DNA from: Acetoanaerobium noterae
Lineage (GTDB): Bacteria; Bacillota; Clostridia; Peptostreptococcales; Filifactoraceae
Assembly (NCBI RefSeq): GCF_900168025.1
Contig: NZ_FUYN01000006.1
Location: 1-64,000 of the forward strand
Reading direction: 5' to 3'
Length of the DNA stretch: 64,000 nucleotides
Position numbers and translations under genes: made by a program. The notes under the pieces are model-generated. The model had not been told where the DNA came from, did no database searches, and saw only the letters and a program-made list of their open reading frames with translations. Positions 1 to 64,000 of this stretch are shown piece after piece (the stretch's first letter is position 1; every line of letters starts with the position of its first letter).

Positions 1-110
<110 letters not shown>

Positions 111-285
111 TAATCCTTAGTCTCAGTAAAAATTTACTGACTTGGTTGTTGTTCATAAATGGTGTGGTTTTTAATCGAAATTAAAAACTATTTATGGTTT
201 ACTATCCAGTTTTCAAAGTTCATCTATTAATTCGTATTTCCTCTTTCGAGGCTTTTCGTTTTGCCTCTCGCTGAGGACATGTATT

Positions 286-314
286 AATATATCATGCCCC
301 TAATTAATCGTCAA
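286..314 (-). promoter_or_regulatory. rRNA operon promoter
   Basis: On the minus strand TTGACG (314-309) is followed after 17 nt by TATATT (291-286), a near-consensus vegetative promoter reading toward the 16S gene with a start near 279. The leader of about 170 nt contains a GAAA-tetraloop hairpin (CCTCGAAAGAGG, 251-240) and a CTTTGAAAACTGG segment of the type common in Firmicutes rRNA leaders and spacers. Confidence 0.8.
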
Positions 315-552
315 CACTTTTTTAAAAGTTTTTTTAAAAAGATTAATATTTTATAAAATTCCTTTGAAATCGCAGTGTTGTATTCACAATAATAACAGAT
401 TTCCTAATAGAATGTCTATAATTTAAAATGATATTATTTAGAAACTATTTTATAATTGTATTATTAAAAACTAGTTTATATGGATATAATTAAATATAAC
501 ATAATTGATATTTTGAGTTGAAATTAATATTTATAATAAGGATGGTGCATAC
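315..552. other. AT-rich intergenic region
   Basis: This is very AT-rich sequence between the divergent rRNA promoter and the receiver gene at 553. It presumably holds upstream promoter (UP-like) A/T tracts for the rRNA operon (TTTTTTAAAAAG near 325-340) and the promoter of the rightward operon, but no single -35/-10 pair stands out for the latter. No coding potential was seen. Confidence 0.4.
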
Positions 553-915
553 ATGAACATAATAATTGCTGATGACTCTAGTTTTGTAAGAACTATAATA
601 AACAAGATAATTTCAACTGAATTTCCAGATGCTCAAATAAAGCTATGTACAAATGGCAAGGAAGCTTTCGATGCTTATATGGATATTAATCCTGACTGGC
701 TAATAACAGACCTCCTGATGCCAGAGATGTCTGGGCAGCAACTTTTAAGTGCTCTAAATGCTGAGGGTAAAAAGGGAAAGTATATAGTAGTTTCTGCAGA
801 TGTTCAAAAAGGTACAAAAGAAGAAGTGGAAGGATATGGAATTGTTACATTTATTAATAAACCGCTTACTCCCGATAAGCTTCAACAGCTTATTAATTTG
901 ATTAGGGGTGAATAG
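553..915 (+). CDS. stand-alone CheY-like response regulator receiver
   Basis: This is a 120-residue single-domain receiver. The acidic pocket is Asp7-Asp8, the phospho-acceptor is Asp53 in the TDLLMPEMSG motif, the conserved Ser/Thr is Ser81 (VVSAD) and the conserved Lys is Lys103 (NKP). There is no output domain, so it should act by protein-protein contact, as CheY does. It is the first gene of a tight operon: the CheC-like phosphatase starts 3 nt after its stop, and a diguanylate cyclase follows. The likely job is a chemotaxis- or c-di-GMP-linked signalling switch dephosphorylated by the next gene product. An AAGGATGG ribosome site precedes the ATG. Confidence 0.88.
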   Translation: MNIIIADDSSFVRTIINKIISTEFPDAQIKLCTNGKEAFDAYMDINPDWLITDLLMPEMSGQQLLSALNAEGKKGKYIVVSADVQKGTKEEVEGYGIVTFINKPLTPDKLQQLINLIRGE

Positions 916-918
916 GCT

Positions 919-1539
919 ATGATTAATGAACTTCAAAAAGACTTACTTAAAGAGTATATAAATGTTTTCATAGGTCAAGCCGCTAATATGCTTTCTGAAA
1001 TGGCCAACCAAAGAGTACTTCTTTCAGTTCCTGAGGTTGAAATAGTGAATATGGCCGAAGAGGAAGTTTTATCTCATGAGCTCTTTTCTCATGGTCATAT
1101 AGTTTCTTCTTCTATGAAGTTTGGTAATGATTTTTCAGGAAGAGCTATGCTCATTTTTCCTGCGAAAAAAGCCAAACTGCTAGTGGATGCCTGTATGGGT
1201 ATGGAATCAGAAGAAATACAAGATGAAGAGTTTCATCTTATAGATACAGATTTTGACGTACTAAAAGAAATAAGCAATGTAATCTTAAACTCAGTCATTG
1301 GAGAGTTTAGTAATCTGTTAGACACTACTGTTGAATTTTCTATCCCAGATGTTGAACTACTTTTTGTTTCAGAAAACGAGCAGAAAATGTATTTAAAAAA
1401 TGATATTTATATGCTTATGCTATATACTAGCTTCCAATTGGCAGAAGCAGAAGTTGAAGGCGTTGTTATAGTCGCCTTGGGAATGAATTCTTTAAATAAA
1501 CTAATAGATAAAATTAATGAGATTCTAGGTGAGATGTAA
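919..1539 (+). CDS. CheC-family phosphatase-like protein
   Basis: This 206-residue cytosolic protein has the CheC/CheX fold signature. Two copies of the ExxN catalytic motif are visible, one near the N-terminus (Glu12/Asn15 in the helix EYIN) and one in the second half (Glu117/Asn120 in KEISN). CheC proteins dephosphorylate CheY-P, so the receiver encoded just upstream is the obvious substrate. The C-terminal half is typical alternating beta/alpha sequence ending in an amphipathic helix. Its stop codon abuts the ATG of the diguanylate cyclase, which implies translational coupling. Function is inferred from the family; having both active sites resembles CheC rather than FliY or CheX. Confidence 0.78.
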   Translation: MINELQKDLLKEYINVFIGQAANMLSEMANQRVLLSVPEVEIVNMAEEEVLSHELFSHGHIVSSSMKFGNDFSGRAMLIFPAKKAKLLVDACMGMESEEIQDEEFHLIDTDFDVLKEISNVILNSVIGEFSNLLDTTVEFSIPDVELLFVSENEQKMYLKNDIYMLMLYTSFQLAEAEVEGVVIVALGMNSLNKLIDKINEILGEM

Positions 1540-2508
1540 ATGACAAAGTGTTTTTATGATCTTTTGGATAAACTTAAAATTGGAATTGTTCTTTTGGATA
1601 GACGCCACCGAGTGATTTTTTGGAACGATTGGATGAGTAAGAAGACTGAGCTCTCTGCCGACAGTGTGCTTAGCATGCCAATTGAAGACCTTTCCTCAAA
1701 ATTCGCTTCTTCTAGATATAGTAGTATATTAGATACTATATTCGAAACGGGGCAGTCGCGATTTTTATCCGGTGCAGTTCATGGCACTTTTTTTCAGAAT
1801 GCAGAATTTCAACCAGATTATGAAACAAAGCAGAATCTACAAATAGAAAAGGTAGATGAGCATACGCTTCTAATTCAGGTTGAAGATTTAAGCGGACACT
1901 ATATGAAGGTAAAGCAAATGAAGAAATTTATAGAGCACTTGGAAAAGGAAAATGATGAGATTAAGCAGCTCGAGGAGAAATCTAGAAGGATTGCCATGCA
2001 CGATACCCTTACTGAATTACCAAATCGATTAAGCTTTCTTAATAATCTTGAGCTTAAGCTAAACGAGCTTAAAAATAGTAAGTCTAAAAAAAATCTTGCA
2101 GTATTTTTCATAGATTTGGACGACCTTAAGAAAATTAATGATACCTATGGTCATAAAATAGGTGATGAAATATTAAAGGAATTTGCTAACAGAATATCTT
2201 TATTGATGAAAAACTGCTATTCAGATTGCTTTATCGCTAGATTGGCTGGCGATGAATTTGTTCTTTTTAGCGAATCAGATTCTGGTATAGAAAAGTTTGA
2301 AAATCAAGCAAATCTCATATTAGAACAAATTCATCCTTCTTTTAGCATAAAAAATCATATCCCACTGAGAATCAGAGCATCTATAGGGATTAGTATTTAT
2401 CCTAATGATGCAGTGACTGTTGACGAGTTGATCGATAAGGCCGATAAAGCTCTTTACAGAGTAAAAACCTCAGGGAAAAATGGATATGAATTTTATAAAC
2501 AATTATAA
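1540..2508 (+). CDS. PAS-GGDEF diguanylate cyclase
   Basis: This 322-residue protein has an N-terminal PAS sensor (residues about 8-115, starting with GIVLLDRRHRVIFWND), a short coiled coil (about 125-150), and a GGDEF domain from about 152. The signature reads AGDEF (residues 236-240); the first Gly to Ala change is common in active cyclases. No RxxD inhibitory site precedes it, so product feedback is probably absent. It is predicted to make c-di-GMP from two GTP. It has no membrane segments. It closes the operon with the receiver and CheC-like genes, linking that phospho-switch to c-di-GMP production. Confidence 0.87.
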   Translation: MTKCFYDLLDKLKIGIVLLDRRHRVIFWNDWMSKKTELSADSVLSMPIEDLSSKFASSRYSSILDTIFETGQSRFLSGAVHGTFFQNAEFQPDYETKQNLQIEKVDEHTLLIQVEDLSGHYMKVKQMKKFIEHLEKENDEIKQLEEKSRRIAMHDTLTELPNRLSFLNNLELKLNELKNSKSKKNLAVFFIDLDDLKKINDTYGHKIGDEILKEFANRISLLMKNCYSDCFIARLAGDEFVLFSESDSGIEKFENQANLILEQIHPSFSIKNHIPLRIRASIGISIYPNDAVTVDELIDKADKALYRVKTSGKNGYEFYKQL

Positions 2509-2511
2509 TTG

Positions 2512-2568
2512 CAAACCTCAGAAAATAAGCTCAAATTAAAAGAGCTTAAAAATCTGGGGTTTGTTTAG
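2512..2568 (+). terminator. hairpin terminator after signalling operon
   Basis: CAAACCTCAGA (2512-2522) pairs with TCTGGGGTTTG (2553-2563), with a nested AAGCTC/GAGCTT stem inside; TTTG and a short T run follow. The stem is long, but the T tract is weak. Confidence 0.5.
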
Positions 2569-2651
2569 TTGCAAGCTCTGCGTTATGTTAAGTTCTTGTC
2601 AAATTTTTCTGTTTATTAAGTGTTAAATTGTTTGAAATTTCTAATTTATTA

Positions 2652-2680
2652 TTGAAATTTGGACTCAATCTTGCTATACT
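2652..2680 (+). promoter_or_regulatory. promoter for nhaC-type gene
   Basis: TTGAAA (2652-2657), a 17-nt spacer and TATACT (2675-2680) form a good vegetative promoter about 90 nt upstream of the antiporter start. Confidence 0.6.
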
Positions 2681-2772
2681 TTACTGTAACAATGTGCCAA
2701 AAGCCTATAAGAAACGTTTTCTTTATGCTAAGTTCATTGTAATACAAACATTTTTGCAAGGGAGGAATGAAA

Positions 2773-4203
2773 ATGAAAGAAGGAAAGGTTAAACGAGAGG
2801 CCACGTTATTTGAAGCACTTATTCCTATATTAGTACTTATTGGCGTTTTGGTACCATCTATTATGATTTATGGAGAATCTCCACATATTCCAATAGTAAT
2901 TGCTGCTATGGTTGCGGCTACAGTTGCTATTTTACGTTTGGGATATTCTTGGAGCGAGCTTGAGGACGGCGTACTTAAGACTATAAACATGGGTATGCAA
3001 GCTATTCTTATTCTTATGATTATCGGTATGATTATAGGAACGTGGATTCTAAGTGGTGTTGTTCCTACAATGATTTACTATGGATTACAAATCCTATCAC
3101 CTGGTATTTTCCTTGTTGCAACTGCATTAATCTGTTGCGTTGTATCACTAGCTACTGGTTCTTCATGGACTACTGCTGGTACAGTAGGTATTGCTCTTCT
3201 AGGCGTAGGGCAAGGTATGGGAATGCCTGCTCCTGTAGTTGCTGGTGCTATCATCTCTGGAGCATACTTCGGAGACAAAATGTCACCTCTATCAGATACT
3301 ACTAACCTAGCTCCTGCTATGGCTGGTTCTACATTATTTGATCATATTCGTCATATGGCATTTACTACTGGTCCATCTCTACTTATCGCTCTTGTACTTT
3401 ACGGAATCATGGGTGCAGGATATGCTGGAAAAGAACTAGACACAGCACAAATTCAAGAAATTCTAACTACTTTATCTTCATCATTCAACATTAACTTTTT
3501 ACTTCTTGTTCCACCAGTACTAGTTATAGCTATGGTTGTATTTAAAGTTCCAGCTATACCTGGACTTATAGGTGGAGTTGTACTTGGTTGTGTATTTGCT
3601 GTATTATTCCAAGGCGCAGATTTTGGAGCTATTCTTTCAGCATCAAACGACGGATTCGTATCAGAAACTGGAGTTGCTCTTATAGATGACCTACTAAGCC
3701 GTGGTGGTATGCAAGGTATGATGTGGACAGTTTCACTTATTCTTTGTGCTCTTACATTTGGTGGTATTCTAGAATCAACTGGTATGCTTGGCGTTATTGC
3801 TGGAAATATATTAAAGCTTGCTGTAAATACTGGTTCTCTTGTGCTTGCAACAGTTCTTTCTTGTTTCACAGTTAACTTAATAACTGGTGAGCAGTATCTT
3901 TCTATAGTTATTCCAGGAAGAATGTACAAAGATGCTTATGCCGAAAGAGGATTAGCACCTGTTAACCTTTCTAGAGCACTTGAGGACTCAGGAACGATTA
4001 CATCTCCACTTATTCCATGGAATACGTGCGGTGCGTTTATGTATGGTACTTTAGGAGTTCATCCATTCGCTTACGCTCCATATGCATTCCTAAACTTAAT
4101 AAATCCATTTGTATCTATATTCTATGGATTCACTGGAATTACTATGATTAAGATGACTGAAGAAGAAAAAGCTGCATATGCCGCTTCAAAACTTCACGCA
4201 TAA
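2773..4203 (+). CDS. nhaC: NhaC-family Na+/H+ antiporter
   Basis: This polytopic membrane protein of 476 residues has about 11-12 hydrophobic segments. Family hallmarks are GTWILSGVVPTMIYYG in the first third and SGAYFGDKMSPLSDTTNLAP around residue 160, both typical of the NhaC superfamily. It is expected to exchange Na+ for H+ at the cytoplasmic membrane. Related NhaC proteins move malate/lactate or amino acids, so the substrate is not fixed by sequence. An ATG at 2767 is also in frame, but GGAGG ends at 2765, only 1 nt away; the ATG at 2773 has ideal spacing and is preferred. It is a single-gene unit with its own promoter and terminator. Confidence 0.85.
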   Translation: MKEGKVKREATLFEALIPILVLIGVLVPSIMIYGESPHIPIVIAAMVAATVAILRLGYSWSELEDGVLKTINMGMQAILILMIIGMIIGTWILSGVVPTMIYYGLQILSPGIFLVATALICCVVSLATGSSWTTAGTVGIALLGVGQGMGMPAPVVAGAIISGAYFGDKMSPLSDTTNLAPAMAGSTLFDHIRHMAFTTGPSLLIALVLYGIMGAGYAGKELDTAQIQEILTTLSSSFNINFLLLVPPVLVIAMVVFKVPAIPGLIGGVVLGCVFAVLFQGADFGAILSASNDGFVSETGVALIDDLLSRGGMQGMMWTVSLILCALTFGGILESTGMLGVIAGNILKLAVNTGSLVLATVLSCFTVNLITGEQYLSIVIPGRMYKDAYAERGLAPVNLSRALEDSGTITSPLIPWNTCGAFMYGTLGVHPFAYAPYAFLNLINPFVSIFYGFTGITMIKMTEEEKAAYAASKLHA

Positions 4204-4228
4204 ATCTAAAATAATATAATTATTTATA

Positions 4229-4257
4229 GAGCTACCCTAATTAAGGGTGGCTCTTTT
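4229..4257 (+). terminator. intrinsic terminator
   Basis: GAGCTACCCT/AGGGTGGCTC stem with AATTA loop followed by TTTT, just after the antiporter gene. Confidence 0.75.
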
Positions 4258-4293
4258 ACCATGAAAATGGTTTTGCTTTAAGGAGGTATCTCA

Positions 4294-4965
4294 ATGAGAC
4301 TAACATATTTAGGTCATTCTGCCTTTATTATTAACACTGATAAGCACAACATAATAATAGATCCTTTTGTAAAGGACAATCCTTTGTGCAAGTTAGAGCT
4401 TTCAGAGCTTCCTAAAATTCATTACATTCTAGTTACTCATGGTCATTCTGATCATCTCGGTGATACTGTAGAAATTGCAAAGCGTCACAATAGCAAGGTT
4501 ATTTGTAATTTTGAAATAGCTCAGTATCTAGATAAATACAATATAGACTATCACGCTATGCATATCGGAGGAAGAGTAGCTTTAGATTTTGGAAAAGTAA
4601 AAATGACACCAGCTATTCATGGCTCATCAATAACCGAAAGCACTCATATAATCTACGCTGGCGTTGCCTGCGGATTTCTAATTGAGATTGACGGTGTTAA
4701 GCTTTACCATGCTGGTGATACAGCTTTAACCTATGATATGAAGCTCCTAGAAAGAGAAGCCATAGACTATGCTATGCTTCCAATAGGAGGGAACTTCACT
4801 ATGGACTTAGAGGATTCTCTTCACGCCTTAGAACTAATTCGTCCTAAAAAAGCAATTCCAATGCATTACAATACATTTAACCTTATAAAAGAAGATCCTA
4901 ATAAGTTTAAAAGTCCTTTATGCGAAGTAGTGATTATGAACCCTAACGAGACCTTAGATATCTAA
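4294..4965 (+). CDS. UPF0173-family metal-dependent hydrolase
   Basis: This 223-residue protein has a metallo-beta-lactamase fold. The metal-binding motif THGHSDHLGD is near residue 50, with further ligands in the MTPAIHGSS, LYHAGDTAL and IPMHYNTFN segments, the order seen in the UPF0173/YtkL family. It is cytosolic, with no signal peptide. The substrate is unknown for this family; the fold implies a two-metal hydrolase. AAGGAGGT precedes the ATG. It stands alone between a terminator and a convergent permease gene. Confidence 0.85.
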   Translation: MRLTYLGHSAFIINTDKHNIIIDPFVKDNPLCKLELSELPKIHYILVTHGHSDHLGDTVEIAKRHNSKVICNFEIAQYLDKYNIDYHAMHIGGRVALDFGKVKMTPAIHGSSITESTHIIYAGVACGFLIEIDGVKLYHAGDTALTYDMKLLEREAIDYAMLPIGGNFTMDLEDSLHALELIRPKKAIPMHYNTFNLIKEDPNKFKSPLCEVVIMNPNETLDI

Positions 4966-5063
4966 TTTTTTCTATTAATGGAGTAATAAATCCTTCTAGT
5001 TCTTCAAATAATAGAGCAATAACTCTTCTAAGGTTTTCAGAAAATCTTCCTATATTAAAAATC

Positions 5064-5110
5064 AAAAGCCTATGAAGATAGTTTAACAACTATTTTCATA
5101 GGCTTTCTTA
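5064..5110. terminator. bidirectional terminator between convergent genes
   Basis: AAAGCCTATGAA (5065-5076) pairs with TTCATAGGCTTT (5095-5106), with a nested ATAGTT/AACTAT. A and T runs on the flanks let it serve both the hydrolase and the convergent permease. Confidence 0.8.
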
Positions 5111-5125
5111 GCTAAATTCATATTT

Positions 5126-6232
5126 TTAAACTGCTTCTATATTCTTCTTTTTGAGTAGGTTGACTAAAATTTTATCCCAAAGCACAAAGACGGATTTCAG
5201 CACTGGAACTCCCATAAGCATACCCATAGGTCCGAAAAAACCTCCGCCTATCATAATGGCTAAAATAATATAAAACGGCGAAACTCCAACTTTATCTCCC
5301 AATATTTTAGGTCCTAGTATTATTCCATCAAACTGCTGAAGGCCGAATATAAATAGTGTTACCCAAAGTGCTTGGATTGGACTATAAAACAGTGTTATCA
5401 CAATTGCTGGAACTGCTCCAATAAAAGGTCCGAAATAAGGTATCATATTAAAGATTCCAACAACTATACTAAGAAGTAATGCAAATCTTACTTTTAGTAA
5501 TGATAAACCAATGAAGCATAAGATTCCTATTATCGTAGAATCAATAAGCTTTCCTACAAAGAAATTAGTAAAAATACTGTTTACTTCATTTCCAAAATCA
5601 ATAGTCTTATCTGCATTTTCTCTTCCTAAAAAAGCATAGAGATTTTTCTTTATTCCTCTTATAAACTTTTCCTTGTCAGCTAGCAGATATACAGAAATCA
5701 CTAAGCCAAGTAGCATCTTTGCAACTCCAGACGTAATTCCTATAATGCTAGCCACTACTCCTGTAAGAGTTAAATTTAAAAAATCAACGGCTCCATTAAA
5801 TATGGAATCTAAGTTATTAAAAATATAGGTATTTATGCCAAGCTGCTCAAGTAAATCGTAGTCAAGGACCTGCCTACTTATCCACTTTTCAGTAGCTTCA
5901 ATATAGCTGGGAAGCCTTTCGATTATTTCAGTAATATTTTTCACAATGACAGGTGTAACTATGGTAATTGCTAAAGTAAGTATCCCAACAAAAAGGATAT
6001 AAACTATGATTAAGGAAATCGGTCTTGTTATTCGATTATCCAATTTTTCAAGCGCTACCATCAAGGGATTTAAGATATAGGCTGTAGCAAATGCCCAGAA
6101 AAAAGGCGACAATATAGCCCAAAGTACAGCGAGTTGACCCAAGAAATACTTATGATTGTCTACTATCTTGTACATTAAAAAAGCGACCAGCAAGATGAAA
6201 AATATATTTAAGTTATCTTTCTTAAAAAGCAA
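5126..6232 (-). CDS. AI-2E family transporter (YtvI/TqsA-like permease)
   Basis: This 368-residue integral membrane protein has the AI-2E exporter family pattern: paired N-terminal membrane helices, a long soluble loop (about residues 80-150), then several helices including the signature NMIPYFGPFIGAVPAI near residue 255. Members include TqsA (AI-2 export) and Na+/H+ antiporter-like proteins, so the substrate is open. The start is a TTG (6232-6230), supported by GGAGGG 7 nt upstream on the minus strand. It is divergent from the glycosyltransferase gene. Confidence 0.83.
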   Translation of the reverse strand: MLFKKDNLNIFFILLVAFLMYKIVDNHKYFLGQLAVLWAILSPFFWAFATAYILNPLMVALEKLDNRITRPISLIIVYILFVGILTLAITIVTPVIVKNITEIIERLPSYIEATEKWISRQVLDYDLLEQLGINTYIFNNLDSIFNGAVDFLNLTLTGVVASIIGITSGVAKMLLGLVISVYLLADKEKFIRGIKKNLYAFLGRENADKTIDFGNEVNSIFTNFFVGKLIDSTIIGILCFIGLSLLKVRFALLLSIVVGIFNMIPYFGPFIGAVPAIVITLFYSPIQALWVTLFIFGLQQFDGIILGPKILGDKVGVSPFYIILAIMIGGGFFGPMGMLMGVPVLKSVFVLWDKILVNLLKKKNIEAV

Positions 6233-6402
6233 TCCTATCCCTCCTAAAAATCCTATATTAACTAGTATTTCTATATTATACGACAGAAAAAATATTTTAC
6301 TACTGTTTTATTTTAAATTTAATCAATTTATAATTTTTAAATCCATCTATTCCTAGTATAATGATTATATTGTGATATTCGATAGTTAAAAAGGAGAATA
6401 AT

Positions 6403-7509
6403 ATGACTAGAAAAGTATTGATTCTTTCAGCATCTACAGGTGGTGGTCACAACCGAGCTGCCAGAGCTGTCCAAGAAGAGGCGGAGAAGCTGGGTCTAGA
6501 GTGTAAAATAGTAGATTCGCTTAAGTTTGTCAGCAAAATGGTAGATACTGTTATTTCAAAAGGCTATGAGACATCTGCTCTTTACACTCCAAAAGCCTAT
6601 GGGGGAATGTACAGAATATCAGATACAAAGGTTATGCGTAAGGGAATGGATAAAAATCTACTTCTTAAATTTATAACTAAAAGGCTTTGGAAGTTGATTC
6701 AGCAGGAGCAACCAGACTATATAGTGGGAACTCACCCTTTTCCTGTTATGGCTGTATCAAAATTAAAGGAGTATGGCTACACAGTGCTTCCACTTTACTC
6801 TATTATAACTGATTATACTATTCATAGTGCTCACATTGCAAAAGAAGTAAATGCATATATAGTAGCCGATGAATACATGAAATCTCTGCTTGAAAAAGAA
6901 GGTGTTTCTTCTGAAATAGTATATCCTTATGGAATACCTATAGAAAAAAGATTTCTAGACGTTATAGATGCTTCATCGACTCGAAAAGAGTTTGATTTGA
7001 AAGATAAGTTTACTCTTATGTTGATGGGAGGAAGCTTTGGCGCGGGAAATATAATAGATGTGCTTTCCGATTTGTTAAAAATAAAAGATGATATTCAGAT
7101 TATAATTGTCTGCGGCAGAAACAGTAGCTTATACTCCAAGGTAGAACGTTATCTTCAGACAAACAATAAAACCAAGGACATTTTACTTTTGGGCTTCACA
7201 GACAAAATGAACGCTCTAATGTCAGTAAGCAACTGCATAGTCACTAAGCCTGGTGGTCTTACAACTACAGAATGCATACTCAAAGAGCTTCCTATGATAA
7301 TACCTTTTTTTATACCTGGACAGGAAAAGGACAATCTGGATTTTCTGCTTAACAATGGCCTAGCAATTAGACCAACTGGAACCTTTCCTCTAGATGTAGT
7401 AGTAAAGACACTCTATGATTATCCCGAAAAGTTAGAGAGAATAAAGATTTCAATGAGAATGGAAAAAAAAGAAGGGTCTGCTGAAAAAATAGCTTCATTA
7501 TTTAAGTAG
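6403..7509 (+). CDS. MurG/MGDG-synthase-like glycosyltransferase
   Basis: This 368-residue GT-B glycosyltransferase begins with the MGDG-synthase N-terminal motif SASTGGGHNRAARA (residues 9-22) and has the nucleotide-sugar site TKPGGLTTTE in the C-terminal domain near residue 285. It resembles processive diacylglycerol glucosyltransferases (UgtP/YpfP family) that build membrane glycolipids from UDP-sugar and diacylglycerol at the inner membrane face. Donor and acceptor cannot be proven from sequence. AAAGGAG precedes the ATG. Single-gene unit with a strong terminator. Confidence 0.82.
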   Translation: MTRKVLILSASTGGGHNRAARAVQEEAEKLGLECKIVDSLKFVSKMVDTVISKGYETSALYTPKAYGGMYRISDTKVMRKGMDKNLLLKFITKRLWKLIQQEQPDYIVGTHPFPVMAVSKLKEYGYTVLPLYSIITDYTIHSAHIAKEVNAYIVADEYMKSLLEKEGVSSEIVYPYGIPIEKRFLDVIDASSTRKEFDLKDKFTLMLMGGSFGAGNIIDVLSDLLKIKDDIQIIIVCGRNSSLYSKVERYLQTNNKTKDILLLGFTDKMNALMSVSNCIVTKPGGLTTTECILKELPMIIPFFIPGQEKDNLDFLLNNGLAIRPTGTFPLDVVVKTLYDYPEKLERIKISMRMEKKEGSAEKIASLFK

Positions 7510-7583
7510 AAGCTATTTTTACATTTATGTAAAATTACTAATAAATCGCTAAATTATAGTAAAATATTAAACATAAAATTAAA

Positions 7584-7614
7584 GCCGAGCAGATTATATG
7601 CTCGGCATTTTTTT
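7584..7614 (+). terminator. intrinsic terminator
   Basis: GCCGAGCA/TGCTCGGC stem with a 7-nt loop followed by A and seven Ts. Confidence 0.9.
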
Positions 7615-7635
7615 GGTAATGTGTTTTTTCACTCA

Positions 7636-7923
7636 TTAAAACTCATACTCATCATACCCTGGCTCATACGGGTCCTCTTCATAATCATACTGAAAATCCT
7701 TTTGATGATTTTTAAATGCTTTAAGAGGTTTTTGCTTAAACTCATTCTTCTTTTTAGCTGAAAGCATCTTTTCCAAGTGGTCTTCGAATTCATCTACTTT
7801 CTTTTTTGATTTGGCGCTTAAACTCTTGTTTCTCTTTTCCTTTAAAGCACTATAAGTTTCAAAATCAACACTATTTTTCATTTTTTGCCCCCAAAAATCC
7901 TTTCTAAGTATAAATATATACAT
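7636..7923 (-). CDS. small charged hypothetical protein
   Basis: This predicted 95-residue protein is not recognised. It is lysine-rich in the middle (KSKKKVDEFEDHLEKMLSAKKK, likely helical) and ends in an acidic, tyrosine-rich tail (YDYEEDPYEPGYDEYEF). There is no signal peptide or membrane segment. The first ATG has AAAGGGGA 9 nt upstream; an internal ATG (residue 15, 7881) with a G-run upstream would give an 81-residue protein beginning MKNSVDFETYSAL and looks equally plausible. It is convergent with the glycosyltransferase and divergent from pflB. The composition suggests a nucleic-acid- or protein-binding accessory, but no function can be assigned. Confidence 0.55.
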   Translation of the reverse strand: MYIFILRKDFWGQKMKNSVDFETYSALKEKRNKSLSAKSKKKVDEFEDHLEKMLSAKKKNEFKQKPLKAFKNHQKDFQYDYEEDPYEPGYDEYEF

Positions 7924-8024
7924 TTATAATTTCCCCTTTATTATAAAAGAATAATCTGATAAATTCAATAATTTTTGCTATGTTTTCAACGTATTTTCTA
8001 CTTAAATTTATATTTTCAAAAACT

Positions 8025-8038
8025 GTGATTTGAATCAC
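8025..8038. promoter_or_regulatory. Crp/Fnr-type operator upstream of pflB
   Basis: GTGATTTGAATCAC is a perfect inverted repeat (GTGATT-N2-AATCAC) within TGTGA-N6-TCACT. Its centre at 8031.5 lies 41.5 nt upstream of the start expected from the TATAAT at 8061-8066, the classic class II activator position. The likely binder is the Crp/Fnr protein encoded at 11198. Confidence 0.8.
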
Positions 8039-8060
8039 TGCATTTAATTTAAAAAATGAA

Positions 8061-8066
8061 TATAAT
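8061..8066 (+). promoter_or_regulatory. pflB -10 element (activator-dependent promoter)
   Basis: A perfect TATAAT whose 17-nt-upstream hexamer (8038-8043, CTGCAT) is a poor -35, as expected for a promoter needing an activator. The operator described at 8025-8038 overlaps that region. Confidence 0.65.
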
Positions 8067-8118
8067 CTATCATTATCATAATGTTTATTTTAGATATATA
8101 ACTCAAGGAGATGATTAT

Positions 8119-10362
8119 ATGGAAAATTGGCAAGGGTTTAACAAAGGAAATTGGACTGAAAAGGTAGATGTAAGAAACTTTATTCAGCTTAACTATACTC
8201 CATACACTGGAGATGAAAGCTTTTTAGCTGATTCAACATCAAAGACAAAGCAGCTTTGGAATAAAGCAGAAGCAATGATTAAAGAAGAAATACAAACAGG
8301 TAAAGTTGATATAGATACTGATAGATTCTCAAGTATAGCTGGATACGAGCCTGGATATCTCGATAAAAACAACGAGCTTGTAGTGGGATATCAAACTGAT
8401 GCTCCTTTAAAAAGAATAGTAAATCCTTATGGTGGCTATAGAATGGTACATGATTCATTAGAGGCTTATGGCTTTGAAATGAATAAAGAGTTAGAAAGCT
8501 CATTCAATGCTTTTAGAAAAACACATAACCAAGGTGTATTTGATGCTTATACTGATGAAATGAAGGCTGCTAGAAGTGTTGGACTACTTACTGGACTTCC
8601 TGACGCTTATGGAAGAGGCCGTATCATAGGAGACTATAGAAGAGTAGCACTTTATGGAATAGATTTTCTAAAAGCAGAAAAAATCAAGGACAGACAAAAT
8701 CTAAAAGGTCATGCCTGCGCTGCTACTATCCAGCTAAGAGAGGATCTTTCTGAGCAAATCAGAGCTCTAGATGATATCAAGGCTATGGCAGCAGCTTATG
8801 GCTACGATATTTCAAAACCTGCTAAAAATGCTCAGGAAGCAGTTCAGTTCTTATACTTTGGATATCTTGCAGCAATCAAAGAAAATAATGGAGCTGCTAT
8901 GTCTCTAGGAAGAAACACAGCATTTTTAGATATCTATATAGAAAGAGATATGAAAGCTGGCATCTTAACAGAAATGCAGGCTCAAGAATTAATGGATCAA
9001 TTTGTTATAAAGCTAAGAATGGTAAGACATCTACGTACTCCTGACTATAACGATTTATTTGCTGGAGATCCTAACTGGATAACAGAATCAATCGGCGGAA
9101 TGGGAGAAGACAATAGAACTCTAGTTACTAAAACTGCTTACAGATTCCTTCATACTCTTACTACATTAACTCCTGCTCCAGAGCCAAATATGACAGTGCT
9201 TTGGTCAGAAAATCTTCCAGAAGCTTTCAAAAAATATTGCTCAAGAATGTCAATCGAAACAGGTTCTATTCAGTACGAAAACGACGATATCATGAAGCCT
9301 ATCTATGGAGATGACTATGCAATAGCTTGCTGTGTGTCTGCCATGAGAGTAGGAAAAGAAATGCAGTTCTTTGGAGCTAGAACTAATCTAGGAAAAGCTC
9401 TTTTATATGCTATAAATGGTGGAGTAGATGAGCTTAAAAAAGCTAAAAACGGTCGTCCAATCAAGCTGATAGAAGGTATTAATGCAATTACAGACGATGT
9501 ACTAAACTATGATGAAGTAAAAGAAAACCTAGATAAAGTAATGGAATACCTAGCCGAGCTTTATGTAGATACAATGAATACTATCCATTATATGCATGAC
9601 AAATATGCTTATGAAAAAGGCCAAATGGCTCTTCATGACAGCAAGGTGCATAGATATATGGCCTTTGGCGTTGCTGGAATTTCAATAGTTGCTGACTCTT
9701 TAAGCGCTATCAAATACGCTAAAGTTAAGCCTATCAGAGATGAGCACGGAATTGCAATTGATTTCGAAATCGAAGGCGATTTCCCTAAATACGGAAATGA
9801 CGATGATAGAGTAGACCAAATAGCTGTAGATGTAGTTACAAAATTCAGTAATGAGCTAAAGAAAACTCCAACCTACAGAGATGCTGAGCATACCTTATCA
9901 GTGCTTACTATAACTTCAAATGTAGTATACGGAAAGAAAACAGGTTCTACTCCAGACGGACGTAAAGCTGGAGAGCCATTTGCACCAGGAGCAAACCCAA
10001 TGCACGGAAGAGATGAAAACGGGGCTCTTGCATCACTTAACTCTGTTGCAAAATTGCCTTACTGCGAAGTATGCCAAGATGGTATTTCAAATACTTTCTC
10101 AATCATCCCTTCAGCACTTGGAAAACAAGAATCTGAAAGAATAAACAACCTAGTTGGAATTATGGATGGATATTTTGCGCAAAAAGCCTTCCACTTAAAT
10201 GTAAACGTACTAGACAGAAGCTTATTAATAGATGCTATGGAAAATCCAGACAAATACCCTACACTTACAATTCGTGTATCTGGATATGCCGTGCATTTTA
10301 ACAGACTTACTAATGAGCAAAAGCTTGAGGTTATCAACAGAACTTTTCACAAGAGTGCTTAA
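8119..10362 (+). CDS. pflB: pyruvate formate-lyase (formate C-acetyltransferase)
   Basis: This 747-residue glycyl-radical enzyme converts pyruvate and CoA to acetyl-CoA and formate in anaerobic metabolism. The catalytic cysteine pair is Cys404-Cys405 (IACCVSAM) and the radical glycine is Gly722 in the C-terminal RVSGYAVHF motif; length matches the family. The frame opens at 8056, but the ATG at 8119 has CAAGGAG at the right distance and starts MENWQGF, as in other PflB proteins. The activating enzyme gene follows 27 nt later. Expression is probably controlled by the operator at 8025-8038. Confidence 0.97.
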
Positions 10363-10389
10363 TTTTTACTTTCGAAAGGAGATATTATA

Positions 10390-11148
10390 ATGCAGGGCAG
10401 ACTACATTCAATAGAAACTATGGGGCTAGTAGATGGCCCCGGCATTAGAACAATATTTTTTCTGCAAGGCTGTCCTCTTCGCTGTGCCTATTGTCACAAT
10501 CCAGACAGCCAGAACATGTTTTCTCAAAAACATATATCTCCTGAAGAAGTACTAAAAACCGCTTCAAAATATAAAACCTACTACAACAGAACTGGCGGTG
10601 GCGTAACCTTTTCTGGTGGAGAGCCTCTGCTTCAAGGTGAATTTTTAGTAGAAACCTTAAAGCTTTTAAAGGAAAATGGCTTTAATACAGCTATAGATAC
10701 TAGTGGTTATGGAGATTCAAAATATTACGATGAGATATTAAAATACACTGATGTGGTTCTACTTGATATCAAGCATTTTGACTCTCCTGGCTATAAAGCC
10801 CTAACTGGCAAATCTATGAATGGTTTTTATGAGTTTGCTTCTAAGCTAGACAGTTTTAAAGGAAAGGTATGGATTCGCCATGTAATGGTTCCTGGCCTAA
10901 CAGATAACGAAGCTGCTATAAATAAATTATTTCATGAAATTGCCCCTTTAGCTCATATCATAGAAAAAATAGAAGTTCTTCCCTATCATAAAATGGGACT
11001 CGAAAAATATGAACAGCTTGGAATGACTTATACAATGACTGACGTAGAAGAGATGAACGAAGACAAAGCTAAATACTATGAGAATCTTTTAAATAGTATG
11101 TTACTTGAAGAAAAAGAAGAAGTCCTTGCCCGCAAAAATATTATTTAG
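10390..11148 (+). CDS. pflA: pyruvate formate-lyase activating enzyme
   Basis: This 252-residue radical SAM protein has the CxxxCxxC cluster motif at Cys28, Cys32 and Cys35 (GCPLRCAYC), preceded by the PFL-activase N-terminus with MGLVDGPGIRT. The SAM-binding GGVTFSGGEPLLQ segment is near residue 75. It installs the glycyl radical on PflB using SAM and a reduced [4Fe-4S] cluster. It is co-transcribed with pflB; AAAGGAG precedes the ATG. Confidence 0.96.
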   Translation: MQGRLHSIETMGLVDGPGIRTIFFLQGCPLRCAYCHNPDSQNMFSQKHISPEEVLKTASKYKTYYNRTGGGVTFSGGEPLLQGEFLVETLKLLKENGFNTAIDTSGYGDSKYYDEILKYTDVVLLDIKHFDSPGYKALTGKSMNGFYEFASKLDSFKGKVWIRHVMVPGLTDNEAAINKLFHEIAPLAHIIEKIEVLPYHKMGLEKYEQLGMTYTMTDVEEMNEDKAKYYENLLNSMLLEEKEEVLARKNII

Positions 11149-11161
11149 TATACTACAATAT

Positions 11162-11175
11162 AAAGTTTGAACTTT
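11162..11175. promoter_or_regulatory. possible second Crp/Fnr-type palindrome
   Basis: AAAGTTTGAACTTT is a perfect palindrome with the same central TTTGAA as the pflB operator but a different outer half-site. It lies just upstream of the regulator gene, suggesting autoregulation, but the half-site is weaker and chance is possible. Confidence 0.3.
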
Positions 11176-11197
11176 AAACTAAATATTATTAAAGTAG

Positions 11198-11926
11198 GTG
11201 ATTGTGATAGGCCATTGTTCTATTGGCAATACGCCATGCGAGGTATGCAAAGGCAAGGCATGTATCAAGAAAACTCCTTTGTTATCCAGTCTAAATAGAC
11301 TCGAAATAGAAAAAATCTCTGAAGGAGTAGTTTTTAAAGATTATAAAGCTGGAGAAACAGTATTTTCTATAGGCGAAAAAGCTGATAAGCTATATATTGT
11401 ATGCTCTGGAAGAATGAAAATTTACAAATATCTATCAGATGGACATGAACAGATTCTATATATATATTCTCCTGGTGATTTTATAGGGGCTTTTAACCTT
11501 TTAAAGGAAGACGAGTTTGAATTTAGTGCAGAGGCTCTAGAGGACATGACTATTAGCTGTCTATCAAAGGATACCTTTGATCAGATAATCTTAAAAAATC
11601 CTACTATTACTCTGAAGATACTGGAAAAATCCTATGAGAGAATTAAAGCTGCTGAAAGATTGGTTGAAAGACTTTCTGTTAGTAGTGCTGATGCAAAGGT
11701 AGCTGGACTATTATTAAATCTTATAAACGATTTTGGTTCTAAAAATGAAAAAGGCATAATGCTTAACCTTTCTATAAACAGAGAAGAAATGGGAAGCTAT
11801 GCTGGAATATCAAGAGAAACTATGACTAGAAAGCTCAAGCTATTTAAGGAGTTAGGCTATATAGATTTCATAGGAAACAAAAAAATACTCATACTAAATG
11901 AACAAGCCCTAAGAGACCTACTATAA
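11198..11926 (+). CDS. Crp/Fnr family regulator with N-terminal Cys cluster
   Basis: This 242-residue regulator has an N-terminal segment with four cysteines (Cys7, 14, 17, 22; C-x6-C-x2-C-x4-C), a cyclic-nucleotide-type beta-roll (about 35-145), a dimerisation helix and a winged helix. The recognition helix reads SRETMTRKL with Arg206, Glu207 and Arg211, the CRP-like R-E-x3-R pattern that reads GTGA half-sites; the pflB operator has exactly those. The cysteines suggest an oxygen-labile Fe-S cluster, as in FNR. The start is uncertain: GTG 11198 or GTG 11204. It follows pflA by 49 nt and may be co-transcribed. Confidence 0.85.
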   Translation: MIVIGHCSIGNTPCEVCKGKACIKKTPLLSSLNRLEIEKISEGVVFKDYKAGETVFSIGEKADKLYIVCSGRMKIYKYLSDGHEQILYIYSPGDFIGAFNLLKEDEFEFSAEALEDMTISCLSKDTFDQIILKNPTITLKILEKSYERIKAAERLVERLSVSSADAKVAGLLLNLINDFGSKNEKGIMLNLSINREEMGSYAGISRETMTRKLKLFKELGYIDFIGNKKILILNEQALRDLL

Positions 11927-11956
11927 ACAAGCCATATGGCTTGTTTATTTTTTTTG
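11926..11956 (+). terminator. intrinsic terminator
   Basis: AACAAGCCAT/ATGGCTTGTT perfect stem followed by TATTTTTTTTG. Confidence 0.85.
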
Positions 11957-11958
11957 TC

Positions 11959-11986
11959 TAGACACATCTCTTGTTTATGTTATAAT
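11959..11986 (+). promoter_or_regulatory. thrCB promoter
   Basis: TAGACA (11959-11964), a 16-nt spacer and TATAAT (11981-11986). This leaves a leader of about 100 nt before thrC in which I see no recognisable riboswitch or attenuator. Confidence 0.6.
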
Positions 11987-12093
11987 ATTCCCATTAGTAT
12001 TTTACTAGCTTACTATTGTATTCCATGCAAATACATTTTATCGGTAAAATTCTAAAATTATAACTACGGAATATAATCAAGGGGGATATCGCA

Positions 12094-13155
12094 ATGTATA
12101 AGGGCTTAATTGATAACTACAGAGAATTTTTTAATTTTAATAAAGAAACGGTTCCTGTGACCTTAAATGAAGGCAGGACGCCACTGATTCGAGCAAATAA
12201 TCTAGAAACCCTTCTAGGTATAGATATAGAGCTTTATTTTAAATTCGAAGGACTTAATCCAACGGGCTCTTTTAAAGATCGTGGAATGACAAGTGCAGTT
12301 ACAAAAGCTGTAGAAGACAATAGCAAGGCTGTAATTTGTGCTTCAACTGGAAACACATCTGCATCAGCTGCAGCCTATGCTGCTAGAGCAGGATTAAAAT
12401 CCTATGTCATTATTCCAGATGGAAAAATAGCTAAAGGCAAGCTAGCTCAAGCTGTAGCTTACGGCGCTACTATACTTGCAATAGATGGAAATTTTGATGT
12501 GGCGCTAGATATGGTTAAGGAAATTTCAAGCAAGCATCCTATAACTATGGTAAATTCACTTAATCCTCATCGTATAGAAGGCCAAAAAACTGCTGCCTTT
12601 GAACTCTGCGATGATTTAAAAGTAGCTCCAGATTATTTATTTATTCCAGTTGGAAATGCAGGTAATATCACAGCTTACTGGAAAGGCTTTAATGAATATC
12701 ATAAAGCTGGAAAAATTTCAAAGCTACCTCAGCTTATGGGCTTTCAAGCATACAACAGTGCTCCGCTAGTGCTTGGCCATCCAGTTTCAAATCCAGAAAC
12801 TGTTGCTACAGCTATAAGAATAGGCAATCCAGCAAGCAAAGATAAAGCTCTTGCCGCTATAAAAGAGTCAAACGGAAATATAGATAGAATTAAGGATGAG
12901 GATATTTTAAAAGCTCAGTTTTTACTTTCTACATCAGAAGGAATATTTGCTGAGCCAGCTTCATGTATATCTCTAGCTGGTCTTATTAAAGCTAAGGAAG
13001 AGGGCCGTGTAAACCAAGGCTCAAAAGTAGTCTGCGTATTAACTGGAAACGGTCTAAAGGACAGTGACATCATACTAGACAACCCTTATGAATACGCCAC
13101 CTTAAAATCTGATTACAAGGTCATCGAGGATTATATTTTAAGGGGGAATAAGTAA
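12094..13155 (+). CDS. thrC: threonine synthase
   Basis: This 353-residue PLP enzyme converts O-phosphohomoserine to threonine. The Schiff-base lysine is Lys61 in TGSFKDRGM, and the phosphate-binding and C-terminal GNGLKD motifs are present. The length fits the short bacterial/archaeal threonine synthases of the Bacillus type. AAGGGGGAT precedes the ATG. It overlaps thrB by one base (TAATG), so the two are translationally coupled. A homoserine dehydrogenase gene is not in the window. Confidence 0.95.
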   Translation: MYKGLIDNYREFFNFNKETVPVTLNEGRTPLIRANNLETLLGIDIELYFKFEGLNPTGSFKDRGMTSAVTKAVEDNSKAVICASTGNTSASAAAYAARAGLKSYVIIPDGKIAKGKLAQAVAYGATILAIDGNFDVALDMVKEISSKHPITMVNSLNPHRIEGQKTAAFELCDDLKVAPDYLFIPVGNAGNITAYWKGFNEYHKAGKISKLPQLMGFQAYNSAPLVLGHPVSNPETVATAIRIGNPASKDKALAAIKESNGNIDRIKDEDILKAQFLLSTSEGIFAEPASCISLAGLIKAKEEGRVNQGSKVVCVLTGNGLKDSDIILDNPYEYATLKSDYKVIEDYILRGNK

Positions 13156-14051
13156 TGTTTAAAGTAAAAGTACCTGCAACAAGTGCAAATATGGGACCAG
13201 GCTTTGACTGTATAGGGATAGCTCTGGATTTATACAATGAAGTAGAGGTTTATGAATCAGATAAACCACTTCATTTCATTTGGGAATGCGAGGAAGAGGA
13301 AGTTCCCGAAAAAGAAAACTTCATTTATACAAGCATGATGGATGTATTTAAGGAGCATGATTTTCCTATTCCAAATGTAAAGGTCATAGCTAGAAAATGC
13401 AATATACCGATGGTAAGAGGGCTAGGAAGCAGTTCTGCTGCTATAGTAGCTGGACTAACTCTTGCCTATGCTCTTATGGGAAAAGACTTTGACAAGGATT
13501 TACTAGCTTATAAAGCCTGGGTAATAGAGGGACATCCAGATAATGTAGTTCCTTGCTTTTTAGGTGGTATGACTATTTCTGTAATGGATGAAGGAAAGCC
13601 CTACACTACTCATGTTCCTATAGAAGACAGGGTGAAATTTATGGCTGTTATTCCTCCTTACAAAACAGAAACCAAGCAAAGCAGAGAAGTTCTCCCTAAA
13701 GACTACACAAGAGCAGATTGCATCCAGAATGTGTCTAGGGCTTCTATGATGATTAATGCATTTAACTTAAAGGACTATCATCTGCTTAGAACGGCTTTTG
13801 GCGACAGGATTCATCAGCCTTATCGCCTGCCTCTTTTAAAAGATGCTGCTTATGTATTTGAGCTTTTCAAAGAAAATGGTGCAATAGGAGAATTTATGAG
13901 TGGTTCAGGCTCTACACTAATGGGAGTATTTTTAGATGATTGCCAAGATAGAAAGCTTGTAATAGAAGAAAAGTTAAAGGCTATCGATCCTTTATTTAGA
14001 GTAGAATTACTAAATGTGGATAGATCTGGAGTAGTGCTTTCTAAGATTTAA
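13155..14051 (+). CDS. thrB: homoserine kinase
   Basis: This 298-residue GHMP kinase phosphorylates homoserine with ATP, making the substrate of the upstream threonine synthase. The signatures are the N-terminal PATSANMGPGFDCIG motif, the ATP-binding loop PMVRGLGSSSAAIVAG (residues 85-100) and the C-terminal GEFMSGSGSTLMG motif. It is cytosolic and overlaps thrC by one base; GGGGGAATAAG within the thrC end serves as its ribosome site. Confidence 0.95.
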   Translation: MFKVKVPATSANMGPGFDCIGIALDLYNEVEVYESDKPLHFIWECEEEEVPEKENFIYTSMMDVFKEHDFPIPNVKVIARKCNIPMVRGLGSSSAAIVAGLTLAYALMGKDFDKDLLAYKAWVIEGHPDNVVPCFLGGMTISVMDEGKPYTTHVPIEDRVKFMAVIPPYKTETKQSREVLPKDYTRADCIQNVSRASMMINAFNLKDYHLLRTAFGDRIHQPYRLPLLKDAAYVFELFKENGAIGEFMSGSGSTLMGVFLDDCQDRKLVIEEKLKAIDPLFRVELLNVDRSGVVLSKI

Positions 14052-14124
14052 ATCAAATTTCAGTTGAATAGGTTTCAAATTCTCCTAAACGAGGTATCAT
14101 TTTAATGAGGAAGAAGGTGAAACT

Positions 14125-15213
14125 ATGGACACTGAAAAACGCAAGCTATCAAAATCTCACTACAATTTTTTATCATCTGAGCTTAAATATTTGAATAATA
14201 AGCAAATACTAACTGAATCTCAGGTTCAAAGCTCTCTAGATATGTATGAAGCTCATTCACCCTATAGCTTTACTAGAGTTATCTTAAGTATAGCCTCAGT
14301 GCTGATTGGACTAGGTATTTTAACGTTTATCGCTAGTAACTGGGAAGATTTAACTGCATGGTTTAAATTTATTTTAGTACTAATTTTTCTAGCTTTATCT
14401 AGCTTTGCTTCACTTGCAACTGAAGAGAGCTATCCTAAAACCTCCAGAAGCTTACTATATTTGACTGTTCTTATATTTGGAGGAGGAATATTTTTAATTC
14501 AGCAGATATTCAACTTAACCTTCCAAAGTACAGCTGAGCTTCTAATTTGGGGACTTGCTATACTTCCTATAGCTATAGTCTACAAAGATTTGGTTATACT
14601 AGTTGCATCTCAAATGCTTATATTTTCATTTTTAGTAACCTATGATATGCCTATTTTTGCTTTGATTTTACTCTTTGGTATATATTTCGCTTTATACCAC
14701 AAGCTAAATTATGCTCACGGCGAAAATTTCCTATCTAGCTTAGCTTTTGTTATATCAGCGCTTGGCTTCTTGATGAAGCTAAACATAGTCTTAGAAGTAG
14801 ATGAGCATTTAATATTTGCAAGCTTCTTTATATTAGGCTTAGTCATGGTATATCTTAAAGACATCAAACCATATGCTGTAGCTGTAATAAATTCAATCGG
14901 AGTGCTTGTAATTTTAGTTTCTGGAATATTTTTAACTATAGATTCGACCTATTATCTTTTAAAGCCAAACGATGAAATGATAGCTCTAGGCTTTGCATTT
15001 TTCTACAGTTTACTTTTGTTATATTGGCTCAAAAAAGGCAAAATTTACTCCATCCTACTAATATGCAGTATTATTCTTAGATATTATTTTGACCTTACTT
15101 TAAAATTTGCATCTAAGTCCCTCGTTTTTATAGTAGCTGGCTTAATCTTAGGAGCTTTTGGCTTCTGGTTTGAAAAGCAGCGCAGAGAGGGGGTATCTAA
15201 AGATGACTATTAA
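14125..15213 (+). CDS. DUF2157-family membrane protein
   Basis: This 362-residue protein has a soluble N-terminus (about 50 residues) followed by about 10-11 hydrophobic helices filling the rest. The first helices (SVLIGLGILTFIASNWEDL) match the DUF2157 start. Function is unknown for the family. It pairs with the GDYXXLXY gene that overlaps its 3' end; the two families commonly occur together and may form one membrane complex. GGAAGAAGGTG precedes the ATG. Confidence 0.75.
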   Translation: MDTEKRKLSKSHYNFLSSELKYLNNKQILTESQVQSSLDMYEAHSPYSFTRVILSIASVLIGLGILTFIASNWEDLTAWFKFILVLIFLALSSFASLATEESYPKTSRSLLYLTVLIFGGGIFLIQQIFNLTFQSTAELLIWGLAILPIAIVYKDLVILVASQMLIFSFLVTYDMPIFALILLFGIYFALYHKLNYAHGENFLSSLAFVISALGFLMKLNIVLEVDEHLIFASFFILGLVMVYLKDIKPYAVAVINSIGVLVILVSGIFLTIDSTYYLLKPNDEMIALGFAFFYSLLLLYWLKKGKIYSILLICSIILRYYFDLTLKFASKSLVFIVAGLILGAFGFWFEKQRREGVSKDDY

Positions 15214-15757
15214 AAATTTAGATAAAAAGAAACTCCTTGCTCTTGGACTTTTGTTTTTGATATTAATAGGATTTGGCTCTATTCATCTAGTAGCTGAAAA
15301 TTATGGAAAATCCTTATATCTTGAAACTGTTCCTTACGACCCAGTTGATTTGTTTCGAGGAGATTATGTAAATTTGCAATATGAAATTGAAAATCTCGAT
15401 ATGGATTTAGTTGACAAATCCATGTATGAAAAGGTAAATGAATCTGGAAATATCTATTATAAAATACACGATGATGCTGGATATCTAATATATGAAGAAG
15501 ATTCTAATCCTCTTAAGGCTATCTCCCTTGTCCCTGATAGACCTAGTGGTTCAAATTATATTAAAGCAAAGCTTTTCTATATAGATGAATATGCTAAGAA
15601 GGCAAGACTGAGCATAGGATTAAATAGATTTTATGTGCCTGAGGGAACTGGAACTGAGCTTGAGAATTTATCAAGACAAGGTAGACTAGTTGTAGAAATT
15701 AAGAAGCTAGGACCTTTCTATACACTAAAAGATATTTCAAAGCTAGAAGAAAAATAG
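15203..15757 (+). CDS. GDYXXLXY-family membrane-anchored protein
   Basis: This 184-residue protein has one N-terminal membrane segment (LLALGLLFLILIGFGSIHLV) and then an extracytoplasmic domain carrying the namesake motif GDYVNLQY after PVDLFR. Function is unknown, but it is a regular partner of DUF2157/DUF4401 proteins. The open frame begins at 15158, but the ATG at 15203 has GAGGGGG upstream, gives a sensible N-terminus and overlaps the DUF2157 gene by only 11 nt. Confidence 0.78.
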   Translation: MTIKNLDKKKLLALGLLFLILIGFGSIHLVAENYGKSLYLETVPYDPVDLFRGDYVNLQYEIENLDMDLVDKSMYEKVNESGNIYYKIHDDAGYLIYEEDSNPLKAISLVPDRPSGSNYIKAKLFYIDEYAKKARLSIGLNRFYVPEGTGTELENLSRQGRLVVEIKKLGPFYTLKDISKLEEK

Positions 15758-15779
15758 AATAAATGATATTTTAAAATAT

Positions 15780-15834
15780 ACTCTCAAAATTGATATTGTA
15801 ATCTAAATTACTTATCTATTTTGAGAGTTTTTTT
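15780..15834 (+). terminator. intrinsic terminator
   Basis: ACTCTCAAAA (15780-15789) pairs with TTTTGAGAGT (15819-15828); a T run follows. Confidence 0.75.
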
Positions 15835-15891
15835 AGTAAGTACTCTAGTAAAATCAAAATACTTTATATAAATTACTACTTCTTATTTTAA

Positions 15892-15922
15892 TTGTAAACC
15901 TATTTATTTTATAGGTTGACTA
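15892..15922. promoter_or_regulatory. BirA-type operator upstream of bioY
   Basis: TTGTAAACC (15892-15900) is an exact match to the known bacterial BirA half-site, and GGTTGACTA (15914-15922) is a 7/9 match to the opposite half. The spacer is 13 nt versus the usual 14-15. The right half overlaps the bioY -35 box, so biotin-loaded BirA would block transcription. Confidence 0.65.
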
Positions 15923-15944
15923 TGTATTGTTAATCTCTTATAAT
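15916..15944 (+). promoter_or_regulatory. bioY promoter
   Basis: TTGACT (15916-15921), a 17-nt spacer and TATAAT (15939-15944): near-consensus. Confidence 0.8.
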
Positions 15945-16007
15945 TAAAGCAGAATTATTTAGATGCTATTATATTTATTAAAATTTTATTGCTTAAAGGA
16001 GACTACT

Positions 16008-16574
16008 ATGAAAAATGTCAGAGAATTAGTGTTGGTATCGTTATTTGCAGCAATCACTTGCATACTATCTATTGTATCTATTCCGCTTCCTTTTACTCCA
16101 GTCCCTATAACTCTACAGCTTCTTGCAGTTACTATGTCTAGTGCTGTTCTAGGGAAAAGACTTGGATTTTATTCGCAAGCTGTTTATACGCTTTTAGGCG
16201 CTGTTGGCCTTCCTGTATTTGCAGGTGGCAAAGCTGGTTTTTCTGTACTGCTTGGACCTACAGGTGGATACATATTTGGTTTTATGGCGAGTGCCTTTGT
16301 CATAGGATGGCTAATTGAAATCTTTGCATCAAAACAACAAAACCCAAAGGCTGAGTATCTGGCTATACTTTTTAGTATGGTAGCAGGACTTCTCGTTATC
16401 TATACCTTTGGCGTAATTCAGCTTATGTTAGTTGCTAAGCTTTCTTTAATCCAAGGTTTACTAGGAGGAGTTACCCCATTCATACTTGCCGATATAATCA
16501 AAATCGCTTTGGGTTCTTCTGTTGCATATTCAGTTAGAAAATCTCTTATAAAATCATCACTTATACTTAGCTAG
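16008..16574 (+). CDS. bioY: biotin transporter BioY
   Basis: This 188-residue S-component of an ECF-type biotin transporter has about six membrane helices. Family motifs are the N-terminal PLPFTPVPITLQLLAV segment and GAVGLPVFAGGKAGFSVLLGPTGGYIFGF in the first half. It acts in the membrane with an ECF ATPase/EcfT module that is not in the window, or alone. The frame opens at 15963, but ATG 16008 has AAAGGAG at good spacing and is preferred. The stop overlaps the stop of the convergent malic enzyme gene within the palindrome CTAG. Confidence 0.93.
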   Translation: MKNVRELVLVSLFAAITCILSIVSIPLPFTPVPITLQLLAVTMSSAVLGKRLGFYSQAVYTLLGAVGLPVFAGGKAGFSVLLGPTGGYIFGFMASAFVIGWLIEIFASKQQNPKAEYLAILFSMVAGLLVIYTFGVIQLMLVAKLSLIQGLLGGVTPFILADIIKIALGSSVAYSVRKSLIKSSLILS

Positions 16575-17749
16575 ATTCTAGCTACACCAGTTTTTATTGC
16601 CGCCTCTGCTACAGCTTTTGCTACCTGCTTTGCTACCTCTTTATCAAGAGCGTCTGGAATTACATATTCAGGACTTAGCTTATCTTCAGGTATTATATTA
16701 GCTATGGCATAGGCTGCTGCTATTTTCATCTCTTCATTAATATCACTTGCTCTCACATCTAGAGCACCTCTAAAAATCCCTGGAAATGCAAGTACATTAT
16801 TAATTTGATTAGCAAAATCTGAGCGGCCAGTTCCTACTACTTTAGCTCCTGCTGATATCGCAATATCAGGCATAATTTCTGGGACCGGGTTTGCCATTGC
16901 AAATATAATTGAATCCTTTGCCATAGATTTAACCATAGGCTCATTTACCATATCTGCCGCAGATACTCCTATAAATACATCCGCATCCTTCATTGCATCT
17001 TCTAAAGTCCCTGTAATCTGATGAGGGTTAGTTATTTTGCATAGCTCATCTTTTAAGAAGTTTCCTCTTGTATCCATGTTTTTATGTAATATTCCTTTTG
17101 TATCACAAATAATTATATTTGTAGCTCCTAAGCCAAGTAGCATCTTTACTATAGCACTTCCTGCCGCTCCTGCTCCATTTACTGCTATTTTAAGCTCGCT
17201 CATGGATTTATTTACTAGCTTTAGAGCATTAATTAGCCCTGCGCAAACTACGATAGCCGTTCCATGCTGATCATCATGAAATACTGGTATATCTAGTTCT
17301 TTTCTCAGCCTTTCCTCTATTTCTATACATCTAGGGGCAGAAATATCCTCTAGATTTATTCCTCCAAATGTTGGAGCTATCATTTTTACTGCTTTAATTA
17401 TCTCCTCAGTGTCTGTAGAGCTGAGGCAAATGGGAAAAGCATCTACATCTGCAAAAGCTTTGAATAGTATTGCTTTGCCTTCCATAACAGGTAGCCCTGC
17501 CTCAGGACCGATATCTCCAAGACCAAGCACTGCTGTTCCATCAGTAACAACTGCTACAAGATTCCCCTTTGAAGTATATTTGTAAACATCTGATTTGTTT
17601 TGATTTATTTTTCTGCATGGTTCAGCAACTCCAGGTGTATAAGCTATGCTTAAATCATCCCTAGATTCAAGCTTCACCTTGCTTGCTATACTTATCTTCC
17701 CTTTGCTCTTTTCATGTAGCTCTAGTGCCATTTTGTTATAATCCTTCAA
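16571..17749 (-). CDS. malic enzyme (decarboxylating malate dehydrogenase)
   Basis: This protein of about 392 residues oxidatively decarboxylates malate to pyruvate. Visible are the malic-type N-terminal SIAYTPGVAEPC motif, the GDIGPEAGLPVMEGKAILFK segment, the metal/substrate region FHDDQHGTA and the dinucleotide fold NGAGAAGSAIVKML. The frame opens with a TTG at 17767 overlapping the murI stop; the TTG at 17749 is preferred because AAAGGGG lies about 8 nt upstream and the N-terminus then matches family length. NAD versus NADP use cannot be settled by eye. It is the last gene of a three-gene operon with glutamate racemase and a flavin-binding protein. Confidence 0.9.
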   Translation of the reverse strand: MKDYNKMALELHEKSKGKISIASKVKLESRDDLSIAYTPGVAEPCRKINQNKSDVYKYTSKGNLVAVVTDGTAVLGLGDIGPEAGLPVMEGKAILFKAFADVDAFPICLSSTDTEEIIKAVKMIAPTFGGINLEDISAPRCIEIEERLRKELDIPVFHDDQHGTAIVVCAGLINALKLVNKSMSELKIAVNGAGAAGSAIVKMLLGLGATNIIICDTKGILHKNMDTRGNFLKDELCKITNPHQITGTLEDAMKDADVFIGVSAADMVNEPMVKSMAKDSIIFAMANPVPEIMPDIAISAGAKVVGTGRSDFANQINNVLAFPGIFRGALDVRASDINEEMKIAAAYAIANIIPEDKLSPEYVIPDALDKEVAKQVAKAVAEAAIKTGVARI

Positions 17750-17763
17750 TCTTATATCCCCTT

Positions 17764-18567
17764 TCAAATGTTTATCTCTTTTAGTCTTCTAAATAATATT
17801 TGGTATCTTTCTAAATCCTTGCCTTCTTTAGCAATAACTCCTGAATTGTAAAATTCAACCTTGCCGCTGCCTTGATTGAGGCTTTTTTTAGTTCTAAGAA
17901 TGTTTTGAAGATGCCTTATTGTCCCTTCGTTACCATCTATTATACTTATTTCTTTGGTCACAAGCTTTTGTATCATATCCTTAAAAAATATAAAGTGAGT
18001 GCACCCTAAAACCAATGTCTGGTAATCCTTTAAATTAATCTCCTTAAACTGATTCTCAAGATATTTAGTTATTCTTGTCTCATCAAAATCAAGTCTTTCC
18101 GCAAACTGAACCAATTCTTGAAGCTCCAGTAAATCCACTATACTTTCGCTATCTAAAGCACTTATGAGATTATGCAGCTTTTCTTCCTTTAAAGTAAGCT
18201 TAGTAGCTGTAACAAGCACCTTTTTGTTTTCTATATCAGTATACCTGACTGCTGGTTTTACTGCAGGCTCCATACCTATTATAGGGATATCATACTTTTT
18301 TCTTAAATCCTCTATTGCTACGCTAGTAGCCGTATTGCAAGCAACTACTATAGCCTTGACATTCTTGCTTACTATAAAATCCATAGCTTTAAAAACAAGC
18401 TCTCTTACCTCAGCTTTAGTTTTAATTCCATAGGGTTGATTTTCAGTATCCGCATAATATATATAGTCTTCAAGAGGCATCATTTCAAGAGCTTTGTGAA
18501 GCACCGTAAGTCCACCTATCCCAGAATCAAAAAAACCAATTTTATATCTCTCTTCCTTATTGCTCAT
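17764..18567 (-). CDS. murI: glutamate racemase
   Basis: This protein of about 267 residues interconverts L- and D-glutamate for peptidoglycan. The N-terminal GFFDSGIGGLTVL and the two catalytic cysteine motifs VACNTAT (about residue 77) and LGCTHF (near 190) are intact. Two ATGs are close together (18573 and 18567); AAGG sits only 3 nt from the first and 9 nt from the second, so the second is chosen. The gene follows the flavin-binding gene with no gap and overlaps the malic enzyme frame. Confidence 0.94.
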   Translation of the reverse strand: MSNKEERYKIGFFDSGIGGLTVLHKALEMMPLEDYIYYADTENQPYGIKTKAEVRELVFKAMDFIVSKNVKAIVVACNTATSVAIEDLRKKYDIPIIGMEPAVKPAVRYTDIENKKVLVTATKLTLKEEKLHNLISALDSESIVDLLELQELVQFAERLDFDETRITKYLENQFKEINLKDYQTLVLGCTHFIFFKDMIQKLVTKEISIIDGNEGTIRHLQNILRTKKSLNQGSGKVEFYNSGVIAKEGKDLERYQILFRRLKEINI

Positions 18568-18573
18568 TTTCAT

Positions 18574-19038
18574 CTACCTTCTAGCTTTTCCAGTAATTTT
18601 TTCTATATCTATTTTTACTACAGTTGTCTTATGCTTATCATTGGCTATATATTTCATCCCTGAATCCATAAAATCAGGTGAATATTTTTTTATCAGGCAC
18701 TCAAGAGCATGTAGCTTTTCCTCTTGCTCAATTATGCTAGCTCTTCCAAATACTATTACGCTCTCATATTCAGTTGAAAATTTTGAAGGCAGTACATTCG
18801 TATCTCCAACTACGCAAAATGAAACTTTTGAAGAAAAATTTATATTATCTAATTTATGTCCCTCGGTAGCCCCATGAATATAGATGCTCGAGTCCTCAAA
18901 AGCATAGCTTACGGGTACTACATATGGATATCCATCTTCCCCTATGGTAGCAAGGCTTCCATATTCAGCTTTTGTCAAAATCTCTTTCGCTTCCTCTATA
19001 GCTAGCTGTCTATCACTTCTTCTCATTTCTCTTTGCAT
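18574..19038 (-). CDS. pyridoxamine 5'-phosphate oxidase-like FMN-binding protein
   Basis: This 154-residue split-barrel flavoprotein resembles the NimA/nitroreductase-like PNPOx families. Typical segments are GSLATIGEDGYPYVVPVSYAFED near residue 30 and IYIHGATEGHKLDNI near residue 70. It likely binds FMN as a dimer; such proteins are linked to nitroimidazole tolerance or general redox roles, but the substrate here is unknown. It is the first gene of the operon with murI and malic enzyme; AAAGAGGTG precedes the start. Confidence 0.8.
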   Translation of the reverse strand: MQREMRRSDRQLAIEEAKEILTKAEYGSLATIGEDGYPYVVPVSYAFEDSSIYIHGATEGHKLDNINFSSKVSFCVVGDTNVLPSKFSTEYESVIVFGRASIIEQEEKLHALECLIKKYSPDFMDSGMKYIANDKHKTTVVKIDIEKITGKARR

Positions 19039-19135
19039 AATTCACACCTCTTTCTTTTTTCAAATCACTATATTATATTATACATGGTCTAATGATGAAT
19101 TCAAAGAATTTCGCATATCTATCTAAATAAATAGC

Positions 19136-19165
19136 TTGACCAGTCGATACTATATTATGTAAAAT
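19136..19165 (+). promoter_or_regulatory. possible promoter for degV-family gene
   Basis: TTGACC (19136-19141), an 18-nt spacer and TAAAAT (19160-19165). The -10 is weak. Confidence 0.35.
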
Positions 19166-19230
19166 TTCTATTATAGACTAAGAAAATAGTCCTAGTCTAG
19201 GTAACCATAATAATATTAAGTGAGGTAAAA

Positions 19231-20061
19231 ATGAAAATAGTTGCAGATAGTAGTTGTGATTTAACCGCTGAGCTAAAAAAAGAGCTCGATGTCACTTTAG
19301 TTCCGCTTACCATAAGAGTAGGAGAAAAAAATTTTAGGGACGACGAAACCCTAAACCTTGATGAAATGATGAGAGCTATAAAAGCTCACGATAAAGCAGC
19401 TCAATCTGCTTGCCCTTCCCCTCAGGATTTTATTGATGCCTTTGGTGAAGCTAAATCTGTATTTGTAGTAACTATGACAGCCGCTCTAAGTGGGACTTAC
19501 AATTCTGCAATGAAAGCAAAAGAATTATTCCAAGAAGAAACTGAAAACAGCTTTGTACATATTTTTAACTCAAAAGGCTCGTCAGTCAAAGAAACTATGA
19601 TAGCCGTTAAGCTAAAAGAGCTTATCGATATGAAGCTTACAGAATCAGATATAGTAGAAAAAACTGAACATTATATCGAAAACATGAAATATATATTCCA
19701 GCTAGGAAGTCTTGATACTATGATAAAAAACGGCAGGGTATCTAAGCTAAAAGGTATGATTGCAAATGTCCTAAATATCCGTCCTATACTATGCTCTAGT
19801 CCTGAAGGCGAAGTTGAGCTTATCGAAAATGTGAGAAGTGAGAAAAAATCTCTTCGTAGACTTGTAGAATTAATCGGAGAAATGGGCGACAATTTTGAAG
19901 ATAAAATTCTGGGAATATCACATTGTTATGCCAGTGAAAAAGCAGAATATCTAAAGAAAGAAATAGAATCACGCTACCCTTTCAAAAAAGTATTTATAGT
20001 CCCTATGGCTGGGCTTAGCAGTCTTTACACGAATGAAGGAGGCATCACAATAGCCTTTTAA
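19231..20061 (+). CDS. DegV family fatty-acid-binding protein
   Basis: This 276-residue protein has the DegV/FakB fold. It opens with KIVADSSCDLTAEL, has the TMTAALSGTYNSA loop near residue 85 and the RPILCSSPEGEVELIENVRS segment near 190. Family members bind a fatty acid and present it to the kinase FakA for phospholipid synthesis; no fakA is in the window. It is cytosolic. A ribosome site (GTGAGGT) precedes the ATG. Confidence 0.87.
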   Translation: MKIVADSSCDLTAELKKELDVTLVPLTIRVGEKNFRDDETLNLDEMMRAIKAHDKAAQSACPSPQDFIDAFGEAKSVFVVTMTAALSGTYNSAMKAKELFQEETENSFVHIFNSKGSSVKETMIAVKLKELIDMKLTESDIVEKTEHYIENMKYIFQLGSLDTMIKNGRVSKLKGMIANVLNIRPILCSSPEGEVELIENVRSEKKSLRRLVELIGEMGDNFEDKILGISHCYASEKAEYLKKEIESRYPFKKVFIVPMAGLSSLYTNEGGITIAF

Positions 20062-20078
20062 TTTTATAATAAATATAC

Positions 20079-20109
20079 TTGACTCTCACCTTACGTTATC
20101 CTTTATAGT
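20079..20109 (+). promoter_or_regulatory. MerR-type promoter with 19-nt spacer
   Basis: TTGACT (20079-20084), a 19-nt spacer (20085-20103) and TATAGT (20104-20109). The overlong spacer and the CTCACCTTACGTTA core are the hallmark of promoters remodelled by MerR-family activators, implying autoregulation of the gene at 20130. Confidence 0.75.
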
Positions 20110-20129
20110 GAAATCAAGGAGGCGATATA

Positions 20130-20858
20130 GTGCTTAAAATAAAAGAATTGTCTGAGCTTGTAGGTATAAGTGTGCGCACACTTCATCATTATGACAGCAT
20201 AGGACTTTTATGTCCCGAAAAAACTGAAGCCGGCTACAGAATATATTCTGATAAAGATATCGACTGCCTCCAGCAGATATTGTTTTTTAAAGAATTAGGT
20301 TTTTCCCTTAAAGAAATAAAAAATATTATTTCAGATCCTAGTTTTAATAAGGAAGAAGCCTTGCTTACTCACAAAAAAATGTTGCTTGATAAACAAGCTC
20401 ATATAAGTAAGCTAGTAGAAACAATTGATAAAACTATTAGGTATCAAAAAGGAGAGATAGCAATGACAGATAAAGAAAAATTCGAGGGCTTTGATTTTTC
20501 TCAAGGCGATTTGTACGAAAAGGAAGCTAGGGAAAAATGGGGCGATAAAGCAGTAGATGACTCAAAAGCCAAAATTAAAGGTAACGAAGCAGAGCTAGGT
20601 GAGAAAATGAACGCTATATATAGAAATCTAGCATCTCTAAGACATCTGTCTCCAGAGTCAAACGAAGCTCAAGCTGCCATAGAGCAGTGGTTTTATTTTC
20701 TCAATGATATGGGTTCATACTCACTAGAGGCTTTGGAAGGACTAGGCGAAATGTATGTAGCTGATGAGAGGTTCACAAAAAATATCGATAAATTCGGAGA
20801 AGGTCTTGCACTTTTTATGAGAGATGCTATGAAAATTTATTCTCATAAAAAGAAATAA
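20130..20858 (+). CDS. MerR family regulator with TipAS effector domain
   Basis: This 242-residue protein has a MerR winged helix at residues 1-70 ([21 protein letters not shown]), a coiled coil (about 75-115) and a C-terminal TipAS-type domain (about 120-240) that in relatives binds thiopeptide or other hydrophobic ligands. It resembles TipA-L/Mta-type multidrug regulators. The start is a GTG with AAGGAGGCG upstream. The promoter in front of it has the 19-nt spacer these proteins act on. No drug transporter gene is adjacent; a strong terminator follows. Confidence 0.86.
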
Positions 20859-20935
20859 ACCTATTAATGAAATAAAAGATTGCAAATTACGACAGAAAAC
20901 TTTGAAATTTAAATGATCTTGATTAACCATAATTA

Positions 20936-20972
20936 TTAAAGGGCAGCTATATAGCCACCCTTTAATTTTTTT
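20936..20972 (+). terminator. intrinsic terminator
   Basis: TTAAAGGG-CA-GCTAT pairs with ATAGC-CA-CCCTTTAA, followed by a seven-T run. Confidence 0.8.
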
Positions 20973-21026
20973 GCAGTAGAATTTTAGATTCAAAAAATTT
21001 AATAATCTATCCCTCAATTGAGAGAA

Positions 21027-22883
21027 TTAATTCTTTAGTATTATCTCATTACCTTCTATTACGATTTTATTTATAGCGTTTATATCCACTGGCTCCATAA
21101 ATGTCCACACATAAGTAGCTTTTGTTTTGCTAGACATATTTGATCCGCCATTTAAAAAAATCTCGCTTCCTGACTTGTCAAAAACCTTTAAATTTACATA
21201 TCCATTATTAGGATTTTTACCGTTGAGATTAAGCTCAATAGATATAGGAGAAATAGAAAGAGATTCAACTATAGATTCTTCATCATCTATTTTAATTTTT
21301 TCATCAAGCTTAATTTTCTTGTTTGTAACTTTATAATTTGCATTAAATGGTATCTTCCATACTCCTTGAGTTTTGTTTAGCTCTTTAGAATACCATCCCG
21401 ATAAATCATACTGTTTTAGCTCTTCTGGTGTAGAAATATCATATACATAATAACCATAAGAGCTATCTTGATTCGAGGCGCTTTCAAAAATATTGTAGAT
21501 AGGGTTTATATCAGTCTGACTCGAGCCCTTACCCTGTACTTTTTGTGATAAGGTAGGCCCGAAGGATTGTCTTTGATTAATAAATCTTGTCACGATATGG
21601 AGCTTTCCATCTACAAAAGCAATATTATCTATAAATACTCCATCCAAATCCTCAAACATTTGCCTATCTAAACCTCGTGGCTGAAGCTTATGGCTAGGTA
21701 TGTTATTCTCATATTCTGTCTGGTACATATCATCTTTATTTTCTTTAGCCCATTTTATTTCCTCTGAGTTGTCGACTATAGTCTGCTTGTAATTTGCAGT
21801 GCTCTCAGTATATAGCTTATATAAATCTAGCTTACTTTTAGATAGATTATCTAAAGATACTGGATTTAGTTCTTCTATTATATTTTCGATTACTATTTCT
21901 CCAGTTTCACCAGCAATTTTATCATTTTCTGACATTACTACAAACAACCGAGGTTTTTTTCCAAAATCCTCATTCTCACTGTTAACAACTCTCCACGACA
22001 TACCACTTCCACTGTTTTCTACTCCAATATTTTGATTAAACCAAACGAATTTAGGTCTATTTATTTTTATTTGAAATTGTTCAAAGGCTATATTATTTCC
22101 TTTAAACGCTCTCCCATTTGTATTTTCAAAATCAATTACAAAATAGGCGTTTTTTTCATCTCCAGCCATTGAAACTAAGGTGGCTTTTATACCATTTAGC
22201 TGAGCACTTCGCTGAGGATGTGTACTGCTTTCCTCCAAATACTGGCTTTTATTATCAAACAAATCCTTAAAGGCTTCATTTTTATCTAATGCATATACAG
22301 AGGTCGTAAGCACAGCCATCGTTAACAATCCAGTTATAATTGACTTTTTATTAAAGATATTTACTTTCCTGTACTTAGCAGTTGATATACTATATCTATC
22401 TCTTGTTTCCATGGATTTTTCGTCATAAAATTGCTCTATCCATACAGCATCACAGGCTTTTGCAATTTGCTTGGATGCCAGGTTATCCTCTCTTATAGTT
22501 ATAACAACTTCATCAAACCCACGCTTACTCGCTTCTATAAGTACTAGCTTTAGAATTTGCTTGCCATAGCCTCTTCCTCTATATCTAGGTGCAATATCAT
22601 AGCCTATGTGACCTGCTTCAAAAACTTCCTCATGCCTCACCCTAGCTACCCCTACTACTTCATCCTCATCCACTAGCCAAAATGTAGACGTCGCAACCCA
22701 GTCTCCGATATTGATGCCCTTTGATGCCTCGTCTAAAGAGCTTAAATATAAATCAAAATCCTCAAGTGCTTTTTCATATATTCCAAAATAGTGACTGTCA
22801 TTTACTTCCTTGTATGAATTTACATAGGTTTTAAAAGTACTTTCATATATTTTATTAGGCGGTGCTAGAAATATTTTTCCCAT
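21027..22883 (-). CDS. GNAT acetyltransferase-TM-DUF4179-like fusion protein
   Basis: This 618-residue two-part protein reads in one unbroken frame. Residues 1-170 form a GNAT N-acetyltransferase with the acetyl-CoA loop RYRGRGYGKQIL (100-111) and typical beta-4/alpha-3 sequence before it. A membrane segment follows (about 181-198, SIITGLLTMAVLTTSVYA). Residues 200-618 resemble the extracytoplasmic DUF4179/DUF5643-type domains usually found behind anti-sigma-factor N-termini, with QLNGIKATLVSMAGDEKNAYFVIDFEN and a C-terminal NKIVIEGNEIILKN strand. The layout puts an acetyltransferase inside the cell where an anti-sigma domain would normally be. No sigma factor is adjacent. AAAGGGGG precedes the ATG. 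The role is unknown. Confidence 0.75.
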   Translation of the reverse strand: MGKIFLAPPNKIYESTFKTYVNSYKEVNDSHYFGIYEKALEDFDLYLSSLDEASKGINIGDWVATSTFWLVDEDEVVGVARVRHEEVFEAGHIGYDIAPRYRGRGYGKQILKLVLIEASKRGFDEVVITIREDNLASKQIAKACDAVWIEQFYDEKSMETRDRYSISTAKYRKVNIFNKKSIITGLLTMAVLTTSVYALDKNEAFKDLFDNKSQYLEESSTHPQRSAQLNGIKATLVSMAGDEKNAYFVIDFENTNGRAFKGNNIAFEQFQIKINRPKFVWFNQNIGVENSGSGMSWRVVNSENEDFGKKPRLFVVMSENDKIAGETGEIVIENIIEELNPVSLDNLSKSKLDLYKLYTESTANYKQTIVDNSEEIKWAKENKDDMYQTEYENNIPSHKLQPRGLDRQMFEDLDGVFIDNIAFVDGKLHIVTRFINQRQSFGPTLSQKVQGKGSSQTDINPIYNIFESASNQDSSYGYYVYDISTPEELKQYDLSGWYSKELNKTQGVWKIPFNANYKVTNKKIKLDEKIKIDDEESIVESLSISPISIELNLNGKNPNNGYVNLKVFDKSGSEIFLNGGSNMSSKTKATYVWTFMEPVDINAINKIVIEGNEIILKN

Positions 22884-23001
22884 ATTTATCCCCCTTTGGA
22901 TTCATATATCTTTAAGTATAGTTTAGATTATTTGGTAATAAATTACAAAACTAAAACAAATAATCCTCTCATACTCTCCTTGTTTGGTTTTAAGACCTTG
23001 C

Positions 23002-23030
23002 TTGTTAAAGAGAAATATTTATGTGATAAT
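23002..23030 (+). promoter_or_regulatory. promoter for glutaredoxin-like gene
   Basis: TTGTTA (23002-23007), a 17-nt spacer and GATAAT (23025-23030), 30 nt upstream of the ATG. Confidence 0.55.
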
Positions 23031-23059
23031 AGAAAAAATACTAAATTCAGGAGGAAATC

Positions 23060-23323
23060 ATGAAGAAAATTATTGTATTTGGAAGTAAGCATTGCCCAGA
23101 TTGTCAGCCTATGCAGGATTATTTAAAGGAAAATAATATAGATTTTATATACCTTGATATCACTGAAAATATGTTCTATCTAAAAACCTTTCTAAAGCTT
23201 AGAGATACAAGAGAAGAATTTGCTGAGATAAAAGCTAAAGGACTAGTTGGAATTCCTTGCGTAAATGTAAATGATGGAGAAGCACTTTATTTTGAAAAGC
23301 CTTCTATAGAGTCGTTAGTATAA
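23060..23323 (+). CDS. glutaredoxin-like thiol-disulfide protein
   Basis: This 87-residue thioredoxin-fold protein has a CPDC active site at Cys12-Cys15 and the cis-proline segment VGIPCV. The FLKLRDTREEF segment is typical of small glutaredoxin-related proteins of clostridia. It likely reduces disulfides in the cytosol; the electron donor is unknown. CAGGAGGAAA precedes the ATG. The pyridoxal kinase gene follows 31 nt later and is probably co-transcribed. Confidence 0.87.
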   Translation: MKKIIVFGSKHCPDCQPMQDYLKENNIDFIYLDITENMFYLKTFLKLRDTREEFAEIKAKGLVGIPCVNVNDGEALYFEKPSIESLV

Positions 23324-23354
23324 GAAAATTTCATATAAGCTCAAGGAGAAAAAG

Positions 23355-24182
23355 ATGAAAAGCAAAAATATTCTACTTATTAATGACCTTCCAGGCTATG
23401 GTAAGGTAGCGCTTTCAGCTATGCTCCCTATATTGTCTAAGATGGGTTATAGTCTTTATAATCTTCCTACTGCACTGGTGTCCAATACTCTTGATTATGG
23501 GAAGTTTGAAATTTTAGATACTACTTCTTATATGGAAAATACCATTAAAGTTTGGAATGAATTAGAGTTTCAATTTGACTGTATATCTACTGGATTTATT
23601 CTATCTAGTAAGCAAGTAGATATAATAACTAGTTATATTAAGTCGCAAAACAACCCAAATCTTCTTGTTGTAGTTGATCCTATTATGGGTGACGATGGAA
23701 AGCTCTACAATGGAATAACTCAAGAAACTGTTGCTCATATGAAAGAGCTCTCTAGCTACGCTGATATTTTGATTCCAAACTACACAGAAGCAGCTTTTAT
23801 AGCAGGTTTATTTACAGATAAACCCAGCTTAACAAAATCTGAGATTAATGCTTTAATCGATAAGCTTGTATCCCAAGGTTCAAAATCTGTAGTAATAACA
23901 AGTATTATTGAAAAAGATTCAAACAATCACTTCGTTTGTGGCTATGATGACAAATCAAAAACTTACTTTTATCTGCCTTATGACTATATTCCAGTGAGAT
24001 TTCCTGGAACTGGCGATATATTTTCTGCTGTAATGGTAGGAGAACTTTTAAAAGAAACCTCATTAGAGCTAAGCGTTAAAAAAGCAATGGATATAGTCGC
24101 TAGGCTGATAGAAAAGAATAAAAATAGCCAAGATAAGTTCAAAGGAATATTTATAGAAAAAGATTTAGACAGTATTTTATAA
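23355..24182 (+). CDS. pyridoxal/pyridoxine kinase
   Basis: This 275-residue ribokinase-fold kinase of the pyridoxal kinase branch begins with NDLPGYGKVALSAMLPIL; it has the VVVDPIMGDDGKLY segment near 115 and the GTGD anion hole with catalytic Asp221. It phosphorylates pyridoxal or pyridoxine to supply PLP. AAGGAGA precedes the ATG. A hydroxymethylpyrimidine kinase activity is possible in related proteins, but the N-terminal motif favours PdxY/PdxK. Confidence 0.87.
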   Translation: MKSKNILLINDLPGYGKVALSAMLPILSKMGYSLYNLPTALVSNTLDYGKFEILDTTSYMENTIKVWNELEFQFDCISTGFILSSKQVDIITSYIKSQNNPNLLVVVDPIMGDDGKLYNGITQETVAHMKELSSYADILIPNYTEAAFIAGLFTDKPSLTKSEINALIDKLVSQGSKSVVITSIIEKDSNNHFVCGYDDKSKTYFYLPYDYIPVRFPGTGDIFSAVMVGELLKETSLELSVKKAMDIVARLIEKNKNSQDKFKGIFIEKDLDSIL

Positions 24183-24187
24183 ATCGC

Positions 24188-24222
24188 AAAAAAAATGACA
24201 GGATAGCTTCCTGTCATTTTTT
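24188..24222. terminator. bidirectional terminator
   Basis: AAAAATGACAGGA/TCCTGTCATTTTT with a short loop, flanked by A and T runs; it serves the kinase gene and the convergent ribose operon. Confidence 0.88.
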
Positions 24223-24259
24223 ATTTAAGGTGTCTTAACAATGCATTAGAAGGTATAAA

Positions 24260-25183
24260 TTATTCTGTTACTAGTTGTAAGTCAACTGGAACAAAGTCTT
24301 CTACGCTTTCACCATCTAGTATTTTCTTAGCAGTTTCAACGCCTAGCTCTCCGATTAATGAAGGCTGCTGAGCTACTGTAGCACTCATTTTACCTTCTTT
24401 AACAGCTGCAACAGCATCGTCTGTAGCATCAAATCCAACAATTATTATCTCTCTTCCAGATGCTTCGATTGCTTTTTGAGCTCCTAATGCCATTTCATCA
24501 TTGTGAGCAAAAACTGCATCTATTTCTGGTTGAGCTTGAAGAATGTTTTCCATAACTGATAGACCTTGAGTTCTGTCAAAATCAGCAACTTGCTTAGCAA
24601 CTACTTCGATTTCAGTTCCCGCTATAGCATCGTTAAAGCCTTGTCCACGATCTCTAGCTGCAGAGGTTCCTGCGATTCCTTCTAATTCTACTACTTTACC
24701 TTTTCCACCAAGAAGTGAAACAATGTGCTCTCCAGCCATAACTCCACCTGCTACGTTATCAGAAGCGATATGTGATACAACTTCGCCTTGATTAGCTCCA
24801 CGGTCAAGTGTAACTACTGGAACATTTTTGTTGTTTGCTGCGATTATAGCATTTCCTACAGCATCTGAGTCTGTCGGGTTGATTAAGATAAGAGAAACGC
24901 CTTGAGTTAATAAATCTTCAACGTTAGCAAGTTCTTGCGCTGGGTCGTTTTGAGAATCAAGCACTACAAGCTCCATACCCATATCCTTAGCTTTTTGCTC
25001 TGCTCCTTCTTTTAATGAAACAAAGAAAGGATTGTTAAGAGTAGATACTACCAAACCAATTTTTGCTGCTCCTGCTGCTTCTTCTGCAGCTGGTTCCTCT
25101 GTTGCTGCAGGCTGACTTTGGCAAGCTGTAAGGTTAAAAACTAAAGCTGCCAGTAACACAAATGATAAAACTAACTTTTTCAT
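24260..25183 (-). CDS. rbsB: ribose ABC transporter substrate-binding lipoprotein
   Basis: This 307-residue periplasmic-binding-fold lipoprotein has a signal peptide and lipobox ending at Cys21 (FNLTAC), an Ala/Glu-rich linker, and a sugar-binding type I fold with [21 protein letters not shown] and [19 protein letters not shown]. It delivers ribose to RbsAC outside the membrane. AGAGGAGGG precedes the ATG. It is the last gene of the rbsRKDACB operon. Confidence 0.95.
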
Positions 25184-25206
25184 TGTTACCCTCCTCTTAA
25201 AATATA

Positions 25207-26139
25207 CTATTTGTTTTTTCTATCTAACAACACTGCGAGTAAAATAACGGACCCTTTAGCAAGCATTTGGAAATACGAGCTTACATCCATTAAGTTTAAC
25301 GCATTGTTTAAGACCCCTATAATAAGTGCTCCTATCATTGTTCCAACAATAGTTCCAGTTCCTCCAGCTAATGAAGTACCACCTAGTACTACTGCTGCAA
25401 TAGCATCTAGCTCATATCCGCTTCCTGCTGTAGGCTGAGCCGAAGATAGTCTTGATGTTATTATGATTCCTGCAAGAGCTGCCATCATACCACTTATTGC
25501 ATATACAAATATCTTAACTTTGTCTGTACTTATTCCTGATAGCTTAGTTGCTTCTTCATTACCACCTAGGGCATATACGTATCTTCCAATTTTCGTCTGA
25601 GTCAAAACAAATAAAGCTACTAAAAAAGTTACAATGATTACTATTATAGGAACTGGTATGCCAAGCACATACCCATTTCCAAACCAAGCAAATAGCTTAG
25701 AATTTGCTTCAAAACCTGTGCCTATTGGCTTTCCATCAGTAAACACCAATGTAGCTCCACGTAACATGGTCATGGTTGCAAGGGTTACTATAAATGGCTG
25801 TAGCTTTCCTTTAGATATAAGCACTCCATTTAAAGCACCAACCACTAATCCAACTATCAAAGCTACAGGTATTGCTATAATAGAATCTACTCCACTTGCT
25901 AGCATCATAGCTGCAACTGCTCCAGAAAATCCTAAAATCGAGCCTACGGATAAATCTATTCCTCCTGTTAGTATTACAAAGGTCATACCTGTTGCAATAA
26001 CAGCATTAATTGAGGTTTGTCTTAGAATGTTGAGTATATTCGAAGTTGTCATAAATCTGCTATTTATAAATGCTACTATAACTGAAAACACTATAAGTCC
26101 AATCAAGGACTGAAACTTAGATATATCTATTTTTTTCAT
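25207..26139 (-). CDS. rbsC: ribose ABC transporter permease
   Basis: This 310-residue membrane protein of the BPD_transp_2 family has about 8-10 helices. Signature segments are [17 protein letters not shown] near residue 60 and the conserved EATKLSGI cytoplasmic loop near 215, which contacts the ATPase. It forms the ribose channel with RbsA. AGGAGTG at the end of rbsA serves as ribosome site; the two genes are 3 nt apart. Confidence 0.95.
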
Positions 26140-26142
26140 AAA

Positions 26143-27630
26143 TCACACTCCTGCTCCTATAGCTAGTCTCATAATTTCATTAGAGTTAGCTTTGTCTCTG
26201 CTGAGTACCCCAGCAATTTTACCTTCGCTCATGACCATAATTCTATCGCACACACCCAGTAGCTCAGGTATCTCAGAAGAAATCATAAGGATTCCCAGTC
26301 CATTTCTTTTAAATTCATTCATGAGTTCATAAATTTCTTTTTTTGCGCCTACATCTACTCCTCTAGTAGGCTCATCCATAATAAGTATCTTTGGCTGAGT
26401 TGATAGAGATTTCGCAATAGATACTTTCTGCTGGTTTCCTCCGCTGAGTAGCTTTACGCTCTGGTCTAAGGATGGAGTTTTTATTCTCATAGCATCCTTA
26501 TAGTGAAGAACACTTTCTTTTTCCTGTTTTTTGTTTATAAGCTGACCTTTTGAAAAGCGTCCTAGAGATGAAATAGTGACATTCTTTGCAACTGACATGC
26601 CTAAAACTAGCCCTTCTTTTTTTCTATCCTCAGAAACATACACTATGCCTTGGCTTAGTGCTTGTTTTTCGTTTTTGGCTTCAAACTTTACACCATCTAG
26701 CATAATATCTTTTATTTCACATTTGATGCTTCCATATATGGATTTTGCAAGCTCGGTTCTGCCTGCCCCCATAAGTCCTGCAACACCTAATATTTCACCT
26801 TTCTTAACCACAAAGCTAATATCAGATACAAATTCATTTTTAATATTTTTAACTTCCATCAAGGTTTCATCGCTCAGTGGAGCTATATATGGATATTGTT
26901 CTTCTAGCTTTCTTCCTACCATTTTTTCAATGAGGATGGTTTCATCCATCTCAGATACTGGCATCTCATCTATAAACTGTCCATCTCTCAAAATAGTAAT
27001 ATCATCACAAATCTGAAATATCTCAGGAAGACGATGAGAAATATAAACTACACTCTTACCTTCACTAACTAGTTCTTTTATAACTTTGAACAAACTCTCT
27101 GCCTCAGAATCCGTAAGTGCATCTGTTGGCTCGTCCATAATTATTATTTGTGCATCGAAAGATAGAGCTTTGGCTATTTCAACCATCTGCTTTTGTCCTA
27201 TGCTCAGTGAACCAACTTTGGTCTTTGGATTAATATCCATGCCTAGCTTATCTAAGAGCCTTCTGGATTCATCATGAAGATTCTTCCATGATATTCTTCC
27301 TCCACTTGATGGATATCTTCCCATAAATATATTTTCTGCAACAGACATTTCCTCTATCAAGTTAAGCTCTTGGTGAATTATCGCTATACCTTTTTGCATG
27401 GCATCCTTTGGGTTTGCTACTTCCAAGGGAGCATTATTATAATAAAGCTCTCCTGAAGTTTTTTTATAGACTCCTGATAAAATCTTCATAAGAGTAGATT
27501 TTCCTGCTCCGTTTTCACCCAGAAGTGCCATAACCTTTCCTTTGTAGACATTTAGATTTACATTATCCAAAGCCTTTACCCCAGGAAATTCCTTTGTTAT
27601 ATTTTCCATTCTCAGTATTACTTCTCTCAT
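26143..27630 (-). CDS. rbsA: ribose ABC transporter ATP-binding protein
   Basis: This 495-residue ATPase has two fused ABC domains. The first has Walker A GENGAGKSTLMK, the signature LSIGQKQMVEIAKAL and Walker B IIMDEPT; the second has the degenerate Walker A GLMGAGRTELAK normal for RbsA/MglA and the signature LSGGNQQKVSIAKSL. It energises ribose uptake. The frame opens with a TTG at 27645 inside rbsD, but the ATG at 27630 has GAAGGTGA at proper distance and is preferred; it lies 2 nt past the rbsD stop. Confidence 0.95.
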   Translation of the reverse strand: MREVILRMENITKEFPGVKALDNVNLNVYKGKVMALLGENGAGKSTLMKILSGVYKKTSGELYYNNAPLEVANPKDAMQKGIAIIHQELNLIEEMSVAENIFMGRYPSSGGRISWKNLHDESRRLLDKLGMDINPKTKVGSLSIGQKQMVEIAKALSFDAQIIIMDEPTDALTDSEAESLFKVIKELVSEGKSVVYISHRLPEIFQICDDITILRDGQFIDEMPVSEMDETILIEKMVGRKLEEQYPYIAPLSDETLMEVKNIKNEFVSDISFVVKKGEILGVAGLMGAGRTELAKSIYGSIKCEIKDIMLDGVKFEAKNEKQALSQGIVYVSEDRKKEGLVLGMSVAKNVTISSLGRFSKGQLINKKQEKESVLHYKDAMRIKTPSLDQSVKLLSGGNQQKVSIAKSLSTQPKILIMDEPTRGVDVGAKKEIYELMNEFKRNGLGILMISSEIPELLGVCDRIMVMSEGKIAGVLSRDKANSNEIMRLAIGAGV

Positions 27631-27631
27631 G

Positions 27632-28042
27632 TTATTCACCTTCAAAATTCACTCCAGATTGCAGGATAATGTTTGCATAAGGGGTACATTCTCCTGTTCT
27701 TACTATTGCTTTACTGCTAGAGCTGAGCTTTTTAAAATACTCATGTGACACAAACTCTATCTCTATTTTTTTATCATTTAGAATTTCTTTTATTTTTTTA
27801 AGCACTTCAGGGTTATTCTCTTTTATTTCCTCAGCCAAAATCACTTTTTCCATCACCATGTTTGAAGCTATAAGTGCTAGAGTAGCATCAAAGGAAGGTA
27901 ATCCTTTTTCTAATGCCAAATCTATTCTCTTTACAGCAGCTGGAATAGGAAGCCCTGCATCTGCAATAACTAATTGATCCGTATGTCCCATAGCTGCCAG
28001 TACAGAAATTATTTCTGAGTTTAGTAATCTACCTCTTATCAT
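27632..28042 (-). CDS. rbsD: D-ribose pyranase
   Basis: This 136-residue protein catalyses pyranose/furanose interconversion of ribose, supplying the furanose form to ribokinase. It has the LLNSEIISVLAAMGHTDQLVIADAGLPIP N-terminus with the catalytic His near residue 20 and the C-terminal GECTPYANIILQSG segment. It overlaps rbsK by 4 nt and directly precedes rbsA. Confidence 0.95.
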   Translation of the reverse strand: MIRGRLLNSEIISVLAAMGHTDQLVIADAGLPIPAAVKRIDLALEKGLPSFDATLALIASNMVMEKVILAEEIKENNPEVLKKIKEILNDKKIEIEFVSHEYFKKLSSSSKAIVRTGECTPYANIILQSGVNFEGE

Positions 28043-28935
28043 ATTAGACCCCTTTCCTTTAAATCCTCTAGTGTAGGCAGTGAGCTTTGTGCCCCTAATT
28101 TTGTAACTGTATAGGCTGCAACCTTTGTTGCAAATTCCATTGCTTCATTAATAAGAACTCCCTTTGATATCTCGCATACAAGAGCTCCCATATAGCTGTC
28201 CCCTGCCGCTGTGGTGTCTATTGCATCAACCTTAAGAGCTGGCACATAGTATTTCGAAGCTTTATCATAATACCAAGAACCTTTAGTCCCAAGAGTAACC
28301 ACTAGTTCTTTAACTTTTAGCTTATCATAGCCCTTATCAAGTGATTCTTCAGCTTCAAATGCTATACCTGAAAGAGATTCAAACTCTGTTTCATTTACAA
28401 CTAGCAAATCTACATCTTTTAGCAAGTCTTCATCTAAATGAGTAGCTGGAGACGGGTTAAGTACAGTGTATATATTTCTTGCTTTAGCTTGCTTTATTAT
28501 TTCAGCTACAGTATCAAGTGGTATCTCTAGCTGAAGCACTACAATATCTATATCATCAAACCAAGATGGCTTAATCATATCTGGTTTTAGTAGACCATTT
28601 GTTCCTGCTATTACCACTATTGAATTGTCTGCTGACTCATTTACCATAATAAGGGCTGTCCCTGTAGGCGCTTTGTCAGTTTTCATCACTTTATCCGTAA
28701 CGCCCATTTGCTTTAGGTTATCTAGAAGCTGGCTTGCAAAATCATCTGTTCCCACCATTCCAATCATGGTGACATCAGCGCCTAGCTTACCCATAGCTAC
28801 AGCTTGATTTGCTCCTTTTCCTCCTGCAATAAGCTCCAGTCCATTTCCTACTACAGTTTCGCCTACTTTTGGAGTATGATGGACCTTTGTCACTTGATCC
28901 ATGTTTAGGCTACCTATTACCAATATTTTTTTCAT
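28039..28935 (-). CDS. rbsK: ribokinase
   Basis: This 298-residue PfkB-family kinase phosphorylates ribose to ribose 5-phosphate. Motifs are GSLNMDQVTKV at the start, the GGKGANQAVAMGKLG substrate motif near residue 40 and the catalytic DTTAAGDSYMG near 250 (Ser-Tyr replaces the usual Thr-Phe after GD). GAGGAGAAATT precedes the ATG. It is the second gene of the operon, behind a promoter and operator at 28989-29032. Confidence 0.95.
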   Translation of the reverse strand: MKKILVIGSLNMDQVTKVHHTPKVGETVVGNGLELIAGGKGANQAVAMGKLGADVTMIGMVGTDDFASQLLDNLKQMGVTDKVMKTDKAPTGTALIMVNESADNSIVVIAGTNGLLKPDMIKPSWFDDIDIVVLQLEIPLDTVAEIIKQAKARNIYTVLNPSPATHLDEDLLKDVDLLVVNETEFESLSGIAFEAEESLDKGYDKLKVKELVVTLGTKGSWYYDKASKYYVPALKVDAIDTTAAGDSYMGALVCEISKGVLINEAMEFATKVAAYTVTKLGAQSSLPTLEDLKERGLI

Positions 28936-28988
28936 ACAAAATTTCTCCTCACAAGTTATTCGAAGCGTTTTCCTTTAGCTCAAAGCAA

Positions 28989-29002
28989 GGTAAACGTTTA
29001 AC
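28989..29002. promoter_or_regulatory. RbsR operator in front of rbsK
   Basis: GGTAAACGTTTAAC contains the LacI-type palindrome TAAACGTTTA. Its reverse complement matches the site upstream of rbsR at all but one position of a 14-nt core. It overlaps the transcription start implied by the TATAAT at 29009-29004. Confidence 0.8.
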
Positions 29003-29003
29003 T

Positions 29004-29032
29004 ATTATAGACAAAGAGAATCATAGAGTCGA
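29004..29032 (-). promoter_or_regulatory. internal rbsK promoter
   Basis: On the minus strand TCGACT (29032-29027), a 17-nt spacer and TATAAT (29009-29004). It lies at the 3' end of rbsR and would let rbsKDACB be transcribed apart from rbsR. Confidence 0.55.
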
Positions 29033-30028
29033 TTCTCTTATAATTAATTCCGTTTCCAATACTACTTCATCATCAGGTTTTGATGGATTTTTAATAAAGT
29101 TAATAAGTAGCTCAGCTGCTTTATATCCCATCTTGTAGTTGGGTTGATTCACAGTCGATAAGCTAGGTGTTACCACGCTAGCTATATATATATTGTCAAA
29201 TCCCATAATTCCTATATCTTCTGGGATTCTAAATCCTAGTTCTTTTATTGCTTTCATTGCACCTATCGCTATTAAATCGTTACCACAAAACACGCTGTCA
29301 AAATCAATTTTTTTGTCCATTATTTTTTTTATACCCTCATATCCCCATTCTACATCATAGGTTCCTTCAAGATATAAATCTGGATCAAAATCTATATTAT
29401 GATACTTAAGAGCATTTTTATATCCCTCAAAGCGTTGAATCGATGGAGTTGAGTTCATAGAACCAGACAAGTGAAGAATTTTTTTATATCCTTTTTCAAT
29501 CATATAGGACACCGCTTCAAAAGCACCCTTGGTATTATCTACTAAAATCTTGCCCTGTGTTTTAAAATCCTTCATATCTCTATCAACTGTGATTATTGGT
29601 ATTCCAATCTTCATATAGTTTCTTGCAGATTCCTCTCTCACACTAGAGGTCGAAGAGGTGATAATAATGCCATCTACCATTTTTTCTTGGAGCATGTATA
29701 TATAGGTTGATTCTTTTTTTAAGTTGTTATCTGAGTTACATAAAACTACATGATAGCCTGCTTGGTTCGCGTAATCCTCTACTCCTCTTGCTACCTCAGG
29801 AAAAAAAGGATTCGTTATATCTGGAATTACAAGTCCTATAGTATAGGTATTTTTTGTAATCATAGATGAGGCTATTCTATTTGGCACGTAATTTAATTCA
29901 TTTATAGTTTCTAAAACTCTCTGTCTTGTCGCTGGAGTAATATTATGGTCCTTTCCATTTACCACCTTTGAAACTGTAGCAATAGATACCCCTGCAGCAT
30001 TAGCGATTTCTTTAATTGTAACTTTCAT
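29021..30028 (-). CDS. rbsR: LacI-family ribose operon repressor
   Basis: This 335-residue repressor has an N-terminal LacI helix-turn-helix (residues 3-25, IKEIANAAGVSIATVSKVVNG) with hinge, and a C-terminal sugar-binding domain containing DITNPFFPEVARGVEDYA and GFDNIYIASVVTPSLSTV. Position at the head of rbsKDACB and matched operators before both rbsR and rbsK make RbsR the clear assignment. It is expected to release DNA on binding ribose or a ribose derivative. Confidence 0.92.
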   Translation of the reverse strand: MKVTIKEIANAAGVSIATVSKVVNGKDHNITPATRQRVLETINELNYVPNRIASSMITKNTYTIGLVIPDITNPFFPEVARGVEDYANQAGYHVVLCNSDNNLKKESTYIYMLQEKMVDGIIITSSTSSVREESARNYMKIGIPIITVDRDMKDFKTQGKILVDNTKGAFEAVSYMIEKGYKKILHLSGSMNSTPSIQRFEGYKNALKYHNIDFDPDLYLEGTYDVEWGYEGIKKIMDKKIDFDSVFCGNDLIAIGAMKAIKELGFRIPEDIGIMGFDNIYIASVVTPSLSTVNQPNYKMGYKAAELLINFIKNPSKPDDEVVLETELIIRESTL

Positions 30029-30053
30029 AAATCACATCCGTATAAGTTCTTTT

Positions 30054-30068
30054 GGTTAAACGTTTTCC
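30054..30068. promoter_or_regulatory. RbsR operator in front of rbsR
   Basis: GGTTAAACGTTTTCC, a LacI-type near-palindrome around AAACGTTT, covers the expected rbsR transcription start and matches the site before rbsK. Implies autorepression. Confidence 0.8.
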
Positions 30069-30071
30069 TAA

Positions 30072-30099
30072 ATTATATCACAAAATTTATTCAAGTCAA
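30072..30099 (-). promoter_or_regulatory. rbsR operon promoter
   Basis: On the minus strand TTGACT (30099-30094), a 16-nt spacer and TATAAT (30077-30072), directly upstream of the operator. Confidence 0.75.
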
Positions 30100-30364
30100 T
30101 AATGGATTTTTTTGCACGCTAGTTTCTAAATTCTAGGTTTTGAAAAATAATAATAAGGAAATTTAAAATCTTTAATAAAGTATTTATAAGTATTTGTAGG
30201 TATTTATAATTAAAAAATGCTACAATTGAAATATCAAAATATTTCGAAATTAAAAAATTGGATGTGCTATCCACTATGTCTCGGGTATTAATTCCAACAA
30301 GCTTTTATTCTAAAATATAATAATAAAGATAATCACTATAGAGACCAATATTACAGGAGGCAAT

Positions 30365-31381
30365 ATGAGTGTTAAAAATGAAGTCATTAACATATGCAAT
30401 GATTATTTTGAAACATATCTGAAAGAGAGAAATTTTGAAAAACTGCTCCAATTCTTAAGCCAAGATTTCAAGGGGATTGGAACTGGGGAGGATGAGTTTT
30501 CTAAAGATAGCTACAATTCTATGAGGCTTTTCAAGAGGGATATTGAGCAAGCTCCTAGCGAAGTCCGGTACGAGTTTCAAGAGTTCGAAGTAGACGTAAT
30601 AAGCACTTTATCAGCCATCGTGTTTTGTATCGTGGACTTTGAGACTGAGCTCTTCGGGCATGAGGTTAAACTAGGTGACCTACGGATGAGCATTTTGTTT
30701 TCAAGGGAAAGCGAGGCTGATACATTCAAAATCAGGCATCAGCATGTGTCCTTTCCTGCAAAAGAACAAGGGGTTGATGAGTCCTACCCTCTTAAGCAAA
30801 TGGAAGAAAGAAACAGGATTTTGGAAATAATGGTTAATGAAAAGACCCAAGAGCTAGAAAAACTTCTTGAGCAAACCATGGTACTAGCCATAACAGATAA
30901 ATTAACAGGTCTTTATAATAGGTTGGAAATAGATAAAAGGCTAGATGAAGCAATCGCAGGGTTCAAAAGATATGATACAGCTTTTTCTGTATTAATAGTT
31001 GACGTAGATAATTTTAAGAGAGTGAACGATGTGTATGGACATCAAAAAGGAGATTGGTGTTTACAGAAAACTGCTGAAATATTAAAGGAAAGAATGCGAA
31101 AAACTGATGTTTTGGGACGCTGGGGCGGAGAAGAATTTATTGTAATTTGTCCTAATACTCATTTGGCTGAGTCTGTTCTTTTAGGAGAATCCATTAGAAA
31201 AGCCATCGAGGAAGAGTCGTTCGATATAGAAGGCAATTATACTGTTAGCATAGGAATTTCTTCCGTCCAAAAGGATGACGAAGCAAACTGCATTATTAAA
31301 CGAGCTGACGAAAACCTCTACCTAGCTAAAAGCAAAGGAAGAAATAGAGTAGAGCCTAGTATTTCCCCTATAACAAATTAG
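30365..31381 (+). CDS. SnoaL-like/GGDEF diguanylate cyclase
   Basis: This 338-residue protein has an N-terminal NTF2/SnoaL-like domain (about 1-135; NDYFETYLKERNFEKLLQFL through the RHQHVSFP strand), a coiled coil (about 145-170) and a GGDEF domain. The signature GGEEF is at 254-258, and a classical inhibitory RxxD (Arg245-Asp248) sits five residues before it, so feedback inhibition by c-di-GMP is expected. It is cytosolic. GGAGG precedes the ATG. The sensory ligand is unknown; this N-terminal type is common on clostridial GGDEF proteins. Confidence 0.87.
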   Translation: MSVKNEVINICNDYFETYLKERNFEKLLQFLSQDFKGIGTGEDEFSKDSYNSMRLFKRDIEQAPSEVRYEFQEFEVDVISTLSAIVFCIVDFETELFGHEVKLGDLRMSILFSRESEADTFKIRHQHVSFPAKEQGVDESYPLKQMEERNRILEIMVNEKTQELEKLLEQTMVLAITDKLTGLYNRLEIDKRLDEAIAGFKRYDTAFSVLIVDVDNFKRVNDVYGHQKGDWCLQKTAEILKERMRKTDVLGRWGGEEFIVICPNTHLAESVLLGESIRKAIEEESFDIEGNYTVSIGISSVQKDDEANCIIKRADENLYLAKSKGRNRVEPSISPITN

Positions 31382-31404
31382 AGTATTTATCTATTTCAAA
31401 AAAC

Positions 31405-31464
31405 TGCACTTGCAATCAAAGCTTCCTACTAAGTCCTAGTAATGAAAATTTTGATGCAAGTGCA
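31405..31464. terminator. hairpin between convergent genes
   Basis: TGCACTTGCAATCAAA (31405-31420) pairs with TTTTGATGCAAGTGCA (31449-31464). Long stem but no strong T run on either side; likely an end-of-transcript structure for both genes. Confidence 0.5.
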
Positions 31465-31476
31465 CTTATATTAAAT

Positions 31477-32097
31477 CTATGAAGCTAATAGCAGTTGAGT
31501 AGGCATATAGCCCTTTACTAGAGTTTCGATAACCCATTTTCTAGCGTTATCATACTCCTCGAACAAGCTCAGGGCCTGTTTTTCATTAGAATAAACTCTC
31601 CAGTAGCCCACAGCGCAGCATTTTATTGTATCTCTTGAAGCAAAAGCTATGACATCTGATAAGGGATATCCTAAAAATATACCTATCTCATCAGGACAAT
31701 TATTTCGATTCCTTTCTCTCAAAAAGCTTAGTCCCTCTTCTACCGAAGCATAATTGTCATACCCACAGCTTAAAAGATAGGATTTAACATCATTATTAAA
31801 TAAAATATTTTCTAATTGCTCACGTTTATAAATAAGTATAGAAACACAGTCTTTATTTGACTTTACTTCAAAAAACTCCAGTGAAATCAGATTTTTTAGC
31901 GTTTCTTTATATTTATCCCATATATCTTTTAGTTTGAGCTTTCCATTATTATTCAGACAAATCAGTGAGGATGGTTTGGAGCTGAATAGTGTAGGAGCGG
32001 CATGATAGCATATTTTGTACATTAAATACTCTAAATCACCGTAGACATTTAATGCTTCTTTAATCAGAACTATATCTGGTCTAGTAATTGTCTGCAT
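31477..32097 (-). CDS. DUF3793 family protein
   Basis: This 206-residue cytosolic protein resembles the DUF3793 family through its C-terminal segment CPDEIGIFLGYPLSDVIAFA followed by GYWRVYSNEKQALSLFEEYD. Function is unknown. It directly follows the flavodoxin gene (14 nt gap) and shares its Fur-box promoter, so a role in iron-limited electron transfer or haem/iron handling is inferred. Several cysteines are present, but there is no clear metal motif. Confidence 0.72.
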   Translation of the reverse strand: MQTITRPDIVLIKEALNVYGDLEYLMYKICYHAAPTLFSSKPSSLICLNNNGKLKLKDIWDKYKETLKNLISLEFFEVKSNKDCVSILIYKREQLENILFNNDVKSYLLSCGYDNYASVEEGLSFLRERNRNNCPDEIGIFLGYPLSDVIAFASRDTIKCCAVGYWRVYSNEKQALSLFEEYDNARKWVIETLVKGYMPTQLLLAS

Positions 32098-32111
32098 AGC
32101 CTAATCCAGTC

Positions 32112-32534
32112 CTATCTCAATAGTTTTCCAAGATCTTTGCACTGCTCAAGTGCATCAGCATCTGGAGTTTCGTTTATGATTAGTCCATCAGCAAGCAGGT
32201 TTGATCCACAAGAGTTCATACGAGCTTCCCAGTCTCTCATCCATTCACCATCACCCCAGCCGTAAGAGCCAAATAAAACTATAGGCTTTCCACTTACAAC
32301 GCCTTTTATAGATTCAATGAAAGGTTCCATTTCCCCTTCTTCTAATACCTCTGCACCCATAGACGGGCATCCAAGTGCTACTGCATCAGCATGAGCTACT
32401 GTGTCTACTGATGCTTTGCTTACATCAATCAATTCAACTACTGAGCCTCCTGAGCTTGCTCCATCTGCTACAGCCTTTGCCATCATTTCTGTATTTCCAG
32501 TGCCTGACCAGTAGATAACTTTTATTTTTTTCAT
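32112..32534 (-). CDS. flavodoxin
   Basis: This 140-residue short-chain flavodoxin begins KVIYWSGTGNTEMMAKAVADG, the FMN phosphate-binding loop; ALGCPSMGAEVLEE and FGSYGWGDGEWM are the two isoalloxazine-binding loops. It is a low-potential electron carrier that replaces ferredoxin when iron is scarce. A near-perfect Fur box at 32609-32623 supports that role. AAAGGAGC precedes the ATG. It is co-transcribed with the DUF3793 gene. Confidence 0.94.
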   Translation of the reverse strand: MKKIKVIYWSGTGNTEMMAKAVADGASSGGSVVELIDVSKASVDTVAHADAVALGCPSMGAEVLEEGEMEPFIESIKGVVSGKPIVLFGSYGWGDGEWMRDWEARMNSCGSNLLADGLIINETPDADALEQCKDLGKLLR

Positions 32535-32608
32535 TGATAAGCTCCTTTCAAAAATGTCTCACTATGTAAATTTAATATTAACATCAATAAACGAAAATTA
32601 TTTATTAT

Positions 32609-32623
32609 TGATAATAATTATCG
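32609..32623. promoter_or_regulatory. Fur box upstream of flavodoxin
   Basis: TGATAATAATTATCG matches the 7-1-7 Fur consensus TGATAATNATTATCA at 14 of 15 positions. It sits inside a larger imperfect inverted repeat (TAAACGAAAATTA, 32588 region, with TAATTATCGTTTA ending at 32627). Confidence 0.8.
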
Positions 32624-32714
32624 TTTAAATAAATTTTAACATTCTTGATAGTAGTTGTCAATGGAATTAGATTATCATATGCTGAATTCATAATTTAATA
32701 TTGAGAAAATTAGC

Positions 32715-32743
32715 TTGTTTAAGCTGATTTTAAGCTTTATAAT
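32715..32743 (+). promoter_or_regulatory. promoter for DMT transporter gene
   Basis: TTGTTT (32715-32720), a 17-nt spacer and TATAAT (32738-32743), about 70 nt before the GTG start. Confidence 0.6.
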
Positions 32744-32813
32744 CAGGGAGGATAGTTATTATTTTTCGTAAAACTAAAAAGCTAAATCAATTTAAATTCA
32801 AGGAGACATAACA

Positions 32814-33668
32814 GTGGAAACTAAACGAAATACTGCAATAAAATATATGATTATAGCTTCTGTGCTTTGGAGTATAGGTGGTATTTTTATTAAGCTTATA
32901 AATTGGAATCCTATGGCTATCGCAGGCTCTAGGAGCGCTATAGCCGCTCTAGTAATGATGATGTATCTAAAAAAATTCAAATTTAAAATAAATAAGTCTA
33001 TGTTAATTTGTGCCTGTTCCTATTCCTTGTTAGTTATATTGTTTGTATCTGCTAACAAGCTTACGACATCTGCAAATGCCATCTTACTTCAATTTACCTC
33101 GCCCGTATGGGTGGCTCTTCTTTCTAGAGCTATTCTTAAGCAAAAGATTTCCAGAATTGATGGTATAACTATTATCTTTGTAATACTGGGTATGATTATG
33201 TTTTTTATTGATGAGCTAGAAATGAGCTACCTTCTTGGCAATATATTAGCTATCCTAAGTGGAATAGTAATGGCCGGAATGATTCTTTTATTTCAGCAGC
33301 AAAAAGAAAATTCCCTAGTAGAGATAACTCTTTTAGGAAATGTAATTACTGCAATAGTAGGTATTCCTTTTTATTTTATATCCTCTCCAGGAATGGAAAG
33401 TGTTCTTCCTTTATTTATACTAGGCGTATTCCAGCTAGGCATACCCTACCTTCTATATGTGCTTGCTATACCGAATGTCACTGCTATTGACGCAGTACTC
33501 ATTCCTGTACTTGAGCCCCTTCTCAATCCTCTATGGGTATTTATCTTTGCAAAGGAATCCCCAACGCTTTTCAGCCTTTTAGGTGGGGGATTGGTTTTGC
33601 TAAGTGTTACAGTAAGAGGAATTATAATGTCAAAAAAACTAGCTCAAATAGACTCTCCTTCACTTTAA
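32814..33668 (+). CDS. EamA/DMT-superfamily transporter
   Basis: This 284-residue membrane protein has ten hydrophobic helices in two EamA repeats: the first half (SVLWSIGGIFIKLINWNPMAI; SANAILLQFTSPVWVALLSR) and the second half with the matching VTAIDAVLIPVLEPLLNPLWVF segment. It probably exports a metabolite or amino acid; substrate unknown. The start is GTG with CAAGGAGA upstream. Its last codons lie inside the shared terminator with the convergent protease gene. Confidence 0.85.
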   Translation: METKRNTAIKYMIIASVLWSIGGIFIKLINWNPMAIAGSRSAIAALVMMMYLKKFKFKINKSMLICACSYSLLVILFVSANKLTTSANAILLQFTSPVWVALLSRAILKQKISRIDGITIIFVILGMIMFFIDELEMSYLLGNILAILSGIVMAGMILLFQQQKENSLVEITLLGNVITAIVGIPFYFISSPGMESVLPLFILGVFQLGIPYLLYVLAIPNVTAIDAVLIPVLEPLLNPLWVFIFAKESPTLFSLLGGGLVLLSVTVRGIIMSKKLAQIDSPSL

Positions 33669-33687
33669 AAGTGAAGGAGTTTTTTTA
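33655..33687. terminator. shared terminator overlapping two gene ends
   Basis: CTCCTTCACTTT/AAAGTGAAGGAG palindrome followed by TTTTTTT on the plus side. Both convergent genes end within the stem, with 9 nt of coding overlap. Confidence 0.8.
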
Positions 33688-34475
33688 CTTATTATATACA
33701 TAACTATTATTAGTGTAGTAGTCATTGGTAATATGCTTGCTGATATTACGCTGACAGAAATAAACGGCATAATAAGATTATAGCTCACAGTGAAAAGAGT
33801 ATGTGAAATTGTAACTGCTAATATGCTTTGGTTAGAGGCTTTGAATAGCCATCCGAAAATAATACTCCATAGAACCAGCGTAGGAATATAAGTGGATAGA
33901 AAAAATATAAACTGGTTAGGATCTTTAAAGCTAGAAAAATATAATATAGGTAAGTGCCAAATCGCCCAAATCAAACCTATAATAATGCTTCCTTTATATA
34001 TAGATAGTCTCGTGGAAATGTCTCTAAATAAAAAGCCTCTCCACCCAAGCTCCTCTGTAAAAGAGAATATGAATGCAGGTATTAAATTCATTATTAAAAG
34101 CGCTGGGCTAATAATGAACTCTGATTTGCTTATAAAAATAGAGTATCCTATCGACGGGATGAGCCAAATCAAAGGAAAGCTTATTGATACTAAAACCAGC
34201 TTAAAGCTTGACATAGCAGATTTAGAACCTACTTCTAATCCTTTGCTTTTTTTATTAAAAAATTTAAAGCCTAGATTTTTTCTAAATAAAATCGAGCATA
34301 TTACAGCTGATAATCCTGGCCCTAATTGCCCTAAATACCAAAGCAATAGCAGTGGATTGTCCTGAGATGCTGAGCTTATACCTGACCCTATAAATATGAG
34401 CCATGCTGTCCAAGAGAAAATGAATGTCAGTAAAATAAAACATAAATCTTCAAATTTAAATATATTGTTTTTCAT
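33660..34475 (-). CDS. CPBP family intramembrane metalloprotease
   Basis: This 271-residue polytopic membrane protein has about seven helices and the CPBP (Abi/CAAX-like) motifs: EELGWRGFLF (EExxxR) near residue 140, a following helix with AIWHLPIL and a final HTLFTVSYN. Members are glutamic/metalloproteases in prenyl-protein processing or bacteriocin immunity. The role here is unknown. It is upstream of the shared terminator and downstream of an AraC regulator gene on the same strand, which could control it. Confidence 0.83.
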   Translation of the reverse strand: MKNNIFKFEDLCFILLTFIFSWTAWLIFIGSGISSASQDNPLLLLWYLGQLGPGLSAVICSILFRKNLGFKFFNKKSKGLEVGSKSAMSSFKLVLVSISFPLIWLIPSIGYSIFISKSEFIISPALLIMNLIPAFIFSFTEELGWRGFLFRDISTRLSIYKGSIIIGLIWAIWHLPILYFSSFKDPNQFIFFLSTYIPTLVLWSIIFGWLFKASNQSILAVTISHTLFTVSYNLIMPFISVSVISASILPMTTTLIIVMYIISKKTPSLLK

Positions 34476-34536
34476 TTTATCTCCTCCATTCTATCGGTGT
34501 AGCTTAAGAATATCAGGAAAGATAATTAAAAACTTT

Positions 34537-35442
34537 TCAAATCTTGCTGTTTTTCTTAACTGGCAATAAACAGCTAAGCTCTAGATTATTATTTTTAGCA
34601 TCAATTTCGAATATATTTATTCCTTGTCTGTCGTCTAAATAGTATCCTCTGCTATCAATCCAATACATATACATGAATTCTGAAACCCAGGTCAAATATT
34701 TAATCCCATCTGAAAAGTCTGTCATGTCCTGAAATTTCATTTTCAGGACAGCTTTTGATACTTCGAAGGCTTCTACTTTTTTATATTTCATATCGATAAT
34801 TTTTGAAAGCATCTGCTCTGATACTATGATACCTATGTCATAATCCATTTCATTTTGATTTTTGAACCAATTAAAATCATTAGAGCAGAGGACAAATTTC
34901 ATGGTATCTGGAGTTATATGATGTGCATCAAGACTTTGCTCTAGTGTCCTTAGGCTCTTTTCTACTCTAAGGTCAAGACTCCCTCCTCTAATTCCGCTTA
35001 CATCCTCATATACAATATAAAAGGAATCAGAAAAAGACATTTTTAATGAAAATTCTATTTCCAAGGCTTTGAAGGTATCTCTTATCTGGTCTTCTATGTT
35101 CTTGTCAGCTAAAAGAGTGTCTTTTGCAAATTTTGGCGAGATATTAAAAACCTTACTAAAAGCTCTAGAAAAATTAGCGGGTGATGAAAATCCCAATTTT
35201 TCTGCTAGTTTGGTTATTTTTAGATTTTTATCTCTAAATAATAAACCAGCTGAAAGCATGAGCCTGTTGTTTAGATGAAATTCTCTAAAAGGCATCCCTT
35301 TTTCTAATAGAAAAATTCTATGAAAATAAAAAGGAGAATATGAAACTGCTTTAGACACTTCACTCAAGCTTATATTCTTATATACATGAGTAATCGCATA
35401 TAATATTGCTTCATGAGTTTTATCTCTGCATCTTTTTTTCAT
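34537..35442 (-). CDS. AraC family regulator with GyrI-like effector domain
   Basis: This 301-residue protein carries two helix-turn-helix units at the N-terminus (residues about 8-110: ISLSEVSKAVSYSPFYFHRIFL and ITKLAEKLGFSSPANFSRAF), then a C-terminal GyrI/SoxS-type ligand domain (about 140-295). This HTH-first order is typical of Rob-like regulators of drug or stress response. No operator was identified. It lies 61 nt upstream of the CPBP protease gene and 15 nt downstream of the DUF5714 gene on the same strand, so an operon is possible. Confidence 0.84.
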   Translation of the reverse strand: MKKRCRDKTHEAILYAITHVYKNISLSEVSKAVSYSPFYFHRIFLLEKGMPFREFHLNNRLMLSAGLLFRDKNLKITKLAEKLGFSSPANFSRAFSKVFNISPKFAKDTLLADKNIEDQIRDTFKALEIEFSLKMSFSDSFYIVYEDVSGIRGGSLDLRVEKSLRTLEQSLDAHHITPDTMKFVLCSNDFNWFKNQNEMDYDIGIIVSEQMLSKIIDMKYKKVEAFEVSKAVLKMKFQDMTDFSDGIKYLTWVSEFMYMYWIDSRGYYLDDRQGINIFEIDAKNNNLELSCLLPVKKNSKI

Positions 35443-35457
35443 ATTCTCTCTTCACCT

Positions 35458-36231
35458 TTATATATTATAGTATCTGCATTTTTCTTTTCTACAGCCATGT
35501 GGATGTCTATGGCTGTCCATGCAGGTATAATTATAGCTTGTATCTAAGGTTCCTCCTAGGTATTCCTGCGAATATCTACAGGCTGTTTCTAAAGCAGTAT
35601 ACACAAAATTTTTACAGCAACAAGGACCAGCTTGCTTAGATATATCCTCTATGACTTTTGATACTACGAACATTGTTTTTGAAGTTTCTGTATCTTTTGG
35701 ACAGGCCGCTCCTAAAATCACACTGTATACGCTACCTATAGCCGGTGCTATGCCACAGATTCCAGTAAGTCCGCAATAAGCTCCTATAGCTTGTTTTTTG
35801 GTTCTATTTAATGCCTCTTTAATGTCTTCATCTGTTATTCTTATAGTTTTTTCATTTCTAATTGCTGCTATTAATGCTCCTGCGGCTACCCATGCATGCT
35901 CACAGCCGAGCATAGGAAGCTTTGTTTTATCAATTATTTCATTAGCTATCACAAATGGATTTATCCCTTCTGAACAAATACTCATATCATAAATTAAATC
36001 AAAAGTATCTTCTCCATGACAGCTATCACATATATAGTGTCCATTAGGACAACTCACATAGCCTAACTCAGTTTTATTACATTTCATACATGTAAATTCT
36101 TGTCCGCTTTGAAAATAATCTAGCGTTGCTTTGCATACAAGGCAGTTTTCACTGCTTGTGTCGGTCTGCACCCCTGCAGTTTCTGTAGCTGGTCCTCAGC
36201 AGCCCCCTACATGACTAGTTTTATCTATCAT
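35458..36231 (-). CDS. DUF5714 family protein, candidate selenoprotein (UGA codon 12)
   Basis: The obvious frame (GTG at 36171, 237 residues) has no proper ribosome site. Reading upstream in the same frame through one TGA (36198-36196) reaches an ATG at 36231 with GGGAG/GAGG in front, giving 257 residues that start MIDKTSHVGGC-U-GPATETAG. A CTGCA-GGGG-TGCAG hairpin begins 16 nt after the TGA, its loop 21 nt away, matching bacterial SECIS geometry. So codon 12 is proposed as selenocysteine next to Cys11. The remainder has Cys pairs (CLVC, CMKC, CPNGHYICDSC) suggesting a zinc ribbon, then the DUF5714 core LPMLGCEHAWVAAGALIAAI and YCGLTGICGIAPAIG. Function is unknown; redox or metal chemistry is inferred. 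Confidence 0.72.
36166..36179 (-). promoter_or_regulatory. candidate bacterial SECIS hairpin
   Basis: On the mRNA, CUGCA-GGGG-UGCAG forms a 5-bp stem with a G-first tetraloop whose loop starts 21 nt after the in-frame UGA (36198-36196), within the 16-37 nt window known for bacterial SECIS elements. Confidence 0.6.
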
Positions 36232-36308
36232 TTACCTCACTCCCATTTATTTATATCTACCCTTATATAAGCTTACCATAAATCTAATTTTTATCCCAAT
36301 CTATAAAT

Positions 36309-37598
36309 TTACGGCGTAAGCCTCATTTTATCTCTAGGAAAAGCTGAAGCATATCTTACATTGTCAAATCCTAGGAGCATTGAAGTGATTCTCTCTAAGC
36401 CAATTGCAAACCCTCCATGAGGCGGCATTCCATATTTAAATATATAAAGGTAATCCTTAAACTGTTCCTTGGACAATCCTCGTTTTACTATATTTTCTAA
36501 AAGCTGATTATAGTTGTGAATCCTCTGACCTCCAGTTGTTATCTCAAGTCCTCTAAATAATAGGTCAAAGCTTCTGGTTTCGCCTTCACCATAAGGCATA
36601 GTGTACATTGGTCTTTTGCTTTGAGGATAATGTGTTATAAATACAAAATCTGAATTAAACTCTCTCTTTATATACTCTGAAATTAACTTTTCTCCCTTAG
36701 GGCTTAAATCCGTCTGTAAGTCATTTAGGTTATACTTTTCATTTAGTATAGCAATTGCTTCAGACAGTTTCATTTTAGGTATTTGATATGGAACCTTTGG
36801 TAGCTGTGCACCAAGGAGCTCAAGCTCTCTGCTGCATTTACTTTCTACTTCTTTCATCATAAAATCTAATAATCTATTTTCAAGCTCCATAATCTCATAC
36901 TCGTCTTGGATAAATCCAAACTCTACATCAAGGCTTACATATTCATTGAGATGTCTTTTTGTGTCGTGGCTTTCAGCTCTATACACATGTCCAATCTCAA
37001 ATACCCTCTCAAATCCTGCTCCCACCATCATCTGTTTATAAAATTGTGGACTCTGAGCCAAATATGCCTTAGTCTCGAAATAATTTAGCTCAAATAAATT
37101 GCTTCCTCCTTCTGTTCCTTGAGCTACAATCTTGGGTGTAAAAATTTGAGTAAAATCATTTTTAATTAAAAACTCAGAAAAAGCTTGAGCTAAAACAGCT
37201 TTCACCTTAAGCACTGCTCCTAATTTAGGATTTCTAAGTGAAAGCGCCCTATTATTTAGCATCACATCCAAGCTTATATCCATATTTTCCTTGTTTATTT
37301 CAATTGGCAAATCTTCATTTGCAGGAGATAGCATGTCGATAGAAATAACCTGAATCTCCAAGCTTTCTGATTTACCTTGAGCTAATTTTACTTTTCCCTT
37401 AATCTTTATTACGGCTTCTAGCTTTAAATCTTTTATGTCAATAGTTTTTGTATCTATAACGCATTGGACTAGGCCAGATTTATCCCTTAAAATAATAAAG
37501 GCTATTTTCCCAAGCTTTCTTAATCTATGAATCCATCCACTTACAACCACCTCTTGATTTAAATAGCTACTTAGCTCTGCTATCATAATTCTTTTCAT
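36309..37598 (-). CDS. aspS: aspartate-tRNA ligase, archaeal type (probably non-discriminating)
   Basis: This 429-residue class II synthetase has an N-terminal OB-fold anticodon-binding domain (VVVSGWIHRLRKLGKIAFIILRD) and a catalytic domain with motif 2 VYRAESHDTKRHLNE and motif 3 GFAIGLERITSMLLG, ending in FPRDKMRLTP. The short length without the bacterial insertion domain and the ending match archaeal-type AspRS, which often also charges tRNA-Asn for later amidation. The T-box specifier GAC upstream supports aspartate rather than asparagine. GAGGGGA precedes the ATG. Confidence 0.9.
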   Translation of the reverse strand: MKRIMIAELSSYLNQEVVVSGWIHRLRKLGKIAFIILRDKSGLVQCVIDTKTIDIKDLKLEAVIKIKGKVKLAQGKSESLEIQVISIDMLSPANEDLPIEINKENMDISLDVMLNNRALSLRNPKLGAVLKVKAVLAQAFSEFLIKNDFTQIFTPKIVAQGTEGGSNLFELNYFETKAYLAQSPQFYKQMMVGAGFERVFEIGHVYRAESHDTKRHLNEYVSLDVEFGFIQDEYEIMELENRLLDFMMKEVESKCSRELELLGAQLPKVPYQIPKMKLSEAIAILNEKYNLNDLQTDLSPKGEKLISEYIKREFNSDFVFITHYPQSKRPMYTMPYGEGETRSFDLLFRGLEITTGGQRIHNYNQLLENIVKRGLSKEQFKDYLYIFKYGMPPHGGFAIGLERITSMLLGFDNVRYASAFPRDKMRLTP

Positions 37599-37626
37599 AA
37601 TGCATTCCCCTCACTTTTCTATAAAT

Positions 37627-37879
37627 AACAAAAGCCCACTTCTTAATTAAGAAGCGAGCTTATCTCACGGTACCATTCTTATTAACTGCCATATAGCTAG
37701 CAGTTATCTCTTATTTCTATAACGGGAACTCCGGATTCATCTACTTGCTGGGCCCAGCTTTTGAATCATCAACTCAAGGATGTCTTTCAATATGCTTCAT
37801 CTTCTTGGGCTCTCACCATCCCCAATTCGCTGAAAGATTCCAGATATCTACTCTTCCTTTCACAGTTTTTACTATATTT
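37627..37879 (-). promoter_or_regulatory. T-box riboswitch leader of aspS
   Basis: On the minus strand the leader has the Stem I core GGGGATGGTGAGAGCCC, a specifier loop in GAAAGACATCC (specifier read as GAC, Asp), the T-box motif AAGAATGGTACCGTG (37680-37666) and a terminator CGCTTCTTAATTAAGAAG with flanking GCT/AGC and T run (37660-37627). Uncharged tRNA-Asp would stabilise the antiterminator. The bulge UGGU pairs with a discriminator A or, by wobble, G. Confidence 0.88.
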
Positions 37880-37885
37880 TTACGA

Positions 37886-37914
37886 AGTATACTCCTTTGA
37901 AATTTACTTGTCAA
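37886..37914 (-). promoter_or_regulatory. promoter of T-box/aspS unit
   Basis: TTGACA (37914-37909), a 17-nt spacer and TATACT (37891-37886) on the minus strand: near-consensus. Confidence 0.8.
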
Positions 37915-37980
37915 GTAGTTTACATTTTTTTACTATAGATAAACTTAATAGATATTGCCGTTTCTATAATAATTTTCAAT

Positions 37981-38009
37981 TTGACCTATATTGTTAAATA
38001 ACGTAATAT
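37981..38009 (+). promoter_or_regulatory. promoter of rhodanese gene
   Basis: TTGACC (37981-37986), a 17-nt spacer and TAATAT (38004-38009), about 40 nt before the ATG. Confidence 0.65.
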
Positions 38010-38047
38010 TATCGTCGACAATGAATACTAAAAAAGGAGATAAAATC

Positions 38048-39067
38048 ATGAAAAAGAAGTTAGTTACTTTATTTTTAAGCGGACTTTTAGTAATGTCTTT
38101 AGCTACTGGATGCTCTGCAAAACCAGCTGAGCAAGGTACGCAGGAACAAGCAGCTCCTGAAGCTGAACAAACTATAGCTTCAGTTGAGAAAACTAAGGTA
38201 TATGTTACACCAGAATGGGTAAAAAGCGTCATCGATAAAAACCAGCCTGAATCTGAAAATTACATAATTTTAGAAGCTGCCTGGGGTACAGAAAAAGATA
38301 GCCCAGACTATTTAAAAGCTCATCTTCCAGGTGCTATTCACCTTAACACAGATGAAATAGAAGAACCTGAATATTGGAATATTAGAAATGCTGAAGAAAT
38401 AACAGCTGTAATGTCAAAATATGGAATTACTAAGGATACTACTGTTATAGTTTATGGCCCTGACTCAGGAACTGAAAGAGTTGCCTTTGTAATGCTATGG
38501 GCAGGCGTTGAAAACGTTAAGGTTCTAGATGGTGGCCTTGCTGCTTGGACTGAGGCAGGTTACGAAACAGAAGAAGGCAATATACTTCCAACTGCTACAA
38601 CAGAAGATTTTGGAGTACAAATTCCAGCTCACCCTGAGTATGTTATAGCTATGCCAAAAGATGCTAGCGAAGCAATGAAAGCTAACGATAAGTTCAGACT
38701 TGTAAGTATAAGAAGCCTAGATGAATTCACTGGAAAAATTAGCGGCTACAGCTATATAGAAAAAACTGGAGAGCCAGAAGGTGCTCTTTGGGGACATGAC
38801 GAATTCGATTATTATAACGAAGATGGAACTATAGCTGATTTTGATAAAGCTGTACAGATGTGGAGCGAGCAAGGTATCACTAAAGAAAATGAAATTGCAT
38901 TTTATTGTGGTACAGGCTGGAGAGCTTGTGTTCCATGGCTAATGGCTTATGAAAATGGTTGGACTAACGTAAAATTATACGACGGTGGATGGTTTGCATG
39001 GCAAATGGATGAAACAAATCCAGTTCAAAAAATCACACCAGAAGAAGCTGCTGCAAGATATAACTAG
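38048..39067 (+). CDS. rhodanese-like sulfurtransferase lipoprotein
   Basis: This 339-residue exported lipoprotein has a signal peptide with lipobox ATGC (Cys22). Two rhodanese domains follow: the N-terminal one (about 60-185) has Asp in place of the catalytic Cys (YGPDSGTER), and the C-terminal one has the active loop CGTGWRAC with Cys287. It probably transfers sulfane sulfur at the cell surface; the acceptor is unknown. The frame opens at 37991, but ATG 38048 has AAAGGAG and starts the signal peptide. Single gene with its own promoter and terminator. Confidence 0.88.
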   Translation: MKKKLVTLFLSGLLVMSLATGCSAKPAEQGTQEQAAPEAEQTIASVEKTKVYVTPEWVKSVIDKNQPESENYIILEAAWGTEKDSPDYLKAHLPGAIHLNTDEIEEPEYWNIRNAEEITAVMSKYGITKDTTVIVYGPDSGTERVAFVMLWAGVENVKVLDGGLAAWTEAGYETEEGNILPTATTEDFGVQIPAHPEYVIAMPKDASEAMKANDKFRLVSIRSLDEFTGKISGYSYIEKTGEPEGALWGHDEFDYYNEDGTIADFDKAVQMWSEQGITKENEIAFYCGTGWRACVPWLMAYENGWTNVKLYDGGWFAWQMDETNPVQKITPEEAAARYN

Positions 39068-39075
39068 GTATATTA

Positions 39076-39128
39076 ATTACCCCAGATATTACATTCTCTA
39101 ACTTGAGATATATCTGGGGTAATTTTTT
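39076..39128 (+). terminator. intrinsic terminator
   Basis: ATTACCCCAGATA pairs with TATCTGGGGTAAT, followed by TTTTTT. Confidence 0.8.
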
Positions 39129-39136
39129 CATAAATA

Positions 39137-39286
39137 TTATTTTTCTGCCATTATCATAAACATTAGTGTCGATGCATAGTTAATTTGTTCTTCCTCATCC
39201 CATACAACTTTTCCAATATTTTGTTCTATCATAATTTTCGAATATCCGTTATTTATAAGCACAGCGGCATCCCACTGAGGTCTCAT
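39137..39286 (-). pseudogene. C-terminal remnant of an unidentified gene
   Basis: A 49-codon frame reads protein-like sequence (RPQWDAAVLINNGYSKIMIE, then VVWDEEEQINYASTLMFMIM) to a stop at 39137. Just upstream another frame reads WNKYQEIYHLVKQ and then stops, which suggests a decayed, frameshifted gene. There is no convincing ribosome site for the ATG at 39286. Family not recognised. The rest of the 437-nt gap (39287-39504) shows nothing else I can support. Confidence 0.35.
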
Positions 39287-39549
39287 TGTTTTACTAAGTG
39301 GTAAATTTCTTGATATTTATTCCACCCTTATATAACGCTCTATTCCATTCTTTATATGCTGTAAATGTTATTTATTCTTTATAAAACCATTGAGGTGTCA
39401 TGGGTAATGTTTATACTATAAAAAGTGTCTGGAAAATGTTAAAATTTAGAAATAACTACTTGAATTTTCCGTAAGATAGCAAAGATATGAAATTTTAATA
39501 AAAAATGTTTTTTAGATTAAGTTCAAAATGTGATGAGAGGATGATGAGG

Positions 39550-41778
39550 ATGAAACAAATCGCAAGGATAATTATTTTTTTTCTTTTGATAACAACCATG
39601 ATTGTACCACCGAATACAAGTTATGCTATAGGTGAATTCACTTTGCCACCACGAACAGTTAACTATGATTCTGCGACATCTGGCGGAACGTTGACTTTTG
39701 AATTTCAAGTCAGTCCAATTTATTATGACAATGTGGTGTACTGGGTAGTCACTCCCGACACAGTTACATTAAATGCAGCAGAAATTCAAGCAGAATCTTC
39801 TGGAAGCACTTATCCTGGAGGTAGTATTGGGTATACCACTTCATTGCAAAAAGCTACTGAAAATGACATAAGCTCTGGGAGAAGCTATAAACTTCACTAT
39901 GTAATTTCTAACTATGGTTCACTGCTACCTGCGTCACAAGGAGAACTATCATTTGACGCTATGTCTTTTGTAAATGAAACTCCAGTGCACAATCCTAGTG
40001 GAACAGGCGATTTTAGTATAGATGTAAGTGCCGATACACAAGGAACGATTTATGCTGCGTTATATCTACTAGGCTCATCTCCTACAAAAGATGATATTAT
40101 AGATAGTCAAGGAACTGCATTGGCTTATGATTACAAGATTATCACAACACCAGAGGAAAAAGTGACATTAGATTTTACTTATAGTGGGTTAATGCTGAAC
40201 CACGAATACTCAGTTTATATTGTAAGAATGGATTCAAATGGAAACTATTACTTTTCTGATTCGCCATCGGTTTCTCCATTACAATTACCAAAGGTTGAAT
40301 TTACAAATGCAGTATATAGCAACGATACATTATCAGATTTAACAGACGATTACATTAGCATTATTTTTGATGAAGCGCTGACAAACCCTGGAAATATCGA
40401 TGATTATTTTATTCAAGTAGGCACAGGTCAAGGAGAACAGTTTGAACCTTATAATTTCTCCTTTATTCCAGGAATCGACTACACGTTTAAAAGTTATGAT
40501 CCAAAAACCTATACAGTTCACTTAGGTGTAACGTCAACAGGATTAGAAAAATTGAAAAGCTTATCATTGAATTCATCTAGTGTTATGCAAGTTAGAGCTA
40601 ATGCAGTAAGTACTATTAGACCAAGAGTGCCTGACAATGTGTGGGTAGATATTTCTCCATTTGATTTAACAGTTATTAACAGGCAAAATAAATCAAAACT
40701 CATAACAGCAGTTTATGATGAGTTTGAGACTCTAGATGTAAATGATGATGGTATCTTACTAGGATTTGATTCATCTGATGTAACTGAAATCGGCAGTACC
40801 ACAGATTATGAAGTAGCTATAGATACTCATTCTAGCAATGGTTTTGTTTCAGCAGATTCCGTTTTAACAGCAAGTGACTATACCGTAACACCTCAAAATG
40901 GTGGTGTAAGATTAAACTTTACAGCAACAGGTTTAACTAAATTGCCAACATCAGGACTATCATTTTGGCGTGTAACTATTGTCAATCCTAATAATTTAAC
41001 ACCGAATGTAGATCCAGATGGTAAAGTGGTTACTTTTTCAAGAAACATTATGCCTTCCCCTCCTCCTAATAGCGGAAATGGTTCTTCTAGCGGTAACTCA
41101 TCTAATAAAGATGACAAGGATGATAGAAAGCCTATTAAAGCTCCAGTAGTCGAAATTACAACTCCTCAAGTAGAAGAAGAATTTTCTCAACAAATTAGTG
41201 ACCAAAATGGTACTAATTCTCCAGTATTTACAGATACTGAAAATCACTGGGCAAAATCAGATATAGATTTTGTAATACAAAGAGGTCTTTTTAGCGGAAC
41301 AGGAGATGGAAAATTCTCTCCAAATATGCCGATGACCAGAGGAATGTTTGTAACCGTTCTAGGAAAGCTAGCAAAAGTAGACTTAACTAGATTTACATCT
41401 AGCTCATTTAAAGATGTAAATTCAGATGCTTACTACCTGCCATATATCCAGTGGGCAAATACCTCTGGAATAGTAAATGGAATATCTTCAGAAGAGTTTG
41501 CGCCGGATATGGAGATTTCTAGAGAGCAAATGGCAGTTATGCTTCTAAACTATATTAAGGCAATGAATATAGACCTAGCTAAGCTAAATGAAGAAAATCA
41601 ATTTTCTGATACAGATGAAATGAGCATATGGGCAAAAGAAGCTGTAAAGGCTATCCAAATGTCAGGCATACTATCAGGAAAACCAGACAATAAATTCGAC
41701 CCGAAAGGAATAGCAACAAGAGCAGAAGTGAGCTCTATGCTTAGAAGATTTATAGAGCTAATCGAAGGAAGAAACTAA
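39550..41778 (+). CDS. SLH-domain cell-surface protein
   Basis: This 742-residue exported protein has a signal peptide (MKQIARIIIFFLLITTMIV, cleavage after SYA), a large beta-rich extracellular region (about 30-500) with DIYISIIFDEAL-type segments resembling invasin/Ig-like domains, a low-complexity Pro/Ser/Asn/Asp linker (around residue 515), and three S-layer homology repeats at the C-terminus (FTDTENHWAKSDIDFVIQRG; FKDVNSDAYYLPYIQWANTSG; FSDTDEMSIWAKEAVKAIQM). SLH repeats bind pyruvylated wall polymer. The frame opens at 39505; ATG 39550 with GAGAGG 9 nt upstream gives the proper signal peptide. The binding or structural role is otherwise unknown. Confidence 0.85.
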   Translation: MKQIARIIIFFLLITTMIVPPNTSYAIGEFTLPPRTVNYDSATSGGTLTFEFQVSPIYYDNVVYWVVTPDTVTLNAAEIQAESSGSTYPGGSIGYTTSLQKATENDISSGRSYKLHYVISNYGSLLPASQGELSFDAMSFVNETPVHNPSGTGDFSIDVSADTQGTIYAALYLLGSSPTKDDIIDSQGTALAYDYKIITTPEEKVTLDFTYSGLMLNHEYSVYIVRMDSNGNYYFSDSPSVSPLQLPKVEFTNAVYSNDTLSDLTDDYISIIFDEALTNPGNIDDYFIQVGTGQGEQFEPYNFSFIPGIDYTFKSYDPKTYTVHLGVTSTGLEKLKSLSLNSSSVMQVRANAVSTIRPRVPDNVWVDISPFDLTVINRQNKSKLITAVYDEFETLDVNDDGILLGFDSSDVTEIGSTTDYEVAIDTHSSNGFVSADSVLTASDYTVTPQNGGVRLNFTATGLTKLPTSGLSFWRVTIVNPNNLTPNVDPDGKVVTFSRNIMPSPPPNSGNGSSSGNSSNKDDKDDRKPIKAPVVEITTPQVEEEFSQQISDQNGTNSPVFTDTENHWAKSDIDFVIQRGLFSGTGDGKFSPNMPMTRGMFVTVLGKLAKVDLTRFTSSSFKDVNSDAYYLPYIQWANTSGIVNGISSEEFAPDMEISREQMAVMLLNYIKAMNIDLAKLNEENQFSDTDEMSIWAKEAVKAIQMSGILSGKPDNKFDPKGIATRAEVSSMLRRFIELIEGRN

Positions 41779-41780
41779 AT

Positions 41781-41815
41781 GTTAAAAAGACTCTATAAAG
41801 TAGAGTCTTTTTAAC
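41781..41815. terminator. bidirectional terminator
   Basis: GTTAAAAAGACTCTA/TAGAGTCTTTTTAAC perfect 15-bp stem with TAAAG loop, between convergent genes. Confidence 0.88.
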
Positions 41816-41817
41816 AT

Positions 41818-42249
41818 TTAATAGTTTTTTTCGCTTATTGTTATATATAAACAGCTTTTCATAGTCTGCAAAAACACCGTCAATAATAAGCCTATATTTA
41901 TATAGTAATATGAGCGAATCTGCTCCGTAGAATAAATCAAGCTAAATCCAATGTAAATAATAGATACTGCCATTTGAAGAGCAAATATTTTCATCCAAAT
42001 TGCATCTTTATTTTCCGATTTTAATTTTACAAATAGCTTAATACCAACTATCAGAGCAATTATTGCTACAACAGCAATGGCTCCTAGTTCATAGGTCGCA
42101 ATAGGATAGTTTGCTTCCCATTTCTGATTGGTATAAACTACATGTCTCATCATGCCCATTTTTCTAGTTGAAAAATATTGTACCAAAAAAACAATTGCTA
42201 GTATTATTAGCTGTAAAAAGCTGAGAATATGGTTAACGATTTTATTCAA
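41818..42249 (-). CDS. small four-helix membrane protein
   Basis: This 143-residue protein is not recognised. It has four hydrophobic helices (about 9-26, 53-72, 85-103, 112-130) separated by short polar loops, with both ends probably inside. It follows the CAP-domain gene on the same strand with a 29-nt gap and may be co-transcribed with it. There are no catalytic motifs. CGAAAGGAC-type sequence precedes the ATG. No function is proposed. Confidence 0.65.
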   Translation of the reverse strand: MNKIVNHILSFLQLIILAIVFLVQYFSTRKMGMMRHVVYTNQKWEANYPIATYELGAIAVVAIIALIVGIKLFVKLKSENKDAIWMKIFALQMAVSIIYIGFSLIYSTEQIRSYYYINIGLLLTVFLQTMKSCLYITISEKNY

Positions 42250-42278
42250 TTAAATTCGTCCTTTCAACTAGATATTTT

Positions 42279-43250
42279 TTATTTTGGTTCAGAAAATAGC
42301 TGTACCCATATAAATCTTCCTGGCTGGTACTCCACTATTCCAATACCTATATCCTCATAGTTATCCCTAAGTATGTTGGCCCTATGACCACTAGAATTCA
42401 TCCAGTCGTCTACTACCTCAGAAGGACTACTCTGTCCTTTGGCTATGTTTTCTCCCATAGAAACTGCAGTATACCCTAAATCTTTAGCTACTGATGAAAA
42501 ATCTCCATATGTTGGTGAGGTATGGGCAAAATAATTGTCCTCAAACATATCCTTAGCTCTAAACTGAGCTATTTCTTCTAATTTAGTGCTGCTACTTAAC
42601 TCTTCTAAGCCTAGGCTAGCTCTTTTTTTATTAACAAGCGATATAACCTGATCCTTGTATGAATCTAGTGTGGCATTTACAACTGTACCAGATTGAAATT
42701 CTCCATACTCACTAGAAAAATTTAGCTGGGACATACCTGTTTCCTCTACAAATGATTTTTTAGAATTAATAACTACTAGTTTATTGGCTGAATCCCATAC
42801 GAGCGAAATATCCATGAGAATACACAGCTCTCTTAGCTTGAAATAAGTTCTCCCATCAATGACATAGGCAGTTAGCTTAACTCTATTATTATCTTTGTAT
42901 AAAGCAAAGCTACTTAATTCTCCTTTAGCTCCAACTAATGTATTTTCAGCTAGTGGTTTAGCTCCTGAATATGATGCTGAGGATTTTATATTTACAGCTT
43001 TTTTCTCAGCGTCCCATACCACATCAAACTGCTTTGGACTTTTATTTAAAAGCCATGCCATATCTATTAATTTGACATAGTTATGTCCGCTTATATTATA
43101 GGTTTTTAAAGCTATGGATTTACCATCAATATTTAGCTTTGACTCAGTGACTAAAGCTGTAACTGGAGTAGCCCCATAAACATTTCCTGCTATAGGCGCT
43201 AAAGCAATCATCAAAATCATAATAACTATAAATAAATTAATTTTTTTCAT
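42279..43250 (-). CDS. exported CAP/SCP-domain protein with stalk domains
   Basis: This 323-residue secreted protein has a signal peptide (FIVIMILMIALAPIAGNVYG), two copies of the copper-amine-oxidase-N-like stalk motif (YVKLIDMAWLLNKSPKQFDVVWD and YFKLRELCILMDISLVWDS, each followed by a short beta hairpin) and a C-terminal CAP/SCP domain (about 200-323) with FRAKDMFEDNYFAHTSP, MGENIAKGQSSPSEVVDDWMNSSGHRANIL and IGIGIV. This architecture matches YkwD-type clostridial surface proteins. Function at the wall is unknown. AGGAGAAAAAC precedes the ATG. Confidence 0.85.
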   Translation of the reverse strand: MKKINLFIVIMILMIALAPIAGNVYGATPVTALVTESKLNIDGKSIALKTYNISGHNYVKLIDMAWLLNKSPKQFDVVWDAEKKAVNIKSSASYSGAKPLAENTLVGAKGELSSFALYKDNNRVKLTAYVIDGRTYFKLRELCILMDISLVWDSANKLVVINSKKSFVEETGMSQLNFSSEYGEFQSGTVVNATLDSYKDQVISLVNKKRASLGLEELSSSTKLEEIAQFRAKDMFEDNYFAHTSPTYGDFSSVAKDLGYTAVSMGENIAKGQSSPSEVVDDWMNSSGHRANILRDNYEDIGIGIVEYQPGRFIWVQLFSEPK

Positions 43251-43361
43251 GTTTTTCTCCTAACTTAATAAACACCCTGTAAAATCGTGATAAACTTAAC
43301 TCCTATCATATCAGTTTCATCAAAATTTGTTAAGAGATGTCCTTATATTGAAAATATATTG

Positions 43362-43390
43362 TTGACATTTCGTAACAATTCAATTATTAT
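43362..43390 (+). promoter_or_regulatory. carAB promoter
   Basis: TTGACA (43362-43367), a 17-nt spacer and TATTAT (43385-43390). A leader of about 180 nt follows. Confidence 0.7.
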
Positions 43391-43413
43391 AACTTTTAAT
43401 TATTACGCTTTAA

Positions 43414-43529
43414 ATTGGTCCTGTGAGGCCAGAAAGAGGTATGTATGCAAAAACAAGGGATAATTATGCCTACGCATATCTTGAGGGAAGTATGGCTCAC
43501 ATCTAAAAAAGTGAGATACTTCCTTTTTT
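43414..43529 (+). promoter_or_regulatory. PyrR-type attenuator leader of carAB
   Basis: TTGGTCCTGTGAGGCCAG (43415-43432) folds as a short stem capped by the hexaloop CUGUGA, matching the CNGNGA loop of PyrR-binding RNAs, with a purine-rich AGAAAGAGG following. A terminator stem GGAAGTAT..CTCAC/GTGAG..ATACTTCC with a six-T run ends at 43529. UMP-bound PyrR would favour termination before carA. Confidence 0.72.
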
Positions 43530-43576
43530 GATACACAGCTTCGAAGTAGTAATACACAAAGAACAAGGAGGTAAAT

Positions 43577-44659
43577 ATGAAAGCAAAGTTAATTTTAGAA
43601 AATGGACAGGTATTTGAAGGCAGAGCATTCGGTCATATTGCCACCTGTGTGGGCGAAGTTGTGTTCAACACAGGTATGACAGGCTACCAAGAAATACTTA
43701 CGGATCCATCTTATTATGGGCAGATGGTTACTATGACTTATCCTCTGATTGGCAACTACGGCATAAATCTCGAAGACAACGAGTCACAAACAGCCAAGGT
43801 AAGAGGATTTATCGTAAGAGAAAGATGTGATGACTCAAGCAATTTCAGAGCTGAAATCGAGCTTGATAAATATTTGAAGCAACAAAATATCATCGGTATC
43901 GATGGCATAGACACTCGCTCTCTTACAAAAATTCTTAGAAATAGCGGCACTATGAAAGGTATTATAACTGCTGAAGAGTTATCAGCTGAAGATATTCAGA
44001 ACTACTTTGAAAGCTTTGACAATACCTACGCTGTATACGAGGTATCTGTAAAGGAAAAAGAGATTCTTCCTCCTCTTATTTCTGATATGGACCCTAAGGA
44101 TATTGTTTCAATTTCAGTAATGGATTTTGGTGTAAAAAGAAATATTCTTACCAATCTTCGAAAAAGAGGCTGTCAAATAACACTCTATCCTGCTGATACT
44201 AAGGCAGAAACTCTTCTTTCTGATAACAGTGATTTAGTTTTTCTTACAAATGGGCCTGGTGACCCTGAGGATTTAACTGAAATAGTTAATGAAGTCAAAA
44301 AAATCATAGGCAAAAAACCAGTAGCTGGTATCTGTCTAGGTCATCAGCTTATCGCTCTTGCGATGGGCGGAAGTACTGAAAAGCTAAAATTCGGCCATAG
44401 AGGCTGCAACCATCCTGTGAAGGATATCAGAAAAAATAAGGTGTATATTACATCCCAAAATCATGGATATCACGTTTCTAAACTTCCTGAGGATTTTGAG
44501 ATAACACATATCAGCCTTAATGATGAATCTGTAGAAGGCATGAAACACAAAACTCTACCTGTTTTTTCCGTGCAGTTTCACCCAGAAGCTTCACCTGGTC
44601 CAGTAGAGAGCAGTTATCTCTTTGATGAATTCATTGAGCTTGCAAAAATAAAATTGTAA
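43577..44659 (+). CDS. carA: carbamoyl-phosphate synthase small subunit
   Basis: This 360-residue glutamine amidotransferase subunit has an N-terminal CPSase small-chain domain ([21 protein letters not shown]) and a class I GATase domain with catalytic Cys in [15 protein letters not shown] (near residue 253) and the His-Glu pair in FHPEASPGP (near 337). It hydrolyses glutamine and passes ammonia to CarB for pyrimidine and arginine synthesis. AAGGAGGT precedes the ATG. Operon with carB. Confidence 0.96.
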
Positions 44660-44675
44660 AAGTAGGAGGAAGACT

Positions 44676-47600
44676 ATGCCCATAAATAAATCCATTAAAA
44701 AAGTACTTGTTATCGGCTCTGGCCCTATTGTAATCGGTCAAGCAGCAGAATTTGATTATTCTGGAACTCAAGCCTGCCAAGCTTTAAAGGAAGAGGGAAT
44801 AGAGGTAGTATTAATCAATTCAAACCCTGCAACCATAATGACAGATGCTGAAGCTGCAGATAAAATATATATTGAGCCTATCACCTTAGATTATGTGAAG
44901 AAAATAATCGAATTAGAAAAACCTGACAGTCTGCTTCCCGGAATGGGCGGACAAACAGCTCTGAATATGGCACTTGAGCTTCATGATCAAGGTATACTAG
45001 ATAGCTACAACATAAAAATTATTGGAACTAGCATAGATGGTATAAAGCAAGGCGAAGACAGATATCTTTTTAAAGAGCTCATGAATCGCATAGGCGAGCC
45101 TATGATTCAGTCAGAAATATTTACAGAGCTAGAAGCTGGTATCACCTATGCTAGTCAAATAGGCTACCCTGTGATAGTAAGACCTGCATATACGCTTGGC
45201 GGAACTGGGGGAGGAATAGCTGAAACTGAAGACCAGCTAAGATTAATTATGAAATCAGGACTTTCTTACAGCCCTGTAGGTCAGGTTCTTATAGAAAAAA
45301 GTATAAAGGGCTGGAAAGAAATAGAGTACGAGGTAATGAGAGATGCTAACGGAAATAAAATTTCTGTATGTAATATGGAAAACTTTGATCCTGTAGGTAT
45401 TCACACTGGGGATAGCATAGTAGTCGCTCCTAGTCAAACTCTCTCAGACAAAGATTACCAAATGCTTAGAACCTCATCACTTAAAATAATAGAAGCTATA
45501 GGCATAGAGGGTGGCTGTAATGTCCAGTTTGCCCTTAACCCAGACAGCTTTGAATATGCTGTAATAGAAATAAATCCTAGAGTGAGCCGTTCATCAGCGC
45601 TTGCTTCTAAAGCCACTGGCTATCCTATTGCAAAGGTAGCTGCGAAAATAGCACTTGGATACAGTCTGGATGAAATTAAAAATGCTGTGACTGGAGTAAC
45701 CTATGCTTGCTTTGAGCCTAGTCTAGATTATGTAGTTGTGAAAATACCAAAATGGCCTTTTGAAAAATTTGCTAAAGGTGAGCGCAGTCTAGGCACCAAG
45801 ATGATGGCAACTGGAGAAATTATGGCTATAGGCAGTAATTTTGAGGCAGCCTTTTTAAAGGGCATCCGCTCACTAGAGCTAGGTCAATATCATCTAAAGC
45901 ACAAAAGCTATATGAACCATTCTATCGATGCTCTAAAAGAGCTTGTGATTCATCCAGATGATGAGCGTATTTTTGCACTAGCTGAGCTTATAAGAAGAGA
46001 ATATAAACTGGATATGATTTCACAGATTACAGGCATTGACCCGTGGTTTTTAAAAAAGCTCCAAAACCTTATAGCTCTAGAAACTCAGCTTGAGAGCTTA
46101 TCCTTAGAAGACATTGATGAAACTATGCTGAGAATGCTAAAGAAAAAAGGTTTTTCAGATATGGGCATAGCAAAGCTTACAGGCTCAACAGTTGCCTCTG
46201 TATATGATAAAAGAATTCAGCTAGGTGTAAAGCCTGTATTTCATATGGCTGATACCTGCGCAGGAGAATTTGAAGCTATCTCCCCATACTATTATTCTAG
46301 CTATGAAAGCTACGATGAAGTCAGTGTAAGTGACAACAAAAAAGTAGTAGTTCTCGGCTCTGGTCCTATACGTATAGGCCAAGGTATAGAATTCGACTAT
46401 GCTTGTGTACACTGTGTGAAGGTCCTTAGAAAAATGGGTATTGAAACCATAATTATAAACAGTAACCCCGAAACGGTGAGCACTGATTTTTCTATAGCGG
46501 ATAAGCTTTATTTCGAACCTCTAAGCGAAGAGGATGTACTAAGCGTCATAGATAAAGAAAAGCCTGATGGAGTAATCCTGCAATTTGGAGGACAAACTGC
46601 TATTAAGCTGGCGGATTTTATAAGTTCAAAAGGCATACCTATATATGGAACCAGCGCTTCTCAAATAGATCTTTCAGAGGACAGAGAAAAATTCGATGAG
46701 TTTTTAGAAAGCCTTGATATCAAGCGTCCTAAAGGAAAGGCAATATTTAACCTAGAAGATGGAATTAAAACAGCAAATGAGCTAGGATATCCTCTGCTTG
46801 TAAGACCTAGCTACGTGCTAGGAGGTCAGGGTATGAAAATCTGCTATGCTGAGTCTGAGCTTACAGAGTATCTATCAAATGCCTTTAAAAAGGATGATAA
46901 AAATCCTGTGCTTATAGACCAGTATATTGTTGGAAAAGAGCTTGAGGTCGATGCCATATGCGATGGAGATTCAGTTCTGCTTCCAGGTATAATGGAGCAT
47001 ATAGAGCGAGCTGGCATACACTCAGGAGACAGCATGACTGTTTATCCCCCTCAAAATGTGAGCTCTCATATAATAGAGCAAATCACAGAGGTGACTCGTA
47101 AAATAGCTCTTGCTTTAAATGTCAAAGGCCTAATAAACATCCAGTATATAGCTTATGAAGAACAGCTCTATGTAATAGAAGTAAACCCTAGAGCTTCAAG
47201 AACTGTACCATATATATCAAAGGTTAGTAACGTCCCTATTGTCGAGCTTGCAACACGTGTATCGATGGGTGAAAGACTTTTAGATTTAGGCTACGGCGAA
47301 GGGTTATATAAATTGCCGCAAATTATAGCTGTAAAAGTTCCAGTTTTTTCTACTCACAAGCTTCCAGATGTGGAGATTTCTCTAGGGCCTGAAATGAAAT
47401 CCACAGGAGAGGTTCTTGGAATAGGAAAAACCTATGCGGAAGCTCTTTATAAAGGATTTATAGCAGCAAAAAATGCTCCATCAAAACCAAACCCAACTCT
47501 ACTTCTTACACTAAATGATCAGGAAAAGCTTCTGCTAAAAAAAGAAGACTGCCCTTCTCAGTTTAATTATTTAGCTACTGAAGGCACCTGTAAGATACTA

Positions 47601-47879
47601 AGAGAATTAGGCATACCTGCTAAGCTAGTAAAAAAACTAGGCTCTGGTCAGCCTGATGTAATGGACATGATTATAGCAGGAGAAATCGACCTCATAGTCA
47701 ATGCTCCTACTCTAGGCGATGACTCAAGCAGAGATGGTTTTCTAATGAGACGTGCCGCTATAGAAAGAAATATCCCTGTGTATACGTCTATGGATACCTT
47801 CAGAGCTTGGAGCTATGCCCAACAAAGCATTTCTGGCGCTGATGTTACAGATATATACGATTTAAAAAAATATAGCTAA
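44676..47879 (+). CDS. carB: carbamoyl-phosphate synthase large subunit
   Basis: This full-length 1067-residue enzyme has two homologous ATP-grasp halves: residues about 1-400 ([23 protein letters not shown]) and about 550-935 ([22 protein letters not shown]), a connecting oligomerisation domain, and a C-terminal MGS-like allosteric domain (about 940-1067). It makes carbamoyl phosphate from bicarbonate, ATP and CarA-derived ammonia. TAGGAGGA precedes the ATG, 16 nt after carA. The PyrR-type leader suggests pyrimidine rather than arginine control. Confidence 0.97.
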
Positions 47880-47951
47880 AAATAATAAAAATCTACTCAT
47901 AAATACAAGCAAATTTCTTCTGTAACATAAATATTAGTTTATTATCAAAAA

Positions 47952-47998
47952 AGACTCAGCTAGATTCAAGTTTTAGAATCTTTCTGAGTCTATATTTT
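47952..47998. terminator. hairpin terminator after carB
   Basis: AGACTCAG (47952-47959) pairs with CTGAGTCT (47984-47991), with nested AGATTC/GAATCT; a T-rich run follows. It also ends the convergent lipoprotein gene. Confidence 0.65.
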
Positions 47999-48008
47999 AT
48001 TTGAAATA

Positions 48009-48863
48009 TTAGTCCGCATAGTTAAGTCCTGAGAAAACCTCAGCTGCAGGAAGATTTAATTCTCTAATCGTATCAAAGCCATCTACTGCAACCCATCCCT
48101 CTTGTCCATCTGTTGTTTGAATCATACACCATTCATGGTTATCTGTGTAAGAAATAATAACCTCTTCATCTGGCAATAGTTTTAGCACTTTTGTTTCGTC
48201 TTCTGGAGATTTCTGAAGCTCTATTTCTTTAAGAACTGTAACCTTTGCATCCATTTCATAAAGAGTTTTTTTCTTATTTAGAAGATAGTGGTGCTTTGAA
48301 AGTCCATATTCATCTTCATAAAACCAAGTATGTAATATTTCCCCTCTAGTTTTGGTAATTACCTTTCCCATTCCCTCTATCTTCATATCTCCGACCATGC
48401 CCTCGCCGTACTGATGCATAGGTCCATAAAAACCTGATATATATCCTATATTTATAATTTTCTCTCCATTATAATAGTAGAATCTAGTCGCCTCGTCATT
48501 GCTTGGTCCATACTCGCTGATTGCAATCTCCTTGATACCATCTTTGTAATCTATGTCCACTATATTAAAGTCTGGCTCTATATTATTACCTCTTACATCT
48601 ATCTTTGCATCACCTATCTCTAGACTATACTTATAGGTTTCGGAGCTTTTTAGAGTCAAGATTATTTTTTCATCGACTTTGTCTTCATTTAAATCCGCAT
48701 ATTTTACTATCTGACTGTCCATATGAACTTCTTGTTCTTCTTGGCTATCTGGGCGTAGCTTGGTGCTTACATCATCTTTGTTTATAGGCGTACACGATAT
48801 CACCCCAAGACTTATAAAAAATACAGCGATTATTGCAATCAGATTTTTATACACCAAGCTCAC
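48009..48863 (-). CDS. SH3-domain lipoprotein
   Basis: This 284-residue exported lipoprotein has a signal peptide with lipobox VISC (Cys24). The middle (about 50-190) is beta-rich and resembles FG-GAP/VCBS-like repeats (VKYADLNEDKVDEKIILTL; FNIVDIDYKDGIKEIAISEYGPSNDEATRFYYYNG). The C-terminal 75 residues form an SH3b-like domain (KSPEDETKVLKLLPDEEVIISY and EGWVAVDGF). It likely binds the cell wall. AGGAGGTGAG precedes the start. It is 13 nt downstream of the PP-loop gene on the same strand. Confidence 0.72.
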   Translation of the reverse strand: MSLVYKNLIAIIAVFFISLGVISCTPINKDDVSTKLRPDSQEEQEVHMDSQIVKYADLNEDKVDEKIILTLKSSETYKYSLEIGDAKIDVRGNNIEPDFNIVDIDYKDGIKEIAISEYGPSNDEATRFYYYNGEKIINIGYISGFYGPMHQYGEGMVGDMKIEGMGKVITKTRGEILHTWFYEDEYGLSKHHYLLNKKKTLYEMDAKVTVLKEIELQKSPEDETKVLKLLPDEEVIISYTDNHEWCMIQTTDGQEGWVAVDGFDTIRELNLPAAEVFSGLNYAD

Positions 48864-48876
48864 CTCCTTCTTAAAT

Positions 48877-49533
48877 TTATATCAAGACATCAATCTTAGC
48901 CCATTTGCCTTCTATATCCTTTACTTCTTTAGAAAAATTTAGGTTTAGTGGGGTTTTAAAAAGTGGCCCATCGTAAACTACAGTATGGTACTCTCCGTTT
49001 TCTCCACATACGTCAGCCCCTGTTTTTTCGATTTCTTCAAGTAGTTCATGACTGAGGTCTCTTCCTAAAAATTCTGGGCTCATCATAGTTTTATTTACTA
49101 CTACTATCCTTGCTTTGAATCCAAGGTCTATAAATTCCTTCACCAGTTTTTCCCTATCTTCCTGCCATAGTGGAAGAACTGCTGTCATCTGAGCTTTTTC
49201 ACAAACTGTCTCTTCCCATTTTCTATGTTCATCTAAATCAATGTCTCCAAATATTCCGTACTTTATGTCTTGGCTTTTAAACGCTTCTAAATTTCTTACA
49301 AATACAGCCTCATAATCTTCAAATTTAGCTCGCCCTATTGTAGATTCTAGGTCTAATGCATTAACTTGAGCCTTTATTATATCTTCATTTAATCTATGTG
49401 CAGAGCTGACATCATTTTCTATACTAAACATAGTAAAAAGCATCTTTGGCTTATAGCCTTGATTCATGGCTCTATAAAGAGCTAAGCAAGAATCCTTTCC
49501 TCCGCTCCACGACACAAAACAATTTTTATTCAT
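48877..49533 (-). CDS. DPH6-like PP-loop ATP pyrophosphatase
   Basis: This 218-residue N-type ATP-pyrophosphatase begins with the PP-loop SWSGGKDSCLALYRA and has the conserved GIFGDIDLDEHRKWEE and GADVCGENGEYHTVVYDGPLF segments of the diphthine-ammonia ligase family. Bacteria lack diphthamide, so the substrate is unknown; an ATP-dependent amidation or thiolation is inferred. It is cytosolic. Same strand as, and 13 nt upstream of, the SH3 lipoprotein gene. Confidence 0.83.
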   Translation of the reverse strand: MNKNCFVSWSGGKDSCLALYRAMNQGYKPKMLFTMFSIENDVSSAHRLNEDIIKAQVNALDLESTIGRAKFEDYEAVFVRNLEAFKSQDIKYGIFGDIDLDEHRKWEETVCEKAQMTAVLPLWQEDREKLVKEFIDLGFKARIVVVNKTMMSPEFLGRDLSHELLEEIEKTGADVCGENGEYHTVVYDGPLFKTPLNLNFSKEVKDIEGKWAKIDVLI

Positions 49534-49686
49534 AATATCACTCTTTTCTTATCTATGCATTTATGACAATAAAACATCTCACCCATTAATGTCACAACAT
49601 ATTTCTCTACATTAATAATACTCGAAAAATGGTTTTTAATACAACTATTAATAAAGTGTACATTCTATTTTAATCAATTTGATGAT

Positions 49687-50958
49687 TTATGCAGATGCCT
49701 GAAATATAAACCACTCATCTTTTACTAAAAATTGAAATACTCCTCCATGCTTTTCAACTATATGAGCCATTGCTTTTGTCCCAAGTCCATGGCCTTCGTG
49801 TTTTGATACAGGCAAGCCTTGATAAAAGTTCGGGGAAGAATGATAAGTGTTTCGAATATCAATACACAGCTTATTGTTTTTAGAATACATACGTAGCTTT
49901 ATATAGCGATTACTTACATCCTCTATATTCTCGCAGGCATGCACAGCATTTTCAAGTGCATTCGATATTAAAGAACAAAGCTCAGTATCACTAAAAGTAA
50001 GCGTGTCAGGTAGCTTTGCCTCTATAGAAAGCTGAATCTGTGATTGCTTTGCTTTAGTGTCATAGGAGGACAAAATCAAATTGACTGTTTCATTATCACA
50101 AAAACGTATGGGGGTAATTGCATCCATATCTGACTGAGCAGTTTTTAGATATGCCTGTATTTTCTCTAAAGAACCTTTTGATGCAAGCCCTTGTAAAAGA
50201 TTAAAATGATGTCGCATATCGTGTCTATATGTAGCTGCATTTTGCTGAATCTGCTTAAGAGATGCAAATTCTGTCTGCGCCTGTTTAAACTGGATTTCTA
50301 GCATTTCCCTTTCTCGTTCTGTCTTTGCTTGCTTTAAAATTTCGTCATAGTAAATTAGTACAAACATAAAATAAAATGCTGAGGTAATAAATGGCATGAA
50401 ATGCATAGTCGAACGTGTTTCACTATAAATATAATTAAGATTAAATGTCGCAAAATAGTCAAATATATAATAAAAAGCTGGCATAGAACCAAAAAGTAAA
50501 CACGATTTAGTCGAACGATTCATAAGATGACGAACGGATTTTGCTACATATTTTTCTAATAAATAGTACATAACTATCGTAGTAACAATATACCCTATAT
50601 GGTCCATAGAAGCATTTTCAAAATTTTTACCAATAACAGCTCCAATCCAACGTGGCGGTTGGCAGCACAAAAAAGATAGAAACATATTGGTCAGAGATAT
50701 AAGCCAAGGTTTTTTTAGATAAATTACAATAAAAACTACAACTGGTAGATGTGAAATTATAGGGTATATCTTTAAAATCATTTCCATTCCCAAGATTTTT
50801 AAGCCTATAATTTGAAAAAGAAATAAAGCTACTGTAAAACTCCCAAACACTAGATAATTTTTTCGTGTACGAGGCATTCCTGCAAAGTTCACAGCAACAG
50901 CGCTTCCGAAAAGTAGAGCTATAAAATAGCGAGAGAACTGAATAAAAGTTTCTATCAT
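49687..50958 (-). CDS. AgrC-like sensor histidine kinase
   Basis: This 423-residue protein has about six N-terminal membrane helices (residues 10-200), a coiled coil, an HPK10-type phospho-acceptor box (TYRHDMRHHFNLLQG near 245) and a GHKL ATPase domain with NALENAVHAC and GHGLGTKAMAHIVEKHGG. This is the layout of peptide-sensing kinases such as AgrC and ComD. It follows its response regulator gene by 4 nt. No agrB or agrD gene is adjacent, so the signal is unknown. GGAGGGAG precedes the ATG. Confidence 0.87.
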   Translation of the reverse strand: MIETFIQFSRYFIALLFGSAVAVNFAGMPRTRKNYLVFGSFTVALFLFQIIGLKILGMEMILKIYPIISHLPVVVFIVIYLKKPWLISLTNMFLSFLCCQPPRWIGAVIGKNFENASMDHIGYIVTTIVMYYLLEKYVAKSVRHLMNRSTKSCLLFGSMPAFYYIFDYFATFNLNYIYSETRSTMHFMPFITSAFYFMFVLIYYDEILKQAKTEREREMLEIQFKQAQTEFASLKQIQQNAATYRHDMRHHFNLLQGLASKGSLEKIQAYLKTAQSDMDAITPIRFCDNETVNLILSSYDTKAKQSQIQLSIEAKLPDTLTFSDTELCSLISNALENAVHACENIEDVSNRYIKLRMYSKNNKLCIDIRNTYHSSPNFYQGLPVSKHEGHGLGTKAMAHIVEKHGGVFQFLVKDEWFIFQASA

Positions 50959-50962
50959 ATTT

Positions 50963-51688
50963 TTATTCTCCCTCCATTTGGTAATTTAGATACTGCTGCT
51001 TCATATCTTTTGCTTTACCTTGTGCTACAGGTATTGTTTCATGGTTTTGTAAAGTCACCTTAGTATTTTCAATTGTATCCACATACTGCATGTTTACAAT
51101 ATATGACCTATGAGTCTTCATAAAGCAAGAAAATTCCATGAGCTTATCGCAAGCCGCTGAAAAAGATTCTGTGCATTCTATTATTTTACCTGAACTTAAA
51201 TGATATAACACGTTTCTGCCTATTACTTCAGCAAAAACTAAGCTAGAAATCAATATCTTTTGGATGCCTTCATTGCTCTTAACAATAATCATATCCTCTT
51301 CATTTTTTATATTAATATGATCTAAAACATCATCAAATGTAAAAAACAACTTTTCTTTTGATACTGGCTTTAGCACATAATTTACTGCTTTTACCAAATA
51401 GCTGTCTAAAGCAAATTCTGGAGACGATGTGAAAAATATTATAGGTGCAATTTTATCAAATCTGCGTATTTCCTTTGCTACATCAATTCCCATAAGTCCT
51501 GGCATGATGATATCCAAACAATATATATCAAAGACTTTACCTTTCTCAAGCGCTGAAATTAGCTCAAATCCATTTGAAAAAGCTGTGTATTCACAGCTAA
51601 TATTTTTTGATACTATGTATAAATTTATAAGCTGAATCATATTAGACAGCTCATCAATATTGTCGTCACATACTGCCATATGTAGCAT
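50963..51688 (-). CDS. LytTR-family response regulator (AgrA-like)
   Basis: This 241-residue response regulator has a receiver domain (acidic pair Asp8-Asp9, phospho-acceptor Asp in CLDIIMPGLMG near residue 60, Lys in VLKPVSKEKL near 107) and a C-terminal LytTR DNA-binding domain (about 135-235) with SLVFAEVIGRNVLYHLSSG and CFMKTHRSYIVNMQYV. Such domains bind 9-bp direct repeats about two helical turns apart; a matching pair lies in the adjacent divergent intergenic region at 51760-51789. Operon with the downstream kinase. Confidence 0.88.
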   Translation of the reverse strand: MLHMAVCDDNIDELSNMIQLINLYIVSKNISCEYTAFSNGFELISALEKGKVFDIYCLDIIMPGLMGIDVAKEIRRFDKIAPIIFFTSSPEFALDSYLVKAVNYVLKPVSKEKLFFTFDDVLDHINIKNEEDMIIVKSNEGIQKILISSLVFAEVIGRNVLYHLSSGKIIECTESFSAACDKLMEFSCFMKTHRSYIVNMQYVDTIENTKVTLQNHETIPVAQGKAKDMKQQYLNYQMEGE

Positions 51689-51759
51689 GTTTATCCTCCA
51701 TAATTTTTATCATTATTTTTCCAAGGTAAGTTTAACATAAAAATTAAGTTCTAAAAACA

Positions 51760-51789
51760 TGTTTCATGTCGAAAAAAAACTGTTTCATG
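51760..51789. promoter_or_regulatory. LytTR-type direct repeats
   Basis: TGTTTCATG occurs twice (51760-51768 and 51781-51789), 21 nt start to start, with similar A/C-rich flanks. That is the spacing of AgrA/LytTR operators. A TATATT at 51802-51807 downstream could be the -10 of the LemA-like gene. Confidence 0.65.
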
Positions 51790-51931
51790 CATAATACGGT
51801 GTATATTAAAAATTTGTGATAATTTATAAATAGCAATATACGCTCCTCAAATTAACGTAATTGAGAATTGTTAATAGATTTCATAAGCATTTTTTATACA
51901 TAATAATAACTTCTAAAGGAGACTCCCTTTT

Positions 51932-52477
51932 ATGATGCCCACTTTCATTTCTAGCATAGCAATTATTGTATTAGTCGCTCTATGGGCTATATCTGTCCAG
52001 CGCAAATTGGTTGTACTCGATGAGAACATCTGCAATGCAATGAATCAAATAGGAGTACAGCTATCAAGTCGCTTCGACGCCTTAATTTCTCTTTTGTTTT
52101 TAACAAAAGATTATGCTAGGCACGAAAGCGAAACTCTCATTGAAACCATTACCTCTAGAAGAGCAGTTATCACAGGAAAATCTACTCCTGATGATTTGCT
52201 ACGACAAGAAAAAATAATTCTAGAAGCTTTATGCAGAATAACTATGATGACAAAAGAATATAAAGAATTAAATAATAATCAGACCTATATTAAAGCTATG
52301 GATGCAATACAGGTCTTCGATAATATGATACGCACAAGCAAACTTATTTATAATGACAGTGTTTCTAAGTTAAACAATGAAGTTCGTATATTTCCTACTT
52401 CAATAATTGCTATAATACTAGACTTTAGAAAAAGAGAGTATCTGATTGAGCAAACCACATCAAGCAATAAAAAATAA
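51932..52477 (+). CDS. LemA family protein
   Basis: This 181-residue protein has an N-terminal membrane segment (FISSIAIIVLVALWAISV) followed by the LemA helical bundle: KLVVLDENICNAMNQIGVQLSSRFDALISLLFL corresponds to the conserved first helices, and YNDSVSKLNNEVRIFPTSIIA to the conserved final motif. Family function is unclear; members are membrane-anchored with an extracellular N-terminus. It is transcribed divergently from the AgrA-like regulator, and the direct repeats between them suggest it is a target of that system. AAAGGAGAC precedes the ATG. Confidence 0.8.
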   Translation: MMPTFISSIAIIVLVALWAISVQRKLVVLDENICNAMNQIGVQLSSRFDALISLLFLTKDYARHESETLIETITSRRAVITGKSTPDDLLRQEKIILEALCRITMMTKEYKELNNNQTYIKAMDAIQVFDNMIRTSKLIYNDSVSKLNNEVRIFPTSIIAIILDFRKREYLIEQTTSSNKK

Positions 52478-52519
52478 TATATCCTAATTCATAATCTAAA
52501 CTATTATCTATCAATCAAA

Positions 52520-52555
52520 AAAACTGTACAGTCAAAACGCTGTGCAGTTTTTTGT
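52520..52555. terminator. terminator after LemA gene
   Basis: AAAAAACTGTACAG pairs with CTGTGCAGTTTTTT across a short loop; A and T runs on both sides make it bidirectional. Confidence 0.8.
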
Positions 52556-52571
52556 TTTATAGGTGTTTTCT

Positions 52572-52694
52572 TTATTCTTGCAAATATAAATCTATCATCG
52601 GAATCTCTGAAGGCTTCGCAAAATAATACCCCTGCACTAGTTCAATTCCAATTTCCAAGAGAATATCTAGCCCTTCTTTTGTTTCTACTGACAT
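52572..52694 (-). pseudogene. EAL-domain C-terminal fragment
   Basis: A 40-codon frame encodes VETKEGLDILLEIGIELVQGYYFAKPSEIP, the C-terminal barrel end of EAL c-di-GMP phosphodiesterases (usual EGVET..QL..L..LG.D..QGYYFAKP). The catalytic EAL, DDFGTG and metal-binding parts are missing. It directly follows the DTD2-like gene with AAAGAGGTG before its ATG, so it may be translated, but it cannot be an active phosphodiesterase. Interpreted as a remnant left by deletion. Confidence 0.7.
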
Positions 52695-52706
52695 CACCTC
52701 TTTTTA

Positions 52707-53645
52707 TTATTGCTGGTAAAGCACCGTTGATTCTGGAGATTTAAGAGCCTTTCTTTTTATAACTGGAATAGAAAGAATTTCAGCTATAATCTCAACATGA
52801 TCCTTTATTTCTCTCTTTAGTTTTTCATGTATCACTATGCCATCTATCGAGCCATGGATAGAATCAATGCACTTCATAAGATAATCTCTAGCATCCTCTC
52901 CCATATACATTTCATTTTCCAGCCATCTGCTAGGAAGAATATGTGTCAGCGAAACTGGGTGAGATTTATGAAGCACTGCATTTGTTATGGTATCTTCAAA
53001 ATGGACTCCTCCCATATAAAGTACAGTAGGCGCTTTTTCTTCAGACGCAAACGCATCCATAAGCGCATAGGCTATTACACTCGCCGCCACAGGATTGTTG
53101 TAACTTTCAGAGGTGCTTCCTATCTCTATATCTAAAAATGGTAGCTTGCTTTCTTCTATCCACTCACTTTTTCCGTCATACACTATGCCCGACCAGTGAG
53201 TTGCTTCTGTTGTCACCTTAAATTCCTCTAGATTTAGTCTTTCTCTATGATGCTCTAAAGCTCTAGCTAAATTTGTAGATGGTACAGGATTACTACGACT
53301 ATATCTAGCAGATGCCAAATCTCCAACTGTATGAATGCACAGCACTTTATCAGGAGCATTTTGACCACCATGCCAATTTACCATCGCAGCTATATCAAAG
53401 TCTTCAAAGTATTCATTTATAAGTGGCAGGTAACTGCTATAGTCTGCGCAGATAACTACTTTAGTCTTTACGAAATAGAATTCATTTGAAGCTTCATCTA
53501 TATATTTTAAAACCTTATATCCATCTACCTCTATGTCTGTTTCTGTCAGTTCAAAAGTTTCCATAATTTTTCCTAATACTTTCGGCGCTACCTCATCTTT
53601 ACTTTCATCTATACAAAAGAAATACACTGCTTTTTTTGAAGCCAT
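52707..53645 (-). CDS. DTD2-type D-aminoacyl-tRNA deacylase
   Basis: This 312-residue protein resembles the archaeal/plant DTD2 (GEK1) family: NWHGGQNAPDKVLCIHTVGD (90-109) aligns with the family's H..S/G..LT.H..GN region, TTEATHWSG (145-153) with EVTHHGP, then LDIEIGST (171-178) and MGGVHFEDT (211-219) with EIGS..W and GG.HY. The family hydrolyses D-amino acids, including aldehyde-modified ones, from tRNA. Some key positions differ (THWSG for THHGP), so activity is uncertain. It lies 56 nt downstream of diaminopropionate ammonia-lyase, suggesting a shared role in non-standard amino acid metabolism. AGGGGGAC precedes the ATG. Confidence 0.72.
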   Translation of the reverse strand: MASKKAVYFFCIDESKDEVAPKVLGKIMETFELTETDIEVDGYKVLKYIDEASNEFYFVKTKVVICADYSSYLPLINEYFEDFDIAAMVNWHGGQNAPDKVLCIHTVGDLASARYSRSNPVPSTNLARALEHHRERLNLEEFKVTTEATHWSGIVYDGKSEWIEESKLPFLDIEIGSTSESYNNPVAASVIAYALMDAFASEEKAPTVLYMGGVHFEDTITNAVLHKSHPVSLTHILPSRWLENEMYMGEDARDYLMKCIDSIHGSIDGIVIHEKLKREIKDHVEIIAEILSIPVIKRKALKSPESTVLYQQ

Positions 53646-53701
53646 AACCTAAGTCCCCCTTCTATTGAACCTCTCATGACTGAGTCACGAGTGTACGGTC
53701 A

Positions 53702-54922
53702 CTATTTATCAAAATCCAGCTCAGTAGTTTCATTAATACATTTAATATAGTTTTCAGGGTCAGTATCCCCTTCAGTGCTAAAAAATAGCACTGAGGAATC
53801 TTCATTTATCTCAAGCATTTTTTTAATTTCATCTAGCTCTTTATATTTGCTAATAAGGCTAAGCAGTCCTACTCCTACAGCCCCAGATTCCCCAGAGATA
53901 ATCATTTCATCCCCATCCATAGGATGAGCTAAAGCTTTCATCCCTTCCACTGTTACATAATCTGGGCACGACACATAAGCATGGGCAAAATCTCTAAGTA
54001 TCTGCCAAGTTACAGTATTCGGCTCTCCACAAGCAAGCCCAGCCATTATAGTGCTTAAATCTCCACCTACATTTACAGGCTCTCCAGTTGCTTTTTCTGC
54101 TGATTTATATATACAGTCTGCGGCATCTGGCTCTACAATAATGGCTTTTGGAAGCTTAGCTTCGTATTTATTTGCAAAATAACCTAGTACAGCTCCAGCC
54201 ATTGAGCCAACTCCTGCCTGTAAAAATATATGGGTAGGTACAGGAAGGTTTTTATCTAGTATCTGCTCATTTGCTTCATAAGCCATCGTCGTATACCCTT
54301 GAGTAATCCAATTTGGTATTTCTTCATAGCCTTCAAAAGCTGTATCTTGGACAAATATCCAGCCGTTTTCATCTGCCATCTTACATGCAAGCCTAACTGC
54401 ATCATCGTAATTAAACTCAGTTATACTGGCATCTGAACCATGAGAAAGTATGGCGTCTAGTCTGAACTTTGAGGACCCCTTTGGCATATATACTACTGAC
54501 TTACACCCTAGCATCTGAGCTGTCCACGCTACAGCTCGTCCATGATTACCATCAGTTGCAGTTACAAATACTAGGTCAGCTATTTTAGCTTTCACTTCCT
54601 CTGATTTAAAGTAATTAAAATCAGCTTCATCTATAGAAACTCCTAATCTATCGCAAAGCACTCTAGCCATAGCATAAGTTGCTCCCAATGCCTTGAATGC
54701 ATTCATAGAAAATCTCTTAGATTCATCCTTTACATATATATTCTTAACTCCTAATTCTTTAGCTAGCTTATCAAGAACTACTAAAGGCGTAGGTTCATAG
54801 CCAGTAAGTGAGCTATGAAGCCTTCTGACTGGTTTTGTAGCTTCATCATTTAAAAATGCTGGATAATCCTTAGTTTTTGGCGATGCACTTACAGCTTTAA
54901 TCCCTTTTACTGACAATTTCAA
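53702..54922 (-). CDS. diaminopropionate ammonia-lyase
   Basis: This 406-residue PLP enzyme of fold type II converts D- and L-2,3-diaminopropionate to pyruvate and two ammonia. The PLP lysine is Lys77 in SMNAFKALG, and the family-specific TDGNHGRAVAWTAQ, GYEEIPNWITQGYTTM and MDGDEMIISGESGAVG segments are present. The length matches YgeX/DpaL. The start is TTG with GGAGGAG upstream. The D-aminoacyl-tRNA deacylase-like gene follows on the same strand; a 9-bp hairpin (53673-53691) separates them. Confidence 0.93.
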   Translation of the reverse strand: MKLSVKGIKAVSASPKTKDYPAFLNDEATKPVRRLHSSLTGYEPTPLVVLDKLAKELGVKNIYVKDESKRFSMNAFKALGATYAMARVLCDRLGVSIDEADFNYFKSEEVKAKIADLVFVTATDGNHGRAVAWTAQMLGCKSVVYMPKGSSKFRLDAILSHGSDASITEFNYDDAVRLACKMADENGWIFVQDTAFEGYEEIPNWITQGYTTMAYEANEQILDKNLPVPTHIFLQAGVGSMAGAVLGYFANKYEAKLPKAIIVEPDAADCIYKSAEKATGEPVNVGGDLSTIMAGLACGEPNTVTWQILRDFAHAYVSCPDYVTVEGMKALAHPMDGDEMIISGESGAVGVGLLSLISKYKELDEIKKMLEINEDSSVLFFSTEGDTDPENYIKCINETTELDFDK

Positions 54923-54952
54923 TCAAATCTCCTCCAGTTATACAGTAGTTTA

Positions 54953-56524
54953 TTAATCTATATCCAATATGCCTTCTATATTGCTAATAAATATATCCAC
55001 TAGTTCTGGATCAAAATGCTTTCCTTTTTGATTTCTTATATAGTCTAGGGCTTCTTCAGTGGAAAAAGCATCCTTGTACACCCTTTTGTGAGTCATAGCA
55101 TCAAATACATCTATAATCGAAAGCATCCTAGCCTCTAAAAGAATTTCCTCTTGCTTAAGCCCATTTGGATACCCTGAGCCGTCGTATTTTTCGTGGTGAT
55201 TCAGTGCTAAATTTGCTGATATTTTAAGCATATCTAAATCAGATTTTTCAAAGATTTTATAGCCTACACTAGGATGAGTTTTAATAATTTCAAACTCCTC
55301 TTCAGTTAATTTTCCAGGTTTTTTTAGGATACTATCTGGTATAGCAATCTTGCCTATATCGTGCATCATGCTTGCCATTTTTAGAATTTCAGCTTCAGAG
55401 TGTGAGAAATTTAGAAGCAAAGCAAAATTGTACATCATTTCTGATATCCTTTTTACATGTCCTGAAGTCTCTTCAAAATGATTTTCAACCACTTCTCCAA
55501 AGGTTATTATTATTTCTTTTTGAGTATTTACTATTGTGTTGTTGAGAATATAGTTATCAAGCGCTACAGAGTAATTAGTCAAAAACAAATGAATCAAATC
55601 AAAATCATAGATATCATTATTGCCTTCTATATAGATGTAGTTATTAAAGCTGTTTTTAGCATTATTTTTTATTATAAAGCCTGAGTCTACAAATATAATT
55701 TTTTCATCAGGCGTATCACTGTATTTGATTTTATCGACCACTTCTTTAAGCTCTGATACTAAGTCTATATCTTTTCCTATATAGCTTTTAAACTTTCCAG
55801 TTGCCGCTACAATTGTAGCTTTTTTATTTTTTTCTATAGTTACAAAGCCGCCTTCTTTATCTACATCATCTCTTATATATACCATCTCAGGATTGCTCTT
55901 TTGAAAATTGGAAAGCTGGACTAAAATACTGGTTAAAAATTCATTTAGGCTATTGTGCTCAAATAAGTTTGCACTTGTCTTAATTATTTTCTTCAGTCCA
56001 TTTTTATGGGTGTTGATTTGGTATAAATCTCTATAGTTTCTAAGAGCTGAATATAGAGTGGTGTAAAGCCTTTTTGCTGTCATCTCTGTTTTAAGCCTAT
56101 AGTCATTTATGTCATAATCTCTTATGACAGTTTCTTCTGGAGCTTGTCCTGGCTGTCCAGTTCTAAGTACTATTCTAGTCATCTTGTTATCTAGTCTTCC
56201 TCTTAGTACCTCCACTACATTAAGTCCAGAATGATTGTCCTCCATGACTACATCTAGAAAAAGTACAGCTGTATCTGGATTTTCCTCTAAAGCCCTTATG
56301 GTCTCTTCTCCAGTGTAAGTATCTATAAATTCCAGACCTTTTCCTTCAAATTCAAAATCCTTGAGCATCATTTTTGTTATGACATGAATTTCATCATAAT
56401 CATCAGCAATCATTATTTTATAGTTTTCTTTGGTTTTTAGCTTTGGCTTTGAATCTTCTGATAAAAAATCCAACTTGATGTTGTCTAAATTCAGCTTTTT
56501 CTTCATACTCTCACAGTCCTTCAT
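54953..56524 (-). CDS. response regulator with DUF3369 and HD-GYP domains
   Basis: This 523-residue protein has a receiver domain (about 30-155; phospho-acceptor in VLFLDVVMEDNHSGL), a central DUF3369 region (about 165-335) and an HD-GYP phosphodiesterase domain (about 340-520) with MASMMHDIGKIAIPDSIL, HPSVGYKIF and NHHEKYDGSGYPNGL. It should hydrolyse c-di-GMP, gated by phosphorylation. It overlaps the upstream Cache histidine kinase gene by 4 nt, so the kinase is its partner. It is cytosolic. Confidence 0.91.
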   Translation of the reverse strand: MKDCESMKKKLNLDNIKLDFLSEDSKPKLKTKENYKIMIADDYDEIHVITKMMLKDFEFEGKGLEFIDTYTGEETIRALEENPDTAVLFLDVVMEDNHSGLNVVEVLRGRLDNKMTRIVLRTGQPGQAPEETVIRDYDINDYRLKTEMTAKRLYTTLYSALRNYRDLYQINTHKNGLKKIIKTSANLFEHNSLNEFLTSILVQLSNFQKSNPEMVYIRDDVDKEGGFVTIEKNKKATIVAATGKFKSYIGKDIDLVSELKEVVDKIKYSDTPDEKIIFVDSGFIIKNNAKNSFNNYIYIEGNNDIYDFDLIHLFLTNYSVALDNYILNNTIVNTQKEIIITFGEVVENHFEETSGHVKRISEMMYNFALLLNFSHSEAEILKMASMMHDIGKIAIPDSILKKPGKLTEEEFEIIKTHPSVGYKIFEKSDLDMLKISANLALNHHEKYDGSGYPNGLKQEEILLEARMLSIIDVFDAMTHKRVYKDAFSTEEALDYIRNQKGKHFDPELVDIFISNIEGILDID

Positions 56525-58626
56525 CTTTTGATTTCTATAATAAATTCTGTCCCCATATCAATCTCACTTTTGCAGCTTATCCTTCCATTTAGTTTTGCAG
56601 TTACAAGGTTATATACTATATTCATCCCTAGTCCACTGCCGCCCTTGCCTCTATTTGTAGTATAAAAAGGTTCAAAAACCCGCTTTTTGACTTCTTCATT
56701 CATACCTAAGCCATTGTCTTTATAGTTTATGATGAGATTTTCACCCTCTGGCACTACTGATATATTTATCTGCCCAGACTTCATATTCCTAAACCCATGA
56801 ATCAAGGAATTCATGATAAGGTTTGTAAATACTTGAGAAATTGCTCCTGAATAGTTGTTGATAACTAAATCATCAGGACAATCGATTTTAAAGTCTACAT
56901 TTTTATTTTTATATTCGTGTTTTAAGCTGAGCAGTATAGAATCTATATATTCCCTAAAATTAAACCTGCTTTTTTCTTCTATAGATTGGTTTACTGCTAT
57001 TTCCTTAAAGCTTTTTACTAGCTCTGCCGCTCTATATAAATTGGAATTTAAAATAGCTGTAGTCTCATCTATCGATTCAATATAAGAAACTAATCCAGAT
57101 TTCGAAATACTTCCCTCAAGTAGCTCTTTTTTAAAGCTTTCATTATTTGCTTCCATAAGCGAAGATGCAGATACTGCTACTCCAAGAGGAGTATTGATTT
57201 CGTGGGCTACACCAGATACTAGCTCTCCCAGTGAGGCTAGTCTTTCCTTTTCCATCAGCTCTTCCATCACTGCCTTTAAATTTTCAGTTTTTTCGTCTAT
57301 GATTAAATTCATTCTTTGAGTTTCTGTTTTATGAAGCTCTTCTATTTCATTTTGCTTTTCAACTAGCTTTCCTATATAACTCTTTATATTGTCTACCATT
57401 AGATTAAAGCCCTTAATCATTTCATGTACTTCTTTAATATGTCCTCTTTTTTGTTTTATCTCTACATCCCAGTTACCAGAGGTTATTTCATTATATCCAC
57501 TCGCTACCATCAAAAGAGGCTGAGTAACTTTATTTAGAATATAAATCCCTGCTATAGTTCCAAGAATAAGCATAATCATTATCATAGCAAGGCTTAAATT
57601 ATATCTAGACTGAATAGAACCCATTAAATCATTCTCAGGGATTACTACTGCTATTCTCCATCTAAGTCCGTTAGGATTTTCTAGCTTTGATACCATTACA
57701 AAATTATTGCTATTCTCAATTTCTATTCTATGAACTTTTTTATATTCCAAATCTCTAGCTCTTAGTAAAGCTTCAGTCGATTTTATAAGTGGATTTTTAC
57801 TGTCTTTTACTTTTAAGAGCTCACCTTTAAAATTCTTTGAATCTGTAATTACTACATTGTTATGATTTTCAGATTGAGCCACTATCTCAAGTTCATCGTT
57901 TACTATAAATACTACTCCGTTGTCTTTTATTTTGTTTTTTTGGAGAAAATCATTAATTCCATTTAATTTTACATCTATTTCAAAAACTCCTCTAAATTCT
58001 CCACTATTTCCAAATACAGGAACAGATACCGAGGTAGTCGCTTCCATTTTTTCATCTTGATTTATGTAAATATTCGACCAACTACTTGCAATATTTTTTC
58101 TTACCGGTTCATACCAGGGTCTAATTCTAGGATCGTAGCCTTCTATAGAACTTATAATGTTTGAATTTATGCTATCTCCTTCATATATATTGAGTAGTCC
58201 ACCTGTTCTGCTATCCTTAAGCATAAGACTAAAATCTTTGCCTTCTCCATTATCTCTTATGCCTATATAGTTCCCATTTTCGTCTCCATAGCTTATTACG
58301 CTGATTTGTGGGATTTTTGCTTTAAGGCTCTTCATCAGACTTTTCTGATAATTTTCTATATCAGATAAATCCTCACCTAGAAACATTTTTTCGTTTGTTA
58401 TAGTATAGCCTATTATCTCTGCCATGATAAGTGGCTGTGAAAGTATTGCATTTAGCTCATTCTGGGTATTATTAGTAAGAGCTTCTACTATTTTACTGCC
58501 TTGCTCTTTTGCAAGAAATTCATAATCTGCCCTATATCTCATAATAGAAATTACAAAGGTTGCTATGAGCACAATTATAAGTGGCAAAGTTACAGCTAAT
58601 CTAAGAGAAATAAATCGATTTCTCAT
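56521..58626 (-). CDS. Cache-domain sensor histidine kinase
   Basis: This 701-residue kinase has an N-terminal membrane helix (about 10-27), an extracellular dCache sensor (about 40-340, with DPRIRPWYEPVRKN), a second membrane helix (about 345-368), a HAMP-like region, a coiled coil, a HisKA box (LGELVSGVAHEINTPLGVAVSAS, His near 475) and an HATPase domain with NLIMNSLIHGFRNMKSG and GSGLGMNIVYNLV. Partner of the HD-GYP regulator it overlaps; together they form a ligand-controlled c-di-GMP degrading system. Confidence 0.9.
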   Translation of the reverse strand: MRNRFISLRLAVTLPLIIVLIATFVISIMRYRADYEFLAKEQGSKIVEALTNNTQNELNAILSQPLIMAEIIGYTITNEKMFLGEDLSDIENYQKSLMKSLKAKIPQISVISYGDENGNYIGIRDNGEGKDFSLMLKDSRTGGLLNIYEGDSINSNIISSIEGYDPRIRPWYEPVRKNIASSWSNIYINQDEKMEATTSVSVPVFGNSGEFRGVFEIDVKLNGINDFLQKNKIKDNGVVFIVNDELEIVAQSENHNNVVITDSKNFKGELLKVKDSKNPLIKSTEALLRARDLEYKKVHRIEIENSNNFVMVSKLENPNGLRWRIAVVIPENDLMGSIQSRYNLSLAMIMIMLILGTIAGIYILNKVTQPLLMVASGYNEITSGNWDVEIKQKRGHIKEVHEMIKGFNLMVDNIKSYIGKLVEKQNEIEELHKTETQRMNLIIDEKTENLKAVMEELMEKERLASLGELVSGVAHEINTPLGVAVSASSLMEANNESFKKELLEGSISKSGLVSYIESIDETTAILNSNLYRAAELVKSFKEIAVNQSIEEKSRFNFREYIDSILLSLKHEYKNKNVDFKIDCPDDLVINNYSGAISQVFTNLIMNSLIHGFRNMKSGQINISVVPEGENLIINYKDNGLGMNEEVKKRVFEPFYTTNRGKGGSGLGMNIVYNLVTAKLNGRISCKSEIDMGTEFIIEIKR

Positions 58627-58764
58627 GAAGCCCTCCTTTATTACATAGGATTTATTAACAATTTTTTAGTTTTTTATACCTATTACTTATCATACTAGAA
58701 ATTCATTATAAAATACAAGCCATTCAATACTTCAAAGTAAAGAAAATTAAGATATTTTACTTTA

Positions 58765-58793
58765 TTGATAATAATTATTAGTGCTTCTATATT
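58765..58793 (+). promoter_or_regulatory. promoter overlapped by Fur-like box
   Basis: TTGATA (58765-58770), a 17-nt spacer and TATATT (58788-58793) form a promoter for the soluble methyl-accepting protein. TGATAATAATTATTA (58766-58780) matches the Fur 7-1-7 consensus at 14 of 15 positions and covers the -35. Confidence 0.55.
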
Positions 58794-58845
58794 ACTTAAT
58801 AAAAGAGTATAATTTAAGAGATTCTAAAAATTAGGAGATGATACA

Positions 58846-59784
58846 ATGTTTTTCAAAAAAGATAAAACAGTTGAAACAGTTATAAATACTGCTGATAAAG
58901 AAATCCAAGAAAAGCTTCAGGCTGAAAACGAGTTATTAAAATCATACATCAATCAAATCTATAGCCGTATGGGAGAAATAATAGAAAGTCACAATCATGT
59001 GAATAGCCAGCATTCAGATTTAGCTTCACTTGCTGAAAATATCAAAGACATAATGGAAAATGTAAAGGATTTATCACAAAATACTAATGATTTATCACTA
59101 GAGCTTTCTACTAGAAGCGACAAATTAAATAGCATATCTCAGACTTCTGTAGAAAAATCTGTTGAAGGCAATAAAGCTGTTGAGGACTTACTTTCTATGA
59201 TGGATTCTCTTAAAGCTCAAGCAAAAGAATCCTCTTCATCTATGAACAGCCTCGGTGAGCGTTCTAAGCAGATTACTGATATAGTAGAGACTATAACAGA
59301 TATTGCTAACCAAACTAATCTGCTCGCTCTTAATGCAGCAATAGAAGCAGCTAGAGCTGGAGAGCACGGTAGAGGATTTGCTATAGTTGCAGATGAAGTA
59401 AGAAAACTCGCTGAAAATACTACAAAAAGCACTAGCACCATTCAAGATTTAGTTATGAACATTCAAAACGAAATAGAAACAGCCTCAAAAAATAACGAGA
59501 GAAACAATTCTGCTATAGAAAAAGGTATAGAAATGAGTGAGGTTGTAAAAGAAAAGATAAAAGAAATTGTCAATGGATTTGATGAGGTTCAAAAGGAAGT
59601 AAAAATTGTAACAGACACTATAATTACTCAAAGAGACTATATAAGCAGTATTTTTGAGCAAACTCGAGTTTCAGATGATATTCTGCTAGAAATCCATAAT
59701 AAATTAATAAACCATGTAGAAAGAGCTAGCAAAGTCGATACTAACCTAGAAGAAGCACTTACAAAATTAAAAAATCTTTTATAA
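58846..59784 (+). CDS. soluble methyl-accepting chemotaxis-like protein
   Basis: This 312-residue protein has no membrane segment. The N-terminal coiled coil (about 15-60) leads into an MCP signalling domain whose hairpin tip reads [34 protein letters not shown] (about residues 152-185), which contacts CheA/CheW. The short total length and lack of a recognised ligand domain suggest a cytosolic adaptor or a sensor of an internal cue. The Fur-like box over its promoter hints at iron control. TTAGGAGATG precedes the ATG. Confidence 0.86.
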
Positions 59785-59904
59785 AAAAATACCAATATGG
59801 ATATGGGAGAGTTATAGATAGTTTAAATGTGGGTATACAGTCATAAATAGCTTTGTCATGAAATAAACAATATAGAATGACAGAGACAAACAGGGGGGAA
59901 TTTT

Positions 59905-61911
59905 ATGAGACTGGATTTATCTAAAAAAATTGCTTTATCAGTAGCTATATTAATAATTATAGTAGCTTCAGGACTTGGGATTTCGTCTTTTAAACTTAGC
60001 TCGGATTCACTTACTTCACAAGCAGAAAAATCACTAGTTGACACAACAGATATAAATTCAATAAGAATAAAAGATGCAGTAGCTGCTAGAATCAATCTCT
60101 TACAAGAGCTTGCAAATCGAGCAAGAACTCAAACAATGGATATAAGCATCCAACGTGAATCATTAAAAAGTGACATTGAAAGATTAGGCTATTTGGATTT
60201 TGCTGTAGTTACGCCAGATGGCACAGCTACATATATTTTAGGTGAAAATACTGCTGATTTGAGCGATAGAGATTATGTAAAAAAAGCTCTTTCAGGTGAG
60301 GCCAATCTATCAGATGTAATTATCAGTAAAGTTACAGGAGAAGCCGTGCTTATGTACGCTGTTCCTATTAAAGTCGAAGACAAAATAGTTGGAGCTTTGC
60401 TTGGTAGAAGAGATGGTAATGCTTTAAGCGAGCTTACTGATACAATGGGCTTCGGCGAAAACGGCTATGCTTATATTATGAATACTGACGGAACTACTGT
60501 AGCTCATCCAAATCGAGAAAATGTAATGAATCAAGTCAATCCAATAGAAGCAGCTAAGGAAAATAAAGCATTTTCATCTTTAGCAGAGCTTCTCACTAAA
60601 GTGCTTGAAGATAGTCATGGAATAGGAACCTATGAGTACAACGGAAAAACCTGGTACTCTGCTTATGATGCTATTGACGGAACAAACTGGATTTTGATTC
60701 AAAATGCAGATAAAGCTGAGGTTTTAGAAGGTCTTTCTGCTCTCACCAAGCTTATTCTAATCACAACATTTTTTTGCTTATTGCTAGGAGTAGTTTTCGC
60801 TTTTCTTCTTGGAAAATCTATTGCTAGGCCGATAAAAGGATTGTCTGAGGATATACTAAAAATCTCAAACTACGATTTATCAATTAACGATACTAGTAAT
60901 ATAAATAAATATATTAAAAATACAGATGAGGTAGGAATAATAGCAAGCTCGCTTTCAGAAATGCAGAAAAATTTAATAGAATTAATACAAAATATAAATG
61001 AAAGTGCACAAAATGTTGCGTCTTCATCAGAAGAGCTAACCGCCACAAGTCAGCAATCTGCAACTGCCGCAGAAGAGGTTGCTAGAACTATAGAGGAGAT
61101 TGCGAACGGTGCAAGCGACCAAGCTAGCGAAACAGAAAAAGGCGCTTACAATGTAGATGAACTTGGCAATCTCATAAACAGTGATATATCTCTAATAGAG
61201 AATTTGAATCAATCTGCCCAAACTGTAGAAGCTCTTAAGAATCAAGGATTTGAAGTTCTGTCAGAGCTTACTGAAAAAACCAACTCAGTATCTATATCTG
61301 CTAAAGAAATACAAGAGGTCATCAACACCACGAATACAAATGCTCAGAGTATATCAGCTGCAAGTGAGATGATTCAAAACATTGCAGATCAAACTAATCT
61401 ACTCGCTCTTAACGCTGCTATTGAAGCTGCAAGAGCTGGAGAAGCCGGAAGAGGCTTTGCAGTAGTAGTTGCTGATGAAATAAGAAAATTAGCAGAGCAA
61501 TCTACTAACTTTACTTCTGAGATTTCTAACATAATAAATTCTCTTACAAGCCAAACGGATTTTGCCGTATCAAAAATTCAAGAAGTCGGTCACATAGTTG
61601 ATATGCAAAATGAAAGTCTTCAAAAAACCAATACTCAATTTGATGGCATAGCAAAAGCAATAGACAATGTCAAAACTATAGTTGACCATCTCAATAAATC
61701 AAGTGCCACAATGAATGTGAAAAAAGACCAGATAATTGCAATCATTGAAAATTTATCTGCAATATCTGAGGAAAATGCTGCATCAACTCAGGAAGCCTCT
61801 GCCTCTGTAGAAGAACAAACCGCTGCTATGGAGCAGATTGCTGATGCTAGCGAATCTTTAGCAAAGCTTGCTCAGCAGATGCAAGAAAGTATCTCTATAT
61901 TTAAATATTAA
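59905..61911 (+). CDS. dCache methyl-accepting chemotaxis protein
   Basis: This 668-residue transmembrane chemoreceptor has a membrane helix (about 10-30), a periplasmic-side dCache domain (about 35-280; [36 protein letters not shown]), a second helix (about 287-310), HAMP and a signalling domain. The hairpin tip is conserved, but [15 protein letters not shown] has one extra Val relative to the usual FAVVADE, made by a repeated GTA codon. It is expected to signal to CheA; ligand probably an amino acid or carboxylate. CAGGGGGGAA precedes the ATG. Confidence 0.9.
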
Positions 61912-61941
61912 AACCTTATATTTAAATGTTGGTTCTCAATC

Positions 61942-61978
61942 AAACCCCAAAATTCCTAAATAGGATTCGGGGTTTTTC
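61942..61978 (+). terminator. intrinsic terminator
   Basis: AAACCCC and AATCCT-type arms pair with AGGATT and GGGGTTT across AAAT; TTTTTCTTT follows. Confidence 0.75.
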
Positions 61979-62011
61979 TTTATCCATTTTAACAATATTT
62001 TTAATTCCTAC

Positions 62012-62041
62012 TTGACAGGTATAGTATAGGTCGTTTATGAT
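62012..62041 (+). promoter_or_regulatory. promoter of Cys-leader/transporter unit
   Basis: TTGACA (62012-62017), an 18-nt spacer and TATGAT (62036-62041). No comparable promoter is visible between 62250 and the transporter start at 62378. Confidence 0.65.
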
Positions 62042-62068
62042 AGAAAAAAGTTCGAAAGGAGATTGGAT

Positions 62069-62167
62069 ATGAAAGCTCAAAATTTAGTTTCACAAATTAA
62101 TGCTTTTGCATGTTGCTGTTGTCAAGAGATTACTAAAAAACTTGATAATAGCTTTTTGTGGTGCTAA
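62069..62167 (+). CDS. 32-residue Cys-rich leader peptide (candidate attenuator)
   Basis: A short frame preceded by AAAGGAG at ideal spacing encodes 32 residues, with four consecutive cysteine codons at positions 15-18 (FACCCCQ) and a C-terminal Trp-Cys. A strong terminator (62215-62248) follows 48 nt after its stop, and a cystine-type ABC transporter comes next with no clear promoter of its own. The arrangement fits ribosome-mediated attenuation sensing charged tRNA-Cys. I did not find a convincing antiterminator pairing, so a free small Cys-rich or metal-binding protein is the alternative. Confidence 0.6.
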   Translation: MKAQNLVSQINAFACCCCQEITKKLDNSFLWC

Positions 62168-62214
62168 AATAAGACTTTCCCTAACAATCTACTTATAATA
62201 ACTTTATTATAATT

Positions 62215-62248
62215 ACGGGCAGTCCTAAGTGGACCTGTCCGTTTTTTT
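62215..62248 (+). terminator. terminator between Cys leader and transporter
   Basis: ACGGGCAG-TCC pairs with GGA-C-CTGTCCGT (one bulge, one G-U), followed by seven Ts. Candidate attenuator of the downstream transporter operon. An AT-rich hairpin TTATAATA/TATTATAA lies just upstream. Confidence 0.85.
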
Positions 62249-62377
62249 ATGCAAAAAAACAAGTAATTTGTTTCTTTTCTGGCCAGAAGAACATTGCTTT
62301 AGAATATTTCTGAAGCAAAATCTTGTTTATTAAAAATCAAAATATCATAAATAACAATAAAAATTGGAGGAATTTAA

Positions 62378-63187
62378 ATGAAATCGAATAAATTACCATT
62401 AATAATTATCTTAATTGCTGTGGCTTTAGGCTCAATCATGTTTTTTAGTACTAAGGATAAGTCATCAACTGCTAGTGAACCTGCTGAAGTTATAAAGGTT
62501 GGTATGAGTGGGTCTTACAAACCTTATACCTATTTGGATGAAAAAGGTGAATTAACAGGCTTTGATGTGGATGTTTGGAAAGAAATCGGAAAAAGAACTG
62601 GACATGAAATTGAATTTGTAACAAGCGATTTTAGCGGACTATTTGGAATGCTTGACTCAGCAAAGCTAGACACTATAGCTAATCAAATAACTGTTACACC
62701 AGAACGCGAACAAAAATATCTTTTCACTCGTCCTTATGTGTACTATGGAGCTCAACTCATTAGTAAGGATGATAGAAACGACATCGTAGACCTTGAGTCA
62801 TTAAAAGGCAAAAAAGTTGCAGTGGGTCTAGGAACAAATTACGAAACTATAATTAGAGATTTTGACAAAAACTCTGAGATAGAAATCATTACCTATGACA
62901 GCGGTTCAGGTTCATACCAAGATGTTGCCATCGGTCGTGTTGATGCAGCTATGAATGATAGATTGGCTCTTCAATCTGTAATTAACGAATCGGGGCTTCC
63001 ATTAAAGCTTGCTGGTCCGCCTATCAACGAAATGCAAAATGCCTTTCCTTTTCTTAATAATGAGGAAAACAAAGAATTAGTTGCTCAAATAGACAGTGCA
63101 ATTGATAGTATGTACGAAGATGGAACTATAAAAGAAATATCTATGAAATATTTTGACATGGATATCACTGAGAAGGTGCTTAATTAA
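62378..63187 (+). CDS. cystine-type ABC transporter substrate-binding protein
   Basis: This 269-residue family 3 solute-binding protein has an N-terminal hydrophobic segment (PLIIILIAVALGSIMFFS) but no lipobox cysteine, so it is probably membrane-anchored by an uncleaved signal. YKPYTYLDEKGELTGFDVDVWKEIGKRTG, the FSGLFGMLDSAKLDTIANQITVTPEREQKYLF segment and GSGSYQDVAIGRVDAAMNDR resemble cystine-binding TcyA/TcyJ proteins. It is the first structural gene of a three-gene importer operon; TGGAGGAA precedes the ATG. Another polar amino acid substrate is possible. Confidence 0.83.
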   Translation: MKSNKLPLIIILIAVALGSIMFFSTKDKSSTASEPAEVIKVGMSGSYKPYTYLDEKGELTGFDVDVWKEIGKRTGHEIEFVTSDFSGLFGMLDSAKLDTIANQITVTPEREQKYLFTRPYVYYGAQLISKDDRNDIVDLESLKGKKVAVGLGTNYETIIRDFDKNSEIEIITYDSGSGSYQDVAIGRVDAAMNDRLALQSVINESGLPLKLAGPPINEMQNAFPFLNNEENKELVAQIDSAIDSMYEDGTIKEISMKYFDMDITEKVLN

Positions 63188-63858
63188 TGAACTTTGATTT
63201 TAATATACTTTTAAAAGCTTTAGTAGAGCTTCTTTCTGCTCTTCCTATAACACTTTCAGTTGGCTTGCTTGCCATGCTAATTGGACTAGGCTTTGGAATA
63301 TTCATAGGCATAGTAAGATATTTTAAGCTACCAGGTATAGATTTGATTTTAAGAGGGTATGTATCATTTTTTAGAGGCACTCCGCTGATGATTCAGCTTT
63401 TCCTGTTTTTCTTCGGGCTGCCTCAGCTCTTTCCTTCACTAGGAAACATCGGTGCCTTTGAAGCTTCTGTCCTGATTATGTCTATCAACTCTGCTGCATA
63501 TATAGCAGAGACTACAAGAGCGGCAATATTGTCCGTAGATAAGCTCCAGCAAGATGCTGGACTCTCAGTTGGACTTACACTATGGCAGACTATGCTATAC
63601 GTCCAGCTACCTCAAGCCCTTAGAGTTGCTATTCCTTCATTTGGAAATACTTTTATCGGAATTATTCAAGGAACTGCACTTACCTTCATGCTGGGTCTTA
63701 ATGATTTGATGGGACTAGGAAAAATGAAAGCCGCTGTAAACTATAAATTTTTCGAAATATATCTGGCTGTTGGACTTATTTACTGGGCTATCACCTTAAT
63801 AATAGGCCAAGCAAATAAATATTTAGAAAACCACTATAGCAAAGGGAGGATGGCATAA
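63187..63858 (+). CDS. polar amino acid (cystine-type) ABC permease
   Basis: This 223-residue HisM/GlnP-type permease has about five membrane helices and the conserved ATPase-contact loop EAA-like segment DAGLSVGLTLWQTMLYVQLPQALRVAIPSFGN near residue 130. It forms the channel for the binding protein encoded just upstream, overlapping it by one base (TAATG); it also overlaps the ATPase gene by one base. Substrate is inferred as cystine from the binding protein. Confidence 0.9.
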   Translation: MNFDFNILLKALVELLSALPITLSVGLLAMLIGLGFGIFIGIVRYFKLPGIDLILRGYVSFFRGTPLMIQLFLFFFGLPQLFPSLGNIGAFEASVLIMSINSAAYIAETTRAAILSVDKLQQDAGLSVGLTLWQTMLYVQLPQALRVAIPSFGNTFIGIIQGTALTFMLGLNDLMGLGKMKAAVNYKFFEIYLAVGLIYWAITLIIGQANKYLENHYSKGRMA

Positions 63859-64000
63859 TGCTCAAAATAGAAGCACTAAAAAAATCATATGGCAACAATG
63901 TCATAATCTCTGATATGAATTTTGAAATCAAAAAAGGTGAGGTAGTATCCATAATCGGGCCCTCTGGCTCAGGCAAATCTACATTTTTAAAAACTATCAA
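63858..64000 (+). CDS. amino acid ABC transporter ATP-binding protein (partial)
   Basis: Only the first 47 codons are in the window. They encode an ABC ATPase N-terminus with Walker A GPSGSGKST near residue 35, in the form typical of GlnQ/HisP/TcyC. It begins on the last base of the permease stop (TAATG), with GGGAGGA upstream. It is the energy unit of the cystine-type importer; the gene continues past the window end. Confidence 0.93.
   Translation, partial: MLKIEALKKSYGNNVIISDMNFEIKKGEVVSIIGPSGSGKSTFLKTI

Follow-up and report, generated by a model that had tools for sequence, protein, structure and literature searches.

The gene at 35458 to 36231 on the reverse strand of the window (the whole stretch of 64,000 nucleotides of Acetoanaerobium noterae DNA that was analysed) very probably encodes a true selenoprotein, in which the UGA at codon 12 is read as selenocysteine (Sec); a probability of about 0.95 is assigned to this reading on the basis of sequence comparison. 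Judged by its domain matches, the product is a short, stand-alone, single-Sec relative of the N-terminal module of MbdU. The window sequence by itself proves little in this respect, and the reading is settled by comparison, that is, by the conservation of the TGA, by a covarying hairpin, by the lack of restart codons and by the presence of the selenocysteine machinery in the genome. The Cys-Sec selenoprotein put forward in the original prediction is thereby borne out.

The frame runs from an ATG at 36231-36229, which is also the start picked by start scoring, through 257 codons to a TAA, with a single TGA inside (36198-36196) that is directly preceded by a TGC cysteine codon. With the TGA taken as Sec, the translation is a protein of 257 residues that begins M...GGCUGPA... 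and carries Sec12. Direct reading of the sequence confirmed this frame and the ribosome-binding sequence claimed for it, which lies at 36244-36235 (GGGAG at 36244-36240 and GAGG at 36238-36235). The uninterrupted open reading frame, of 237 amino acids, opens instead at a GTG (36171-36169) that lies inside the hairpin described below and, on the evidence of the homologues, is probably a false start for ORF calling. The assignment to DUF5714 was also correct, with a Pfam score of 173 bits against PF18978 (gathering cut-off of 26.2).

The TGA was compared among 49 related loci obtained from a scan of genome contigs, and 47 of them carry it at the aligned codon. Of these, 46 were recovered by script as having a TGA upstream of, and in frame with, the conserved ENCxxC motif, while L043 was added by eye, having been overlooked by the scripts because five N downstream break its frame. 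The row statistics given below refer to a different set of 49, made of 46 of these loci together with L060, L061 and the window gene, with L043 in none of them. The residue before the TGA is a cysteine in 46 of the 49 rows, a glycine in two (L036 and L038) and a tryptophan in one (L032). A tryptophan is also found in L043, outside the row statistics, and with these four exceptions the cysteine partner is not obligatory. At L010, in the 5' part of the gene, a TCA replaces the TGA and the letters of the hairpin are still there; Sec may have been lost here recently, or the assembly may be in error. In L028 and its copy L101 the region is apparently lost.

The N-terminal extension that carries the TGA is common to the homologues. 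The expectation that they would have Cys or Sec at position 12 held for Sec and failed for Cys, given that a Cys codon was seen at this position in none of the loci examined; because the searches favour close relatives, this lack is not proof that a Cys version is absent. Within the order, 393 genomes were searched and 81 gave matches; eight of these have the Sec form, with a single TGA inside each match (five loci that duplicated the 49 were excluded). The remaining matches are 24-36% identical and have no TGA inside, the exception in identity being a C-terminal fragment in G095 (61%), and one match (G188) holds a TAA. The G095 fragment (L066, G095:C15:53430-53810) has the appearance of a decayed copy of a close Sec-type DUF5714 gene, its open frame reduced to the C-terminal half. 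In 398 genomes of the phylum, 20 matches at E 1e-40 or better were found in 19 genomes, and 17 of these contain one TGA. Among the three that lack an internal TGA, the C-U pair lies immediately before the matched segment in L105 and L106, and L101 has the L028 sequence there.

Downstream of the TGA the window gene carries a bacterial SECIS-like hairpin, CTGCA-GGGG-TGCAG (36179-36166), with a stem formed by 36179-36175 and 36170-36166 and a loop at 36174-36171. The hairpin starts 16 nt and its loop 21 nt after the TGA, so that the 5-bp stem, the GGGG loop and both distances were found in the window exactly as described at the outset. Folded on their own, four stretches from the hairpin region did no better than dinucleotide-shuffled sequences (z-scores between -0.64 and +0.60), and an Rfam scan of 35400-36400 gave no match. 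Scans for promoters (8 promoter-like sites versus 8.4 in shuffles) and for terminators (3 terminator-like sites versus 1.2) gave nothing decisive.

The homologues provide the stronger test. A hairpin was counted when, within 60 bases from the TGA, it had at least 4 pairs, a loop beginning 17-21 nt past the TGA and a G at each of the first two loop bases. Such a hairpin is present in 48 of the 49 Sec rows, the exception being L018, where it is imperfect. The corresponding raw count was 50 of 52, which took in three Sec-less rows (L071, L083 and L086) with a chance upstream TGA, and in controls that left the protein unchanged and sampled each gene's own codons the count was 27.4 of 52 on average (range 20-34). 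The mean energy of the hairpins is -5.14, compared with -1.60 (sd 0.26) in these controls. In a MAFFT alignment of the 49 rows, 89.1% of the cells of a six-pair stem are paired, and pairing falls to 22-50% when the stem is slid out of position. Changes on both sides of the stem were found in 51 cells versus 13.4 in shuffles, a value that none of 500 shuffles reached. One of the five covariation measures was unremarkable: all six pairs are doubly changed, but 87 of 500 shuffles match that. The more distant relative L106, at 37-38% identity, has the TGA and a hairpin of other letters at the same place (-7.5 kcal/mol), and L105 has the TGA with a hairpin that is weak by the rule (+0.6). The SECIS-like hairpin has thus been maintained at the SECIS position through compensatory changes across homologues, and the hairpin counts against controls point, like the covariation, to an element of the bacterial type, as had been claimed.

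These data bear on whether the TGA could be the ordinary stop of a short leader, with translation restarting at the GTG and the hairpin being regulatory or due to chance. Such an arrangement would account for the uninterrupted 237-codon frame, and the hairpin of the window gene, which is not significant when taken alone, scores as terminator-like on the other strand. The homologues speak against it, given that in 40 of the 49 rows the stretch from the TGA to the first conserved cysteine is free of ATG, GTG and TTG, and that 26 of the 49 offer no restart until at least 33 codons after the TGA, by which point the first CxxC has been passed. Moreover, the spacer between the TGA and this cysteine varies by whole codons (16-22), which preserves the frame. 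With a cysteine kept ahead of the TGA in nearly all rows and a covarying hairpin at the SECIS position, the leader-and-restart model does not fit and is considered very improbable. A sequencing error or a fresh nonsense mutation in a Cys-coded gene, for which the sense codon of L010 could be invoked as one case in 49, has a negligible chance of being correct, because other assemblies have the TGA at 47 of 49 loci and a Cys codon at none.

The genome has the means to read the codon. Both selB and selC, whose absence would have spoken against a selenoprotein, are present, with a SelB over its profile cut-off and a tRNA-Sec match of 72 bits, and they are adjoined on the same contig by selD and selA (ORFs named by eye), as selD-selA-selB-selC. 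The prediction is that SelB and tRNA-Sec insert selenocysteine at the UGA of codon 12, with the hairpin that begins 16 nt further on as the guide. ORF calling truncates the selD gene (L088:3550-4524) too, at a TGA (AGUAAKIG), just as it does the window gene. Since selD requires read-through of this TGA, the genome uses Sec at another N-terminal site. SelB is over the cut-off in all eight genomes of the order that have the Sec form. It is also over the cut-off in 29 of the 35 genomes tested overall and, for this reason, is by itself no marker of the Sec form.

The relation of this protein to named selenoproteins qualifies its novelty. The only NCBIfam match at E 0.001 is MbdU (metal-binding double selenoprotein, NF045648), with 339 bits against a cut-off of 600, and residues 22-256 align to positions 33-267 of the 468 of the model. 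In the selenoprotein table of a 2026 review (PMC13188914), MbdU is entered with a CU motif and two Sec, and for MbdU the review cites Haft and Tolstoy 2025. Among the matches listed in the literature search, judged by title, this review was the only one to use MbdU as the name of this protein; no mention of DUF5714 was found in the literature searched, and the deep-Sep paper has no mention of MbdU, DUF5714, NF045648 or PF18978. The eight selenoproteins of A. sticklandii in Table 2 of PMC3091704 do not include this protein, which would count against the selenoprotein reading if A. sticklandii carries the gene. A genuine MbdU is found at L022 (789 bits against 600), which is composed of DUF5714 and DUF2284 with one TGA in each part. 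Its N-terminal half corresponds to the DUF5714 module of the window protein and has its C-U at the same place, whereas the C-terminal DUF2284 and the second Sec of MbdU have no counterpart in the window protein. Pfam finds no DUF2284 in the window protein and none was matched in its own genome, which has one CMD gene, without a TGA. Given that MbdU already contains the C-U DUF5714 module, the claim of a new selenoprotein does not hold for the module as such; what stands is the stand-alone single-Sec form, which is over no NCBIfam 20.0 cut-off (window protein, L002 and L006).

An extra domain or tail is present in six of the 49 rows (L018, L022, L039, L040, L045 and L049), and none was noticed in the others. 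In L018 (5007-6104), L040 (1573-2694) and L045 (5004-6092), DUF5714 is followed by a CMD/AhpD-like part, and there are three in-frame TGAs, in the C-U pair, in GCEPU and in a terminal ECKTU. The CMD domain is confirmed by Pfam in L018. Each TGA of these genes is followed by a SECIS-like hairpin, the first one of L018 being imperfect, and the hairpin of the terminal TGA lies past the stop codon, with its pairing kept and its letters differing among L018, L039, L040 and L045. L039 (5022-5849) and L049 combine DUF5714 with the C-terminal ECKTU tail and have two TGAs, L049 being frameshifted in the middle of the gene. L018, L045 and L039 are over no NCBIfam cut-off, and from their sequences L018, L040 and L045 are likely to be triple selenoproteins without a name (by NCBIfam for L018 and L045).

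These partners are shared with another group of proteins. The C-terminal parts of ArsM/AhpD (NF041537), ArsM/DUF2284 (NF041536) and MduS (NF045649) match the DUF5714 partners in L018 and L045 (AhpD plus tail) and in L022 (DUF2284), whereas their N-terminal half, a methyltransferase by name, is replaced by DUF5714 in these three loci. The window protein has no partner domain. PF09719, the C_GCAxxG_C_C putative redox-active family, gives a weak match in the MbdU of L022 (21.1 bits, below the cut-off of 27) and no match up to E 10 in the window protein. It is conceivable, though on balance unlikely, that the C-U DUF5714 domain is a selenium-dependent catalytic module and the counterpart of the methyltransferase half of these proteins, occurring alone in the window protein, with DUF2284 in MbdU and with AhpD in the triple selenoproteins. 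Such a module would keep its Sec for organometal(loid) or corrinoid-linked methyl chemistry, and a need of this chemistry for the selenolate would explain why Sec is kept without a Cys form.

Further clues to function come from the cysteines of the protein. A ribbon-like part (36144-36016) holds the invariant residues C30, C33, C48, C51, C61, H65, C68, C71 and H72, and it is followed by the DUF5714 helical core (35988-35467; PF18978, residues 82-255). In an alignment of 14 Sec and 18 Sec-less rows, Cys110 and Cys177 are present in all 14 Sec rows and Cys204 in 13 of them, whereas all 18 Sec-less rows have Pro, Pro and Arg or Leu at these positions. The ribbon cysteines and Cys153, Cys159, Cys205, Cys206, Cys237, Cys247 and Cys252 are common to all rows of this alignment. 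Cys110 and Cys177 are also invariant in a second alignment, of 39 of the 49 rows, and are kept in L106, which has a serine at 204. The Sec-less DUF5714 proteins are about 30% identical to the window protein and have the same ribbon and core cysteines, but they lack the N-terminal arm and the Sec, and Cys110, Cys177 and Cys204 are replaced. A tree of 41 Sec rows (the 39 of the second alignment with L105 and L106) and 16 Sec-less rows, made by a quick method and having long branches, places all Sec rows on one side of a branch with 100% support and the Sec-less rows on the other. Two Sec-less domains, L074 and L077, lie in longer open frames (716 and 397 codons) and are possible fusions.

The fact that Cys110, Cys177 and Cys204 occur only together with Sec suggests that Sec12 acts at a core site with these cysteines. 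A flexible N-terminal Cys-Sec arm would serve this site, which would lie near Cys153/Cys159 and Cys205/Cys206, the pairs common to the compared DUF5714 proteins. The Gly-Cys-Sec-Gly of the arm may resemble the mobile GCUG tail of thioredoxin reductases or the vicinal cysteine pairs of mercury enzymes. It is tentatively proposed, at somewhat less than even odds, that the arm works with the Cys110/Cys177/Cys204 site, either in thiol/selenol exchange or as the carrier of a soft metal or an alkyl group. The Cys-Sec pair may be a redox or metal site, as first suggested.

The gene neighbourhood offers a more specific possibility, in which the protein assists corrinoid-dependent methyl transfer or the handling of organometal(loid)s, its Cys-Sec arm accepting or cleaving a methyl group bound to a metal or metalloid. 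Genes of the URO-D methyltransferase type are found beside L005, L014, L020 and L027 (Pfam) and L008 (sequence cluster). At L027 the Sec gene is preceded by URO-D, a B12-binding protein, URO-D, RACo and a CobW-type gene; L005 has URO-D, RACo, CobW, ArsP_2 and URO-D, and L014 has URO-D, DUF6951, DUF1638, CbiM and CobA. The DUF2284 and AhpD partners common to DUF5714 and the arsenite-methyltransferase selenoproteins are in line with this. Nonetheless, a member of the URO-D cluster is near 5 of 53 loci only. Of 24 genomes, 2, which belong to a single genus, have URO-D at a distance of 5 kb or less, against a chance expectation of 0.4-0.5 URO-D genes. Judged by eye, the window gene has no such neighbour. 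The link is therefore occasional and is taken as a lead only, and the accessory role, while possible, has the odds against it.

Other neighbours are of little help. Downstream of the window gene lies an AraC-type regulator gene (34537 to 35442, reverse strand, named by eye), with its ATG 15 nt past the stop codon of the Sec gene, and the two are possibly co-transcribed; upstream there is an aspartyl-tRNA synthetase-like gene (by eye), and both neighbours say little on function. The commonest neighbour cluster besides the Sec gene, at 15 of 53 loci, resembles ABC transporters by eye. A methionine-synthase-like neighbour (Meth_synt_2) is over the cut-off in L045 only, is below it in L022 and gives no match in L003. 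Elsewhere in the A. noterae genome (G000:C2:67606-74102) there is a cluster of four URO-D genes, one of which is a shorter paralogue (a 294-codon frame) with a length like that of the gene beside the Sec gene in Anaerosolibacter.

The structure model of the window protein (pLDDT 81.5) consists of a beta ribbon and seven helices. Residues 1-26, which hold the Gly-Cys-Sec-Gly, are modelled as disordered, with a pLDDT of 31-34 for the arm and with Cys modelled for Sec. A search of the PDB by sequence for a solved relative gave matches at E 0.17 or worse, and with Foldseek neither the model of the window protein nor that of a Sec-less relative had a match at E 0.001 or better. The core was also considered as an Fe-S enzyme with the L-serine dehydratase/cysteine desulfidase fold, given that the window model aligns with CyuA (9fsl_B) at Z 7.0 (157 aligned, 5.5 A) and with a serine dehydratase (4rqo_A) at Z 5.1 (148 aligned, 4.7 A), the next best being at Z 4.2 or less. 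However, a Z below 8 may reflect merely a common helical arrangement, profile comparison gives a probability below 7%, and the better model, that of the Sec-less relative, aligns weakly with other structures (Irg1, Z 4.5), with SDH_alpha (PF03313)/CyuA not among the matches listed for it. No fold match was reproducible between the two models, and the CyuA/serine dehydratase lead, confirmed neither by profile comparison nor by the second model, is considered improbable.

For genome annotation, the finding means that plain ORF calling truncates this Sec protein at a false start and, by starting at the GTG, drops a residue that is likely to belong to the active site; in related genomes the N-terminus would be lost to annotation in the same way. 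As a minimal form of a selenoprotein module that has no known function and, among the loci examined, no Cys counterpart, the stand-alone protein is handy for biochemistry, and Cys110, Cys177 and Cys204, seen only together with Sec, are direct targets for mutants. The swapping of modules with the arsenite-methyltransferase selenoproteins suggests that anaerobes have a broader selenium-dependent chemistry.
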